From Synechococcus sp. SP2 MAG (GTDB lineage: Bacteria > Cyanobacteriota > Cyanobacteriia > PCC-6307 > Cyanobiaceae), in contig JAVBIX010000053.1 in assembly GCA_030756895.1 (NCBI GenBank), forward strand, positions 1 to 64,000: a stretch of DNA of 64,000 bases, given 5' to 3'. Of the stretch, positions 1-64,000 are shown piece after piece. The notes beneath the pieces were generated by a model, which worked only from the letters and a program-made list of their open reading frames with translations, had not been told where the DNA came from and searched no databases. The position numbers and the translations under genes are program-made. Positions within the stretch are counted from its first letter, which is position 1. The number at the start of each line of letters is the position of its first letter.

Positions 1-656
1 CTGATTGTGTCTGCAGCAGACCAAGCGTAGAGGTCGTCAAAGCTGGTCACACCCGACCACGTTGCTAGGGCAACCATTCCCATCAAGAGCATCACATCAC
101 CAACGCGCTTGGTGAGGAATGCATCTCTTGCCGCAGTCACTACGAGGGGTTGGGCGTACCAAAAACCCACCAAGAGGTAGGTCGAGAGAGTGAGCATTTC
201 CAGCAGAAAATAGCTCTGGAACAAGGAGTCGCTCAAAACAACCCCTGACATCGCCCCCTCGAAGAAGCCCAGCAAGGCAAAGAACCTTGCTAGCGCCCAC
301 TCCTTATCGAGATAGCCAAGGGAATACAACTGAGAGAAAAAGCTCAAACCCGTGATCAGCTCAAGAGCAGACACATTGGTTAGAGAGAGGCTGAAGCTGA
401 TCTCAAGATTGAGATCGGCCACATTCAGCCATGGAAACGTCAGAAGGGTCGGTCCACCTGCCATGACGTCGCGCAGCACAAGGCTTCCATGGATGAAAGC
501 AAGCAATGTGAGCAGGATGTTGAGATAGGCCGCAGGCCGATGGGAATCACGCCGAAAGACCCCCAAAGCCCAAGGCAGTGAAACCAACATCCCAGCGAAC
601 CCGTAGAGCGGGATCAACCAGGCGGTTTGCAGAGGCAGCGTTGCAGCTGAGATCAA
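1..656 (-). CDS. ndhF: NAD(P)H-quinone oxidoreductase subunit F (NdhF family, probably the CO2-uptake NDH-1 type), truncated at the window edge
   Basis: My own translation of the - strand is open to position 1: ...LPLQTAWLIPLYGFAGMLVSLPWALGVF...LSLTNVSALELITGLSFFSQLYSLGYLDKEWALARFFALLGFFEGAMSGVVLSDSLFQSYFLLEMLTLSTYLLVGFWYAQPLVVTAARDAFLTKRVGDVMLLMG. No ATG near the N-terminus; TTG at 656 is a plausible start (ATT at 689 is also in frame). Confidence 0.85.
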   Translation of the reverse strand, partial: MISAATLPLQTAWLIPLYGFAGMLVSLPWALGVFRRDSHRPAAYLNILLTLLAFIHGSLVLRDVMAGGPTLLTFPWLNVADLNLEISFSLSLTNVSALELITGLSFFSQLYSLGYLDKEWALARFFALLGFFEGAMSGVVLSDSLFQSYFLLEMLTLSTYLLVGFWYAQPLVVTAARDAFLTKRVGDVMLLMGMVALATWSGVTSFDDLYAWSAADTI

Positions 657-735
657 AAGAAACGGGGCGGTTGCGCCGTTGAGAGGAATGATGGGCCGGG
701 AATCTAAACGGAGTTAGACAGCGGTGAGTTATTAC

Positions 736-1275
736 TCACATCCGCCGCGTGACATTGGTACAGGAAAGAGCTGGCTCCACTTCATCATGAGGACGAGCAA
801 TGATGTGAGCAGCAACAAGGCCGTCTCCAACCCGTTCACAGGCATCAGCTCCTGCGCGCACGGCAGCATTCACAGCTCCGGTCTCTCCACGGACCATCAC
901 TGTGACGTATCCACCACCGACGTATTCACGACTGATCAGCTGCACCTCCGCAGCTTTCGTCATTGCATCGGCGGCCTCAATCGCAGGCACCATGCCTCGG
1001 GTCTCAATCATGCCAAGGGCAATACCGAATGCGCGCCTTGGAACAGGGCTTGAAGAAGCCTGAAGGGAAGACCCTTTTCCACTACCGCCACTTGTAGGTG
1101 TACCTCGAGAGCTGCTGCGAGCTGGAGAGCTGGCTATAGGAGCAGAAGCGCTCGTGACAGGCTTCACATCAACAGTCGCTTTTGCTGCTGCTGAGGTGGG
1201 GGTAGCGGCTTTGGTAGACGGTGTTGATGCAGCGGAGTCTGCGCTGGACCGACGACGGGGTGAAGGAGTGGCCAT
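736..1275 (-). CDS. csoS1E: BMC-domain carboxysome shell protein with long N-terminal extension (CsoS1E-like)
   Basis: The C-terminal ~90 aa (FGIALGMIETRGMVPAIEAADAMTKAAEVQLISREYVGGGYVTVMVRGETGAVNAAVRAGADACERVGDGLVAAHIIARPH) nearly matches CsoS1; preceded by ~80 aa of Ser/Ala/Thr/Pro-rich sequence. Confidence 0.88.
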   Translation of the reverse strand: MATPSPRRRSSADSAASTPSTKAATPTSAAAKATVDVKPVTSASAPIASSPARSSSRGTPTSGGSGKGSSLQASSSPVPRRAFGIALGMIETRGMVPAIEAADAMTKAAEVQLISREYVGGGYVTVMVRGETGAVNAAVRAGADACERVGDGLVAAHIIARPHDEVEPALSCTNVTRRM

Positions 1276-1321
1276 TGGATGGATTGCGTTGAAGTGGGAC
1301 GGAGAGCAGAACGTGAATTAG

Positions 1322-1573
1322 TTATCCATCTGGCAACCAATGGTCGATGATTCCGCCGATGGTGAGATCTGTGAGAACAGTGTTGTCAGGACAGGCGTGT
1401 CGTGCAGCAGAACCACTAGCGGTAAACACCCAGTTGCCTTCTCGCGCGCCGACAGGATCAACTGCAACAAGCTTTTTGCCCTTGTTGTTTTTAAGGATTC
1501 GCAGGTGCATATGGTCCAAACCTCCGACGCGGAAAGTACAGACCAGAGTCCCCATCACCTGCATGATTTCCAT
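1322..1573 (-). CDS. csoS4B: Carboxysome pentameric vertex protein CsoS4B
   Basis: MEIMQVMGTLVCTFRVGGLDHMHLRILKNNKGKKLVAVDPVGAREGNWVFTASGSAARHACPDNTVLTDLTIGGIIDHW; EutN/CcmL fold. The start is trimmed from the listed ORF because ATG at 1573 overlaps the csoS4A stop (TAATG). Confidence 0.93.
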   Translation of the reverse strand: MEIMQVMGTLVCTFRVGGLDHMHLRILKNNKGKKLVAVDPVGAREGNWVFTASGSAARHACPDNTVLTDLTIGGIIDHWLPDG

Positions 1574-1857
1574 TAGCTCTTCGCCTCTTTCGACGAAGAC
1601 GATGGCTTCGGTGGATCGGGATCCCAATGGTCAATGATCCCAACAATTGTGAGATCGCTGGGATACGACTTACTTCCTGCAGCTTCCCTAGCCGCAGAGC
1701 TGCTGACGCAAATCACCCAATCACCTGGCTTCGCACCAACAGCGTCAACGGCAACTTTTTGGCTGCTGCCGTCTAGAACAACCTGAAGGTGCTTGTGTTC
1801 GAAATCAGGAATGCGATTGGTAGAAACCAGTGGCTTGATGACCTTGACGATAAGCAT
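1573..1857 (-). CDS. csoS4A: Carboxysome pentameric vertex protein CsoS4A
   Basis: MLIVKVIKPLVSTNRIPDFEHKHLQVVLDGSSQKVAVDAVGAKPGDWVICVSSSAARE...SDLTIVGIIDHWD; EutN/CcmL family, in cso operon order. Confidence 0.95.
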   Translation of the reverse strand: MLIVKVIKPLVSTNRIPDFEHKHLQVVLDGSSQKVAVDAVGAKPGDWVICVSSSAAREAAGSKSYPSDLTIVGIIDHWDPDPPKPSSSSKEAKS

Positions 1858-1859
1858 GA

Positions 1860-3659
1860 TCAGTGAGCCTCCTGAACAGCAGGATCGAGTGTGGACCCTA
1901 CAATTTCTGCAGGGGATGTTTGACTTCGATCCCGGATGGTTAAACAGGTATGAATTAAACCATCACGAACCAGGTTTGAGTATCGATCTGAAATAGCCGC
2001 ATTAACTCTCTGACAATCTGAGATAGCTCGTTCGCGCGCACCAGGAACGGAACTGGAGTAATCGAAACGGATCACAACAGGTATAGGCAGATCACGCGAA
2101 ACGTTTAAGCCCTTGAAAATTTTCACACCAACGTCCAAGTCTGGTGCGCCCTCTTCGACGGTATCTAGGTGGGCAAAATAAGTGAGATTTCGTAAATGGA
2201 CTTCTTTAAAACCGATTCCTACCCCAATAAAACGTTCTGCATGGCCCGCATCTGGATAAGGGCCACCATGAAGCTCAGATACATAATCAATCTGAGAAAT
2301 ATTGTTGGCCAATAAGCGAGTCATTAATGCCACCATTCCCGTATCCATCGCTCCCGGCGCACCAGATTCAACAGCTTCAGCAATCTGAATCAGCGCCTGA
2401 TCGGGAGACATCGTTGACGTTGCCTCATAAAGATCCTGAGCTGACACCCATCGATCTAACTGAGTTGAACTATCGCTTGCGGGTGGGTGAACCCTGATTG
2501 CATCAGTATCGGTATCGAGTCCAATCAACAACAGGTCAACGGAAGCACCGCAACAAAAGCTGTTTTCAACAGCCTGTCGAAAATCAAGAAGGCGCTGATA
2601 TCCAGCAGAGGCTGCCAATTTGTCATCACTTCCATGGGCAGCGCAGCCCTGATGGCTCGGATCCAAGGAGCTGAAGTGATAAGTCACGACCTTGAGGTAA
2701 CGGGTGTCTTGGCTGGCAGCATTAGGGAGGGACTCGCGATAACGCCGATGTTCCGTCTTGACCCATCTATTAACGGTATTTTCGACGTCAAACATGGCTC
2801 CGGCATGGGAGCGGCGACGCACTGAACTGAACGGAATCCGTAAGGCGTAGGCAATGGAATGAGCCAGCCGACCATCCGCACAAGGCGTCACATCGAGGAG
2901 ATGGAAACCGCAATCAAGAAGAAAACGCTCAAACGTCTTTGCCGCTTCACTCCCTGAAGAGGCCGCGAGAGGATCGTGCTGAAAAAAACAATCACTAAAA
3001 ACACGGTGCGACTCAAAAACACACCATGCGTAGAGCGCTCTCATATCCAAAGGACGGACCCAGGCACACTCAAGGATGTGCTTTGGCAAGTCAAATCCAA
3101 GCTCTCGACAAGCTAAAAGCTGTGCCTGATCAATAAAATCAGCATGATGTTGAAGCGCTGAAATCTTTTGAAGGACAGGAATAATCCTTTCGAAGCGCCC
3201 TTTAACTTCCAACTCGTAGACCCGTAAATGGTCATTAGCAACCTGATCAGTTAAAGGATGCAAGCGTTTAGAGACTGGACGGTTGGATGTTGAGCGGTTA
3301 GCAGAAGGGAGAGTCGTTCCTAACTGTCTCGAGCGATTCGAACTGCTCGATAGTGCACTGGACGACTTTTGATCCCTACGTACCCAGCCGGGTTGTTGCG
3401 GAACTGAACGCCTGCTGTCTTGACTTGTCCTGACGCGCCCGGCACCAAGGGTGCCTTGAGCCAAGACGGCTGCCTTTCCCGAAGTCGTGAGCGCTCTGCG
3501 TCTTTCAAGCGAGGCAGCACGGGCCGTAAGCGGATTGAGATCAGCTTGCTTGGGATCAGAGGAACCCGAAGACTCAGCACTCTCTTGTTGCAACTGACGT
3601 CGAGTAGGAGCGGTGGGGGAAAGAGGTCGCCCACCGCGGGAAGGCACAGAGCGGACCAT
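1860..3659 (-). CDS. csoSCA: Carboxysomal beta-type carbonic anhydrase CsoSCA (CsoS3)
   Basis: 599 aa between csoS2 and csoS4A; contains CADGR and DPSHQGCAAHGSDD zinc/active-site style motifs; disordered basic N-terminus. Confidence 0.95.
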   Translation of the reverse strand: MVRSVPSRGGRPLSPTAPTRRQLQQESAESSGSSDPKQADLNPLTARAASLERRRALTTSGKAAVLAQGTLGAGRVRTSQDSRRSVPQQPGWVRRDQKSSSALSSSSNRSRQLGTTLPSANRSTSNRPVSKRLHPLTDQVANDHLRVYELEVKGRFERIIPVLQKISALQHHADFIDQAQLLACRELGFDLPKHILECAWVRPLDMRALYAWCVFESHRVFSDCFFQHDPLAASSGSEAAKTFERFLLDCGFHLLDVTPCADGRLAHSIAYALRIPFSSVRRRSHAGAMFDVENTVNRWVKTEHRRYRESLPNAASQDTRYLKVVTYHFSSLDPSHQGCAAHGSDDKLAASAGYQRLLDFRQAVENSFCCGASVDLLLIGLDTDTDAIRVHPPASDSSTQLDRWVSAQDLYEATSTMSPDQALIQIAEAVESGAPGAMDTGMVALMTRLLANNISQIDYVSELHGGPYPDAGHAERFIGVGIGFKEVHLRNLTYFAHLDTVEEGAPDLDVGVKIFKGLNVSRDLPIPVVIRFDYSSSVPGARERAISDCQRVNAAISDRYSNLVRDGLIHTCLTIRDRSQTSPAEIVGSTLDPAVQEAH

Positions 3660-3666
3660 TAGTTGA

Positions 3667-6054
3667 TCAGCCTCGCGCTCCGCCTGAGACGGTAATCAGC
3701 GAACCCTTTGAAGTACTGCCACTGGAACCTGTGACACGACTTTCAGGCCATTCAGACTGCTCGTTGCGCTTTCGTTCGGAAGGGGGCATTCCCATCATTG
3801 ATCCCGAACGGCTGGGGTTACGACGACGAGCGGAGACGCCTTCGGTACCCGTCACATGTTCGCCCCGATCCCAGTCATCACCAGTAACTTTGGTGGAAGA
3901 GCCTTCACCTGTGACCCGAGAAGCAAGTTCTTGAGTAGCGACTACAACCTGAGGGGTGGTGGGTTGAAATTGACGTTGGTCTTGACGTTGGCTGTGACGC
4001 TCCTGAAATTCGCGATTATCAAATCGGAATTGCTCCGTGCCGGTGATTTTCCCACCGGCCAAATCAAAAGGGCCCGTAATACGGCTGCTGTCTTCGTAAG
4101 CGGTACCCGTAACGCCTTTGCTGGTGTCACGCTGTTGCTGCGCTGCACGGGCAGGAGAAACCACGCTGAATCGAGTCCAACTCGACCCTTCTGGTGATTG
4201 ACCATGCGTATCTGTCCCAAGGGGTGCCTCAGCACCACAAGCTGCTGAGAGCTGATCGGCACCGATATAAGGAGTACCGGTCACAGCTTCACAAGCGCCG
4301 CGTTCGCCACCTGTCATCACTCCTCCAATACCTGGTTGAAGGCCTGTCATCGGAGAAGAAGGGGTGCCGGGACGGACAGGCGTCCGTTCTCGAATCGCCT
4401 GAACAGCGGAGTTACCGCAGTATTGACCTGCTTGCTCAAGGCCTGCATAAGGGGTACCTGTTACTGCTTTGCAGCTTCCAGGTTCATCGCCCGTGACTTT
4501 TTCAGAGCGCCCTGTGCTGGTCCCACTCACAACTTGGTTGCGGTTAGTGATGCTGAATCCAACCTTCGCGGGTTCTGGCTCTGGCTTGGCTCCACAGAAC
4601 GAATTGACTTGTTCGGCACTGATGTACTGATTGCCAGTTACGCGCTTACAAGATCCAGGTTCATCGCCAGTCACACTCGATGAACGACCAAGCATCGTGC
4701 CGGTAACACCTGTTCCAGTAAGGGTTTCAGACAGGCCAACCTTCGCAGCTGGACGCCCTTCAGGAAGAGGATCAGATCCTAAATATTGATCACCAGTTAA
4801 AGAGCGGTTCGCACCGGCTTCATTACCAGTCACGCTGGAGGATCGCCCTACCATCACGCCGCTTACTGGGCGCCCTTGCTGCGTCAAGCTATGGCCAACT
4901 TTGCGTGGTGAAGGATTGGTACCACCGCAATACATGGCACTTTGGTTCGCCGAGATGTATTCGGTACCTGTCACGCTTTTACAAGTGCCGGGCTCATCAC
5001 CAGTCACTTTCTCCGAGCGACCAACCTCGTTGCCTGTGACCCGGTTGCCATGGGTTGTGGCAGACACACGAACCTTGGCGGGTGTGGTTGGCGTTGGAGC
5101 GCTCTGACAAAAAGTCTGAAAAACCTCAGCACCGAGATATTCAGTACCAGTAATCGAACGACACGTGCTGGCTTCGTTGCCCGTTGTCTTAACAGAGCGA
5201 TTCGCCTGAGTGCCAGTCACTGTCTGGCCTCCAGTGGTCTCTGACTCACCCACCTTCCAGTGAGCATCAGCGGAGGCAGCTTGCTTAGATCCGTTCCGGT
5301 TCGGGCCTGTTGGACGCGTTATTCCAGCGCTTTGCTTGCTACGAGCTCCGGACTTGGCGCGAAGCTCACGCACTTGCTGAGCCAACTCTCTGCTTGTGAG
5401 GTCAGGATTTGCCTGACGGGCTACTGCAGCAGCGCTTGTGGGTTGTTTACCCGCTGTTTTCCCATGTTTAGACATCGCTTCGCGACGGGCTAAAGCAAGT
5501 GAACGGCTTGGATTATCGATAGCACGACGCTTTGGAGCTTTGCTTCGGCGAGAGGAGTTTTTGGTGGAAAGATCGACAGATGCAGCCTGACGACTCAACC
5601 GAGTTGGTGTTAAAGCTGCATCATTACTTCCACAACCACAATCTTTCTTACTGACTGCAGGAACTGTTGTGGATGAGGTTTTCACTGTTTTACGAGCGAC
5701 ATCAGCACGATTTCTATCTTTGGTGGTATCAGCTGATTTGCCACGACGCGAAAGGGCTTCTCGGCGAACCATCACAAGCTCACGACTTGGTTGACTGACA
5801 GGTTTCACTCGAGAACGGTGAGCTGCTGACGAAGAGGTCAGTGATTGATGTCTTGGTCGCTCTACAGCGACAGGAGTTGCGGCATATGAAGGGGCTGCCG
5901 CGATTGGATCTGGGTTGGTTCGCGTCTTACGGGCATCATCGGCCGACCGAACACGATTGGCACCTGCTGAAACAGCAACGGATGCTTTTTTGCCAGCAGT
6001 AGTGAGAGCCTTACGGCGCTCGAGAGCTAGTTCGCGACTAGAAAGTCTTGCCAT
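3667..6054 (-). CDS. csoS2: Carboxysome assembly scaffold CsoS2
   Basis: 795 aa; four N-terminal SRELALERRKALTTAGK-type repeats, mid-region VTGDEPGSCK..VTGTEY repeats, C-terminal VTG repeats. Confidence 0.97.
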   Translation of the reverse strand: MARLSSRELALERRKALTTAGKKASVAVSAGANRVRSADDARKTRTNPDPIAAAPSYAATPVAVERPRHQSLTSSSAAHRSRVKPVSQPSRELVMVRREALSRRGKSADTTKDRNRADVARKTVKTSSTTVPAVSKKDCGCGSNDAALTPTRLSRQAASVDLSTKNSSRRSKAPKRRAIDNPSRSLALARREAMSKHGKTAGKQPTSAAAVARQANPDLTSRELAQQVRELRAKSGARSKQSAGITRPTGPNRNGSKQAASADAHWKVGESETTGGQTVTGTQANRSVKTTGNEASTCRSITGTEYLGAEVFQTFCQSAPTPTTPAKVRVSATTHGNRVTGNEVGRSEKVTGDEPGTCKSVTGTEYISANQSAMYCGGTNPSPRKVGHSLTQQGRPVSGVMVGRSSSVTGNEAGANRSLTGDQYLGSDPLPEGRPAAKVGLSETLTGTGVTGTMLGRSSSVTGDEPGSCKRVTGNQYISAEQVNSFCGAKPEPEPAKVGFSITNRNQVVSGTSTGRSEKVTGDEPGSCKAVTGTPYAGLEQAGQYCGNSAVQAIRERTPVRPGTPSSPMTGLQPGIGGVMTGGERGACEAVTGTPYIGADQLSAACGAEAPLGTDTHGQSPEGSSWTRFSVVSPARAAQQQRDTSKGVTGTAYEDSSRITGPFDLAGGKITGTEQFRFDNREFQERHSQRQDQRQFQPTTPQVVVATQELASRVTGEGSSTKVTGDDWDRGEHVTGTEGVSARRRNPSRSGSMMGMPPSERKRNEQSEWPESRVTGSSGSTSKGSLITVSGGARG

Positions 6055-6110
6055 GTCCGCCCGAGAGTGTCGTCGTGAGTTGAAGGGAACAAGTCCCTAC
6101 AGGAAAAGTT

Positions 6111-6133
6111 GAGCCCTGATCAACTCAGGGCTC
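6111..6133 (-). promoter_or_regulatory. Hairpin between cbbS and csoS2
   Basis: Perfect 9-bp inverted repeat gagccctga-tcaac-tcagggctc, followed on the - strand by AACTTTTCC. Confidence 0.6.
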
Positions 6134-6146
6134 GAAATCGTGCAGC

Positions 6147-6166
6147 CGAAGGATCAGCGTCCTTCG
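6147..6166 (-). promoter_or_regulatory. Hairpin spanning the cbbS stop codon
   Basis: cgaagga-tcagcg-tccttcg, 7-bp stem; the cbbS stop (TGA) lies in the loop. Confidence 0.5.
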
Positions 6167-6504
6167 AAAACCACGAAGCAGGAGCCTTGACCCTGGGTGT
6201 AGGCGTCGTAGCCAACGATGCGCACGTGATGATCGGGGTATGCGCGATGGCAAGCCTCGAGTTCACTTACAACAACGTTGAGATCCTTCTCACCGAAGAA
6301 GGGGAGCTTCCAATAAGACCAGTAGATGGCCATGGAATTGGAAGGATGGACGTGCTCAACGAGCGGGCTCCAACCTTGGGCAATGATGTAAGCGATCTGG
6401 TCATAGATCTCGTCCTGGGTCATCGGCGGAAGGAAGCCGAATGTCTCCAGGGTGGCGACTGTTTGGTAGTCACCCACGGTGCTCTGAAAAGGCATGGGGA
6501 TCAC
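6154..6504 (-). CDS. cbbS: RuBisCO small subunit (form IA)
   Basis: MPFQSTVGDYQTVATLETFGFLPPMTQDEIYDQIAYIIAQGWSPLVEHVHPSNSMAIYWSYWKLPFFGEKDLNVVVSELEACHRAYPDHHVRIVGYDAYTQGQGSCFVVFEGR; the real start may be M4 (6495). Confidence 0.97.
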   Translation of the reverse strand: MIPMPFQSTVGDYQTVATLETFGFLPPMTQDEIYDQIAYIIAQGWSPLVEHVHPSNSMAIYWSYWKLPFFGEKDLNVVVSELEACHRAYPDHHVRIVGYDAYTQGQGSCFVVFEGR

Positions 6505-6522
6505 GCTTTAAAAAAATGTTTT

Positions 6523-6545
6523 GGCCGGATCAAATTTTTCCGGCC
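6523..6545 (-). promoter_or_regulatory. Hairpin in the cbbL-cbbS intergenic region, terminator/attenuator-like
   Basis: ggccgga-tcaaatttt-tccggcc, 7-bp GC-rich stem; on the - strand followed by AAAACATTTTTTT. Confidence 0.6.
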
Positions 6546-6570
6546 GGAGTTATTTCGAGGCTCGGTTAAA

Positions 6571-6587
6571 GGGTGAAGAATTCACCC
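6571..6587 (-). promoter_or_regulatory. Hairpin just downstream of the cbbL stop
   Basis: gggtgaa-gaa-ttcaccc, 7-bp stem, 3-nt loop, starting 10 bp after the cbbL stop. Confidence 0.55.
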
Positions 6588-6597
6588 CTTGCACCGA

Positions 6598-8010
6598 TCA
6601 CTGAACGTCGAGCTTGTCGACGGTGTCGAACTCAAACTTGATCTCCTTCCAGGTCTCGAGAGCGATGGCCAGCTCAGGGCTGTGCTTACCGGCTTCCATA
6701 AGGATGTCGCGGCTTTCTTTCTCGATCTCACGACCGGCGTTGCGTGCCTTGACGCAGGCCTCGAGGGCCACGCGGTTGGCAGCAGCACCAGCTGCGGATC
6801 CCCAGGGGTGACCGTGGGTACCACCACCGAACTGGAGGACGGAGTCGTCTCCGAAGATGGCAACCAGTGCGGGCATGTGCCACACGTGGATACCGCCGGA
6901 AGCAACGGCGAACACACCAGGCATGGAACCCCAGTCCTGATCAAAGAAGTTGCCGCGGCTGCGATCTTCAGGAACGAAGGATTCACGAAGCTGGTCGATA
7001 TAGCCGAGGGTGGTCTGACGATCACCTTCCAGCTTGCCGACCACGGTGCCAGTGTGGAGTTGGTCACCACCTGACAAACGCAGACACTTGGCGAGAACGC
7101 GGAAGTGAATGCCGTGCTTGGGATGACGGTCAATCACAGCGTGCATGGCACGGTGAATGTGCAGCAACATGCCGTTCTTGCGGCACCACTTCGACAAACC
7201 GGTATTGGCTGTGAAGCCACCGGTAATGAAGTCGTGCATGATGATCGGCTGATTGAGTTCTTTAGCGAACTCAGCGCGCTCATACATCTCTTCAGGAGTG
7301 TTGGCAGTCACGTTGAGGTAGTGACCCTTCCGCTCGCCCGTTTCCTGTTCGGCAATCTTGATGGCTTCCGCAACGAATTCGAAGCGGTTCTGCCAGCGCT
7401 GGAAAGGCTGGGAGTTGATGTTCTCGTCATCTTTGGTGAAGTCCAGACCGCCACGAAGGCACTCATAGACAACACGGCCATAGTTCTTACCGCTCAAACC
7501 AAGCTTTGGCTTGATGGTGCAACCCAGAAGAGGGCGGCCGTACTTGTTCATCCGGTCACGCTCAACGGCAATGCCATTAGGCGGTCCAGCGCAACACTTG
7601 ATAAAAGCAATCGGGAAGCGAATGTCTTCCAGACGCAGGTGGCGCAGGGCTTTGAAGCCAAACACGTTGCCGACCAAGGAGGTCAGAACGTTGGTGATTG
7701 AACCCTCTTCGAACAGGTCGAGGGGGTAAGCGATGAAGGCATAGAAAGCCTCCTTGTCACCGGGGACGTCTTCGATGCGGTAGCAGCGTCCTTTGTAGAA
7801 GTCGAGATCGGTGAGGAGCTCGGACCACACAGTGGACCAGGTACCAGTTGAAGATTCAGCGGCAACAGCAGCTGCTACTTCTTCTTTCGGGACACCGTCT
7901 TGGCCAGTGCACTTGAAGCAGGCCAGCAGGTCAGTGTCTAGGGGAACGTAATCAGGAGTCCAGTAAGTGTCTCTGTACTCCTTGACGCCAGCGTCGTACT
8001 TCTTGCTCAT
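6598..8010 (-). CDS. cbbL: RuBisCO large subunit (form IA)
   Basis: 470 aa [33 protein letters not shown]...[19 protein letters not shown]...[36 protein letters not shown]. Confidence 0.99.
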
Positions 8011-8078
8011 GGATTAATTCCGTTAAGTCGGTAAAGGGAATGAGATGCGCTTCCTCGTCAGAGGGTTAGCTGCAAATC

Positions 8079-8390
8079 TCAATCCTTCTGTCCGACGAAG
8101 TTGCCGTTGCCGAGTGCTGGCTCAACTTCGCGGTGAGGGCGAGCAATGATGTGAGCCGCTACAAGGCCGTCTCCGACACGCTCGCAAGCATCTGCACCTG
8201 CACGCACTGCCGCGTTCACAGCACCTGTTTCGCCACGCACCAAAACTGTGACGTAGCCACCGCCGACGAATTCACGTCCAATCAGGCGCACTTCAGCAGC
8301 CTTGGTCATTGCATCAGCTGCTTCGATCGCTGGGACCAGGCCGCGTGTCTCGATCATGCCGAGAGCGATACCCATGGTTTCGTTAGCCAT
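8079..8390 (-). CDS. csoS1: Major carboxysome hexameric shell protein CsoS1
   Basis: MANETMGIALGMIETRGLVPAIEAADAMTKAAEVRLIGREFVGGGYVTVLVRGETGAVNAAVRAGADACERVGDGLVAAHIIARPH; BMC-H. Confidence 0.97.
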   Translation of the reverse strand: MANETMGIALGMIETRGLVPAIEAADAMTKAAEVRLIGREFVGGGYVTVLVRGETGAVNAAVRAGADACERVGDGLVAAHIIARPHREVEPALGNGNFVGQKD

Positions 8391-8708
8391 TGCCTACCGA
8401 GTAAGGGGGGTGGAATGTTCGGAAATGACATTGGTCTGCCAGAGGCCAACTCGTCAAGCGGTTTGGGGGCTTTGCAAGATCACTGTCCATGCTGAACTTC
8501 ATAAGCAATACTGATCAGCCTTGCCCGGACTGATCTGAAGCCCTGTGCGGGTTCGGGTGAGCACACCAACACAAGCGCTAGGCAACGCTCCTACGAGCCC
8601 GTAATTTTCCGCACGAAGCAAAACTTTCGCGTAAGCGGAGTGGATTGTTCAACCCCAGCTGAGCTTCATTTTCGAACCTGAACGAAATTTTTACCCTTAC
8701 CCCACACA

Positions 8709-9311
8709 ATGGGATTCACTCGATCCCCCTTAGTGCTCAACCTGACGATTGCCAGTGGCAATCCACGCAAAGTTGCTGAAATTGAGGAGATGCTCGGACC
8801 TCTCCCACTCAACGTGCTGAAACAGCCTGCCGAGCTCGAGGTTGAAGAGACAGGTACGACCTACCTCGAAAACGCTCTCCTCAAGGCGTCTGCGGCCGCA
8901 CAGCTAACGGGGAACTGGGCTCTTGCTGATGATTCTGGACTGGAGGTTGATGCCCTTGATGGGGCTCCTGGCCTCTATACAGCACGTCTTGCTCCCACTG
9001 ACGACGAAAAAATTTTTGCGTTGCTGCGATCCATGGCTGACCAGCCCTATCGCAGTGCGCGATTTCGCAGCGCCATGGTTCTTTGTTCTCCAGACGGAGC
9101 GTCGATTGCAAGCTCGGAAGGAATTTGTTGGGGTGAACTACTCCAATCTCCTGCCTATCCAGGTGGTGGATTGGAGTCACTGTTCTGGCTTCGCGAAACA
9201 AGATGCAGCTACGGCGAAATGACATCCGCCCAACTCAGTCGACTTGGAAGCCGAGGAAAAGCTGCAAGAGAAATGGCTCCTCGCCTACGTCAGCAACTGG
9301 GAATTCGTTAA
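8709..9311 (+). CDS. rdgB: XTP/dITP pyrophosphatase (RdgB/Ham1)
   Basis: TIASGNPRKVAEIEEML...LADDSGLEVDALDGAPGLYTAR, a Ham1 family signature. Confidence 0.92.
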   Translation: MGFTRSPLVLNLTIASGNPRKVAEIEEMLGPLPLNVLKQPAELEVEETGTTYLENALLKASAAAQLTGNWALADDSGLEVDALDGAPGLYTARLAPTDDEKIFALLRSMADQPYRSARFRSAMVLCSPDGASIASSEGICWGELLQSPAYPGGGLESLFWLRETRCSYGEMTSAQLSRLGSRGKAAREMAPRLRQQLGIR

Positions 9312-9352
9312 CCACCAATTTCGTCGTGAGTGTGGATTAGCCAGCTCACCCG

Positions 9353-10138
9353 TCACCTTGATGAACAATTTCGATTGATCGATTCAATCGCGCGCATGGC
9401 TGCAGCTGCAGCCTCTTCAACATCACCTTCTCTTCCCGCAAGCGTAAGGCGTCCAAAAGCGCCAACTGCTTTGACATCAACCAAGGTGATGTTCGAAGAT
9501 TTTTCAGCCTCATTCGCAGCAATCAGGACATAGCCAGCAGGCTCTGTCTCAAGAATGAACATGCTCATTCCAGCTTCGATCATCGATCCCCTGCGATTCA
9601 GACGATTGATGAGGACGGCATGGTCAGGGGTGATGGCTCGAATCACTTCTGTCCAACTGACATCGGCGGGGGTTCGTCGGTCAATGGAACTGCCAATCGC
9701 CTCCAGAACAACATCACCGGAATGAATCACAGTACTTTGGTCCCGGTGATAGAGAGCCATGGAGCCAAAAGCGCGCTCAACCACCATCTGCCCAAGACGA
9801 ACATTGCTGGCCTTGAGAGCAATATCCGTAACTCGATGCACCGCCATCCCTGGTGAGACTTCCATCCACAGACAAGCATCACCTGGGATCGGCAAAAAGC
9901 CCTGACTCACCGTCCCCATGTAGGCAGCGAGTTGGGGTTGAAGAGAATCTAAAAAGACATAAGTGCGCAGTTCAATGGACTGCACGTGGCTGTTTTGTCT
10001 CAACAGCCGTGGGGATTCGCTGTCGGTCGTCACGACACAACTAGCTCCACTCGCCGAGGTGTGTACCTCAGTTCCGGTGACGAGAGCGCTTCCGCCTACT
10101 CGCCTCTCCCGGGCATCGAAGCTGGCGAAGCGAGTCAT
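9353..10138 (-). CDS. csoS1D: Tandem-BMC carboxysome shell protein CsoS1D
   Basis: [77 protein letters not shown]...[43 protein letters not shown]. Confidence 0.93.
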
Positions 10139-10234
10139 TGCGGCGATGTTACCGGAAGGTTGCTCACAAAATTCGTCTCGCGACTTGCATCAGCCAACGG
10201 AACCGATACCGTCCGCGCAAATCGGGAGCGCAGC

Positions 10235-10636
10235 ATGGCAGCCAATCAAACGCATAGCCCAGAAACAACCTCCTTGAGTTCTGAGCTCAGCGCCGAGCAA
10301 GCGCTAGGAATGATCGGAATGGGCTTAATGCAAAAGCTCAGTCAGGAAGGCCCAGGTCGTTGGATTTGGAGCGATTCTGAAGATGGCGGTGCTGCCAATC
10401 TTGTTGAGCTGCGCCAGAGACTCGAACTGACATCTCTTGCGATTAAAACAGGGGCTCCATTGAGTACTGCGGAAGTTACCCAGTTGCTTGGGATCCGCCC
10501 AAGTTCGGAACAAGTTGAAAGAGGAGGCCTCCGGGCGAGCCGCTTGAGCAGAAACGTGTGGCGTCTCACCCAGATCGGCATGGATTCATCTCAATCAACA
10601 GGTTTCGGCGACGATCGTTTCCGTCGTCGCCTTTGA
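10235..10636 (+). CDS. Hypothetical protein (carboxysome-adjacent)
   Basis: MAANQTHSPETTSLSSELSAEQALGMIGMGLMQKLSQEGPGRWIWSDSEDGGAANLVELRQRLELTSLAIKTGAPLSTAEVTQLLG...; start trimmed from the ORF at 9986 because the longer form is antisense to csoS1D. Confidence 0.7.
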   Translation: MAANQTHSPETTSLSSELSAEQALGMIGMGLMQKLSQEGPGRWIWSDSEDGGAANLVELRQRLELTSLAIKTGAPLSTAEVTQLLGIRPSSEQVERGGLRASRLSRNVWRLTQIGMDSSQSTGFGDDRFRRRL

Positions 10637-10658
10637 ACAGCAGGTTTGACTGAAACTG

Positions 10659-11184
10659 TTAAGAATCAGCCTTTCCGGGGCCGTCATCCTTCGACTTGTC
10701 CCGAAAACAGTCATCCATTGAATCCGCTAATTCTTGAACCTCAACGCAAGCCGTGGTTTCGGCAAGTTGCTCGTGAGCAGCCATCACAGGCGCGACTTTG
10801 GCTTTCAGTTGCTGACCTGCTTCCTCGATTGTCATGGTTTTGTGCTGTCTGATCAAACCAACAAACGTTTCGTATAACGCAACCTGGTCGCGATATTCCC
10901 TCAGCTTCGCGGTTTGCAGTTCAGTTTCAGCCTGATCAAGCGTGGCGAGAGCTTTCTTTAGCGGCGCACCAACAACCTCAGTGTCAGCCACCGTTGAAAC
11001 AGGGGTTAAATCATCGACGTTGTCCAAGGCTTTTTCCACCTCAGCCGTTGCTTTGCAAACGAGACCGGAGTCTGAGGCCACCTCTGCTCGGTCCGTAACT
11101 GAATTTTTTCTCCACTGACGGACAGGCCGCCAACGCCAAACCCAGAGTCAAAACAGCAGGAAGAGCTCGCAAGGAGAAGATCAA
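10659..11184 (-). pseudogene. Putative lipoprotein gene with apparent frameshift at an A6 tract (or a slippage-dependent gene)
   Basis: Upstream frame from TTG 11184 encodes IFSLRALPAVLTLGLALAACPSVEK (lipobox LAAC); downstream frame (10659..11081) encodes the Cys- and Glu-rich body. Deleting one A in the A6 run (plus-strand T6, 11104-11109) joins them. Confidence 0.55.
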
Positions 11185-11315
11185 GACGTTGTCGTCTCTT
11201 TCGCAAAAACTTAGTCATCTCCAGCAAATCCGGACCAACTGGAAATCAACACCGATCCCGAAGATTTTTGTTAGGTCTGAGCACTACGTGATTCTGGCGT
11301 CATCGTGATGGATAG

Positions 11316-12620
<1,305 letters not shown>

Positions 12621-12624
12621 AGCC

Positions 12625-14193
12625 ATGCAACTCACCCTCTGGACATACGAAGGACCACCTCACGTCGGTGCCATGCGCATTGCGGCATCAATGGAAGGTG
12701 TCCATTACGTGCTGCACTCGCCCCAGGGCGACACCTATGCCGATCTCCTGTTCACGATGATCGAGCGACGAGATCAGCGGCCTCCTGTCACCTACACCAC
12801 CTTTCAGGCCAGAGATCTCGGCGGTGACACCGCGGAACTGGTGAAGCGGCACGTCAGAGAAGCGGTTGATCGCTTCCAACCCGATGCCCTTCTTGTTGGC
12901 GAAAGCTGCACCGCGGAATTAATCCAAGACCAAGCCGGCGCCTTAGCCAACAGCATGGGATTGAGCATGCCGGTCGTGAACTTGGAGCTGCCGGCCTACA
13001 GCAAAAAAGAGAATTGGGGTGCAGCTGAAACCTTCTATCAACTGATTCGGACTCTGCTGAAAGATCAGGCTCCTGCTGAGCTCACGCATGACCCCAAGGC
13101 ATGGCAACACCAGGGACGTCGTCCCCGCGTGAATTTGCTGGGACCGTCGCTGCTCGGCTTTCGCTGTCGCGACGATGTGCTCGAAATTCAACGGCTGCTG
13201 AGCATGCATGGCATCGACGTGGGGGTGGTCGCTCCGTTGGGAGCCACCGTGGCAGATGTGCATCGCCTTCCAGAAGCCGACCTCAATGTGTGCCTCTACC
13301 CAGAGATCGCGGAATCCAGCTGCGCTTGGCTCGAGCGCAGTTTTGGAATCCCGTTCACCAGCACCGTGCCGATTGGCATCGGCGCAACCCAAGATTTCCT
13401 TGTTGAAGTTCACAATCTGCTGGGGATGACACCACCTTCCCCCCAAGCGGGAATTCGTCAGTCCAGGCTGCCCTGGTACTCCGAATCTGTCGACTCCACC
13501 TACCTCACAGGAAAAAGGGTGTTCATCTTTGGAGATGGAACCCATGCCTTAGCAGCAGCCAGGATCTGCAAAGACGAGCTGGGCTTTGAAGTGGTGGGCC
13601 TAGGCACCTACAGCAGAGAAATGGCTCGACCCGTGCGAGCGGCAGCGAAAGCGATGGGACTGGAGGCCCTCATCAGTGATGACTACCTCGAGGTCGAGGC
13701 AGCGATGGCCGCAGCTTCACCAGAACTGGTGCTCGGCACCCAAATGGAGCGACACAGCGCCAAACGCCTGGGCCTTCCCTGTGCAGTGATCAGCACACCG
13801 ATGCATGTCCAAGACGTCCCGGCACGCAACAGTCCTCAAATGGGCTGGGAAGGAGCGAACGTGATCTTCGACAGCTGGGTGCACCCGCTGATGATGGGCT
13901 TAGAGGAACACCTGATCGGCATGTTCCGGCACGATTTTGAATTCGTGGATGGCCATCAAAGCCACCTTGGTCATGCGGGAGGTTCTGGAGCTGTTGCAGA
14001 AACGGAGGTGGCGGTCAGCACCCTCAAGGACGAGCTGGTCTGGACTGCGGATGGAGAAGCGGAGCTGAAGAAGATCCCCTTCTTCGTTCGGGGGAAAGTA
14101 CGCCGAAACACCGAAACATTTGCCAAATCCACTGGGCGCAACCAAATCGACAGCGAAACCCTGTACGACGCGAAAGCTCACTTCAGCGCCTAA
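12625..14193 (+). CDS. chlB: Light-independent protochlorophyllide reductase subunit B
   Basis: [74 protein letters not shown]. Confidence 0.97.
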
Positions 14194-14375
14194 CGACCAA
14201 ACAAACCCTTCTTGGCTTGAATTTCATACCCACAACAAGGGATGATCGGCTGAGTCTTTGTACTCAATGATCCAGCTATTTTTATGCAAATTCACTCAAT
14301 CCTCGTCAGTATTTCAACACCATCAGTCCTGATGTTTCGATCACGAATTGAAAGCTGACTGTTCAACCTTGCTGA

Positions 14376-16268
<1,893 letters not shown>

Positions 16269-16332
16269 TTATCTGATTCCAGTCTGACCTTTCAAGCGTT
16301 GCTGCGAATGCATCGCATAGAGCCAGGAATTC

Positions 16333-16767
16333 TCAGCGCCAGATAATGCGAAGACGGTTTGGAGCGATCCATTGATCCTGTTCATTCATCAGGCGATCTC
16401 TTCCCCCGAGGGTGAACAAACGATCAAAACGTTGCTGTAGGCCGCGAAGCTTGTTGCTCTCGACATCCACAACAGCGGCAAGCTCACCATGGCGGTCTAA
16501 GCGCTCCTGGTAAGCCATCGAAAGCCTGACAAGACTGACTCCACCAAGGCTGATCAGACCAATTTTCACAGCCAGTGCAAGGCTGCTGCAGAGCATGTCT
16601 CTGCGATCGCCCTGATTTTGAATCAGGGCAGCATGTGTAACAGCATCGACCCTTTCCTTAGCGGAGCGATCAGATGACCTGGATCGTTGTCTTGTTGGCG
16701 ATGAAGCTGCCTTAGCCATATCCGCTTGTAACGCAGCGGACAAAGACTGCAAGAGCCCATCGCTCAA
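16333..16767 (-). CDS. Hypothetical protein, one probable TM segment
   Basis: 144 aa ORF in a clean slot downstream of psaM; hydrophobic segment SSLALAVKIGLISLGGVSLVRL. Confidence 0.6.
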   Translation of the reverse strand: MSDGLLQSLSAALQADMAKAASSPTRQRSRSSDRSAKERVDAVTHAALIQNQGDRRDMLCSSLALAVKIGLISLGGVSLVRLSMAYQERLDRHGELAAVVDVESNKLRGLQQRFDRLFTLGGRDRLMNEQDQWIAPNRLRIIWR

Positions 16768-16780
16768 CGCATACGTCAGT

Positions 16781-16885
16781 TCACGCCCGATACAAGCTCA
16801 CACAAAGGCGCACAGCCAACACACCGGCATGGGCAGCCACCACTAGAGCGATGAAAATCTCAGTTTGAGTAATAGAACTGACCAT
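16781..16885 (-). CDS. psaM: Photosystem I reaction center subunit XII (PsaM)
   Basis: Not in the ORF track; my translation is MVSSITQTEIFIALVVAAHAGVLAVRLCVSLYRA* (34 aa), matching the PsaM length and pattern. Confidence 0.85.
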   Translation of the reverse strand: MVSSITQTEIFIALVVAAHAGVLAVRLCVSLYRA

Positions 16886-16964
16886 GACGGATTCATAACG
16901 CCCCTCCATTCTTTCTCCTAACCCCCTCTTCAAGCCATCATTCGCAAAGGCCTGTCACACCCCC

Positions 16965-17456
16965 ATGGATGTCAAAAGTTGGACGCAACCCGTTGTTATC
17001 GATGTCGCTGCCATTCAGACGCTTGATCTCAAGGCGCTAAACCCATGGATGGAGCGGCCACTCACAGACCTTCTCAGCGCTGGAGCGGGGTTAGAGCTCC
17101 AGTACAACTGGCCACGGGATGCCGATGACCCCAGAGAACTAAGCGAATGCCCCGAGCCCCGTCTTTGGGCCCTCAGGGCAGATGCTGTTCACCCCTGGCT
17201 CCCTTTAGTGCTGGAACGATCTGGCGGAAGCCTGATCCAACACGTAGCGATGGTGGTTCCCCACGACTTCAGTCCAAATGAAGGGATTCGCTTCGACCCT
17301 CAGGCTCTGGAGATCTGGATCACCCACCGGTTCATGCTGCTCGATCACCTGGGACAACACCTTCCTCAATCTCAGCGAGGGAACTTGCTCCAGATGGCCG
17401 CCACTATTGGCTACGAGGTGGATGCAGCGTTCTGGACCCTTCTTGATCAACGTTGA
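16965..17456 (+). CDS. CRR6-like NDH-1 assembly/NdhI maturation protein (DUF1817 type)
   Basis: 163 aa; SLIQHVAMVVPHDFSPNEGIRFDPQALEIWITHRFMLLDHLGQ resembles the recalled CRR6/DUF1817 pattern. Confidence 0.6.
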   Translation: MDVKSWTQPVVIDVAAIQTLDLKALNPWMERPLTDLLSAGAGLELQYNWPRDADDPRELSECPEPRLWALRADAVHPWLPLVLERSGGSLIQHVAMVVPHDFSPNEGIRFDPQALEIWITHRFMLLDHLGQHLPQSQRGNLLQMAATIGYEVDAAFWTLLDQR

Positions 17457-18457
17457 TGGAGATCACACCGTGGATGGTGATCGGCTTCTTGCTGGCCGCC
17501 TATTCGGTAACTGCCAATGATTCGCTTCAGACCCTAGGGAGCTACCTATCGTCCAACGAACATCGCACGCCCAAATGGGTGCAAATGGTGTTCCTGTGCA
17601 CGATGACAGCCGTCGTGTTGATGGGGGGCTGGTTCATCAACAAAGGAGAGCCGGCATGGGGGCGTCTCGCATCATTTCCGCAGCCTGATTGCTTCACCTG
17701 GGCTTACCTCATTCCACCCCTTGCAGTGCTGGCACTCACGGCCTGGGGTGCTCCTGTGAGCACCTCTTTTCTTGTGCTCTCAGCGTTTGTGCCAGAGAAC
17801 ATCGGCACACTCGTTGAGCGATCTATCTCGGGGTATCTCCTCGCCCTCAGCCTTGGAATCGCCGTCTGGGGGCTCGGTGTAGAGCTGCTCGAGCGCTTGT
17901 TCAAGCCCAACCATCAGCCCAGCCCCGATACCAACTCAGCTTTCAACAAACTCTGGTACTGCCTTCAGTGGTGCTCAACAGGATGGTTATGGAGCCTATG
18001 GCTAGTGCAGGATCTGGCGAACATTTTTATTTTTTTACCGCGCAACATTGAATTAATCCCGATGCTGCTTTGCACCGCCGCGCTTTGTTTAGGACTGTGC
18101 GCGTTAGTCGCTGTTGGAGGAGGACCGATTCAGGGGGTACTGCGATCAAAAACCAACATGTCGGACCTGCGATCAGCCACCGTGATCGATCTCATGTTCG
18201 CGATCTGTCTGCTAACCCAGACTCAGTTCAGCAGCTTTCCCCTCAGTACGACTTGGGTTTTTCTCGGACTCCTAGGCGGCCGAGAGATTGCCCTGACCTT
18301 GAGACAACGATCAGCGAAAAACGATGGGTCATCGAACGCTATCGATCAGCTCAGCAAAAATCTGAGCCAAGACATTTGGAAAGCCGGAGTTGGCCTCATT
18401 GTGAGCCTGACGATCGCTTTGGGCATTCAGCCACTGATCGCCCTCACAGCCAGCTGA
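17453..18457 (+). CDS. Multi-TM membrane protein, possibly a divergent PiT-type permease
   Basis: 334 aa, many TM segments; AAYSVTANDSLQTLGSYLSSN and LTAWGAPVSTSFLVLSAF resemble PiT repeat motifs. Overlaps the previous ORF by 4 bp. Confidence 0.55.
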   Translation: MMEITPWMVIGFLLAAYSVTANDSLQTLGSYLSSNEHRTPKWVQMVFLCTMTAVVLMGGWFINKGEPAWGRLASFPQPDCFTWAYLIPPLAVLALTAWGAPVSTSFLVLSAFVPENIGTLVERSISGYLLALSLGIAVWGLGVELLERLFKPNHQPSPDTNSAFNKLWYCLQWCSTGWLWSLWLVQDLANIFIFLPRNIELIPMLLCTAALCLGLCALVAVGGGPIQGVLRSKTNMSDLRSATVIDLMFAICLLTQTQFSSFPLSTTWVFLGLLGGREIALTLRQRSAKNDGSSNAIDQLSKNLSQDIWKAGVGLIVSLTIALGIQPLIALTAS

Positions 18458-18469
18458 CGTCCGAGTGAA

Positions 18470-19246
18470 TCAACCGATGAGCGCAAGCTGGAAGGCTCTC
18501 CGAGCACTATCTAGAGCCAACAGGATGGCAAGCCCACGCAGCATCCAGGCCAGCCGATCAGCCCTTACGTCATCCAAACGCGATGCGCTCCACTGAGCGC
18601 CCACTGCAGCCACTCCTCCCAGAATCAGGCCCAGCGTGGGTTGCCCTCTCCCTTCAGAAAGAAACTGAAGAGACGCCGCTGCGGTGGAACAAGCCACTGC
18701 CACAGTGCTGAATCGGATCGCAAGTCGAATCGGGACGGCCAACCCCCGCACCATCACTGGCACCATCACGAGCCCGCCACCTAAGCCCAACATTCCGCCG
18801 GCAAATCCTGCCAAGCCACCCACGGCGGTGAGTCCTGGCAAGGAAAACGTCTGATCCGTATCCGACCCCGAATCGTCTGGGCGCGACTGAATCGTGCAAG
18901 CCAAAAACAGATAAAGCAGGGATTGAAGCGCTAACAAATGCCAGCCAGCAACAAAGCTCCCCAGGCGACTAAAAATCAACGCCGTCACAAATGCGGCGAT
19001 ACCAATGGCCAATCCAGCCTGAGCGGGCACAGTTCGAGCGCGAAGGTGTGTGGCCGTGCCACTGAGTGCCGTTGGCACAATGGCAAAAGTGCTTGTGGCC
19101 AAAGCCTGATGCGGTGTTAAACCCATCCAGAGCAACAGAGGGGCAAAAATCAAACCACCTCCAATTCCCAGCAGTCCCGCCAATCCCCCGGCAAGCAGTC
19201 CCAGAGGCACCACCAGCAGCCAATCCAAAATCTCCATTCCGGCCAT
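18470..19246 (-). CDS. TauE/SafE-family sulfite exporter-like permease
   Basis: VPLGLLAGGLAGLLGIGGGLIFAPLLLWMGLTPHQALATSTFAIVPTALSGTATHLR; start trimmed to MAGMEIL. Confidence 0.85.
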   Translation of the reverse strand: MAGMEILDWLLVVPLGLLAGGLAGLLGIGGGLIFAPLLLWMGLTPHQALATSTFAIVPTALSGTATHLRARTVPAQAGLAIGIAAFVTALIFSRLGSFVAGWHLLALQSLLYLFLACTIQSRPDDSGSDTDQTFSLPGLTAVGGLAGFAGGMLGLGGGLVMVPVMVRGLAVPIRLAIRFSTVAVACSTAAASLQFLSEGRGQPTLGLILGGVAAVGAQWSASRLDDVRADRLAWMLRGLAILLALDSARRAFQLALIG

Positions 19247-20081
19247 GTCGATTCCTGCATCCTGCCGGTCTGAGTTCGGAACCCACGGACGACTGATCCC
19301 AGCTGTCGCCGGCCAAGGTCCAGAACATATGGCGTTTGACGCCCTGTTATTAGAACAGTGCCAAAACACAAACAACCCTGGCCCCGTACTCCGCTTCTAT
19401 CTCTGGAAAGGGCCCTGGTTGTCACTCGGGCGTCACCAGACACCACGGTCCAATCAATGGCTCGATCTAGTCCGAAACGGACGCTTAAACATGGTCCGAC
19501 GCCCTAGCGGTGGAGGGGCTGTGCTACATGGCGGTGGTCTGACCTACGCCTTGATCTGGCCGCATGCACCCCGACAGCGGCGTGAAGCGTATCGCCGGGC
19601 GAATGCCTGGATCTCCTCTGGATTAGCGCGACTCGGCCTTGAGCTTCAGCAAGGGGAGGATCCTGCCCTCGCTGGAAGCCAAAATTGTTTCGCCAGTGCC
19701 ACCACGGCGGATCTCGTGGATCCTTCGGGGCATAAACGCATCGGCAGCGCCCAGTTTTGGCAACGGGGGCACCTTCTGCAGCACGGTGAAATCCCTTTGG
19801 CTCCACCCCAACAGCTTTGGGAAGACGTCTTTGCAACAGCTCCACCTTGCTGGCAGCCCACCGCACCGTCTGCTGCCAGTGTTGAAGCAGCTCTTACCGA
19901 GGCGATTGCGCAGCTCTGGCCAGGACTCCGCTGGTGCGTGACGCCAATGAGCTACGGGGAAAAGCAGCTCGTAACGGAACGGGCTGCTGATTATGTGATC
20001 ACCGATTCATCGGTCTCATCCAACAATCCCGAGGCACGCATGGACGTAACCGCCTGGAGAAGCGGCAAGCCAAAGGGATAG
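19245..20081 (+). CDS. Lipoate-protein ligase A family protein
   Basis: MAFDALLLEQC...LRFYLWKGPWLSLGRHQ...VRRPSGGGAVLHGGGLTYALIWP...GSQNCFASATTADLV..GHKRIGSAQFWQRGHLLQHGEI. Confidence 0.87.
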   Translation: MSIPASCRSEFGTHGRLIPAVAGQGPEHMAFDALLLEQCQNTNNPGPVLRFYLWKGPWLSLGRHQTPRSNQWLDLVRNGRLNMVRRPSGGGAVLHGGGLTYALIWPHAPRQRREAYRRANAWISSGLARLGLELQQGEDPALAGSQNCFASATTADLVDPSGHKRIGSAQFWQRGHLLQHGEIPLAPPQQLWEDVFATAPPCWQPTAPSAASVEAALTEAIAQLWPGLRWCVTPMSYGEKQLVTERAADYVITDSSVSSNNPEARMDVTAWRSGKPKG

Positions 20082-21256
20082 TCATTTCGGCGCCTAGAGG
20101 CTTCGAGAAGGGGTGCCGGCAATTTGAGGGACAACCCCTTCAAAACCGCTTCGCCCACATCACTGCGATCCAAGGTTCCGGAGGGAAGACCCGCAGCACC
20201 GGTCACAAGCAATCGGCCATGTTCACTTTGCTCAAGTGCAAGGACGGCTTTCCAAAGTGGAGCTGACTCTTGAAGGGAAGGGAGTTCAGCCAGCGGTCGC
20301 ATGTGCTCCCCCACGGTCTGTCGATCCCAGTACTGAACAGAGAGGTCCTTGAGTGGCTGATCAGTGACGTATCCGAGCCAGCGCCCAGACCGGCAAACAA
20401 GCACCCAGTCGGGCAGGAGATCATTCTCAGACTCAGCTCCTCTCAGACGCATTTGGCTCAGGCTGCGCAAGCTCTGATCGGCTTCCAACACCCGAAAACG
20501 CTTGGAGGAAGCAGGGCCTACATGCAAGTTGATCAAGAGCTTCTGCAGAGCCAGGGTCTGAGATTGGGAGCGCGAGGCTCCCATGCCGAACCAACCCAAC
20601 ATCACAAGCCAAAGGGCAGTGAATCCCCCACCACGAAGGAAGAGATAAACGCCGAGCATGATCGCGGTCAGTGAGAGAAGGCGCCCCGTGGCCGTTGCCA
20701 CCTGAATCCCTCGGCGTTGGCTCCCGGTAAATTGCCAAACCAAGGCTTTAAGAATCAAGCCTCCATCTAGAGGCAGTCCTGGCAAAAGGTTGAATAAAGC
20801 CAGGACCAAATTGAGATAGCCAAGCCTTTCCACAAGATTGCCAAACAAGGGATTGGCATGACCCGCGGCATGCTGAGTTGCCAGAAGTAAGCCCGCCAGC
20901 AGAAAGCTGACCGCTGGACCAGCTGCGGCTACCCGAAACGATCCCATCGGCGTGGAACATTCCCGCTCCACGCGAGCGACACCACCGAGCAGGAAAAGGG
21001 TGATGCTGACCACCTTGACGCCTTCTCTAAGCGCTACCAGGGAATGGCCTAGTTCGTGCAACAGCACCGAAACGAACAGCAAAAGAGCAGTGGCCAAACC
21101 CAACAACCAACTCAAAGCAGGCGAACCAGATGCACCTGGCAGCAGAGCTGCATCTTGCTGAAAAACAAGGGTGAACAACACCAAAATGATGAACCAGCTC
21201 GGGTGGACCCTTAGCGGAATGCCGCGAATCCGCATCAGCTGCCAGCCATCGCCCAT
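19991..21256 (-). CDS. Site-2 protease family (M50) metalloprotease
   Basis: LLHELGHSLVALREGVKVVSITLFLLGGVARVE...ALFNLLPGLPLDGG; HExxH and DG motifs. Confidence 0.88.
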   Translation of the reverse strand: MGDGWQLMRIRGIPLRVHPSWFIILVLFTLVFQQDAALLPGASGSPALSWLLGLATALLLFVSVLLHELGHSLVALREGVKVVSITLFLLGGVARVERECSTPMGSFRVAAAGPAVSFLLAGLLLATQHAAGHANPLFGNLVERLGYLNLVLALFNLLPGLPLDGGLILKALVWQFTGSQRRGIQVATATGRLLSLTAIMLGVYLFLRGGGFTALWLVMLGWFGMGASRSQSQTLALQKLLINLHVGPASSKRFRVLEADQSLRSLSQMRLRGAESENDLLPDWVLVCRSGRWLGYVTDQPLKDLSVQYWDRQTVGEHMRPLAELPSLQESAPLWKAVLALEQSEHGRLLVTGAAGLPSGTLDRSDVGEAVLKGLSLKLPAPLLEASRRRNDYPFGLPLLQAVTSMRASGLLDETDESVIT

Positions 21257-21330
21257 GGGCTCCTCCGTTGGGCACTGCCGCGGCCCGATCGTCCAATCCT
21301 AGAAAGGAACCACTCGAGCTCCTCGATCGA

Positions 21331-22014
21331 ATGTCCGAAGCGGCTCTCGCTCTTAAAATCTGTGGGCTCACCGATCACTCTCAGGCCTGCTCCATCGCTG
21401 CCATGGGAGTGCAGGCGATCGGGGTGATCGGCGTCGACAAAACACCCCGTTTTGTCTCGGAGCCGCTCCGACGTGCCATCTTTGCTGAATTGGCACAGCT
21501 CCATCCGGACGTCGAGCGTGTGTGGGTTGTCGCAGATCCCTCCGATCACGCCATCCAAAGCGCGCTTCAAGGCGATGGCACACCAACCATCGTTCAACTC
21601 CATGGATCGGAAACGCCAGAGCGCTGCCTTCAGCTAAAGCAGCAGCATCCAACGGTGCTCTGGTGGAAAGCATTAAGACTGCGTACTGAACAAGATTTGA
21701 GTGAACTGAGCTTCTTTGAATCCCATATCGACGCCCTACTACTCGATGCCTGGAGCCCTGATCAACTTGGCGGCACAGGCCATCGCCTAGACCCAAGCTG
21801 GTTCAGCCACTTGCATGACCAGCTGAGACCAAACACGGTCTGGTGGTTGGCTGGAGGAATCAGCGCCGAATGGATCCCTGAACTGCTCAAGCTGGTTGCG
21901 CCCTATGGACTCGACGCCTCAAGCCGCCTTGAAGCGAAGCCCGGAGTGAAAGACCTCAATAAAGTTCGCGCCCTTGTTCAAGCCGTTCATGACAACGCAC
22001 CGCTTCGGCAATAA
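21331..22014 (+). CDS. trpF: Phosphoribosylanthranilate isomerase
   Basis: ALKICGLTDHSQACSIAAMGVQAIGVIGVDKTPRFVS...VQLHGSETPERC...LLDAWSPDQLGGTGHRLDPSW...WWLAGGIS; start trimmed to MSEAALALKICG. Confidence 0.93.
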   Translation: MSEAALALKICGLTDHSQACSIAAMGVQAIGVIGVDKTPRFVSEPLRRAIFAELAQLHPDVERVWVVADPSDHAIQSALQGDGTPTIVQLHGSETPERCLQLKQQHPTVLWWKALRLRTEQDLSELSFFESHIDALLLDAWSPDQLGGTGHRLDPSWFSHLHDQLRPNTVWWLAGGISAEWIPELLKLVAPYGLDASSRLEAKPGVKDLNKVRALVQAVHDNAPLRQ

Positions 22015-22039
22015 GTTGCGCTCAACGAGACCCATATCT

Positions 22040-22531
22040 ATGGCTTATCAGGCTGCGGCATCTGTATTGCTTCTTTCATGGATCAGTCTTTTACCTGCAA
22101 CAGCGCAAGGAATGCTTCCAGGTTGTCGCCTCGAAAACGGCAGCTTGCAATGCGTTCCTGGCTTAACGGCTGATCCCGAGAAACAAATCAATGTTCTCAA
22201 TAAAGAGATCTCAACAGATGTCCAGATGGAAGGTCGGATCACACAAACCATCCAAGGACTTAAAAACTTCGTCCTGATCGGAGAGGCGAGAGAAGGGAAA
22301 CTACTCAAAGCCAAGTTTGATCTGCAAGGAGACGAGATCAACAGCGTTCATATTCACTGGTACCAACGCCAGGGGGATGGGCATTGGAAATTAGTATCTG
22401 ATCGCAGCGAAGAAACCTATCGAATCAGCCAAACAGATCGAGGTGGAAAAGTAATGGCCGTGATGGTTGTTGCAACCAGTGATGGAAGCGTGAAGCGGGT
22501 GAACAGCAATGTGATTGGTCCGATTCAATAA
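22040..22531 (+). CDS. Hypothetical secreted protein
   Basis: Signal peptide MAYQAAASVLLLSWISLLPATAQG, then 135+ aa. Confidence 0.7.
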   Translation: MAYQAAASVLLLSWISLLPATAQGMLPGCRLENGSLQCVPGLTADPEKQINVLNKEISTDVQMEGRITQTIQGLKNFVLIGEAREGKLLKAKFDLQGDEINSVHIHWYQRQGDGHWKLVSDRSEETYRISQTDRGGKVMAVMVVATSDGSVKRVNSNVIGPIQ

Positions 22532-22571
22532 CATCAACCCAATCGAGCTGATCACCCAACTAAACCCAAAA

Positions 22572-23315
22572 TCAGGTGCTGAGCATGGCTTCCTGGTGCC
22601 GCACCAACTCGAAGAATTCCTGCTTGAGGCTTGGGTCATGGCGGAAATCACCACGAACCACTGAGTTAACCATGCTGGTTTGCGGTTCCTTTACACCTCT
22701 CCATTTCATGCAGTAGTGCTGAGCTTTGATGATGATGCCCAAGCCCTGGGGAGCACACAATCGCTCAATTTCATCAGCAAGAATCATGACCGCTTCTTCT
22801 TGGATGTGAGGCCTTGAGAACACCCAATCAGCCACACGTGTGAACTTGGAGAGACCAATCACACGCTCACCAGGCTTAATTCCGATCCAACAGTTCCCCA
22901 TGATTGGAACGAGGTGGTGGGAACAAGCAGAACGAACGCTGATGGGACCAACGGTATAAATCTCATCTAGTTGCTTGACGTTTGGAAAACTCGCAACCTT
23001 GGGCTGATAGTTATATCGACCCTTAAACACCTCACGGAGATACATCCGAGCCACACGCTCTGCCGTCTCAGCTGTGTTGTGATCATTGTCGATATCAATG
23101 ACCAGGCTGCGCAAAAGCTCTCTGACCCGATCAGCAACCTCGTGCTCGAGTTCATCAAGCTCACCAGTTTGGATGAATGGTGCAATATTGTCGTTCGCCA
23201 GGAAAGAAATACCCTGATCAACGAGGCGCTGGCGGATTCTCTGAGAAACGGGTTGGACTCCAGCATTGAGTGAAGTCAAAGACTCGTTGGAGATAGCAGG
23301 AATAGTAGAAGTCAT
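22572..23315 (-). CDS. folE: GTP cyclohydrolase I
   Basis: ISVRSACSHHLVPIMGNCWIGIKPGERVIGLSKFTRVADWVFSRPHIQEEAVMILADEIERL. Confidence 0.96.
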   Translation of the reverse strand: MTSTIPAISNESLTSLNAGVQPVSQRIRQRLVDQGISFLANDNIAPFIQTGELDELEHEVADRVRELLRSLVIDIDNDHNTAETAERVARMYLREVFKGRYNYQPKVASFPNVKQLDEIYTVGPISVRSACSHHLVPIMGNCWIGIKPGERVIGLSKFTRVADWVFSRPHIQEEAVMILADEIERLCAPQGLGIIIKAQHYCMKWRGVKEPQTSMVNSVVRGDFRHDPSLKQEFFELVRHQEAMLST

Positions 23316-23327
23316 GTCAGGGGTGTT

Positions 23328-24035
23328 TCAGAAGGCACCAGTAGCTGGCATCAAAGTAAGGTCTTCAACAATTTGCGTGGATGGCTGTTGCGCAAGATGA
23401 AGAAGCGTAACAGCAACCTGTTCGGCTGGAAGCATGGCACGCCGGTCGAACGTGCTCTGCACAGTTGGCGAATCCCAAAGTGGAGTATCCACAGCACCGA
23501 GGGTGAGCGTGCAGGCTCGGATCCCGTGAGCCCTTTCCTCTTCAGCTAGACAGCGCGTGAAGCTGGCTAAGGCTGCTTTCACCGTGCAGTAAGCACCCCA
23601 ATTCGGGAAAGCGTTCCGAGCTGCATGACTGCTGATGTTGATCACCAGTCCGCCTGCAGGGCGCATGGCAGGAACCACCCCAGCGCAGATTTGAAACACA
23701 CTGGTGAGGTTGAGCTGCATCAACCAATTCCAGCTATCCAAGGGCATCTCTAGCAACCCTCCTGTCCAGGCAGCACCAGCGTTGTTGATCAATACAGATG
23801 GTGTAAGCCCCTGATTGAGCAATGTTGCCACCCCTGGAGCAATCTCCTCAGGCTTGGTGAGATCAACAGCTCCATAGACGATGCGTTGACCTGTTTCAGC
23901 CAATTGAGCAGCAAGAGGTTGAAGAGAGGCTTCGCTCCGCGACAAAAGGATGAGATCCCAGCCAGCTTGAGCGAAAGCGAAAGCAGCGCTACGGCCAATG
24001 CCGCCAGATGCTCCGGTGATTAATACAGAGGGCAA
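23328..24035 (-). CDS. Short-chain dehydrogenase/reductase
   Basis: VLITGASGGIGRSAAFAFAQAGWDLILLSRS...LINNAGAAWTG...YCTVKAALASFTRCLAEE; SDR motifs. Confidence 0.9.
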   Translation of the reverse strand: MPSVLITGASGGIGRSAAFAFAQAGWDLILLSRSEASLQPLAAQLAETGQRIVYGAVDLTKPEEIAPGVATLLNQGLTPSVLINNAGAAWTGGLLEMPLDSWNWLMQLNLTSVFQICAGVVPAMRPAGGLVINISSHAARNAFPNWGAYCTVKAALASFTRCLAEEERAHGIRACTLTLGAVDTPLWDSPTVQSTFDRRAMLPAEQVAVTLLHLAQQPSTQIVEDLTLMPATGAF

Positions 24036-24059
24036 TGAGCCTCAGCGATCCCAGCAATC

Positions 24060-25049
24060 CTAAGAAGATGGATCGGCATTTGACGAGGTTGGCTCAATGA
24101 AGCGGCCCATCGCCCGAAACTTTCGATACCGCTGATCCCGCAATTCTTGGGTAGAGAGTGCCAAAAGCTCAGACAGATTCCGTTCGAGGGCTTCCCGCAG
24201 CGTTGCTCCAGCCTCAAGAGGAGCCCAATTGTTTCCACCCGACGGTTCGGGAAGCACCTCATCAACCACACCAAGGCTGAGTAGGTCTTTGCCGGTGATT
24301 CGCAATGCCGCAGCAGCTTCCGGTGCTTTGGCAGCATCTCGCCAAAGAATTGAGGCGCAGGCCTCTGGACTCGCCACCGTATAAACGCTGTGTTCAAACA
24401 TCAGCAGCCGGTCCGCAACACCAATGCCGAGTGCACCACCAGATCCGCCTTCCCCAATCACCGTGGCAATAATTGGCACTCTGAGGCGGAACATCTCACG
24501 GAGATTGACGGCGATCGCCTCTCCCTGGCCCTGCTCTTCGGCCAGCAAGCCCGCATAAGCACCAGGAGTATCGATAAAAGCAAGAATCGGCAGCCCAAAA
24601 CGATCGGCATGCTCCATCAATCGCAGAGCTTTGCGATATCCACCAGGGGTTGCCATCCCAAAGTTACGAGCCACGTTTTCTTTGGTGTCTCGCCCCTTTT
24701 GATGGCCCAAAAGCACCACTGAACGATCACCTAAGCGGCCGAGGCCACCCACTAACGCCTGATCGTCATTACCACGACGATCTCCATGAAGCTCAACCCA
24801 GTCATCGCAAAACATCTGAATAAAATCCAGCGTGCTTGGACGATGAGGATGGCGAGCAACCTGAATTTTCTGGGCTGGAGTCAGGTTTTGAAAAATCTCT
24901 TCCCGTCTGCGAGCAGCAAGGGTTTCCAGCTGAAGCAACTGCTGGCTGACATCAACTTCTGAGTCCCTAGCCAACTGGCGGATCTGTTCAATCTGCTGTT
25001 CAAGCTCAATCAGGGGCTTTTCAAACTCGAGCAGGGGGCGACGTGCCAT
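24060..25049 (-). CDS. accA: Acetyl-CoA carboxylase carboxyltransferase subunit alpha
   Basis: [21 protein letters not shown]...[40 protein letters not shown]...[38 protein letters not shown]. Confidence 0.97.
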
Positions 25050-25069
25050 GAAAACCGGATCTGTGAACG

Positions 25070-26113
25070 TCAGGCAGCGGCAGCCTGAAGCTGCCCCTGA
25101 AGATTGAGAGTGGTGAAACCATGCCGCATCGAGGCAGCACCAATGAAATCCATTTTTTCAAGGGTGATGTTGTTCCTACCCCAACTGAAGTTGGTGTGAC
25201 AAGCCTCAAACTCCAGAAGAATCGCCTCAGCAAAGCAAGCAAACATCTGGCGTTGGGGCTTCTCCATCTCAGCAATTTCCATCATCGTCCAGCCGATATC
25301 TGATCCAAATTCGACAATCCCGCCCTTCAAAACGTGAACACCACCTTCCCCCGCAACCCGTGAATCAAGATTTTTGGGATAGCCGCCATCAATCATCAAA
25401 CAGGGATTTTGCAAGCGATCCGCATCAATTTCCAACGTGCGAGGCATGCTTGCGACCCAAACCACAACATCAGCTTCTGGGAGTGCTTCATCCAAGCTGA
25501 GGATGCGGCCACCCCCCAATTCCTCTCGCAGGTCGTTCAGTGGCTGCTGCTGACGGGCAACCATGAGCAGCTCTTTAATTCCGGTGCGCTGGGTTAACCA
25601 GCGACAAACAGCACTACCGATGTCTCCCGTCGCTCCCACCACAGCGACCCGCGCCTTGCTGAGGTCGATACCAAGCAAAGGAGCATTGATTTCAACCTGT
25701 CGACTAATCACCCAAGCCGTATGGGTGTTTCCTGTCGTAAATCGCTCCCATTCCAGCGTGGTGCTGCGAATAGTTTGATGCTTCAGGAGATTGAAATTCT
25801 CAAAAATAATCGAAGTAAAACCGCCCAAAGCCGTGATGTTGATGCCTTTTTTCTGTGCAAGCTCCATGGCGTTCAGGACCTTGCGCCTAGCCGTTTTAAA
25901 GCGGCTCAGCATCTCAGGCACAAAGCACGAATCGATATACGCCCCTTGGATTGTTTTGCCTGTCAGGCTCGTAACTTCAACGTGTTCCACCAACTGAGGC
26001 GGTGCACTGCACCAAACATCAAGATCACCCTCAGCGATGTGATCGAAACCCAGCTCTAAAGCTTTACGCCTAGCAGCCTCAAAACTGGTGGAATGTCCGA
26101 TCAGACCAAACAT
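25070..26113 (-). CDS. aar: Long-chain acyl-ACP reductase (AAR)
   Basis: [69 protein letters not shown]; directly downstream of ado. Confidence 0.93.
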
Positions 26114-26271
26114 GTGCTGCCGACGGTCGTACTTAAAAGTAGGGAACTGAATCGCATCAACCGATCGGTCGATGGATTTTGTACCCCACCTAAGCACGGG
26201 TCGGGTTCATGGTGAACGGACAGGGGCGAAATTGACGCCCATCATCCGAGACAAGTTGGGGGTGAACGCAG

Positions 26272-27000
26272 CTAGATAGCTAGCGCTGCTGCCGCCATGC
26301 GAGCGATATCGCGGGAGGTGAACCCGATCTCATTCAAAGCTTCCTGATAAGCAATCAGAAAATCTTCGATCAGATCTTCCTTTTCCATATGCAGAACAGA
26401 AGCATCAGTAGCCACCTGCTCAAGCATCGAACGAATGAGCGGAAGATTGGCCTTGTTGGCTTCCATCAACTCATCGCGACTTGCTTCGAAGTTGGCCTTC
26501 AACCACTCTTGGCCATAGTTGAGGTGGGTGTATTCATCCTTGACGACTCCCTCAGTGATTTTGCGGGCGAAGGGGTCAGCAACAGGGATATAGATGTGAT
26601 ACGCAGAGATAGCGAATGCCTCGATCAACAAGGCCTGAATAAGCAGACAGGTAACCACCTTCCCTTCTTTCAGAGCAGATTGGAAATTCCCATGCAGGGG
26701 GGCAAAAAACTCATGGGCAAAGGGCATATCAGCCACAACACCAAGGTTTTTTGCACAAGCGGTGAAGCCCTTCATGTGCTTCATTTCCATCTTTGCCAGC
26801 CTGGCAAGTTCCTCAGCCTGATCAGGGATCAGCGTGCCTAGTGAGAGGTAATTGTCATGAGCTTCCTGCTCACCTTCAATAACGATGGCGTTAATACGGC
26901 TGTAGGCGTCCTTGTAAGCGTCAGTCGTGAAATCAGGTAGCTCTGCCAAACCCTGCTGATTGTCGAGCACAGCAACTGCTGTGGAGTCAAGGGTTGACAT
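26272..27000 (-). CDS. ado: Aldehyde deformylating oxygenase (ADO)
   Basis: [65 protein letters not shown]...[18 protein letters not shown]; ferritin-like di-iron motifs. Confidence 0.95.
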
Positions 27001-27071
27001 GATTCGCTTCCGGTTATCAGCAATGTTGACGACTGTAACCAGTGTTCACCTCAACAGACGTGCTCAAAGGG

Positions 27072-27917
27072 TCAGTTGGTAACCGCAACAGGTTGGGAGG
27101 GGGGCCAATCACTGGCCAACAAACTGCCAAAGAGGTCTACCCAATGGCTCACCAGGCAGCGTTCCAACCCTTCTCCGCACTCGACGCTGGCTGCGCGTGA
27201 ATCACCGATCACACCACTGCTACTCAAGTCACTCGTTAACCAAGCCGTAGGAGCCGCTCCTTCAAGACTCCAGCCAGGCGGAGGAGTAGCGAGAGAAGAG
27301 AGCTGCCGATGGTCACCGTCAACAGGCCGTTCATCACCTACCAACTCCGGCTCAAGAGCAAGCATCAAACTGGTCTCAGCTTGAGCGGCATGCAATCCGC
27401 CCCGCAGCTCATCCCCAGGGATCAACGCATCCAAACCGGAAACACCACTCCACAAAAAGCAAGGAAGAATCGCCATCGATGGAGATTGAACACGCAGTTC
27501 CCTCGCCGCAGCCTGAAGCAATCCGATTTGCCCCCCATGGGCGTTGAACAACACCAACCGCTTTACCCCTTGGGTACACAACTGAGTTCCCACCTCGATG
27601 ATCAGCTGAGTCAACAATCCAGAGGACAAGCTCAAGGTTCCAGGAAAACCTGAATGCTCTGGAGAGAACCCAATGGACTGTGATGGAAGGCTCCAAATCG
27701 GGGCGTTTGGCGCGAGCTGTGACAACACAGAGGTCAGAATCCGCTCCGAAAACAAAGCGTCTGTGGCAAGTGGGAGATGGGGGCCATGTTGTTCAAACGC
27801 TCCCATCGGCCAAACCACGGTGGAACGGAATTGCTGCAAGGCCTTCTCCGCCTCTGGCCAGCTCAACCTGTCCAAGCGCCGTGTCGTTGAAAGACCCAAG
27901 TGAGCTTGTGCAGTCAT
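27072..27917 (-). CDS. Creatininase family protein
   Basis: VVWPMGAFEQHGPHLPLATDALFSERI...LVLFNAHGGQIGLLQ...HAAQAETSLMLAL. Confidence 0.85.
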   Translation of the reverse strand: MTAQAHLGLSTTRRLDRLSWPEAEKALQQFRSTVVWPMGAFEQHGPHLPLATDALFSERILTSVLSQLAPNAPIWSLPSQSIGFSPEHSGFPGTLSLSSGLLTQLIIEVGTQLCTQGVKRLVLFNAHGGQIGLLQAAARELRVQSPSMAILPCFLWSGVSGLDALIPGDELRGGLHAAQAETSLMLALEPELVGDERPVDGDHRQLSSLATPPPGWSLEGAAPTAWLTSDLSSSGVIGDSRAASVECGEGLERCLVSHWVDLFGSLLASDWPPSQPVAVTN

Positions 27918-27973
27918 GAGCCGACATGCCTCCTATTTCCTGCCAGAGTGGATTATCGAGGATATTGAGACCC

Positions 27974-29254
27974 ATGGCGGGATCAGAAAGCCAACAATCC
28001 ATAGACAGCAAGGGACAAAGCCCGGCAGCGCAGCCGCCGCGCAAGCCGTTGCAGGTCATGCATATCAGCCGCAAAGACGAACAGGACCGCCTTCATCGCG
28101 AAGCTGGGGAAGCGCGCGCGGCCGCAGACGCGGCAATGGCACGAGCTGTTGAGTTAGAGCAAGCTGCGCAAAGAGCTCAGAGCACAACGGCTAGGCCTCC
28201 AACGGCGACATTCAAGCCAACGGCAGTTGGCGACGACGATGCTCGCTTTGGGACTGATGAGCTCAGTGGGATGAGCATGGCCGATTTACTCGGCCCATCC
28301 GATTCGAATAAAAAGTCCTCAAAGTCCAGTCCAAGTCCTGCAACAACCTCAAGTCGAAGCGTCGACGACTTTGACTTTGACGAAGGTGCTTTCCTAGCCG
28401 CCCTCGATGCCAACGAACCTGTGGGCACCACAGGGGAAGTGGTGACGGGAACAGTGATCGGGATGGAAAGCGATGGCGTTTATGTCGACATCGGTGGCAA
28501 AGCTCCTGGCTTTATGCCCAAGAACGAGTGTGGTCTCGGAGTGATCACCAACCTGAAGGAGAGATTCCCTAAGGGTCTCGAGATTGAAGTCTTGGTGACG
28601 CGTGAACAAAATGCTGATGGGATGGTCACGATCAGCTGCCGCGCGCTCGCCTTACGTCAGAGCTGGGACAAGGTCAAACAGCTTGAGAAAGAAGGCAGGA
28701 TCGCTCAAGTCAAAGTCACCGGCTTCAACCGTGGAGGAGTGACCTGCGATTTAGAAGGATTACGAGGCTTTATCCCCCGTTCCCAATTGCAGGACGGTGA
28801 AAACCATGAAGCGTTGGTGGGCAAAACCTTGGGTGTGGCCTTCCTGGAGGTCAATTCTGAAACGCGAAAACTGGTCCTTTCTGAGAAAAGAGCAGCCACT
28901 GCCGCTCGGTTCTCAGAACTAGAGATTGGACAACTAGTAGAAGGCCATGTGGCGGCTATTAAGCCTTACGGACTGTTCGTCGATCTCGGAGGGATCAGCG
29001 GCCTTCTGCATCAATCCGCCATTACCGGAGGCAGCATGCGGTCGATGCGTGAAATTTTTGATCAAGGCGACGCTGTTAAAGCGTTGATTACGGATTTAGA
29101 TCCAGGTCGCGGCCGAATCGCCCTCAATACCGCAATGTTGGAAGGACAGCCTGGTGAATTACTTGTTGAAAAAGACAAAGTGATGGCTGAAGCAACCGAT
29201 CGAGCCAATAGAGCTCGTAACGTCCTGAAGCAACAGGAACAATCAGCTGGATGA
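27974..29254 (+). CDS. S1 RNA-binding domain protein (ribosomal protein S1 homolog)
   Basis: Multiple S1 domains: GEVVTGTVIGMESDGVYVDIGGKAPGFMPKNE..., VEGHVAAIKPYGLFVDLGGISGLLHQSAI. Confidence 0.9.
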   Translation: MAGSESQQSIDSKGQSPAAQPPRKPLQVMHISRKDEQDRLHREAGEARAAADAAMARAVELEQAAQRAQSTTARPPTATFKPTAVGDDDARFGTDELSGMSMADLLGPSDSNKKSSKSSPSPATTSSRSVDDFDFDEGAFLAALDANEPVGTTGEVVTGTVIGMESDGVYVDIGGKAPGFMPKNECGLGVITNLKERFPKGLEIEVLVTREQNADGMVTISCRALALRQSWDKVKQLEKEGRIAQVKVTGFNRGGVTCDLEGLRGFIPRSQLQDGENHEALVGKTLGVAFLEVNSETRKLVLSEKRAATAARFSELEIGQLVEGHVAAIKPYGLFVDLGGISGLLHQSAITGGSMRSMREIFDQGDAVKALITDLDPGRGRIALNTAMLEGQPGELLVEKDKVMAEATDRANRARNVLKQQEQSAG

Positions 29255-30165
29255 TCTCCGCAGAACAGATCCAGAACGATGCGAGTGAACGTTCAAGCGG
29301 GATTCTTTCAGGCGACTGGGAACTCGATTTCTATTCCAGACCCATCCTCGAACCTGATGGCAAAAAACGTTGGGAGCTGCTGATCATCAGCTCCCCGTGC
29401 GAGGGCACGACCGCCAGTTTTCGCTTCGAAAAACGTTGCCCAGCCGGCAACGTGAACTCCACCTGGTTAGCCAGCGCTCTCACTGAAGCAATTGCAGCTG
29501 CCCAACTCCAAGGCTGGTCCGTACCCAGAAAGCTGCGTTCGTGGAGAAGCTCGATGCGCACCATGGTTCAGAGGGCTGCATCTGAACTGGGTCTCGAGAT
29601 GGTTCCAAGCCGTCGAACTTACGCCTTGTTCGATTGGATCGCTGAGCGCGAAGAGGATCTCTACCCCAATGAAGAGGGATATATGGCAGGACCTCTTGCT
29701 CCGCCGCCAGTCCCCATCAGCACGCCTCCTCGTCCCCTACCAGAGTCGGTCCGCGGTGATGCCTGGAATTGGGCGGAACTGCCGGCTTCAGCCTTACGTG
29801 AAGCCACAGGATGGCCCATCGGATTCCGAGGACTGCTTCCAGTTCCCACCACAATTCATGATGATCAAGTCATTCCTGGCATACGCCTGTTCAGCAAAAC
29901 CAGGGGATTAGCCCTGGCTGGCCTTCTCGGTGGGATTGAACCTGTGCGCCTCCAGGTGAGCGGCACCCAACTTCTTTTAGAGGCTGGTCAAGATGACTGC
30001 TGGCTTGTGAGCGATCTCAGCTCCGAGGAAGCCACCCACGTTTCAGCACTGATGACACAAGCTTCTGAGCGCGCTGACGGGTTGCAGTTCATCGCTGTTC
30101 AAACCTCACCGGAAGCTGAGCGTTTTGAAGGGTTTTGGATGTTGCGTGATCAAGCAGAACCATGA
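29251..30165 (+). CDS. Tab2/Atab2-like RNA-binding protein (photosystem I mRNA translation factor homolog)
   Basis: GDWELDFYSRPILEPDGKKRWELLIISS...YALFDWIAEREEDLYPNEEGYM...LPESVRGDAWNWAELPASALREA; Tab2 pattern. Start overlaps the previous stop by 4 bp. Confidence 0.82.
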   Translation: MISAEQIQNDASERSSGILSGDWELDFYSRPILEPDGKKRWELLIISSPCEGTTASFRFEKRCPAGNVNSTWLASALTEAIAAAQLQGWSVPRKLRSWRSSMRTMVQRAASELGLEMVPSRRTYALFDWIAEREEDLYPNEEGYMAGPLAPPPVPISTPPRPLPESVRGDAWNWAELPASALREATGWPIGFRGLLPVPTTIHDDQVIPGIRLFSKTRGLALAGLLGGIEPVRLQVSGTQLLLEAGQDDCWLVSDLSSEEATHVSALMTQASERADGLQFIAVQTSPEAERFEGFWMLRDQAEP

Positions 30166-30980
30166 CCGCTGCTGCCGATCCGTTCCGCCAACCCGACAAT
30201 CTGTTCAACACTCTTGAGCATTGGACATGGGTGGGCTGCTACGGCGGTTATTACCTCACCTCCGACGCGATGCAGGCCGCAGGGTTCGAGCATGGGTTTT
30301 TCACCCGTCTTTGGCAAAACCGCGGGCCTGATGCCTTAGCGGCCTATCTATCTGCTGGAGTGAGTATCCATCGCCCCCAACAAGTTCACGGCAGCCGAGT
30401 TCTGAATGCTGGAGATGCGATCGCTTCCCCTTGGCCTGATGCCGACGGTTTAGTCAGCGACCGTGGTGGCCAAAGTCTCTGGGTTTGCGGTGCCGATTGC
30501 ACCCCCGTTCTTCTTGCAGACCCCACCAGCGGCCACGTTGCTGCTTGTCATGCGGGATGGCGAGGGGTCGCCAGTGGCATTCTTCCTGCTGCAATACGGC
30601 AATTAGCCACGCGAGGAGCGAAGCCTGAACAGCTGATTGTGGCCCTAGGTCCAGCGGTTAGTGGTGGGCTGTATCAGGTAGAAACCGATGTAGCGAATCA
30701 GGTAGGACAAGCTCTCCATTCCGATCGATCTCTAGGGCTCAGCGAATTGGAAGCCCTAGGCATCCTTCTGCCCGATCCAGCCCCCAATAAGTGTCGCCTC
30801 GATATTCGTCTTGCCGCCCGTGAGCAGCTTCAATACTGCGGAATACCAGAGCAACAAATCAATCTCTGCCCTCTCTGCACCGTTTCAGAGCCGAGCCTGT
30901 TCCACTCCTGGCGTCGCGATCAGGTGAAAGCGGTGCAATGGAGCGGAATCGTTGGTCAAGCTGCGGACTCCTCAGCGTGA
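30162..30980 (+). CDS. Laccase-domain purine nucleosidase/polyphenol oxidase family (YfiH/PgeF)
   Basis: RPQQVHGSRVLNAGDA...PWPDADGLVSDRGGQSLWVCGADCTPVLLADPTSGHVAACHAGWRGVASGIL...ALGPAVSGGLYQV. Confidence 0.9.
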   Translation: MTAAADPFRQPDNLFNTLEHWTWVGCYGGYYLTSDAMQAAGFEHGFFTRLWQNRGPDALAAYLSAGVSIHRPQQVHGSRVLNAGDAIASPWPDADGLVSDRGGQSLWVCGADCTPVLLADPTSGHVAACHAGWRGVASGILPAAIRQLATRGAKPEQLIVALGPAVSGGLYQVETDVANQVGQALHSDRSLGLSELEALGILLPDPAPNKCRLDIRLAAREQLQYCGIPEQQINLCPLCTVSEPSLFHSWRRDQVKAVQWSGIVGQAADSSA

Positions 30981-32639
30981 GGACCCCAGCCGCAAGCCCA
31001 CGGCCTCTGCGACTCTTATCCCATCAATCGCCGCAGACAGGATCCCCCCGGCGTAGCCAGCTCCTTCGCCAGCAGGCGTAAGACCAACCGTATTGATCGA
31101 CTCGAAATGTTCGTCACGAGGAATGCGCAGGGGAGACGATGTGCGCGTTTCCACTGCTGTTAACAACGCATCGGGATGGTCATACCCCTTGATGCGACGA
31201 GCAAAACAAGGCAAAGCCTCTTGCAATGCCTCCACCATTGGCATCGGGAGAAGGCTGCGTAAATCACTCGGTGACACACCAGGTTGATAAGAAGCGCCGA
31301 TTGCACCAAGTTCCGTTGTGGAGCGTCCAGCCAAAAAGTCCTGGAGCCGCTGCACTGGAGCGCTGTAATCAGCCCCCCCGAGAACAAACGCTTTGTGTTC
31401 CAGCGCACGCTGGAAGGCAAGACCAGCCAAGGGATCCCCTGGCCAGGCGGAATAGGCCGCCAGATCGTCTTCATCCACAGGAACAACCAATGCGGCATTG
31501 GCATTGCGCTCATTGCGTGAATGCTGACTCATGCCATTGGTGACGACCCGGCCCTTCTCCGAGGTTGCTCCAACTACCAATCCGCCAGGACACATACAAA
31601 AGCTGTAAACGCAACGGCCATTTTCAGCATGGTGAACGAGCTTGTATTCCGCCGACCCAAGGAGTGGATGTCCTGCGTTCAGCCCCCAGCGCGCTTCATC
31701 GACCAAGGCCTGAGGATGTTCAATACGGAAGCCGACCGCAAACGGCTTTGCTTCAAGAGCCACTCCAGCCTCCTGAAGCATCTGGAAACTGTCTCGTGCT
31801 GAATGCCCTGGAGCAAAAACCACCTGACGGCAGAGCAATGAAGTCCCATCCGACAAGGACAGGCCCACCACTTGCTGAGACTTGCCTGAACCATGAGGTC
31901 CAGCGCAGGGTTCCAGCAAGAGCTGATCAACCCGACTGTCGAAACGAACCTCCCCACCGAGCGCCTCGATTTTGGCCCGCAGCCCTCTCACCACCGTGGC
32001 CAATTTGAAAGTGCCGATATGGGGTCGGTGCTGCGTGAGAATCTCGCGATTTGCGCCACAGGCCACCAGTTCTTCCAGGACCTTGCAGCCGTAATGATCA
32101 GGATCACTGACCTGGCTGTAGAGCTTCCCATCCGAAAATGTTCCGGCACCGCCCTCGCCAAACTGGGCATTGGATTCCGGATTGAACTCAGCCGTTCGAC
32201 GCCAAAAGCCAAACGTATCGGCCGTTCTTTGTTTCACGGGCTGTCCACGTTCCAGCAACAACGGGCGAAACCCCATCTGTGCCAGAAGGAGAGCAGCAAA
32301 ATACCCACACGGACCAGCTCCGACCACTACTGGCCGCTGCTCGGAGGCCCAGACACTCCCTTCCGGAGCCTGAGCTACATATCGGTAGTGCGTGTCTGGG
32401 GTCTGACGAATTCTTCGATCGCCGTTCCTGCGCCGCAACAGCGCCGCCTCTCCATCCACTGCTACATCCACGGAATAAATCAGCTGAATGCGATCGCGGC
32501 GACGCGCATCAACACTCCGCTTCACCAACTGACAACGAAGCAGACGCGCCGGTGGAATCTTCAGGCAACGCAGAACCGCTTGCTCCAAATCATCAGGGCC
32601 GTGATCCAAAGGAAGACGGAGTTCACTAAGACGCAACAC
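30972..32639 (-). CDS. NAD(P)/FAD-dependent oxidoreductase
   Basis: RPVVVGAGPCGYFAALLLAQMGFRPLLLERGQPVKQRTADTFGFW...NAQFGEGGAGTFSDGKLYSQV; Rossmann motif. Confidence 0.88.
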   Translation of the reverse strand: MLRLSELRLPLDHGPDDLEQAVLRCLKIPPARLLRCQLVKRSVDARRRDRIQLIYSVDVAVDGEAALLRRRNGDRRIRQTPDTHYRYVAQAPEGSVWASEQRPVVVGAGPCGYFAALLLAQMGFRPLLLERGQPVKQRTADTFGFWRRTAEFNPESNAQFGEGGAGTFSDGKLYSQVSDPDHYGCKVLEELVACGANREILTQHRPHIGTFKLATVVRGLRAKIEALGGEVRFDSRVDQLLLEPCAGPHGSGKSQQVVGLSLSDGTSLLCRQVVFAPGHSARDSFQMLQEAGVALEAKPFAVGFRIEHPQALVDEARWGLNAGHPLLGSAEYKLVHHAENGRCVYSFCMCPGGLVVGATSEKGRVVTNGMSQHSRNERNANAALVVPVDEDDLAAYSAWPGDPLAGLAFQRALEHKAFVLGGADYSAPVQRLQDFLAGRSTTELGAIGASYQPGVSPSDLRSLLPMPMVEALQEALPCFARRIKGYDHPDALLTAVETRTSSPLRIPRDEHFESINTVGLTPAGEGAGYAGGILSAAIDGIRVAEAVGLRLGSSR

Positions 32640-32644
32640 CGGCT

Positions 32645-33922
32645 TTAAAGACTCCCGTCACGGTTAGACCCTGACTGCGCAGGGATCACTCTGGTGGTCG
32701 CCTGTCCCGAGGGAATCTGTCCTGGTCTTAATGCCAGATCACTGGCGGCACCCTCTATGCGAACAGGCTTGCCTTGCTGACGCAGGGCAATCGCCTGACA
32801 TGAAGGCTGCACCTCAGCATCTGGTTCAAGCCAAGCGATTGGGTCTCGGAGCCCCTCCGATGAAACCGGCGCGGGAGCGAGCGAGGCCAGAGCTACAACA
32901 CGGGCCGCATCAAAGCCTGAGGCCGCCAACAGGTCGGGGACCTGCCCCCAGCGCTGCTGGTAAGACGTCGCGAATGAAGACCAACCTGGACCGTGCGCCT
33001 GTTGATCAGGACTCAATTGTGTCCAAGGTCTTTGAGAGACAGCATCAAGACGGGTCACGGGCAACAGCCAAATCCTGGCCGGTGACGCAAGCGAAGCTCC
33101 CATCAGCCGACCATCGTTCTGTGCTTGATCCAACAGCATCGCCAACCGACCGGAAGGATCAGCGGCCAGAGCAATGGCAGCAGGACGTTTCCAAGCCACG
33201 TCTTGAATCAATTGACTCACAGCAGACGCATCGCCTGCGTTGACCTGCTGCACCAAGGACTTCTCATAGGATTCGACCTTGCCCCCTAGTTGCTCGAAAG
33301 CCTCCGTGAAGGTCACTGCCATGCCTGCAGCGCGGTCAGCCGGATCGGCAACCACCATGATTCTTCGCCATCCCTGCGCAAGAGTATCGATTGCCAGTTG
33401 ATCGATTTCAGACTGTTGGGAAGGGCTCAGAGGATGCAGCAATCCCTGCGGATCAAGCGGCACCAATTGATTTAAAGACGCACCGCGTTGATACGGAAGG
33501 ATCACATTGATCTGGTGGTCCTGGGCCAGTCGAGAAAAACGAGAGAGTTCCGTCGCAAAAGGCGCGATCACCACAGAACGCGTCGAACCAAGAAATGGAG
33601 TCGGGTCGTCATCGAGACCAATCGTGCGCCACTCCACATCCGCGGGGGAACTTCCACACTGTCGAACCTGCTCTTCCCCAAGAGCAAAACCTTGCCGAAA
33701 CACAACATGAGCAGGCATCAACTGGTCTGACAACAGCGCAAGCACGGGAGCTCTTTCCTGCGAACTGGCCGCAAGCGCTTGGCATCCCAGCAGGCTTGCC
33801 GCCACGATCAAGCCATGACCAATGGCGAAACGCTTCAAGAGGTTTCCTAATTTCGAATCAGAAACACGGTCACTCATGGGGACCTCAGCTGGAGGGGTCA
33901 TGAGAGAACGTCTCTTTGCCAA
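32645..33922 (-). CDS. Periplasmic-binding-like lipoprotein (LppC/Leu-Ile-Val-binding type fold)
   Basis: Lipobox-like VAASLLGC at the N-terminus, then a long periplasmic domain with VLPYQRGASLNQLVPLDPQG and WRRIMVVADPADRAAGMAVTFTEAFEQLGGKV segments. Confidence 0.65.
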   Translation of the reverse strand: MAKRRSLMTPPAEVPMSDRVSDSKLGNLLKRFAIGHGLIVAASLLGCQALAASSQERAPVLALLSDQLMPAHVVFRQGFALGEEQVRQCGSSPADVEWRTIGLDDDPTPFLGSTRSVVIAPFATELSRFSRLAQDHQINVILPYQRGASLNQLVPLDPQGLLHPLSPSQQSEIDQLAIDTLAQGWRRIMVVADPADRAAGMAVTFTEAFEQLGGKVESYEKSLVQQVNAGDASAVSQLIQDVAWKRPAAIALAADPSGRLAMLLDQAQNDGRLMGASLASPARIWLLPVTRLDAVSQRPWTQLSPDQQAHGPGWSSFATSYQQRWGQVPDLLAASGFDAARVVALASLAPAPVSSEGLRDPIAWLEPDAEVQPSCQAIALRQQGKPVRIEGAASDLALRPGQIPSGQATTRVIPAQSGSNRDGSL

Positions 33923-33925
33923 AAC

Positions 33926-34144
33926 TTAGGAAGATGGGTCGGTTTCGTCCTCGTTTGTCTCAGGATTTGTCGATGGGATCAACAGAGCGAGCAAGCCTGC
34001 AGCCAACAGCAACCCTCCCAGTCCTAAGGCGAGGGATTGATTCTCTCCTGGCACATCACCCCAAACCGCCGTACTAAAAAAAGCAGCTGATAGAAGCAAA
34101 CAGGGCACCATCACGATGCCAGCAGCGAAGCGATTTTTTCCCAT
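33926..34144 (-). CDS. Small membrane protein, hypothetical
   Basis: 72 aa, two hydrophobic segments; fits the gap between flanking CDSs. Confidence 0.6.
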   Translation of the reverse strand: MGKNRFAAGIVMVPCLLLSAAFFSTAVWGDVPGENQSLALGLGGLLLAAGLLALLIPSTNPETNEDETDPSS

Positions 34145-34145
34145 C

Positions 34146-34574
34146 TCAGCCTGCGTTGCAACTTTGCGTGGCCAAACCGCTTGTTACCAATGAAAAGCCA
34201 AGATCTTGATCGGCATCGAGAGGGGTAACGCGGGCAATGAGAACACCATCTTCATTTCCCTCTGGACGAAGGTTCACCCGTTTGCGTCGAGGCGCTGCTT
34301 TTTTCAAAAGATCAACAGCAGCCTCTTCATTGACAGGATCGACTTCAACACAAGCCAAACGCACGCTGTAATTGCGGTTGCGATCTCCAATCTGAAGAAG
34401 AGTGGACGAACGCACTTGCAACACTTCGGCTGCCACAGATGGCAATGGGGAAGCAAAAATCACGACCAACAGAACTAAGAAACTGGCGCAAAAACGGATC
34501 AGAGCTGCTCTTCGCAAACGGGGCATAAATTCAGATCGCTGGCTGTGATGGTGAAGCAGTCCGAACACGTTCAT
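34146..34574 (-). CDS. Secreted protein with weak staphylococcal-nuclease-like pattern
   Basis: Signal peptide ASFLVLLVVIFASPLPSVAA, then VRLACVEVDPVNEEAAVDLLKKAAPRRKRVNLRPEGNEDGVLIARVTPLDADQDLGFSLVTSGLA. Confidence 0.6.
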   Translation of the reverse strand: MNVFGLLHHHSQRSEFMPRLRRAALIRFCASFLVLLVVIFASPLPSVAAEVLQVRSSTLLQIGDRNRNYSVRLACVEVDPVNEEAAVDLLKKAAPRRKRVNLRPEGNEDGVLIARVTPLDADQDLGFSLVTSGLATQSCNAG

Positions 34575-36352
34575 CTGGAATCCTGGGCCAACTCAGGATG
34601 GGAGGGAAGACCCACCATCTGCGCATTGCTGGCTCCTGGCGGAACCATCGGATAACAATTTTCACCGCGTCTGACGTGGACATCAATCAGGGTCGGACGA
34701 GGTGAATCAAACGCTTCACTGAGCTTGCTATGCAAATCATCTCGTTCGGTGATCTTGACGCCATCAACACCAAAAGCCCTGGCTAACGCACTGAAATCAG
34801 GCATGCCTTTAAGCATGTCAGATGCTGAATATCGCTCGTCATAAAAGCTTTCCTGCCACTGCCGAACCATGCCCTGCCAGTGGTTATTCACAATCACAAC
34901 TTTCACAGGGAGTGAATACTGAGCCAGGGTTCCGAGTTCCTGAATGTTCATCAGGATGCTTGCATCACCAGCAATACACACCACTTTCTGATCCGGGAAC
35001 GCCACCTGAGCCCCGAGAGCAGCTGGCATTCCAAATCCCATGGTCCCTAATCCAGCGCTGCTGATCCAACACCGCGGCCCGTTACGCAAGTACTGCGCAG
35101 CCCACATCTGATGTTGGCCTACATCGGTCGTGATGATCGCGTCACTCGCGAGATCACGAACAGCCAAGAGCACTTCTTGCGGGAAAATCGCTCCTTCCTT
35201 CGCAGGAATGGTGAGCGGGTAAAGCTTCTTCCAAGTCTTGATTTGTTCCAGCCAAGAAGAGGTCTTCGACTCGGCGGAATGCGGTCGACTCTGATCGACA
35301 AGTTGAGCAAGACTTAAACCCAAATCGCCCAGCACGACCACATCGGGACGTCGGTTTTTACCAACCTCCGCAGGATCAATCTCAAAATGAATGACCTTGG
35401 CCTTGGGAGCAAACGTGTCGAGCTTGCCTGTCACTCGGTCATCAAAACGGGCACCAACTGCGATCAATAGATCGCAGTCTGTGACTGCAAAGTTGGCGTA
35501 TGCCGTTCCATGCATTCCCAACATGCCTAAGGCGAGTGGATGATTCTCGTCAAAAGCTCCCTTCCCCATCAGCGTGGTGGTCACAGGGATCTGAAAGCGC
35601 TCAGCCAAGACTTTGAGGCTGTCATGAGCACCTGCGCTGACCGCTCCACCCCCGACGTAAAAGAGGGGACAGCAAGACTCACGAATCAAGGCAAGAGCAT
35701 CGATCACCGCCTGAAGCTCAGGCTTAGCTGGCTGCCTAAACCCAGGAGGTTGAATTGATCCGGGCTGAACTGGGACGTAATCGAATTCTTCTTGCCCTAC
35801 GTCTTTAGGAATATCAATCAGCACAGGACCCGGGCGTCCTGACGAAGCGATCAGGAATGCTTGAGCCACTACGGAAGCAAGATCGGCTGGGTCACGAACC
35901 ACCCAGGAGTGCTTCACGATTGGCAACGTGATACCGAAAATATCTGTTTCCTGAAACGCATCAGTCCCGATCGCAGGCCTAGGGACTTGACCTGTGATGA
36001 CCACCATCGGAACTGAATCCATTTGAGCCGTGGCAATGCCCGTGACCAGGTTGGTGGCACCAGGGCCAGACGTTCCAAAACAGACGCCAACCCGACCAGT
36101 GGCACGGGCATAAGCATCCGCCGCATGGGTGCCACCCTGCTCATGACGCACCAAAATATGCTTCAGCCAGCCTTCGCTTTCAGCGATGTGCAGAGCGTCA
36201 TAGATCGGCAGGATCGCACCGCCCGGATAGCCAAAAATGGTGTCGACGCCATGGAGCCTGAGGGCATTCATCAAGGCGTGGGCGCCGGTGATACGGCGTT
36301 GACCGTTCCAATCCAACGCATCCGCGGCCGTAGGAACGGATGTCAGGGTCAC
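34571..36352 (-). CDS. ilvB: Acetolactate synthase large subunit
   Basis: TGAHALMNALRLHGVDTIFGYPGGAILPIYDALH...VRHEQGGTHAADAYARATGRVGVCFGTSGPGATNLVTGIATAQMDSVPMVVITGQV. Confidence 0.96.
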   Translation of the reverse strand: MTLTSVPTAADALDWNGQRRITGAHALMNALRLHGVDTIFGYPGGAILPIYDALHIAESEGWLKHILVRHEQGGTHAADAYARATGRVGVCFGTSGPGATNLVTGIATAQMDSVPMVVITGQVPRPAIGTDAFQETDIFGITLPIVKHSWVVRDPADLASVVAQAFLIASSGRPGPVLIDIPKDVGQEEFDYVPVQPGSIQPPGFRQPAKPELQAVIDALALIRESCCPLFYVGGGAVSAGAHDSLKVLAERFQIPVTTTLMGKGAFDENHPLALGMLGMHGTAYANFAVTDCDLLIAVGARFDDRVTGKLDTFAPKAKVIHFEIDPAEVGKNRRPDVVVLGDLGLSLAQLVDQSRPHSAESKTSSWLEQIKTWKKLYPLTIPAKEGAIFPQEVLLAVRDLASDAIITTDVGQHQMWAAQYLRNGPRCWISSAGLGTMGFGMPAALGAQVAFPDQKVVCIAGDASILMNIQELGTLAQYSLPVKVVIVNNHWQGMVRQWQESFYDERYSASDMLKGMPDFSALARAFGVDGVKITERDDLHSKLSEAFDSPRPTLIDVHVRRGENCYPMVPPGASNAQMVGLPSHPELAQDSR

Positions 36353-36412
36353 GGCTGCCTCATAAGGATCTGACCCTCAAGATTAAGTGGCCATCTCACC
36401 AATTGGCACTCT

Positions 36413-37588
36413 TTAAAGCAAACCAACAGCATGCAGTGGGCCATGGCCACTGATCAGCTCGAGAAGGAAGGCGGAAAAACCAACCATGGCCAAGCGTCCA
36501 TTCCACACTTCAGAGCTGTTATTCCAACCCCACTCCCACTTCTCCTGGGGATAGAGCTTCACGGTGGTGGCTAGTTCAGCCGCCTGGTCGAGATTCACTT
36601 CCGGACCCGCAAGGCTGGCCTCGACTAAATCAGCCAATCCAGCAATAAAGGGTGGATAGGTGTCCAGAGCCCTAACGCGTCGGAAATTCACGACACCTGA
36701 TTCAGTCGCGAGTTCGCGGTACTCGATGTCAATTTCCTCGAGCGTTTCGATGTGCTCACTTACAAAACTGATGGGGACCACCACAAGATCTTGGGTCTTC
36801 GCCCGGCCGAGTTCTTCGAGGGCCTCCTCGGTGTAGGGCTTCAGCCATTCCACCGGCCCAACGCGGCTTTGATAGGCCAAGGTATGGGGATTGGAGTGGC
36901 CAACAATGGTCTCCAATTCAGCCATGATCAGAGCCGCGCAAGCTTGAATTTCCTGCTGATAGGGATCGCCTGCCTCTTCCACGTAGCTCTTCGGCACGCC
37001 ATGGGCACTGAAGAAAATATGTGCCTGTTCAACATCGTCACTGGCACGAACCTGCTCGGCGATGAGTTCGGCCATCGAGCGCACATAACCAGGATGGTCG
37101 TACCAACTACGGATACAACGCAAAGGCAACGACTCAAAGCGCTCATCCATTTGCCGTAGCCGTTGGAGCTCGCGGAAGCTCGAGCCACTGGTACTGATCG
37201 AGAAATGGGGATACAGAGGAAGAACGACAACCTCATCAATGCCGTCAGCCTTGATATCAGCCACAGCCGATTCAGTAAACGGGTGCCAGTAGCGCATGGC
37301 TACATAGCTCGTGGCGTCCACCCCACGCTGGCGCAGAAGACTTTGAAGCTCTCTCGCTTGCTGCTCGGTGATTCGACGCAGAGGGGAACCTCCTCCGATT
37401 GATCGATACGCCTCCTTCGACTTATTACTGCGCAACGTGCTGATCAACCAAGCCAGGGGTTTCTGCAGGATTGGATTGGGCAGTCGAATAATTTCTGGAT
37501 CCGCAAACAGGTTGTACAGAAAGGGGCCAACATCCTGAATCCGTTCTGGACCACCCAGATTGAGCAGAAGAATGCCTACCCGAGACAT
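36413..37588 (-). CDS. hemH: Ferrochelatase with C-terminal chlorophyll a/b-binding (HLIP-like) helix
   Basis: [35 protein letters not shown]...[23 protein letters not shown]-terminal [32 protein letters not shown]. Confidence 0.96.
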
Positions 37589-37659
37589 GGAAATTTCTTT
37601 GTTTTAGGGGTTGAGCGTAACTCCCATCAACGTCATGGTGACGCTGTCTTTACAGGGTC

Positions 37660-38841
37660 ATGAACTTCGACACCGCGATCGTGGCCGCCAACACGGCCTT
37701 AGCCGAGCAGGGCTGTGGTCTTCGTGTGGAGCGGCGAGGGCAAAAACTCAATCTGCGTGGACGACTGCCGTGCCGACAGCAACCCAACCAATGGAAGACC
37801 CAGCGCCTGAGTCTGGGGCTTCTGGCTGACCTGAATGGGTTGAAAGAGGCTGAGCGCATCGTTCAGCTTGTGGAGCTGCAATTACACAGGCAGCTTTTTG
37901 AGTGGGACCAGTGGTTACCGAAGCAAAAAGTTCAGCAGAACAGCAACCCTCCACGCGAATCCAGCGCATTGGTCGATCCCCTGGATCGCGATCTGGAGAC
38001 GTTTAAAAAAGCATTCTTCGCAGACCCCCGTCGTCGTCGCTCCCCAGCTGGTAGCCGCACCACTTGGAGCGGGGCCTACCAGCCCTACCTGCGACGCCTC
38101 AAGGCCTTGGCTCTTGAACCACACTCACTCCTTACGTCTGACCTATTACTCCTGACGCTGAATAGCTATCCCGATGGAAGCCGAAGTCGCCAGCAGTGTT
38201 CCACTGCCCTAGGGGCACTCGCCCGGCATCAAAACCTTCCCCTTCCGGATGCATGGCGTGCAGAGGCGGGGGGATACGGCCTGCACAGAGCTCGTTTTCG
38301 GCAGTTACCCAGCGACCCACAAATTCTTGAGGCCATACTGCGCATTCCCAATCCAGGTTGGCGTCTTGTTTATGGATTAATGGCCACCTATGGACTTCGC
38401 AACCATGAGGTGTTTTTCACGGATGTTTCGGCTTTAGCGGATGGAGGAGACAGGGTGATCCGCGTTCTTCCCACCACCAAAACCGGTGAGCATCAGGTTT
38501 GGCCCTTCCATCCGGAATGGGTAGATCGCTTCAACTTGACGCATCTCGCCTCCAACGCTGGCGCCCTCCCTCCGGTTTGCACCGATCTTCGCCACACCAC
38601 ACTCCAACAAGTGGGACGGCGTGTTGCAGAGCAGTTCAGGAGGTACGACGTTCCGCTCACGCCCTACGACCTTCGCCACGCCTGGGCCGTTCGAACCATC
38701 CACATCGGACTTCCCGATACCGTGGCCGCCAGAATGATGGGACATTCCGTGGCGATCCATACCCGGACCTACCACCACTGGATCACCCGGCGGGATCAAC
38801 AACAAGCCGTCGATGCCGCTTTAGCCAGGAGAGAAGCCTGA
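37660..38841 (+). CDS. Tyrosine recombinase/integrase family protein
   Basis: MATYGLRNHEVFFTDVS...LTPYDLRHAWAVRTIHIGLPDTVAARMMGHSVAIHTRTYHHW; recombinase R, RHxxx, GH and Y motifs. Confidence 0.8.
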   Translation: MNFDTAIVAANTALAEQGCGLRVERRGQKLNLRGRLPCRQQPNQWKTQRLSLGLLADLNGLKEAERIVQLVELQLHRQLFEWDQWLPKQKVQQNSNPPRESSALVDPLDRDLETFKKAFFADPRRRRSPAGSRTTWSGAYQPYLRRLKALALEPHSLLTSDLLLLTLNSYPDGSRSRQQCSTALGALARHQNLPLPDAWRAEAGGYGLHRARFRQLPSDPQILEAILRIPNPGWRLVYGLMATYGLRNHEVFFTDVSALADGGDRVIRVLPTTKTGEHQVWPFHPEWVDRFNLTHLASNAGALPPVCTDLRHTTLQQVGRRVAEQFRRYDVPLTPYDLRHAWAVRTIHIGLPDTVAARMMGHSVAIHTRTYHHWITRRDQQQAVDAALARREA

Positions 38842-39506
38842 TGACATCACCCCTGCGCCAACTGGCCTACCGCTATCGCTGGATTTACGACACCGTCACA
38901 GGAATCTCCGCGCTGAGTGTTGGAGGTGTCGATCAACTGCGCAGCCTTGGGCTCTCAGCGCTCAATCCTGTTCTGCCAAGAGGGGCCACGGTGCTCGACT
39001 TTTGCTGTGGTTCAGGAGAAGCGGCGGCGCCATGGATCGAAGCAGGGTTTCAGGTCACCGGGCTTGATGTCTCACCCAAGGTTCTCGAACTCGCCGCAAC
39101 CCGTCATCCACTCCTCACTTGTATTGAGGGTCTCGCAGAAGATCCGCCCTGCACGCCAGCCAGCTTTGATGCCATTCAAATCAGCCTTGCGCTGCATGAA
39201 TTTCCTCGAGCCGAGCGGCATCAAGTGTTGTTGTCCTGTTTGAAATTGCTGAAACCAGGCGGCTGGCTCGTTGTTGTTGATCTCCACCCCGCTGGTCCTC
39301 TCTTGCAACTCCCCCAACAACTTTTCTGCGCTTTGTTCGAGACAGAAACTGCGATTGCTTTGCTTGAGGACAACATCCCCGAGCAATTGCAGGAGATCGG
39401 CTTCACCACGGTTGAGCAGTCTGTTCTTGCCGGGGCTGCTCTGCAGCGCATCACAGCAAGGTGCCCCGATAGCGGCATGCTGGAGGGAACTGGGGAGTTG
39501 TCATGA
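38841..39506 (+). CDS. Class I SAM-dependent methyltransferase
   Basis: GATVLDFCCGSGEAAAPWIEAGFQVTGLDVSPKVLELA...LLKPGGWLVVVDLHP; ATG shares the A of the upstream stop (TGATG). Confidence 0.88.
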   Translation: MTSPLRQLAYRYRWIYDTVTGISALSVGGVDQLRSLGLSALNPVLPRGATVLDFCCGSGEAAAPWIEAGFQVTGLDVSPKVLELAATRHPLLTCIEGLAEDPPCTPASFDAIQISLALHEFPRAERHQVLLSCLKLLKPGGWLVVVDLHPAGPLLQLPQQLFCALFETETAIALLEDNIPEQLQEIGFTTVEQSVLAGAALQRITARCPDSGMLEGTGELS

Positions 39507-40207
39507 GCTCGGATCAAACATCAGCCGGAAAGCCAACACCTGTGGACCCATCATCCTTGGACCAATCGGCCGAATCCCTTGGCATGGGAGGCGATTTAGC
39601 CCCAGAGAAGGACGCCGATGCTTACCGAAAGCGCATGGCACGCCGTCAAGACGTGCAGCGACAACGGGTTTCAGAGAGGAGTGTTGAAAAAGGATTGGTC
39701 TTGGTCTTCACCGGCCACGGCAAAGGGAAGACCACTGCGTCTCTTGGCTTGGCCTTACGGACCCTGGGGCACGGGCACCAGGTTGCTGTTGTCCAATTCA
39801 TCAAAGGAGGCTGGGAGCCTGGAGAAGCCAAAGCACTGAAAGCCTTTGGAGACGCCCTGAGTTGGCATGCACTCGGAGAAGGTTTCACCTGGGAAACCCA
39901 AGATCGTGAGCGTGATCGTCAGCTGGTGCAAGCGGCTTGGGACACCTCGCTCTCTTACCTCAGAGACCCCAAGCAAAAACTTGTCGTGCTGGACGAAGTG
40001 AATGTGGCATTAAAACTTGGCTATCTCGAACTGGATCAAGTCCTGCAAGGCCTCGATGAGCGGCCTGAACTCACCCACGTTGCCCTCACTGGCAGAGGAG
40101 CTCCGGATGGGCTGATTCAAAGAGCTGATTTGGTCACGGAAATGTCCCTTGTCAAACACCCCTTTCGGGAACAGGGCGTCAAAGCACAACAAGGAATTGA
40201 ATTCTGA
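39503..40207 (+). CDS. cobO: Cob(I)yrinic acid a,c-diamide adenosyltransferase
   Basis: GLVLVFTGHGKGKTTASLGLALRTLGHGHQVAVVQFIKGGWEPGEAKAL...LVVLDEVNVALKLGYL. Confidence 0.93.
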   Translation: MSSDQTSAGKPTPVDPSSLDQSAESLGMGGDLAPEKDADAYRKRMARRQDVQRQRVSERSVEKGLVLVFTGHGKGKTTASLGLALRTLGHGHQVAVVQFIKGGWEPGEAKALKAFGDALSWHALGEGFTWETQDRERDRQLVQAAWDTSLSYLRDPKQKLVVLDEVNVALKLGYLELDQVLQGLDERPELTHVALTGRGAPDGLIQRADLVTEMSLVKHPFREQGVKAQQGIEF

Positions 40208-40347
40208 ACACATCAAGACCTGATAAGTACGTCAAAAGCAATCCGGCTGGCTTCTCCACCCACTTGGCAGAACAAGATCAGCAGCCCATCAGCTTTCGCG
40301 ATCCCTTAAGAACAGCCTTGCTACTGTCCTACAGATAAGGATATTAA

Positions 40348-41055
40348 ATGGCCTACGCGCGTGCCCTCCTGAAGATCAGCGGTGAAGCGCTGATGGGCAA
40401 TCAGGGCTACGGAATTGATCCAGAAATAGTTTCGGCCATCGCCACAGATGTTGCCAAAGTTGTTGCCACTGGCACGCAGTTGGCGATTGTCGTCGGCGGC
40501 GGAAACATTTTCAGAGGTTTAAAAGGTTCCGCCGCCGGCATGGATCGCGCCACAGCTGACTACGTCGGCATGCTCGCCACCGTGATGAATGCCATCACCC
40601 TGCAAGACGGACTGGAGCGAGCGGGAATTCCCACCCGCGTGCAAACCGCCATTGAAATGCAAGAAGTTGCTGAGCCCTACATCCGCAGGCGCGCGATGCG
40701 ACACCTAGAAAAAGGCAGGGTGGTCGTGTTTGGAGCAGGTTGTGGCAATCCGTTTTTCACCACCGACACCACAGCTGCTTTACGCGCAGCCGAAATCAGC
40801 GCTGATGTGGTGTTCAAAGCCACCAAGGTTGACGGCGTGTATGACAAAGATCCGCATCAATTCCCTGATGCTGTCAGGTACGACTCCTTGACCTTCCAAC
40901 AAGTGCTCAGCGGTGAGCTCGCCGTAATGGACAGCACTGCCATCGCTCTTTGCAAAGACAACAACATCCCGATTGTTGTTTTCAATTTGTTTGAACCTGG
41001 CAACATCGGCAGAGCCGTGGCCGGTGAGCCCATCGGTTCTCGTATCAGCAACTAG
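40348..41055 (+). CDS. pyrH: UMP kinase
   Basis: [36 protein letters not shown]...[35 protein letters not shown]. Confidence 0.97.
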
Positions 41056-41063
41056 TCATCGTC

Positions 41064-41612
41064 ATGTCGAACTCCGATCTCGAAGCCAACATGCGCAAGT
41101 CGGTGGAAGCCACCCAGCGCAACTTCAACACCATCCGCACAGGCCGAGCCAATCCTTCGTTGTTGGATCGAATCAGTGTCGAGTATTACGGCGCTGACAC
41201 ACCACTGAAATCACTCGCCAGTCTCTCCACTCCCGATTCGCAAACGATTGCCGTTCAACCCTTCGACATGGGATCGCTGGCGCTAATCGAAAAAGCAATC
41301 GCCACCAGTGACTTGGGATTCACGCCCAACAACGATGGCAAGGTCATTCGCATCAATGTGCCACCACTCACAGAAGAGCGCCGAAAAGAGTTCTGCAAAC
41401 TTGCCGCAAAGTATTCAGAGGAGGGCAAGGTGGCCTTGCGCAGCGTGCGACGTGACGCCATCGACAAAATCAAGAAACAAGAGAAGGACGGTGATCTTTC
41501 AGAGGATCAAAGCCGAGATGAGCAAGATCAAATCCAGAAAACAACCGATCGTTTCATCGCGGAACTTGAGAAACATCTAGCGAATAAAGAGGTTGAAATC
41601 CTCAAGGTTTGA
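41064..41612 (+). CDS. frr: Ribosome recycling factor
   Basis: [58 protein letters not shown]. Confidence 0.97.
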
Positions 41613-42739
41613 GCACCACTGATGTTGCCGTAATCGGGGCCGGTGCAGCCGGCTCCAGCACGGCTTTCCATCTCGCTCGCTTAGGTCATCGCGTCACCGT
41701 TTTGGAACGCGACCGATCAGAGCGGGTGAAACCATGCGCTGGTGGGATGGCGGCCTCCGTTCAGCAGTGGTTCCCCTTCGACTTGCAACCAGCCGTTGAT
41801 GACATCATCAAACAGGTGAATTTCAGCTGGTGTCTCACTGATCCTGTGGTCGCTGAGCTTCCAGGCTCTGCACCCTTCTGGATCGTCAAGCGTGAGCGGC
41901 TCGACGCACTCTTGCTGGAGCAAGCGATCGCTTTAGGGGCAGAGCTGCGCCGGCCCTTCGAGGTCGAGGACCTTCAGCAGGATGAAAGCCATTGGCTTCT
42001 ACGCAGCAAGGACGGGGAGGTAATCGAGGCCAGAGCAGTGGTTCTGGCTGATGGCTCAGGTTCTCCCTGGCCAACACGCTTGGGGATTGGCCCTCGGTCT
42101 CTCCACATGGCCAAGACGCTTTCTGTTCGCCTCGAAGGAATGGGAAGCTTGCAACCTGGCACTGCCAGGTTTGAATTTGGGCTTGTCCACCATGGATTCG
42201 CCTGGGCGTTTCCACTGGCAAACGGCATCAATGTGGGGGTGGGCACGTTTATTGGACGTCGGGCCAGTGACGCGGAAGCCGTGCTCGAACAACTCTTACC
42301 GGATTTAGGGTTTTCCTCCAAAGACGGGCTGCGACAAAACGCGGATTTAAGAGTTTGGAATGGCCACACACCCCTCCACGGCAAAGGCGTGGTGGCAGTA
42401 GGTGATGCAGCATCGCTCTGCGACCCCTTTCTTGCCGAAGGCCTCAGGCCATCGCTGATGAGCGGCTGTGAAGCAGCGGCCAGTCTCGATTCTTGGCTGA
42501 ACGGGACTCAGCCTGACCTTTCCAACTACTCAAAACGGATGCGCGAACGTTGGGGCGATTCGATGGCTTGGGGGCGGCGTATCGCCCAGGTGTTTTATCG
42601 CTTTCCAAACGTGGGCTATCAACTCGGAATCAAACGTCCCACTGCGCCGCAGCGCATTGCCCAAATTCTCTCTGGTGAAATGGGATACGGGGACATCGCA
42701 CAGAGGGTCATCCGCCGCTTGATGCTGCAAAGGGGTTAA
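41609..42739 (+). CDS. Geranylgeranyl reductase-like NAD(P)/FAD-dependent oxidoreductase
   Basis: [58 protein letters not shown] start inside the frr stop. Confidence 0.85.
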
Positions 42740-44250
42740 AGATCAAGAGTGAGCTGTTGGGAATCATCAGGCGAAGGGTTTCGCCGTCGACGGCGGCGAC
42801 CTTGACCCGTGGCCGCTAAGCCTGAACGTCTCGACCCATGGCGCTGCTGAATTCCATCAGCAATGGCAGAAAATCCAGAGCGCTCCCTGATCGCCCAAAT
42901 CCTCTGCTTCGCCTCCCGAGCCGCAAGCGCAGGTTCGACGATGGGCAGGGGATAGTCCGCTCCAAGCTGGAGCCCTGCCTGTCGTTGCGCTGCCATCGAC
43001 AACTTCCACGGCTCATGCACGTAGACATCGGGAACCTGGTGGAGTTCAGGAAGCCAAGTGCGAATGAAATCGCCCTTCAAGTCATGGTCTTGCCCCTGCT
43101 TGATCGGGTTGTAGACCCTCACGGTATTAATGGCTGTGCTGCCTGACTGCATCTGGCACTGGCTCCAGTGGATCCCGGGCTCGTAGTCCACAAACTGTCG
43201 CGCTAAATGAAGTCCGCTATCCCGCCACGGCAACCAAAGGTGATAGCTGGCAAACGACATCAACATCGCTCGCATTCTGAAGTTGATCCAACCATGGGCC
43301 CGCAATGCGCGCATGCAGGCATCCACGAAAGGCACTCCAGTGCGTCCGTCCGCCCAGGCAGCGAGTCGCTCATTATTCGCACAGCGCAACCCGCGCATGA
43401 ACGGATGAAAATCTTCGAACTCAATCGCTGGCTGCGCTTCAAGCTTTTGGATGAAGTGGCAATGCCAATGCAGGCGTGACTCAAAACTGCTAATCCCACG
43501 ACCACTGAAGCCACGGCTTGTTTGGATGACCTCTCGCATCGAGAGACACCCCCAAGTGAGATAAGCAGAAAGACGAGAGCAGCCGGTAAACGCTGTGTTG
43601 GGACTGGAGATGGAGCGGGCATATCCGGACGCGCGATGTTCGAGGAAATCGTCCAGTTCCAGCAATGCCATCGAACGACCACCGCTTTGGCGATGCGGGC
43701 ATGGATCGGATGCCATCTCCTGATGGGGGTGATCAGGAATGATGCCGGCCTCGATCCCCTCGATCGATGGCAGTCCTAGCGGGGAAGGGGTGATCGGCTC
43801 AGCCATCTGCGCCTCCCAGCGTTTGGCCCAACGATTGCGGGATCTCAGACGGCGGATCACGCCAAATTGAGGAATCTCCTTCCAAGCAATGCCGTTCTGC
43901 CGGCACCAGAGAGCTACGCGTTGGTCACGCTGATACGTCCAACCATTGCCAGTTTCTTCATGGCTCCAGAGCCCATCAAGACCAAATTGACGATGGGCAC
44001 GCTCAAAAATGTCCAACACATCACCACGGCGCACCAGTAGCGGTTGGCCTAGCTCAGCAAGAGCGAGACGCAAATCCAGCAAAGACTCTCGGCAAAACAA
44101 CCACTGACGCTCGGAAGCATCTTGCTGCTGCCATAACTCGGGCTCAACGACATAAAGCGGCAGCACAGGCCCCCTAAGCAAGGCCTGCTGCAAGGGCTGA
44201 TGATCCTTCACCCGGAGGTCTCGCTTGAACCAGACAAGCTGGAGCGCCAT
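42736..44250 (-). CDS. Cryptochrome/DNA photolyase family protein
   Basis: MALQLVWFKRDLRVKDHQPLQQALLRGPVLPLYVVEPELW...FVDACMRALRAHGWINFRMRAMLMSFASYHLWLPWRDSGLHLARQFVDYEPGIHWSQCQMQSGSTAINTVRVYNPIKQG. Confidence 0.93.
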   Translation of the reverse strand: MALQLVWFKRDLRVKDHQPLQQALLRGPVLPLYVVEPELWQQQDASERQWLFCRESLLDLRLALAELGQPLLVRRGDVLDIFERAHRQFGLDGLWSHEETGNGWTYQRDQRVALWCRQNGIAWKEIPQFGVIRRLRSRNRWAKRWEAQMAEPITPSPLGLPSIEGIEAGIIPDHPHQEMASDPCPHRQSGGRSMALLELDDFLEHRASGYARSISSPNTAFTGCSRLSAYLTWGCLSMREVIQTSRGFSGRGISSFESRLHWHCHFIQKLEAQPAIEFEDFHPFMRGLRCANNERLAAWADGRTGVPFVDACMRALRAHGWINFRMRAMLMSFASYHLWLPWRDSGLHLARQFVDYEPGIHWSQCQMQSGSTAINTVRVYNPIKQGQDHDLKGDFIRTWLPELHQVPDVYVHEPWKLSMAAQRQAGLQLGADYPLPIVEPALAAREAKQRIWAIRERSGFSAIADGIQQRHGSRRSGLAATGQGRRRRRRNPSPDDSQQLTLDL

Positions 44251-44395
44251 TGCAGCCAACCCCCAAAATCTCCCGGGGATGACCCTAACGATTGAATATC
44301 GACTGAGCGAGCCTCTGTTGCAAGCCTCTAAAAAACACGCCGTCACTCCATAGAGCGAGGGCGTGCTTGCTGTCTGAAGCCTTAAACAAGCTCGA

Positions 44396-45568
44396 TCAAA
44401 CGGCGGTCAAAGACAGAGCGCCACCGAAACCCAAACGCACATCGTCTGGTGTCAAACGACCGTCATGATCCTGATCTAAGGCATCAAAGACCGCATCACT
44501 TCCCAACCATTCATCGCGGGTGATGCAGCCGTCACCGTTGAAATCGTTCAGTAGGAAAATCTCTTGAACGGCATGGCTGAACGCGAAGCCACCCTCGATC
44601 TGAGCCAAACGATGAGCGAGCTGCTGCTCAAGAGTTTCGATCGCTTTGCTGAAACCTTTGATGCCTTCACTGAGCTTGTCAGTCGCCATTCGATCCTCAG
44701 CCATCATGGAGACGAAGCGCTCATGGTCCACGTTCATTTGCTCTGCAACAGGGGCAAGATTCGCGGGATCTAACTTGCGGATCAGCGAAGCATCACTACT
44801 ACGCAATTGATCCAACAATTTTGGGGAAATGGTCAATAGATCACAACCTGCAAGCTCAGTGATTTCATCAAGATTGCGGAAGCTAGCCCCCATGATTTCG
44901 GTTTTGTAGCCATATGTCTTGAAGTAGTTGAAGATGCTGGTCACTGAAATCACACCAGGATCTTCTGCACCTGGATAAGAATCGCGCCCTGTGTCGGCTT
45001 TGAACCAATCAAGAATGCGACCAACAAAAGGCGAGATCAACGTGACGCTTGCTTCGGCGCAGGCCACAGCCTGAGAGAAGCCAAACAGCAGAGTGAGGTT
45101 GCAATGAATTCCATCCTTCTCAAGAACTTCAGCCGCTTTGATGCCTTCCCACGTGGAGGCAATTTTGATCAAGACACGGTCATTACTGATTCCCGAGTCG
45201 TTGTAGAGGCGGATAAGTTTCCGACCTTTTTCAATGGTGGCCTCGGTGTCATAACTGAGGCGAGCATCAACCTCCGTTGAAACTCGGCCAGGAACGATCT
45301 TCAGAATTTCCTTTCCAAATATCACGCTGATTTCATCGAGCGCTTCATGCACCACTTGTTCCACCGGAGCGCTCTCTCCTAAAAGCCGGCGTGACGAACG
45401 CAAGGCTTCATCGATGAGATTCTCGTAAGCCGGAATCTGAGCTGCAGCGAGGATCAGGGAGGGATTGGTGGTCGCATCACGAGGAGTGAAACGCCTGATC
45501 GCTTCGAGATCACCCGTATCGGCCACCACCACGGTCATGGCGGAAAGCTGCTCAAGGAGGGTGGTCAT
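44396..45568 (-). CDS. tal: Transaldolase with C-terminal EF-hand pair
   Basis: [25 protein letters not shown]...[43 protein letters not shown]-terminal [13 protein letters not shown] and [13 protein letters not shown]. Confidence 0.96.
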
Positions 45569-45621
45569 AGCGCACTAAAACTCTATGAATTCAACGTAGC
45601 GACGATTTTCAAACTGACAGC

Positions 45622-47433
45622 TCAAGGGGGAGGTGTGTCCGTTTGTGCAGATTTAACCCGACCACTTGGTGGGATTTTTTCAATCACCAGGAGCCCATCA
45701 ATGATGGATTTAGCCACAGGCAAAGCCACAGTTGAGCCATAGGCGTGGGCCCCTTGTGGTTCATCAACCACAACCAGCACGACATAACGAGGGTCCTCAA
45801 TCGGAAGCGTTGCGACAAAACTGCAAATCAGAGCCCCAGGGACATACACACCATTCACTGCCTTCTGTGCCGTGCCTGTTTTGCCGCCAATGCGATAACC
45901 AGGCGTGCGCACCCCCTTACCACTGCCTTTTTCCACCACAGATTCCATCCAGTTCAGAACCGTGCGCGTGACCTCTGGGCGGAGCAAAGGCTGCCCCATG
46001 CGCTCTCCACTCGGAGCCAGTGCATGGCCAGCCCGTAAACCACGGGTGATGTGAGGACTCACCAGCCTTCCTCCATTGGCAATCAGTGCATGCAATTGAA
46101 CAAGCTTGAGAGGTGTCAGCGAGAAGCCTTGGCCGAATGCTGCTGTAGCTGGCTCGATGGGCTGCGTCGTGAATTGTTCCTTGGTCTTCAACTGGCCCGC
46201 TACCGCACCTGGAAGGTCTGTGTCCGGCTTCGCATCGAGCCCAAGCCGACTTAACCAGTCCCAATAATCAGAAGGTTGCATTTTGCGCATCGCCTGAACC
46301 ATGCCGACATTGCTGGACACCTGAAGCACAGTTGCGAAATCAACTACACCATTGCCCTTGCGGTCGTGGTTACGAATTGGCCAGCCACCAATTGTGAGAG
46401 CCCCACTGTCGTAAACCGTCTCGTTGGGTTGGATCACACCTTCTTGAAGCGCTAATGCCAAATTGATCGGTTTAAAGGTCGATCCGGGTTCGTAGAGGTC
46501 TTGAACAGACCATTCGCGAAAACGCTCTGGATTGAAATCCCAATACCGGTTCGCGTCGTACGTCGGCGTTGAGGCCAGCGCCATCAATTCGCCGTTGGTG
46601 ACATCCATCACGATCGCCACTCCCTTTTTCGCTTTCCAGGCCTTGACCTGTGCCGACAGGGCCTTGGCAGCCAGCTCCTGCAAGCGGGCATCCAAGGTGA
46701 GCTGCAATCTCAGGTCATCCCCGAAAAACACGCCCGGCGCGAGGTTGTCTGGCAACGGGGTTCCGTCTGCTCCGCGACGAAGACTCCTGGCCTGTTCGTG
46801 ACGCTGCAAGTCATCATCACGACTCTGTTCCAGCCCCGCCTGGGGCTGACGCTCTTGATTGAGGAAACCAACGACATTGGCAAAGAGAGCTCCCTGCGGA
46901 TAGACGCGGTAGGGATAGGGCTCGAGATCAATGCCGCTGATTCCAAGGGAACGAACTGATGTTGCCGTTTCAGGGTCAACGCCCTCAGCCAACTTGATGC
47001 CAGACGCGCTGTCTCCCATCCTTTTGTTGAGCTCGCCAGAGGACAGGGCCAACAAGGGGGAGAGGCGTGCAGCAACCTCTTTACGGTCACGAATGAGCGT
47101 CGGGTCGTCGCCAGGAAAGTTGAAGTAGCGAGGATGAGCCCAGAGTCGATATCGCTCCTCGTCTAAGGCCACAAGCCTGCCGTTGCGATCCACAATCGGC
47201 CGGCGGCTGCCCAGGGGCTTGGTGCGTTGGGTTTGCACCACACGGGCCCGCGCCTCCAACTCGGAGGCTTGAACAATCTGTAGCCAGGCCATGCGCCCGA
47301 CCAAACCCAGTAAACCTGCACACAGCAGCACAAAGACCACTTTCATGCGACCGGCGGGCACCGGCTCAAGACGAATGACCCTTCGTCGTTCACGACGCGC
47401 CTTAGGGGTCGAGCCTTGCCGGTTGGCTGGCAT
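45622..47433 (-). CDS. ftsI: Peptidoglycan D,D-transpeptidase FtsI/penicillin-binding protein
   Basis: N-terminal TM; RRPIVDRNGRLVALDEERYRLWAHP; YEPGSTFKPINLALALQEG; RIGGKTGTAQKAVNG. Confidence 0.93.
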   Translation of the reverse strand: MPANRQGSTPKARRERRRVIRLEPVPAGRMKVVFVLLCAGLLGLVGRMAWLQIVQASELEARARVVQTQRTKPLGSRRPIVDRNGRLVALDEERYRLWAHPRYFNFPGDDPTLIRDRKEVAARLSPLLALSSGELNKRMGDSASGIKLAEGVDPETATSVRSLGISGIDLEPYPYRVYPQGALFANVVGFLNQERQPQAGLEQSRDDDLQRHEQARSLRRGADGTPLPDNLAPGVFFGDDLRLQLTLDARLQELAAKALSAQVKAWKAKKGVAIVMDVTNGELMALASTPTYDANRYWDFNPERFREWSVQDLYEPGSTFKPINLALALQEGVIQPNETVYDSGALTIGGWPIRNHDRKGNGVVDFATVLQVSSNVGMVQAMRKMQPSDYWDWLSRLGLDAKPDTDLPGAVAGQLKTKEQFTTQPIEPATAAFGQGFSLTPLKLVQLHALIANGGRLVSPHITRGLRAGHALAPSGERMGQPLLRPEVTRTVLNWMESVVEKGSGKGVRTPGYRIGGKTGTAQKAVNGVYVPGALICSFVATLPIEDPRYVVLVVVDEPQGAHAYGSTVALPVAKSIIDGLLVIEKIPPSGRVKSAQTDTPPP

Positions 47434-47437
47434 CTGT

Positions 47438-47911
47438 TTAATACCCGTGATGAATTGAACGATTCATCAAGGAGCCAATGAAAGCCAGATGATCGTGGGA
47501 TCCTCCGGACTCCTCCTCATTAGGACGTTCGAGGTACACCAATTTTTCAGCGGTCGTCGGAACCATCGACTTAGGAGTCTGGGTTTGATCCAGGAGATAA
47601 CGCTCAAGCATCGCCGTGGACTCCGTCAGTCGTTGGCCTACGCCTCGGGTGTCCTCCAAGCGTTCAAAAGCAACCGTCCAGCGATATTGCCAGTGAAGCG
47701 TGAGTCCACTGAGAGCCAGAACAGCTGTGAACACACCAATCAAACTGCCATCGGCCGCACGATGAAGACCAGCAAGCAGGGGAGAGCGGCGTGCAACACG
47801 CTTGGCGGACAGTGACCCCTGGATGAGCTCAAAGGCACCAGTGGCAGATGCATGTTCCTGTGGGGCAGGTTGAGTTTGACGAACCGCGACCACGTTGAAC
47901 GAACAGGGCAA
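47438..47911 (-). CDS. Hypothetical single-TM protein immediately upstream of ftsI (FtsL-like position and topology)
   Basis: 157 aa; TM GSLIGVFTAVLALSGLTLHWQYRW, then a short Glu/Leu-rich segment AFERLEDTRGVGQRLTESTAMLERYLL. Confidence 0.7.
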   Translation of the reverse strand: MPCSFNVVAVRQTQPAPQEHASATGAFELIQGSLSAKRVARRSPLLAGLHRAADGSLIGVFTAVLALSGLTLHWQYRWTVAFERLEDTRGVGQRLTESTAMLERYLLDQTQTPKSMVPTTAEKLVYLERPNEEESGGSHDHLAFIGSLMNRSIHHGY

Positions 47912-47980
47912 TGCGCCAGTGAACCATCCGTATGGTCCGCCCGCAAGGCTGAAATGTCTTACAGCATCAGGGAAATCAAC

Positions 47981-49450
47981 TCAACTTCCCAGCAAGACAA
48001 GATTCAGGAAGGTGACACCGTTCCAGAGAGCATGCATCACCACACAAGGAAGGAGTCGACCACTGCTCAAACGCAGCAATGCCAAACCCAAACCAAGAAC
48101 CAACAAAGGAAGTAACTCGCCAATGCTGAGGTGAGCAACCGCAAACACAAGGGCGCTGCCAAAGACGCTCCACCCCCGCCCGAACGAACGTCCTAAAACG
48201 GGCAACAACACCCCACGAAACACTGTTTCTTCAAACAGCGGGGCGAGCACAACAGCGGTGATGGCCAGCAGGAACAAGGCCAACGGATCTCTGCCGTTCA
48301 GCACCATTTCCAGCAATGGATTACTGCCTCCTTGATCGCCGATGACGCGACTCATCAGCCAACCGGTTAAGACCACAGGCGGCATCACCATCAACCAGGC
48401 GCGACCGCCCTGAAACAGTGCCGTCCACCATGGGCTCACGCGCCATTGCAGCCAACCACCTTTAGGGACCAAGCGTTGATCCAGGCCATCAAGCTGGCTT
48501 TTGAGGATGAGCAACGGTGGCGTCGCTAGAGCGCAATAGCCAATCAGCACAGCCACCGACTGGTTGAGTGGCGCCGCCATGCTCCTAGCCACCAAGGCTG
48601 AAAGAGGAGTGATTAGAAGTGGGACCAGCACCTCGCCCAGCACCACAAAACCGCCAGCGATCAGCAGCACCATGTCAACCAAGCCAAGGGGAGGAGCTTG
48701 CAGTTCAGGCCAGGAGGATTGCTTGCGGCGCAGAAGCAACCAAAGCTGACGAACCAGCAGAAGAGATCCCAACAACAGCGCTCCGAGCGGCATCAGCTCA
48801 CTCAGGACAAGACGTCTAGCCGCGGCCTTAGCTGCTGACCTTTCCACACAATCAGCCGGGGCTCCTCCCAGTGCTTGACACACCAGACGCCGGGTTAAGG
48901 GATCAGGACTGATTTCAGCCAACAAGTCTTGATCTTCAGAGGAAAATTCATGAGAGCTTGAGGCGGTCGCCAAGGCTTGCTGAAACAACTGAAGTTCAGG
49001 AGCCTGGAATGGAATTTCCAACAGGGTGTTGCGACGACCGGGATCGGTTTCTAGAGACGCAAACAGGAGTGCCTGACGATCGCTGAGGCTGTCGAGAGGG
49101 GTTTCTCGCAGCGTTTTAAGCAAGCTCTCTGCTGGATCTTGGCCAACAAGTAGTGGTTTGAGCGATGGCGCCAACGCGGGGTCAGCCATCAACGCAAGCT
49201 CTTGCTGCTCCAAAGACAACGCGGGAGCCACAGAGGGACGCCCGAGGCTATCCATCAAGCCGACGAACCAAACGCTGCAAGCCAGCACCATTGAAACGAC
49301 AGCCAAAAGGACTTTCCACTTGGGCGCTGCGTTTGAACCTCCGTTCAGCGGGCTGGTCAACAGATGATGGGCAACTACAAACGATTCTCTCCGGCGAAGG
49401 GCTGCCAGCGACCGATTTTGATCATTTCGGCGTGTCATGAGACCGCGCAC
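47981..49450 (-). CDS. CPBP family intramembrane glutamic endopeptidase
   Basis: APLFEETVFRGVLLPVLGRSFGRGWSVFGSALVFAVAHL...VMHALWNGVTFL; EExxxR and H motifs. Confidence 0.88.
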   Translation of the reverse strand: MRGLMTRRNDQNRSLAALRRRESFVVAHHLLTSPLNGGSNAAPKWKVLLAVVSMVLACSVWFVGLMDSLGRPSVAPALSLEQQELALMADPALAPSLKPLLVGQDPAESLLKTLRETPLDSLSDRQALLFASLETDPGRRNTLLEIPFQAPELQLFQQALATASSSHEFSSEDQDLLAEISPDPLTRRLVCQALGGAPADCVERSAAKAAARRLVLSELMPLGALLLGSLLLVRQLWLLLRRKQSSWPELQAPPLGLVDMVLLIAGGFVVLGEVLVPLLITPLSALVARSMAAPLNQSVAVLIGYCALATPPLLILKSQLDGLDQRLVPKGGWLQWRVSPWWTALFQGGRAWLMVMPPVVLTGWLMSRVIGDQGGSNPLLEMVLNGRDPLALFLLAITAVVLAPLFEETVFRGVLLPVLGRSFGRGWSVFGSALVFAVAHLSIGELLPLLVLGLGLALLRLSSGRLLPCVVMHALWNGVTFLNLVLLGS

Positions 49451-49483
49451 CCATACGATGACCGCGCCTTCTCCCTTGTTGCG

Positions 49484-50812
49484 GTGTCACTGCGTCTCCT
49501 CCTGGTCCGCCACGGCCTGAGCAGCTTCAACGTTGAGCGCCGCATTCAGGGGCGCAATGATCTATCAACACTCACAGCGACCGGCGAGGACCAAGCGCGA
49601 CGCATGGGCGTGGCCTTGGCCGACGTGCCGATTGATGCGGCCTACAGCTCACCTCTTCAACGTGCTGCCGCCACCACAGCCGGAGTGCTGAGCGTGCGTC
49701 AAGACGGGCTGGGCCCCGTCCTGGATGACGGACTGCTGGAGATTGATCTTGAGCCCTGGAGCGGACTAACAGCCGATGAACGGGCGATCAAGGATCCAGA
49801 GGGCTATGCCACCTGGCGTCAACGACCGGAAGCCCTAGAACTAACCCGCTCTGACGGCACGCGTTACCAACCGGTAAGCGAGTTAATGATTCAGGCGCGG
49901 GCCTTCTTGAAAGACCTCATTGATCGGCATCCAGTGACCGGAGACGACACCGTTTTAGTCGTAGGTCACAACGCTATTCTTCGCTGCTTAATTCTGGTGT
50001 TGTTGGGCGAGCCTCAAGGAGGCTTCAGGCGTCTGCGCCTCGACAACGCATCGTTGTCGGTGTTCAACCTCTCCCCGGGAGCGAATGGTTACCAAGTACA
50101 GATCGAATGTTTAAACAGCATTGCCCACCTAAAGCCTGCGCTGCCAGCCAAAGGATCTAAGGCACGCCTGATCCTTGTCCGCCACGGTGAAACAGACTGG
50201 AACCGGCAGGGACGCTTCCAGGGACAGATTGATATCCCCCTCAACAGCAACGGGCATGCCCAAGCAGAGGCTGCGCGCTCCTTCCTCGAGGGTGTGACTC
50301 TGAATCGGGCCTACAGCAGCTCGATGTCTCGCCCACGAGAAACAGCTGAGGGGATTTTGAAATCGCACTCAGGTGTCTCGCTCTCCGTGACTGATGGTCT
50401 GATGGAAATCGGTCACGGGCTTTGGGAGGGGAAACTCGAATCAGAAATTCGTGAGGGTTGGGAGGAGTTACTTCAAGCCTGGAAGGACGCTCCCGAAACG
50501 GTACAAATGCCCGAAGGCGAAACGATTCAAGATGTTTGGGAACGCTCTGTGGAGTGTTGGAACAGCATCGCCGATGGCCTCGATCCGTCAGAGACAGCCT
50601 TAGTTGTGGCGCATGATGCAGTGAACAAAACAATCCTGTGTCATCTCTTAGGCCTCGCGCCCAAGGACATTTGGTCCGTGAAACAAGGCAACGGTGGCGT
50701 CACGGTGATCGACATGCCAGAAGATCCCAGCCAACCTGCAGTGGTGAGTTGCCTGAATCTCACGTCCCACCTCGGTGGGGTTCTCGATCGCACAGCAGCT
50801 GGAGCACTGTGA
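49484..50812 (+). CDS. Tandem histidine phosphatase (phosphoglycerate mutase-like) protein
   Basis: Two RHG motifs: LLLVRHGLSSFNVERRIQG and LILVRHGETDWNRQGRFQG; both second histidines present (VVGHNAI, VVAHDAV). Start assigned to GTG (MSLRLLLVRHG). Confidence 0.88.
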   Translation: MSLRLLLVRHGLSSFNVERRIQGRNDLSTLTATGEDQARRMGVALADVPIDAAYSSPLQRAAATTAGVLSVRQDGLGPVLDDGLLEIDLEPWSGLTADERAIKDPEGYATWRQRPEALELTRSDGTRYQPVSELMIQARAFLKDLIDRHPVTGDDTVLVVGHNAILRCLILVLLGEPQGGFRRLRLDNASLSVFNLSPGANGYQVQIECLNSIAHLKPALPAKGSKARLILVRHGETDWNRQGRFQGQIDIPLNSNGHAQAEAARSFLEGVTLNRAYSSSMSRPRETAEGILKSHSGVSLSVTDGLMEIGHGLWEGKLESEIREGWEELLQAWKDAPETVQMPEGETIQDVWERSVECWNSIADGLDPSETALVVAHDAVNKTILCHLLGLAPKDIWSVKQGNGGVTVIDMPEDPSQPAVVSCLNLTSHLGGVLDRTAAGAL

Positions 50813-50816
50813 ACCC

Positions 50817-52094
50817 ATGACTGAGACGATGCTGCTCGACCCCGTGCAGGTTCTAGTCGCCAGCGATCAGCCGCTCCAAGTAGGAAGTGCTGCTCTTTTT
50901 GAAGATGATCGTCTTATCGCCCTTGGGGAAGAGGCAAGGCAGCGAGCCGCTGAGCGAGGTGTTTCGGGCCAAAACCGGGCCCAGCAACTTCTCGCCCCAT
51001 GCCTTGTTGACCCACATTCAAGCCTTCCCAGTCCATTTACAGGAAGCGGAGAGACGCTCAAAACCCTCATCAACGCCGCAGGACGAGCCGGTTATGGGCA
51101 GCTAGCACTACTTCCAAACAGTCAATCGGAACGGGACAGCCCAGAACGATTAATGGGATTGCAGCCGAGCAATTGCGATCTCAAAGTTCATTTATGGGGA
51201 AGCTTCACCCATCGCGGTGAAGGAGAACGCCTCAGCCTCCACGCCGATCTGCTTGAAGCAGGTGCCATCGGTCTGTGTGCTGGGGAGCAGATGCCATCTG
51301 CCAACCTCATCGACCGCGCCCTACGGCTCGGTGAAATGGCTGGAGCCCCAGTGCTGATTGCACCCAATGACTCCAACCTGCGCGGAGACGGAATGATCCG
51401 GGAAGGCGTGGAAACATTACGAGCCGGATGGCCTGCAGATCCAATCATCAGCGAAACGCTGCCCATCGGGCAGCTCCTGGAACTGCAGCGACGCCACAGC
51501 AATCGCAAGCTTGTGCTCATGAATCTCTCCACTGCTGATGGAGTGGAGATGTTGAGCCATGCTTCGACATCTCCGCTGGCCACTGTGAGCTGGTGGCACC
51601 TCGTGCAGGATCGATCCAGCCAGACAGCTGAAAAGACCCATTGGTTTGTCACCCCCTCCATTGGTGGGCAAAGCGATCGCCTGGCCTTAATTCAGGCCCT
51701 AGGAGAAGGCAAGATCAACGCCGTTGCTGTTCATGGCATTCCTCTCGACGATGAGGAGTGTCTTTTGCCTCCCGATCAACGTCCAAAAGGCTTATCCGGT
51801 CACCACTTAGTGCTGCCCACGCTCTGGCAACATCTCGTGGTCGAGTTGGGATGGAGTGTGAACCAACTCTGGCAAGCGCTCAGTTTCGGTCCTGCGCGGT
51901 TAATCGGACAGAAAGAAGAACGATTGAGCATCGGAAGCAACCGCTGGTTGCTCTTTGATCCTGACCAAACATGGGATCAAACCCGTGATGCTCCCCATGC
52001 TCCCAAAGCTGCAAACCAGCCTTGGATCGGCGTGCGCATTCGAGGGCAAGTGGTGAGTTGTGGACTCAGGATCCCAACGAACCAAGCCGATTGA
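50817..52094 (+). CDS. Dihydroorotase-like amidohydrolase homolog, probably degenerate active site
   Basis: APCLVDPHSSLPSPFTGSGETLKTLINAAGRAGYGQLALLPN...LIAPNDSNLRGDGMIREG...VHGIPLDDEECLLPPDQRPKGLSGHHLVLPTLW. Confidence 0.75.
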   Translation: MTETMLLDPVQVLVASDQPLQVGSAALFEDDRLIALGEEARQRAAERGVSGQNRAQQLLAPCLVDPHSSLPSPFTGSGETLKTLINAAGRAGYGQLALLPNSQSERDSPERLMGLQPSNCDLKVHLWGSFTHRGEGERLSLHADLLEAGAIGLCAGEQMPSANLIDRALRLGEMAGAPVLIAPNDSNLRGDGMIREGVETLRAGWPADPIISETLPIGQLLELQRRHSNRKLVLMNLSTADGVEMLSHASTSPLATVSWWHLVQDRSSQTAEKTHWFVTPSIGGQSDRLALIQALGEGKINAVAVHGIPLDDEECLLPPDQRPKGLSGHHLVLPTLWQHLVVELGWSVNQLWQALSFGPARLIGQKEERLSIGSNRWLLFDPDQTWDQTRDAPHAPKAANQPWIGVRIRGQVVSCGLRIPTNQAD

Positions 52095-52839
52095 ATGGCC
52101 AGAAGCGCCAAACCGCTCGACCAATAATCTGATCTTCAGGCAGGAAGGCTCCACCCGGCCAATAGCGACCATCCCAGCTGTTACTGCGGTTATCACCAAG
52201 AACGAGAACACGTCCCTCCGGGACCGTGGCATTCAGGGTGCGGCACAGGCTCATCCCCCGCTTGTCCAGAGGGCAGTAATTGGTCACATAAGGTTCGTCG
52301 AGATCAACACCGTTTACCCGCACCTCTCCTCGAGGGTTCACCACCACCTGATCACCCGCCACAGCCACAACGCGTTTGATGTAGGCATCACAGGCCGGAT
52401 GACTAACGCCAGGAATTAAACCGATCAAAGGGATATTCGCGAGAACGCATTGAAAAGGTGGGGGTGACGTTGTTGAGCGCAGTGCAGGATCGAAGGCATA
52501 GGGGGAATTGAACACAACAATTTCTCCCCGCCGAGGTTTGCGGCCGCGATAGGTGAGCTTCTCGACAAGCAGGCGATCTTGGATCTGCAAGCCAGGGAGC
52601 ATCGAGCCTGAGGGAATGAAGCGTGCCTCGGCCAAATAGTGACGAATCCCGAAATAAAGAGCGATCGTGAACAACAACGGGCCCCAAAAATCCCAGAGCG
52701 GATGTCCAGAACCTTGTTCCTTTTTTAGATCCTTATTGCCCTCCTGAAGAGTCTCGCTGCTGTTGGGCTGGTCGTCGTCAGAACGATTGTTGTGTTGCTT
52801 GTCTACCAACAGACACCTTGCTTCAATCCTGAAACGCAC
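52066..52839 (-). CDS. lepB: Signal peptidase I
   Basis: EARFIPSGSMLPGLQIQDRLLVEKLTYRGRKPRRGEIVVFNSP...YIKRVVAVAGDQVVV...VLGDNRSNSWDGRYW. Confidence 0.95.
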   Translation of the reverse strand: MRFRIEARCLLVDKQHNNRSDDDQPNSSETLQEGNKDLKKEQGSGHPLWDFWGPLLFTIALYFGIRHYLAEARFIPSGSMLPGLQIQDRLLVEKLTYRGRKPRRGEIVVFNSPYAFDPALRSTTSPPPFQCVLANIPLIGLIPGVSHPACDAYIKRVVAVAGDQVVVNPRGEVRVNGVDLDEPYVTNYCPLDKRGMSLCRTLNATVPEGRVLVLGDNRSNSWDGRYWPGGAFLPEDQIIGRAVWRFWPFNRLGSLGS

Positions 52840-52890
52840 GATAGGCGCGATCAGCCTGCGCTTCTAGCCTGAAACCAGGCACGGTGATCC

Positions 52891-54396
52891 ATGGTCCGAC
52901 CCCGCTGGCAGGGCGTGAAACCCCGCACCATCCAATTGTTCTGGAATCGCTGGGATCAGGTCTTAGCCCTGATTGCAGCACTCAATCTGATCTGGGTGAT
53001 TTTCGATGTCACCTATATTCCGCTGCGAAATTTCTGGCTGCAGAGAACGCTCTATCCCCTTCCATCGATCAACTTGGCCTTGCCACTGCCGTGGCTGCCG
53101 GACATCACACCCCTCTACGACCCGCTGAAGGGCATCGAAGTTCACCGTGACACGGTGTCTTACGTCGAGCACTTCCGCAGACTCGAGACCACCGCTTCAA
53201 CGTTGGGCATCAACAGTCAAGCCGCTCGACAATTGCGGCTGGAAATGGTGGTTAGGAATAGCCAGTTGGTTGATGAAAACCCTTTCATCAGCTCTGGAAA
53301 TGTAGGCGCATTCGAAAAGCTCAAGAACCGTCTTAGAGCGCGAGCTGAGATGGATTCAGCCAAACAGGCGGCGGCCTATCTCCTCAGCGACCGCTACGTG
53401 AGCAAGCACGACTGGGGCCAAGAGCGTCAGTTTTGGAACACCAAAATTCTTCCGTTAGCGGAGACCAATTACTCGCGCGGAATTGATGAAAACGGAATGC
53501 CAATCGACCTCTCCTGGCGGATCGACATTCCTTTTCAAATCCTGTTCCTACTGGACATCCTGGTTCGTACGCTTCGACTGAAACGTCGTTTTCCGGCGAT
53601 GGCTTGGAGAGACGCCTTACTCAGACGTTGGATTGACCTGCCTCTGTTAATACCATTTTGGCGTCTATTGCGAGTTGTTCCAGTCACAGAGCGGCTATCC
53701 CGCGCTCAGCTTCTCAATCTTGAGCCCCTTCGTGCAGCCGTCAGTCGCGGCGTTGTCGCGGTCCTGGCGCTCGAATTATTTGAAGTGATCACGCTGCGTG
53801 TTCTGGATGCAATGCAAGGCATCGTGCGCTCGCCGAATCTTCCCGACAGAATTCTCCGACTTTGTAGTCATCAATCTGTTGACAGCAGCGAAGAAAGGGA
53901 ACTCGCGGAGCTACTACGGCTCTGGCTCCCTCTCATCCTCACGCAAGTGGGTCCAGGGATGCGGCCACAACTTGTGGCGCTATTCGGCCACGCTCTTCAA
54001 CGGAATCTGGATGGTCTGGTTTTACCGGCACCGCTAAGGGAGCTTCCTGGAGTGCAAAAAGCGGAATCCGAACTGAGCCGTCAGCTCGCTACGGGAATGG
54101 TGGATTCGCTGTTGGGGCTTTCAAAGAGTGCCGGCGACCAACTTGGTCAGAAAGATCAAGTTCTGGAAAATCTTGGGATTCAAACTCTCGATCGTTTTTG
54201 GGAGGAGCTCGCTCGCACGCTCGAGCAAGGCGTCGTACTGGAACGAAGCCAAGAACTATTGGTGGCGTTTCTCGAAGAATTCAAGCGCACCAGCATGTTC
54301 CAACTTCACACTCAAGGTGGCGTGGACGAACTGATTACCGAGCTCGATGGGCTGAATTTCAACCCAAAAGAGCCTGGTTCCACTCCTCGGGCTTGA
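52891..54396 (+). CDS. Hypothetical membrane-associated protein
   Basis: 501 aa; N-terminal TM LALIAALNLIWVIFDVTYIPLRNFWLQRTLYPLP; second hydrophobic region IPFQILFLLDILVRTLRLKRRFP. Confidence 0.75.
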   Translation: MVRPRWQGVKPRTIQLFWNRWDQVLALIAALNLIWVIFDVTYIPLRNFWLQRTLYPLPSINLALPLPWLPDITPLYDPLKGIEVHRDTVSYVEHFRRLETTASTLGINSQAARQLRLEMVVRNSQLVDENPFISSGNVGAFEKLKNRLRARAEMDSAKQAAAYLLSDRYVSKHDWGQERQFWNTKILPLAETNYSRGIDENGMPIDLSWRIDIPFQILFLLDILVRTLRLKRRFPAMAWRDALLRRWIDLPLLIPFWRLLRVVPVTERLSRAQLLNLEPLRAAVSRGVVAVLALELFEVITLRVLDAMQGIVRSPNLPDRILRLCSHQSVDSSEERELAELLRLWLPLILTQVGPGMRPQLVALFGHALQRNLDGLVLPAPLRELPGVQKAESELSRQLATGMVDSLLGLSKSAGDQLGQKDQVLENLGIQTLDRFWEELARTLEQGVVLERSQELLVAFLEEFKRTSMFQLHTQGGVDELITELDGLNFNPKEPGSTPRA

Positions 54397-54727
54397 ATCC
54401 CACCAAAAAATCGCCGTTGGGCAATGCAACAAAAGGGCGTTTGATCAAACGCCCATCTGCAGCCAACGCCGTAAGGGCGTCATCGTCATTCATCGTTTTA
54501 ACAACATCTGCTCCCAGGGCTCGGTAGCTCTGGCCACTGGTGTTGAAGAGAAGTTGACGACGAGCCAACCGCTGAAAGGCAAGTAACAGCTCCTCTTTTG
54601 AAGGAGGAGCTGTTGTGATGTCAACGACCTCATAGGTCAAATTGTTGGCATCCAGCCAAGCCAGGGCCTTACGGCAAGTGGAACATCGGGAGTAGCTGTA
54701 AACCTTGATGGTTTGAGCCAAGCTCAA
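54359..54727 (-). CDS. ArsC/Spx/MgsR-family thioredoxin-fold protein
   Basis: IKVYSYSRCSTCRKALAWLDANNLTYEVVDITTAPPSKEELLLAF...FNTSGQSYRALG...RLIKRPFVALPNGDFLVGFKPEEW. Confidence 0.92.
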   Translation of the reverse strand: MSLAQTIKVYSYSRCSTCRKALAWLDANNLTYEVVDITTAPPSKEELLLAFQRLARRQLLFNTSGQSYRALGADVVKTMNDDDALTALAADGRLIKRPFVALPNGDFLVGFKPEEWNQALLG

Positions 54728-55083
54728 CGTCCAAATAAGTTCTTCACAGCACCAAGCAGGCTGTTTGAACCCTTACCAACGCCTTCGTCAGGGCGAGTCT
54801 TAATGGTCACATCGCCATTCACACTGGTGCGGCAGCTCAAGCGATAGTTCGCAGGGCGGTCGGAGAGGTATACCTCTTCAACATCGCTACGGGGGGAGAG
54901 GTTCTGGGCTCCTTCAATAACCTCGATCACGCAGGTTCCGCACTGGCCAACCCCGCCACAGTTATTGAGGTTGTTCAGACCTTTGTAAGGGTTGATCCCG
55001 GATGAAAGGGCTGCTTTGCGTAAATTCGCTCCTTCGATGCAACCGACCTGTTGGCCTTCCTGCTCAAAACGGATGGTGGGCAC
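54724..55083 (-). CDS. 2Fe-2S ferredoxin-like protein
   Basis: NNCGGVGQCGTCVIEVIEGAQNLS...YRLSCRTSVNGDVTI. Confidence 0.92.
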   Translation of the reverse strand: MPTIRFEQEGQQVGCIEGANLRKAALSSGINPYKGLNNLNNCGGVGQCGTCVIEVIEGAQNLSPRSDVEEVYLSDRPANYRLSCRTSVNGDVTIKTRPDEGVGKGSNSLLGAVKNLFGR

Positions 55084-55189
55084 GGGTCGTTCACAATCTA
55101 GGCGCGCACCAACTTACAAGAAGTAAGGCCTCAATAGCGCCTCAATCTCAGATCTTGCCCAGAAAAGCTGGATTCAGCTCCCTGAAGCC

Positions 55190-55702
55190 TTAACCACCGG
55201 CCGCTCGAACGCATGCCTCCAACAGGGGAGCAACGGCATCCGAATCACGCCAACCTGAAATCGAAATGACGCGACCATCCATATTTTTGTAGGTACGGAA
55301 AAACTCAGCAACATCCTCAAGCTGGCTGGGTGCAATTTGTTGAATGCTCTTAATCCCTGCTTGCCTAGGGTCAGCGACCGGAACACAGAGAATCTTGCCG
55401 TCGTAATGCCCCGTGTCATCCATGTCGAGCACCCCGATCGGTCTGGCTTTGATCAAACATCCCGCAAAGGTGGGTTCCGCCATGATCACCATGGCATCGA
55501 GAGGAGACCCATCCTCGGCAAGCGTATTTGGAACAAATCCGTAGTCAAAGGGGTATCGAATCGAAGGGTGAAGCACACGGTCCAGTGCCATCACGCCAAC
55601 GTCTTCTGAAAACTCATATTTGTTGCAACTACCCGCTGGAATCTCAACGATCAGATTGAGTAGCCCCGGAGAGGGCGAAGGAGGCAGGGACCTCAGATCC
55701 AT
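55190..55702 (-). CDS. ppa: Inorganic pyrophosphatase
   Basis: IVEIPAGSCNKYEFSEDVGVMALDRVLHPSIRYPFDYGFVPNTLAEDGSPLDAMVIM. Confidence 0.96.
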   Translation of the reverse strand: MDLRSLPPSPSPGLLNLIVEIPAGSCNKYEFSEDVGVMALDRVLHPSIRYPFDYGFVPNTLAEDGSPLDAMVIMAEPTFAGCLIKARPIGVLDMDDTGHYDGKILCVPVADPRQAGIKSIQQIAPSQLEDVAEFFRTYKNMDGRVISISGWRDSDAVAPLLEACVRAAGG

Positions 55703-55880
55703 GGCGATCTTGCGCAGTGAGTGGTTTCAAAGAACCCGTTGGAGGGCGATCAGTCAGTACAGCAGCCAATGGAATTCCAAGGCTGGTGCAAGCAAGGATG
55801 AACCCTAAAAAGGCCAGTGTTGGCGGAGCAACTTGAAACGAGGGTTGCTGAGAAAATTCGCGGGCAGGCTCGGGGTCCAT
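55644..55880 (-). CDS. Small single-TM hypothetical protein
   Basis: 78 aa with hydrophobic segment PPTLAFLGFILACTSLGIPLAAVLT; overlaps the ppa start by 59 bp, so weakly supported. Confidence 0.35.
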   Translation of the reverse strand: MDPEPAREFSQQPSFQVAPPTLAFLGFILACTSLGIPLAAVLTDRPPTGSLKPLTAQDRHGSEVPASFALSGATQSDR

Positions 55881-56001
55881 TCAGACAGGATTAAGGACAT
55901 CCGGTGAGGGTTTGGCCCTATGCAATCCATACCTAATGGCATGAAAAGCTCCGGAAAGGCGTTATTAAAAGGCTAGTGATGATTCTCGCACTATCACAGC
56001 T

Positions 56002-56466
56002 CTAAGCGGCTGGACGATCTTGTCGATCGCGACGGGCAGCAAGGTCAGAAGGAGCTGCAGGAAGATCTTCAAGGTGAATTCTGATCTGGCGCAACTCCTC
56101 GAGGATGGCACCTAAAACTTGCTGAGTTGCTGTAGATGGAGAATTGAGAACTTCAACGGTGACTTCCTTAATCCTCAGTACATCCTTAGCAAAACGAGCA
56201 ACTTCGTTCGGATGAAATAGAAGAGGATCTTTTTGGTCGCTTCGATATTCAGGATTTAGCTTCTTGGGATTAAAAGGAGGATTTAAATTGCGGGAGTCAG
56301 TATTCGTATATCGATAAACAGATGCTCTGGATCGGTTCAAGGATTTTTGAACATCATCGATAGCAACTAGAGCGTCTGATTGAGCCATCACCGCGTCAAC
56401 GCCCGCCGCGGATAGTGAGGAATCCTCGGCAACAGAAACAGGACTTTCGATCGACCTAGGAAACAT
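56002..56466 (-). CDS. Hypothetical protein, possible DNA-binding/regulatory
   Basis: 154 aa; helical segment AIDDVQKSLNRSRASVYRYTNTDSRNLNPPFNPKKLNPEYRSDQKDPLLFHPNEVARFAKDVL looks like a helix-turn-helix followed by a winged segment. Confidence 0.6.
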   Translation of the reverse strand: MFPRSIESPVSVAEDSSLSAAGVDAVMAQSDALVAIDDVQKSLNRSRASVYRYTNTDSRNLNPPFNPKKLNPEYRSDQKDPLLFHPNEVARFAKDVLRIKEVTVEVLNSPSTATQQVLGAILEELRQIRIHLEDLPAAPSDLAARRDRQDRPAA

Positions 56467-56614
56467 GAGACTGATTTAGGACACTTTGGAATGGGCAGAG
56501 AGTAGCAGCTGAAATTCAGGATGCCAGAGACGTTCCAGGCGATCGGGACACTTCCTGAAGCGACCATTTTCTTGCAGCGATGGTAGCTTCCAGTCTCATT
56601 CAATACTGATCGCT

Positions 56615-58411
56615 ATGCGCGTCTCCCGCCTGATGCTGGTGACGCTGCGGGATGTTCCCGCTGACGCCGAAATCGCTTCTCAACAATTGCTAATTCGTGG
56701 CGGATATATCCGACGCGTTGGCTCAGGAATTTATGCCTACCTCCCTCTGATGTGGAGGGTCCTTCAAAGGGTGATGAGAATCGTCAGGGAGGAGATGAAT
56801 CAAATTGGTGCCCTTGAAACGTTGCTGCCTCAACTTCAACCAGCCGAATTGTGGGAGAAAAGTGGCCGTTGGCAGGGATACACCGCTGGCGAGGGGATCA
56901 TGTTCCACCTTGAGGATCGCCAAGAGCGCTCCCTTGGCCTCGGTCCCACCCATGAAGAAGTAATCACTGAATTAGCCAGTGATCTCCTGAAGTCGTATCG
57001 CCAGCTCCCCGTCACCCTTTATCAAATTCAGAGCAAATTCAGGGACGAGATTCGCCCCCGCTTTGGCTTGATGCGGAGCCGCGAGTTCATCATGAAGGAT
57101 GCCTATTCCTTCCATGGAGATGAAGGAGATCTCTCCAACATGTATGCGCAGATGGAGAGGGCATACACCCAAGTCTTTCAACGTTGCGGCCTGACCGCTG
57201 TCGGAGTTGATGCCGACAGTGGAGCCATCGGCGGCGCCGCATCCCAGGAATTCATGGTGACAGCAGATGCTGGAGAAGATTTGATCCTCATCAGTCCTGA
57301 TGGTGATTACGCAGCAAATCAAGAGAAAGCCGTCTCAATTGCACCACCTGCTCTGCCCCTACCAAGCGGGGAACCAAAGGTCATTGCCACTCCAGGACAG
57401 CTCACGATTGATGCGCTCTGCTCGGCCCATGCGCTTGATCCCAGTCAGGTCGTCAAAGTGCTGCTGTTACTCGCCAAGCTTGAATCTGGTGATGAACAGC
57501 CGGTTCTTGTCTGTTTGCGCGGAGACCAAGAACTCAACGAGGTGAAGCTTGTTAATGCACTCACACAACAACTCGACAGCCCCGTTCTCGATCTCAAGCC
57601 AATCAACGCCGAACAATTGAAGTCACAAGGACTGCAGCCCTTCCCGTTTGGCTCCATCGGCCCTGACCTCTCAGATCAACACCTCGCTGGGGCGCACAGC
57701 TGGCGGAAGAAGTTCTACAAACTTGCTGACACAACAGCTGCCGAGCTGGACCGTTTTGTCTGCGGAGCTAACACAAACGACGAGCACCGTTGGGGGTGTA
57801 ACTGGTCTGATCTCGGCTCCATTGCCGCGATCGATCTCCGTAATGCCAGAGCAGGCGATCGCTGTGTCCATAGGCCAGAGCAGAGCCTCGAAGAGCGACG
57901 CGGGATCGAGGTGGGACACATTTTTCAACTCGGTCGCAAATACTCCCAATCCATGGGGGCTCAAATCACCACAAACGAAGGCAAACAGGAGCACCTCTGG
58001 ATGGGGTGTTACGGCATCGGGATCTCACGACTGGCCCAGGCCGCCGTTGAGCAGCGTCACGATGACGCCGGAATGATCTGGCCGCTCAGCATTGCCCCGT
58101 TTCAGGTGATCGTGGTGGTGGCCAATATTCAAGATGAGGTTCAAATGGCCCTCGGTGAGGAGATTTACAACGAGCTCCGCGCCACGGGGATCGATGCCCT
58201 GCTGGACGATCGTGGAGAGCGGGCCGGGGTGAAATTTAAGGATGCCGATCTCATTGGCATCCCTTGGCGAGTTGTCGTTGGTCGTGCTGCCGCAGAAGGA
58301 AATGTGGAACTGGTGCAACGCTCAAAACGGGACGCCAACGTTTTAAGCCGAGCCGAAGCCATCTCGACCCTTCTCGAAGCGATTCCAACAGAGCTTCGTG
58401 TCCAGCTCTAA
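56615..58411 (+). CDS. proS: Prolyl-tRNA synthetase
   Basis: MRVSRLMLVTLRDVPADAEIASQQLLIRGGYIRRVGSGIYAYLPLMWRVLQRVMRIVREEMNQIGALETLLPQLQPAELW. Confidence 0.97.
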   Translation: MRVSRLMLVTLRDVPADAEIASQQLLIRGGYIRRVGSGIYAYLPLMWRVLQRVMRIVREEMNQIGALETLLPQLQPAELWEKSGRWQGYTAGEGIMFHLEDRQERSLGLGPTHEEVITELASDLLKSYRQLPVTLYQIQSKFRDEIRPRFGLMRSREFIMKDAYSFHGDEGDLSNMYAQMERAYTQVFQRCGLTAVGVDADSGAIGGAASQEFMVTADAGEDLILISPDGDYAANQEKAVSIAPPALPLPSGEPKVIATPGQLTIDALCSAHALDPSQVVKVLLLLAKLESGDEQPVLVCLRGDQELNEVKLVNALTQQLDSPVLDLKPINAEQLKSQGLQPFPFGSIGPDLSDQHLAGAHSWRKKFYKLADTTAAELDRFVCGANTNDEHRWGCNWSDLGSIAAIDLRNARAGDRCVHRPEQSLEERRGIEVGHIFQLGRKYSQSMGAQITTNEGKQEHLWMGCYGIGISRLAQAAVEQRHDDAGMIWPLSIAPFQVIVVVANIQDEVQMALGEEIYNELRATGIDALLDDRGERAGVKFKDADLIGIPWRVVVGRAAAEGNVELVQRSKRDANVLSRAEAISTLLEAIPTELRVQL

Positions 58412-58443
58412 GCCGCGTAAAGTCCACCAAATTTCCTCCGGTC

Positions 58444-58866
58444 ATGATCGCCGTACTGAAACGCCTCACTAGCCGTCTAATCAATGTGAGCCTGGCCCTT
58501 TGCCTAGGGCTTTCTTTGCTCGTTACGGCCTGCGGAAACGAATCTTCCACCCTTACCGGGGACTACGTCCAAGACACCGTTGCTGTTGCCCACACCATTC
58601 ACGACACTCTTGAGTTGCCCCAGGACGCGGCAAATCGCCAAGAAGCTGAAGGAGAGGCCCGCGACTTAATCACCGACTACGTCTCTCGTTACAGAGCACG
58701 GCCCAAGGTGAACGGCTTGAGTTCATTCACGACCATGCAGACCGCACTCAACTCCTTGGCTGGTCACTACAACAACTACACCAACCGTCCCGTTCCCGAT
58801 GCTCTGAAAGCCAGGATCGACAAGGAATTGGGCAAGGCCGAGAAAGCAGCAGTTCGCGGCACTTGA
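58444..58866 (+). CDS. psb27: Photosystem II assembly lipoprotein Psb27
   Basis: LCLGLSLLVTACGNESSTLTGDYVQDTVAVAHTIHDTLELPQDAANRQEAEGEARDLITDYVSRYRARPKVNGLSSFTTMQTALNSLAGHYNNYTNRPVP. Confidence 0.92.
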   Translation: MIAVLKRLTSRLINVSLALCLGLSLLVTACGNESSTLTGDYVQDTVAVAHTIHDTLELPQDAANRQEAEGEARDLITDYVSRYRARPKVNGLSSFTTMQTALNSLAGHYNNYTNRPVPDALKARIDKELGKAEKAAVRGT

Positions 58867-58956
58867 TCACAAAATCGAACAGCACTTTGACCGCAGGCAC
58901 GACTGTCTGCGAAAGTGTTGGATTGTGCAGAAATGCGGCTTCGGGCCGCCGATTCT

Positions 58957-60270
58957 TTGGCCAATGTTGTCGTCATCGGTGCTCAATGGGGTGACGAGGG
59001 GAAAGGAAAGATCACCGATCTTCTGAGCCGCTCCGCTGATGTCGTGGTGCGTTATCAGGGAGGCGTTAACGCTGGCCACACCATCGTGGTGGACGGTCGA
59101 GTGCTCAAACTTCACCTGATCCCTTCCGGAATCCTCTACCCAGACACCATTTGCCTGATCGGCTCCGGAACCGTGGTTGATCCCAAGGTGATGCTTGGAG
59201 AACTCGACATGCTGATCTCCAATGGGATCGACATTTCAGGCCTCCAGTTGGCATCGACTGCGCACGTCACGATGCCTTACCACCGCCTCTTGGATCTGGC
59301 GATGGAAAAGCAACGAGGTGAACGCAAAATCGGCACGACCGGTCGCGGCATCGGCCCCACCTATGCAGACAAGTCTCAGCGAAGTGGCATTCGTGTTCTC
59401 GACCTGCTCGATGAAGATCGGCTGCGTGATCGGCTTGAAGGCCCGCTGAGCGAGAAAAATCAACTGCTCGAAACCATCTATGGCGAAAAGCCATTGGATG
59501 CCGAAGAGATCATCCGTGAATATCTGGCTTATGGAAAACGCTTAGCCCCTCATGTGGTGGATTGCACCCGCGCCATCCATGAAGCAGCAAGCGACCGTAA
59601 AAACATTCTTTTTGAAGGCGCACAAGGGACTCTTCTCGACCTCGATCACGGCACCTATCCCTATGTGACCTCCTCCAACCCAGTGTCAGGAGGTGCATGC
59701 ATCGGTGCTGGCGTAGGTCCAACCCTGATCGACAGAGTGATTGGAGTCGCCAAGGCCTACACCACTCGGGTTGGAGAAGGTCCCTTCCCAACAGAGTTGT
59801 CTGGGAGTTTGAACGACCACCTGTGTGATCGAGGCGGAGAATTTGGAACGACCACTGGCCGTCGTCGCCGCTGTGGCTGGTTTGATGGCGTGATTGGTCG
59901 CTACGCCGTTCAAGTCAACGGACTGGATTGCCTTGCGATCACCAAGCTCGATGTGCTGGACGAAATGGATGAAATCCAAGTTTCAGTCGCCTACGAGCTT
60001 GATGGCGAACGCATCGATTACTTCCCCAGCAGCTCCGAAGATTTCGCTCGCTGCAAGCCAATCTTTGAGACCCTCCCAGGCTGGCAATGTTCTACGGCTG
60101 AATGCCGTCGACTCGAAGACCTTCCTGCTCCGGCGATGAACTACCTACGGTTCCTCGCTGACCTGATGGACGTGCCGATTGCGATCGTTTCCCTTGGTGC
60201 CAGCAGAGACCAAACGATCGTGGTGGAAGATCCGATCCATGGCCCTAAGCGTGCTCTCCTCAGCGCCTAA
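58957..60270 (+). CDS. purA: Adenylosuccinate synthetase
   Basis: [50 protein letters not shown] start preferred over ATG 58915. Confidence 0.97.
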
Positions 60271-60344
60271 GCGCGCTTACATCGCCCCCTCAGAGCCGCG
60301 ATCCAACGAACAGCCATACTTTCGCTGTATTAACGACAGCAGAG

Positions 60345-61358
60345 ATGTCCTCAACTCCCCGGTTCAGCACTGCTAGTTCTCTCGACGTCGTGGGCATCGG
60401 TAACGCCATCGTCGACGTGTTGGTTCAAACCGAGGACCAGTTTCTAAGCGATCACAACCTCAGCAAGGGCAGCATGGCCCTTGTGGACGAAGACCAAGCC
60501 AAAAGCCTTTACGAAGCAAGCGGTCCAGGTCTCGAAACCTCCGGAGGTTCAGCCGCAAACACACTTGCTGGCCTCGCTCAACTCGGGAGCAAGGCCGGTT
60601 TCATTGGTCGTGTTCGTGACGACCAACTCGGGGCCATCTTTATCCACGACATCCAGTCTGTCGGGACCCGTTTCGAGACACCGGCTGCCGTGAGCGGTGC
60701 GAGCACGGCCCGTTGCCTCATTCTCGTGACCTCGGATGCTGAACGCACCATGTGCACCTACCTCGGTGCCTCAACCCAACTGGACCCTGATGATCTCGAC
60801 CTCTCCATGGTTCGCGACACCAAGGTTCTCTATCTCGAGGGCTACCTCTGGGATAGTCCTGCAGCAAAAAAGGCCTTCATCAAAGCCGCTGAAGCCTGCC
60901 GAGAAAGCGGCGGACAAGTAGCCCTGTCGCTATCCGATGGCTTCTGCGTTGACCGTCACCGTGAAAGCTTTCTCGAGCTTGTTGACGGACATGTGGACGT
61001 GCTCTTTGCCAATGAGGATGAGATCAAATCGCTGTACGGAGCAGCTGACTTCGAGAGCGCGCTCGAGCAAGTGAAAGGTCGCTGCAGCGTGGCCGTACTA
61101 ACCCGCAGCGCTCAAGGCTCTGTCGTTCTCTGCGGTGATCAGCGCTGGGAAATTCCTTCCTACAAGCTCGGAGATCTCGTCGACACCACAGGAGCCGGCG
61201 ATCTCTATGCGGGTGGATTCCTGCATGGCTACACCCACGACTTCCCATTAGACGTCTGCGGCAAAATGGGGTCCATCTGTGCCGGACAGGTCGTGACCCA
61301 ATTAGGGCCTCGCTCAAAGGTTTCTCTGCCTGATCTGATCGCTAAGCATCTGGATTGA
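60345..61358 (+). CDS. PfkB-family sugar/adenosine kinase
   Basis: VVGIGNAIVDVLVQTEDQFL...GGSAANTLAGLAQLGSKAGFIGRVRDDQLG...LVDTTGAGDLYAGGFLHGY. Confidence 0.93.
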   Translation: MSSTPRFSTASSLDVVGIGNAIVDVLVQTEDQFLSDHNLSKGSMALVDEDQAKSLYEASGPGLETSGGSAANTLAGLAQLGSKAGFIGRVRDDQLGAIFIHDIQSVGTRFETPAAVSGASTARCLILVTSDAERTMCTYLGASTQLDPDDLDLSMVRDTKVLYLEGYLWDSPAAKKAFIKAAEACRESGGQVALSLSDGFCVDRHRESFLELVDGHVDVLFANEDEIKSLYGAADFESALEQVKGRCSVAVLTRSAQGSVVLCGDQRWEIPSYKLGDLVDTTGAGDLYAGGFLHGYTHDFPLDVCGKMGSICAGQVVTQLGPRSKVSLPDLIAKHLD

Positions 61359-61674
61359 TGGACGCCGCGGCCCAAGCGCCATAGGCGTGCGATGGCTGTG
61401 CCTGCCAGTGAAGAATCTCGGGGTTGTCGTAGCTATGGAGCGCCTCAATAACCCCGAGCAACGCGATCAAACCGGGCTCCGTGGTCTTGATCAAAAGCTG
61501 CACTTCATCGGCATGCTCAACCCGTCCTTCCCAGCGGTAGGAAGACTGAATGGACTGATAGCTCACGCAAGCTGCAAGTTCACGGCTGATCAGTTGCTCT
61601 GCGAGTGCAGAGGCTCTCTGTTGATCAGCCTCGGTGGTTAAAACCAACCACAGAGGATCAGGATGTAGTGCCAT
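61342..61674 (-). CDS. cutA: Divalent cation tolerance protein CutA
   Basis: LVLTTEADQQRASALAEQLISRELAACVSYQSIQSSYRWEGRVEHADEVQLLIKTT. Confidence 0.93.
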   Translation of the reverse strand: MALHPDPLWLVLTTEADQQRASALAEQLISRELAACVSYQSIQSSYRWEGRVEHADEVQLLIKTTEPGLIALLGVIEALHSYDNPEILHWQAQPSHAYGAWAAASINPDA

Positions 61675-62473
61675 TCAGATGCGCCAGAAGCTGGCTAACG
61701 CTATGCACAACAGGAACTTCAGCAATCGGTGAAGGTCGGCGCAGGAGCCATAACTCAAACCCCATCTCCATCGATAGGTTCGCCCAGAGCGCCTCAGTCG
61801 CTCCCCCCGACTGCCTGCAGACCACATCTGTGATCCCCCAGCGCCTACAAAGCGCCGCTTCCAGTGCACCTGGCTCGGGGCCTTGGAGTGGTCGCACCAC
61901 CGCTAAGTGTTCTGGAGGAACGCCTGCTGCCGCTGCCTGAATCAATGACATTGGCGAAGGAAGAACTCGGGCAAACACTGTGGCCCCTGCGTCACGAGCG
62001 ACCTTTGCTGCTTCAACCAACTGGCGGGCACCAAGGGCCAGGAGCAGTCGTCGTCCCGATAGGGGGTGATCAGCAAGGTCAGTCATGGAGCCGAGCACAA
62101 CCGCCTTCCCCGAGGCCTCCATCCGCCGTTCGAAGCGCACCAATTCCTGGCCCGAGCCCTTGCACGCCTGGTTCAACTGGTCACTAATCCTCAGCGCAAA
62201 CGGGTGAGTGGCATCCACAACCCAATCCACAGAAATCATCTGCAGCCATTGCAAAATCGCCTGTGAACCAGCCAGCGCACCCACGTGGATCCCTTCCACA
62301 TCCATCCCCCGATAGGGATCGGCAGCCGAAGCGCCCACGACGCTGACATGGACACGGAAGCCCTGCGAGATCAGAACGGCAGCTAGACGCGGGCCATCAC
62401 CCGTCCCTGCCAGCAACCAGACAGTCCCCTGGCGATTCTCCTGTCGGTGCATCAGGATGGCGCTCACTGTCAC
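61658..62473 (-). CDS. cobK: Precorrin-6A reductase (CobK/CbiJ family)
   Basis: VWLLAGTGDGPRLAAVLISQGFRVHVSVVGASAADPY...VVDATHPFALRISDQLNQACKGSGQELVRFERR. Confidence 0.9.
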   Translation of the reverse strand: MTVSAILMHRQENRQGTVWLLAGTGDGPRLAAVLISQGFRVHVSVVGASAADPYRGMDVEGIHVGALAGSQAILQWLQMISVDWVVDATHPFALRISDQLNQACKGSGQELVRFERRMEASGKAVVLGSMTDLADHPLSGRRLLLALGARQLVEAAKVARDAGATVFARVLPSPMSLIQAAAAGVPPEHLAVVRPLQGPEPGALEAALCRRWGITDVVCRQSGGATEALWANLSMEMGFELWLLRRPSPIAEVPVVHSVSQLLAHLNGTTS

Positions 62474-62481
62474 AGCTGAGA

Positions 62482-62964
62482 ATGAACCACTGCGTGCTCG
62501 AGGTGGATGTCCTTCAAGCTCCCACCCTGCGATACACCCAAGACAACCAAACGCCCATTGCCGAGATGGACGTCTCCTTCGATGCGCTCCGACCCGATGA
62601 CCCCAAGGGGCAGTTGAAGGTGGTCGGATGGGGCAACCTCGCTCAGGACCTTCAAAACCGAGTGCAGATAGGGCAGCGGCTTGTAATTGAAGGCCGACTG
62701 CGTATGAACACGGTTCCCCGGCAAGACGGCACTAAAGAGAAAAAAGCTGAGTTCACCCTCTCTCGACTGCATTCTGTGAGCGCGGCGGGATCCAGCCAAG
62801 GCCAGCCGCCTGCTGCTGCGCGCACAGCGCCTGCTCGACCCGTCCCGGCTCAAACGCCCCAGACCTCCGAATCAGCGAACAACCCAACGGCCGCGGGACA
62901 GGATTCAGCGGCTCAGTGGAACACCTCTCCCCTCGTTCCCGAAACCGACGACATTCCCTTTTAA
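62482..62964 (+). CDS. ssb: Single-stranded DNA-binding protein
   Basis: OB-fold N-terminus plus Pro/Ala-rich linker and acidic tip ETDDIPF. Confidence 0.9.
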   Translation: MNHCVLEVDVLQAPTLRYTQDNQTPIAEMDVSFDALRPDDPKGQLKVVGWGNLAQDLQNRVQIGQRLVIEGRLRMNTVPRQDGTKEKKAEFTLSRLHSVSAAGSSQGQPPAAARTAPARPVPAQTPQTSESANNPTAAGQDSAAQWNTSPLVPETDDIPF

Positions 62965-62985
62965 GGCCGGAAGGCTTCAGAGTTT

Positions 62986-63180
62986 TCACTGACTTTTGTC
63001 AGAACATTGCTCTGAAGCACGCAATAGCAGCTGACCCAGTTCTCGCTCGAGGGCCGCTAAATCCAGCCTCAACTCCGGCCAGCGGCCGCGATCAATTTGT
63101 TCGAGCAACCAAGCGCGATCCGCCTCCAGCTGAGCAATCAGCTCTCGGGTTTCTACAGGCTGGGCGGACGGGGTGTTCAT
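62986..63180 (-). CDS. Small hypothetical protein
   Basis: 64 aa, helical, MNTPSAQPVETRELIAQLEADRAWLLEQIDRGRWPELRLDLAALERELGQLLL; fills the slot between ssb and the DUF2854 gene. Confidence 0.55.
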   Translation of the reverse strand: MNTPSAQPVETRELIAQLEADRAWLLEQIDRGRWPELRLDLAALERELGQLLLRASEQCSDKSQ

Positions 63181-63247
63181 GATTGTTGGACTCCTCCACC
63201 CATCCTGCAGCCCTCTTGGTCACAATGGCCTTAATACACGGGCCCCC

Positions 63248-63814
63248 ATGAACGAGCTCATTTCGCCCGGAAGTCTGATCACCATCGCTGGCGGTGTCCT
63301 CACCGTGATTGGTGCTTTGGCTTACGGAGCTGGCAATGCCAATCTCAGCCTGCCCACCATTTTTTATGGAATTCCAATTCTTCTCGGAGGTCTTGCGCTC
63401 AAATCCTCAGAACTTCCCCCAGCACGCCGAGTAATACCCAAAGCACAATTTCGCGAGGAACGCGAGGCTGCGTCGCCTGAACTGGTCAAGTTGCTGAATG
63501 ACGTCACGCGCTGGCGTTATGGGCAGAAAGCGCACCTCGAGAGCTCTCTTGAAGCGTTGAAACTCTGGGATGAGGACAAGCCTTCTCAGCTGCTGGAAGT
63601 TGAAGAGATCAGTAGTGAAGGTGGGTATGGCCTAAGGATGCGTTTTGCCTGTGAAGCCGTCGGTCTCGAGCGTTGGCAAGAACGCCGCGAGCGTTTAGGT
63701 CGTTTTTTCGCCAAAGGTTTAGAAGCGCAAATCCTGCCATTGGAGAACGATCAACTCGATTTGACCCTGCTCCCAAAGAGTGACGCCACGACAGGCGAGC
63801 ATGGAGAGCCCTGA
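63248..63814 (+). CDS. DUF2854-type membrane protein
   Basis: [59 protein letters not shown]; recalled cyanobacterial/plastid family. Confidence 0.75.
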
Positions 63815-63825
63815 GCAGCTGCAGC

Positions 63826-64000
63826 ATGGATGATTCCCTACGGGTCTCCGTCCTGAGCGAGGCCCTCCCCTACATCCAACGATTCGCTGGTCGGCGAATT
63901 GTGGTCAAGTACGGCGGCGCGGCCATGGTCCACGCAGAGCTACGTGATGCCGTCTTTCGCGACATCGCCCTGCTGGCCAGTGTGGGAGTTCAACCGGTGG
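63826..64000 (+). CDS. argB: Acetylglutamate kinase, truncated at window end
   Basis: Own translation [59 protein letters not shown]. Confidence 0.92.

Follow-up and report, generated by a model that had tools for sequence, protein, structure and literature searches.

How the carbonic anhydrase CsoSCA is placed in the cyanobacterial alpha-carboxysome is open, because the peptide that docks it in H. neapolitanus is not conserved. In H. neapolitanus, CsoSCA cannot be encapsulated without its disordered N terminus, which binds Rubisco, and CsoSCA and CsoS2 occupy the same Rubisco pocket in a mutually exclusive manner (PMC10614612). We examined CsoSCA in a 64,000-nucleotide stretch of DNA (the window) from a Synechococcus genome whose closest sequenced relatives are marine Synechococcus (nearest named record L031, Synechococcus sp. 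AG-679-C18, genus group g1). A minus-strand alpha-carboxysome operon (cbbL, cbbS, csoS2, csoSCA, csoS4A, csoS4B and CsoS1) takes up the initial 8 kb of the window, and csoSCA thus has csoS2, cbbLS and csoS4A/B as operon partners, as expected of this gene (Table 1). The enzyme belongs to TIGR02701 (E 1.7e-202, residues 134-578, 673 bits against a cut-off of 241) and also matches PF08936 (E 1.1e-55) and PDB 8THM (E 1.6e-216, residues 133-591). Only 7 nt separate the csoS2 stop from the csoSCA start, a gap conserved in nearly all relatives read, and the folded enzyme is preceded by 133 residues that are mostly disordered by prediction, the TIGR02701 match beginning at residue 134. The CsoS1 shell protein of the operon (736-1275, minus strand) is extended at its N terminus by some 80 residues, among which S, A, T and P are abundant.

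Table 1. Coordinates in the window of csoSCA, its tail elements and neighbouring genes
Feature	Position	Strand	Evidence
csoSCA, carboxysomal beta-carbonic anhydrase, 599 aa	1860..3659	(-)	TIGR02701; PDB 8THM; start conserved in relatives
Conserved island QQPGWVRR, CsoSCA aa 88-95	3375..3398	(-)	conservation; kept in L122/L124 and L174
CsoSCA aa 44-84, CsoS2 repeat module of N1 type (helix + GRVRxxxDxR extension)	3408..3530	(-)	alignment, profiles, NF050159, dN/dS
Core motif RAASLERRRALTTSGK, aa 47-62, pattern RxxxxxRRxxxxxxGK	3474..3521	(-)	invariant residues; low-confidence AlphaFold helix
PTAPTRR, aa 15-21, motif of cyanobacterial CsoSCA and candidate for a second Rubisco hook	3597..3617	(-)	motif in PMC10614612
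csoS2, scaffold protein, 795 aa	3667..6054	(-)	NF050159 1264.8 bits, cut-off 1100
CsoS2 aa 4-43, repeat N1, to which the CsoSCA module is most closely related	5926..6045	(-)	N1 profile beats N2/N3
cbbS, Rubisco small subunit	6154..6495	(-)	Y96-equivalent residue kept
cbbL, form IA Rubisco large subunit	6598..8010	(-)	D99, S345, F346 kept; Y72 = F

An N1-type CsoS2 repeat in the tail of CsoSCA

A first-pass annotation of the window had proposed that residues 44-84 of CsoSCA form a CsoS2-type repeat, and alignment placed the segment at exactly these coordinates. The resemblance to repeat N1 of CsoS2 is genuine and far exceeds chance expectation: CsoSCA 44-84 and CsoS2 4-43 gave a local alignment score of 110, compared with a mean of 52.9 (sd 7.6) and a maximum of 92 in 3000 shuffled alignments, none of which reached 110. 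The two cores are identical at 13 of 21 residues, but their DNA at only 34 of 63 positions, and the same codon is used at 3 of the 13 common residues. Because DNA identity is low and the codons mostly differ, the likeness lies at the protein level. Motif spacing is conserved between the two proteins (R..(6)RR..(7)GK), and the R.R...D.R extension comes after a linker that is one residue longer in CsoSCA than in N1.

When the CsoSCA segment alone was run against the PDB with phmmer, the first match was to a Prochlorococcus CsoS2 but was only weak (8WXB, E 0.11), and profiles were therefore needed. To guard against circularity, CsoS2 of the two module-bearing genera was kept out of the N1, N2 and N3 profiles, which were built from other genera. 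Among the 1303 reading frames of the window, the N1 profile gave three matches in CsoS2, a single one in CsoSCA (E 1.7e-8) and none beyond these two proteins (next frame, E 1.4). Against the CsoSCA tail of the window it scored 34.1 bits, and against the best of approximately 3400 shuffled tails 11.7. The NCBIfam CsoS2 model NF050159 independently matched CsoSCA 45-130 (E 2.8e-6), and a genome-wide search, with a profile that includes the window's own repeats, found N-repeats in CsoS2 (three) and CsoSCA (one) and nowhere else. N1 outscored N2 and N3 in all 57 distinct motif-bearing CsoSCA tails. This preference arises because these tails also contain the non-helical R.R...D.R extension, which is found in N1 and the CsoSCA module and is missing from N2 and N3; as the first-pass annotation had noted, the match runs past the helix into a GA.RVR...D.R region.

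Like the N-terminal repeats of CsoS2 (N1-N4), the module has the RxxxxxRRxxxxxxGK core (CsoSCA 47-62), a disordered context and a place in the same operon, and with N1 it shares the extension. AlphaFold puts a helix at CsoSCA 46-59, but at low confidence (pLDDT about 45-55, compared with about 70 for the N1 helix at CsoS2 6-19). Unlike the CsoS2 repeats, the module is present as a single copy, in the tail of an enzyme and not in a scaffold, and it lacks both the K after GK and the acidic residue after the first R. An acidic residue follows the first basic residue of N-repeats ‘in all but one case’ (Cai et al. 2015). CsoSCA has A48 there and its relatives mostly S, Q or A, so we call the module N1-type by homology and not a textbook repeat throughout. 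Its helix differs from N1 steadily, with E to S/Q/A at the second residue, L to A at the third and K to A after GK, and Rubisco affinity may differ as a consequence.

Distribution, losses and selection

CsoSCA was found in 356 of the 400 genomes of the family that made up our search sample. In two genera of marine Synechococcus, 60 CsoSCA could be assessed and 57 of them carry the module (26 in g1 and 31 in g5), two further CsoSCA truncated at contig ends (G317 and G338) having been left out. We take these genera to match marine subcluster 5.1; records named Synechococcus within them are AG-679-C18, UW105, UW140, MU1642 and AG-670-F04. In a search with the module, matches with E <= 4.7e-13 in a CsoSCA-length frame came from 56 genomes, joined by a weaker one from G267 (5.6e-9), and CsoS2 matches in the same search start at 1.5e-11. 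The module was not found in CsoSCA of other genera, whose tails were read from more than 40 genera and searched by profile in the remaining genomes. Seven genomes gave additional weak matches, which trace to CsoS2 (repeats or fragments), to what is probably a signal peptide and to marginal similarity at chance level. Cyanobium-like genera have long CsoSCA tails, and a search of these for degenerate N-repeats gave none above shuffled sequence. By name, the motif was found in none of 49 loci labelled Prochlorococcus and in all 18 of the closest loci labelled Synechococcus (L031-L047 and L058).

On a quick tree of the enzyme minus its tail, presence and absence of the module require 3 changes, compared with 39 for shuffled labels, and the simplest history is that it was gained once and lost twice. 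The three complete g1/g5 CsoSCA without the helix are natural deletions. In one lineage (L122 and L124) the entire module is gone and PTAPTRRQLQQ is fused to PAWVRR, and in L174 the helix alone is deleted in frame, with the extension and QPGWVRR retained; L213, a close relative of L174, has the complete module. A profile search of the deletion genomes did not find the module relocated elsewhere. Because three genomes from two lineages have dropped the helix and yet retain csoSCA and PTAPTRR, the module is not essential everywhere.

Downstream of the module lies a second conserved island, QQPGWVRR, which persists where the module has been lost. The tails of L118 and L119 have a TSNRQ-type tandem repeat on the stretch that leads from the module to the enzyme domain, with approximately six units in L118 and only one or two in L119. 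In the CsoSCA tail of L155 (G267), PTAP is lost and RNGRPQAPSRRQLRQNQDRS occurs twice, once on each side of the module, which shows that motifs are shuffled in these CsoSCA tails.

The module is a strongly selected trait of marine Synechococcus CsoSCA. By the Nei-Gojobori method, the helix (dN/dS 0.047) and the extension (0.045) evolve in the window's clade much like the enzyme core (0.050), and the linker that joins PTAPTRRQLQ to the module stands at 0.84; synonymous sites are fairly diverged, so these values are to be taken as ranks. Two other clades gave 0.087 and 0.103 for the helix and 0.44 and 0.52 for the same linker. Among 49 distinct orthologues, R47, R53, R54, A56, L57, G61, K62 and A64 are invariant, as are R75 and R77 of the extension. 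The first-pass annotation had held that the similarity is constrained at the protein level and had made its reading depend on conservation among orthologues, and both expectations agree with the codon, dN/dS and lineage-wide data. Gene conversion between the module and the genome's own N1 was considered and rejected, as a genome's own N1 was no closer than those of others (permutation p 0.98).

Predicted docking on Rubisco and competing explanations

The identity, type, distribution and selection of the module can be read directly from these comparisons; its origin by duplication, Rubisco binding, binding site and role in encapsulation we infer from them. We consider it quite probable that a copy of the N1 module entered the CsoSCA tail in the ancestor of one group of marine Synechococcus and was retained as a Rubisco-docking motif. 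The CsoS2 module (helix plus GRVRxxxDxR, approximately 40 residues) would have been copied into the disordered tail of the adjoining gene, csoSCA, and purifying selection would maintain it for docking on Rubisco. Most likely it docks CsoSCA at the CsoS2 site, since the motif arginines are invariant and the Rubisco contact residues largely kept. In the source genome, CbbS Y96 and CbbL D99, S345 and F346 are retained, and CbbL Y72 is replaced by F, which is still aromatic. CsoSCA is a hexamer in relatives, and the helix of each protomer would lie across the CbbL2 dimer interface beside CbbS, which is the CsoS2-repeat site, with R54 stacked between CbbL F72 and CbbS Y96. By motif spacing, R10 would be the equivalent of this R54. 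In addition to the older PTAPxRR, the module would help to pull CsoSCA into the Rubisco–CsoS2 condensate.

Rubisco Y72 has been described as conserved in alpha-carboxysomes and is touched by both CsoS2 and CsoSCA. At the corresponding CbbL residue 71 the window has F, as do 173 of the 174 alpha-cyanobacterial CbbL read. A link between the module and this substitution was rejected, as F is found with or without the module. An F at this position should still permit stacking of an arginine, and it would make the hydroxyl contact of the H. neapolitanus CsoSCA peptide impossible.

A rival explanation gives the module a main partner other than Rubisco. A homologous N1 copy whose main partner is CsoS1 or CsoS1D shell proteins, or CsoS2, would place CsoSCA at the shell; a CsoS2 peptide array gave CsoS1, CsoS1D and Rubisco signals in the N-region (PMC4499774), and CsoS1A can bring H. 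neapolitanus CsoSCA into shells (PMC12646314). The solved function of N-repeats is nevertheless Rubisco binding (PDB 6UEW, PMC10614612), and the invariant positions of CsoSCA are the arginines of the Rubisco motif, which makes a shell partner quite unlikely. Common ancestry itself could be questioned on the ground of the low DNA identity to N1, and in H. neapolitanus an unrelated CsoSCA peptide has come to bind this very Rubisco site (PMC10614612), which indicates that new motifs can arise there under selection. That a short helix rich in arginine merely converged on N1 is nonetheless very hard to reconcile with a match that spans approximately 40 residues including the non-helical GRVRxxxDxR, with conserved spacing and an N1-specific fit in every distinct tail, and we regard it as highly improbable.

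Alternatively, it may be PTAPTRR that does the work of holding Rubisco, the N1-like module being redundant and its loss nearly harmless. PTAPx[R/K]R occurs in 87% of cyanobacterial CsoSCA sequences (PMC10614612), PTAPxRR-type motifs are present in nearly all alpha-cyanobacterial CsoSCA tails read, module-less ones included, and the natural deletions keep PTAPTRR. A dispensable segment would not be expected to hold dN/dS near 0.05 across the genus while the adjoining linker drifts, and we think this explanation unlikely. Under the docking that we favour, the retention of PTAPTRR alongside the module makes two hooks per tail plausible, and their coexistence suggests two Rubisco hooks in each tail. 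A more speculative extension, towards which we are on balance sceptical, is that the hexamer's tails, with PTAPxRR and the captured helix, make up to 12 contacts and that CsoSCA acts as a minor cross-linker of the condensate beside CsoS2. Competition between CsoSCA and CsoS2, which the first-pass annotation had raised, would follow if the Rubisco site is common to both; Rubisco sites have been argued to be in surplus over ligands (PMC10614612), and by that estimate competition may not limit CsoSCA in vivo.

Relation to known systems and significance

The core of this finding is not new, because the motif in CsoSCA has already been named: Blikstad et al. 2023 (PMC10614612) report RxxxxxRRxxxxxxGK in the N terminus of a few Prochlorococcus CsoSCA (‘a handful’) and suggest an evolutionary relationship. 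The first-pass annotation, whose repeat identity and constraint stand, had overlooked both this publication and PTAPxRR. The carriers found here have the same N-terminal pattern and, where they bear a name, are called Synechococcus, in contrast to those published; since no Prochlorococcus with the motif was found among 49 loci, the name given in the paper may be a matter of how strains were labelled or sampled. The passages searched in later papers and reviews contain no further treatment of the CsoS2 motif in CsoSCA. What is new is the distribution, the N1 identity, the selection, the natural deletions and the coexistence with PTAPxRR. The H. neapolitanus CsoSCA peptide (PRLDLIEQA, PDB 7SMK) resembles the module in lying in a disordered N terminus and in docking at the CsoS2 pocket, which is predicted here, and differs from it in sequence and in burying P22/R23, whereas the module would present an arginine helix on the surface.

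A lineage-wide, selected copy of the scaffold's Rubisco hook offers a direct hypothesis for the placement of CsoSCA in marine Synechococcus. The natural deletion strains provide controls, and the module would be a ready-made targeting tag for engineering. Cargo and scaffold would share one interaction code, as in algal pyrenoids.
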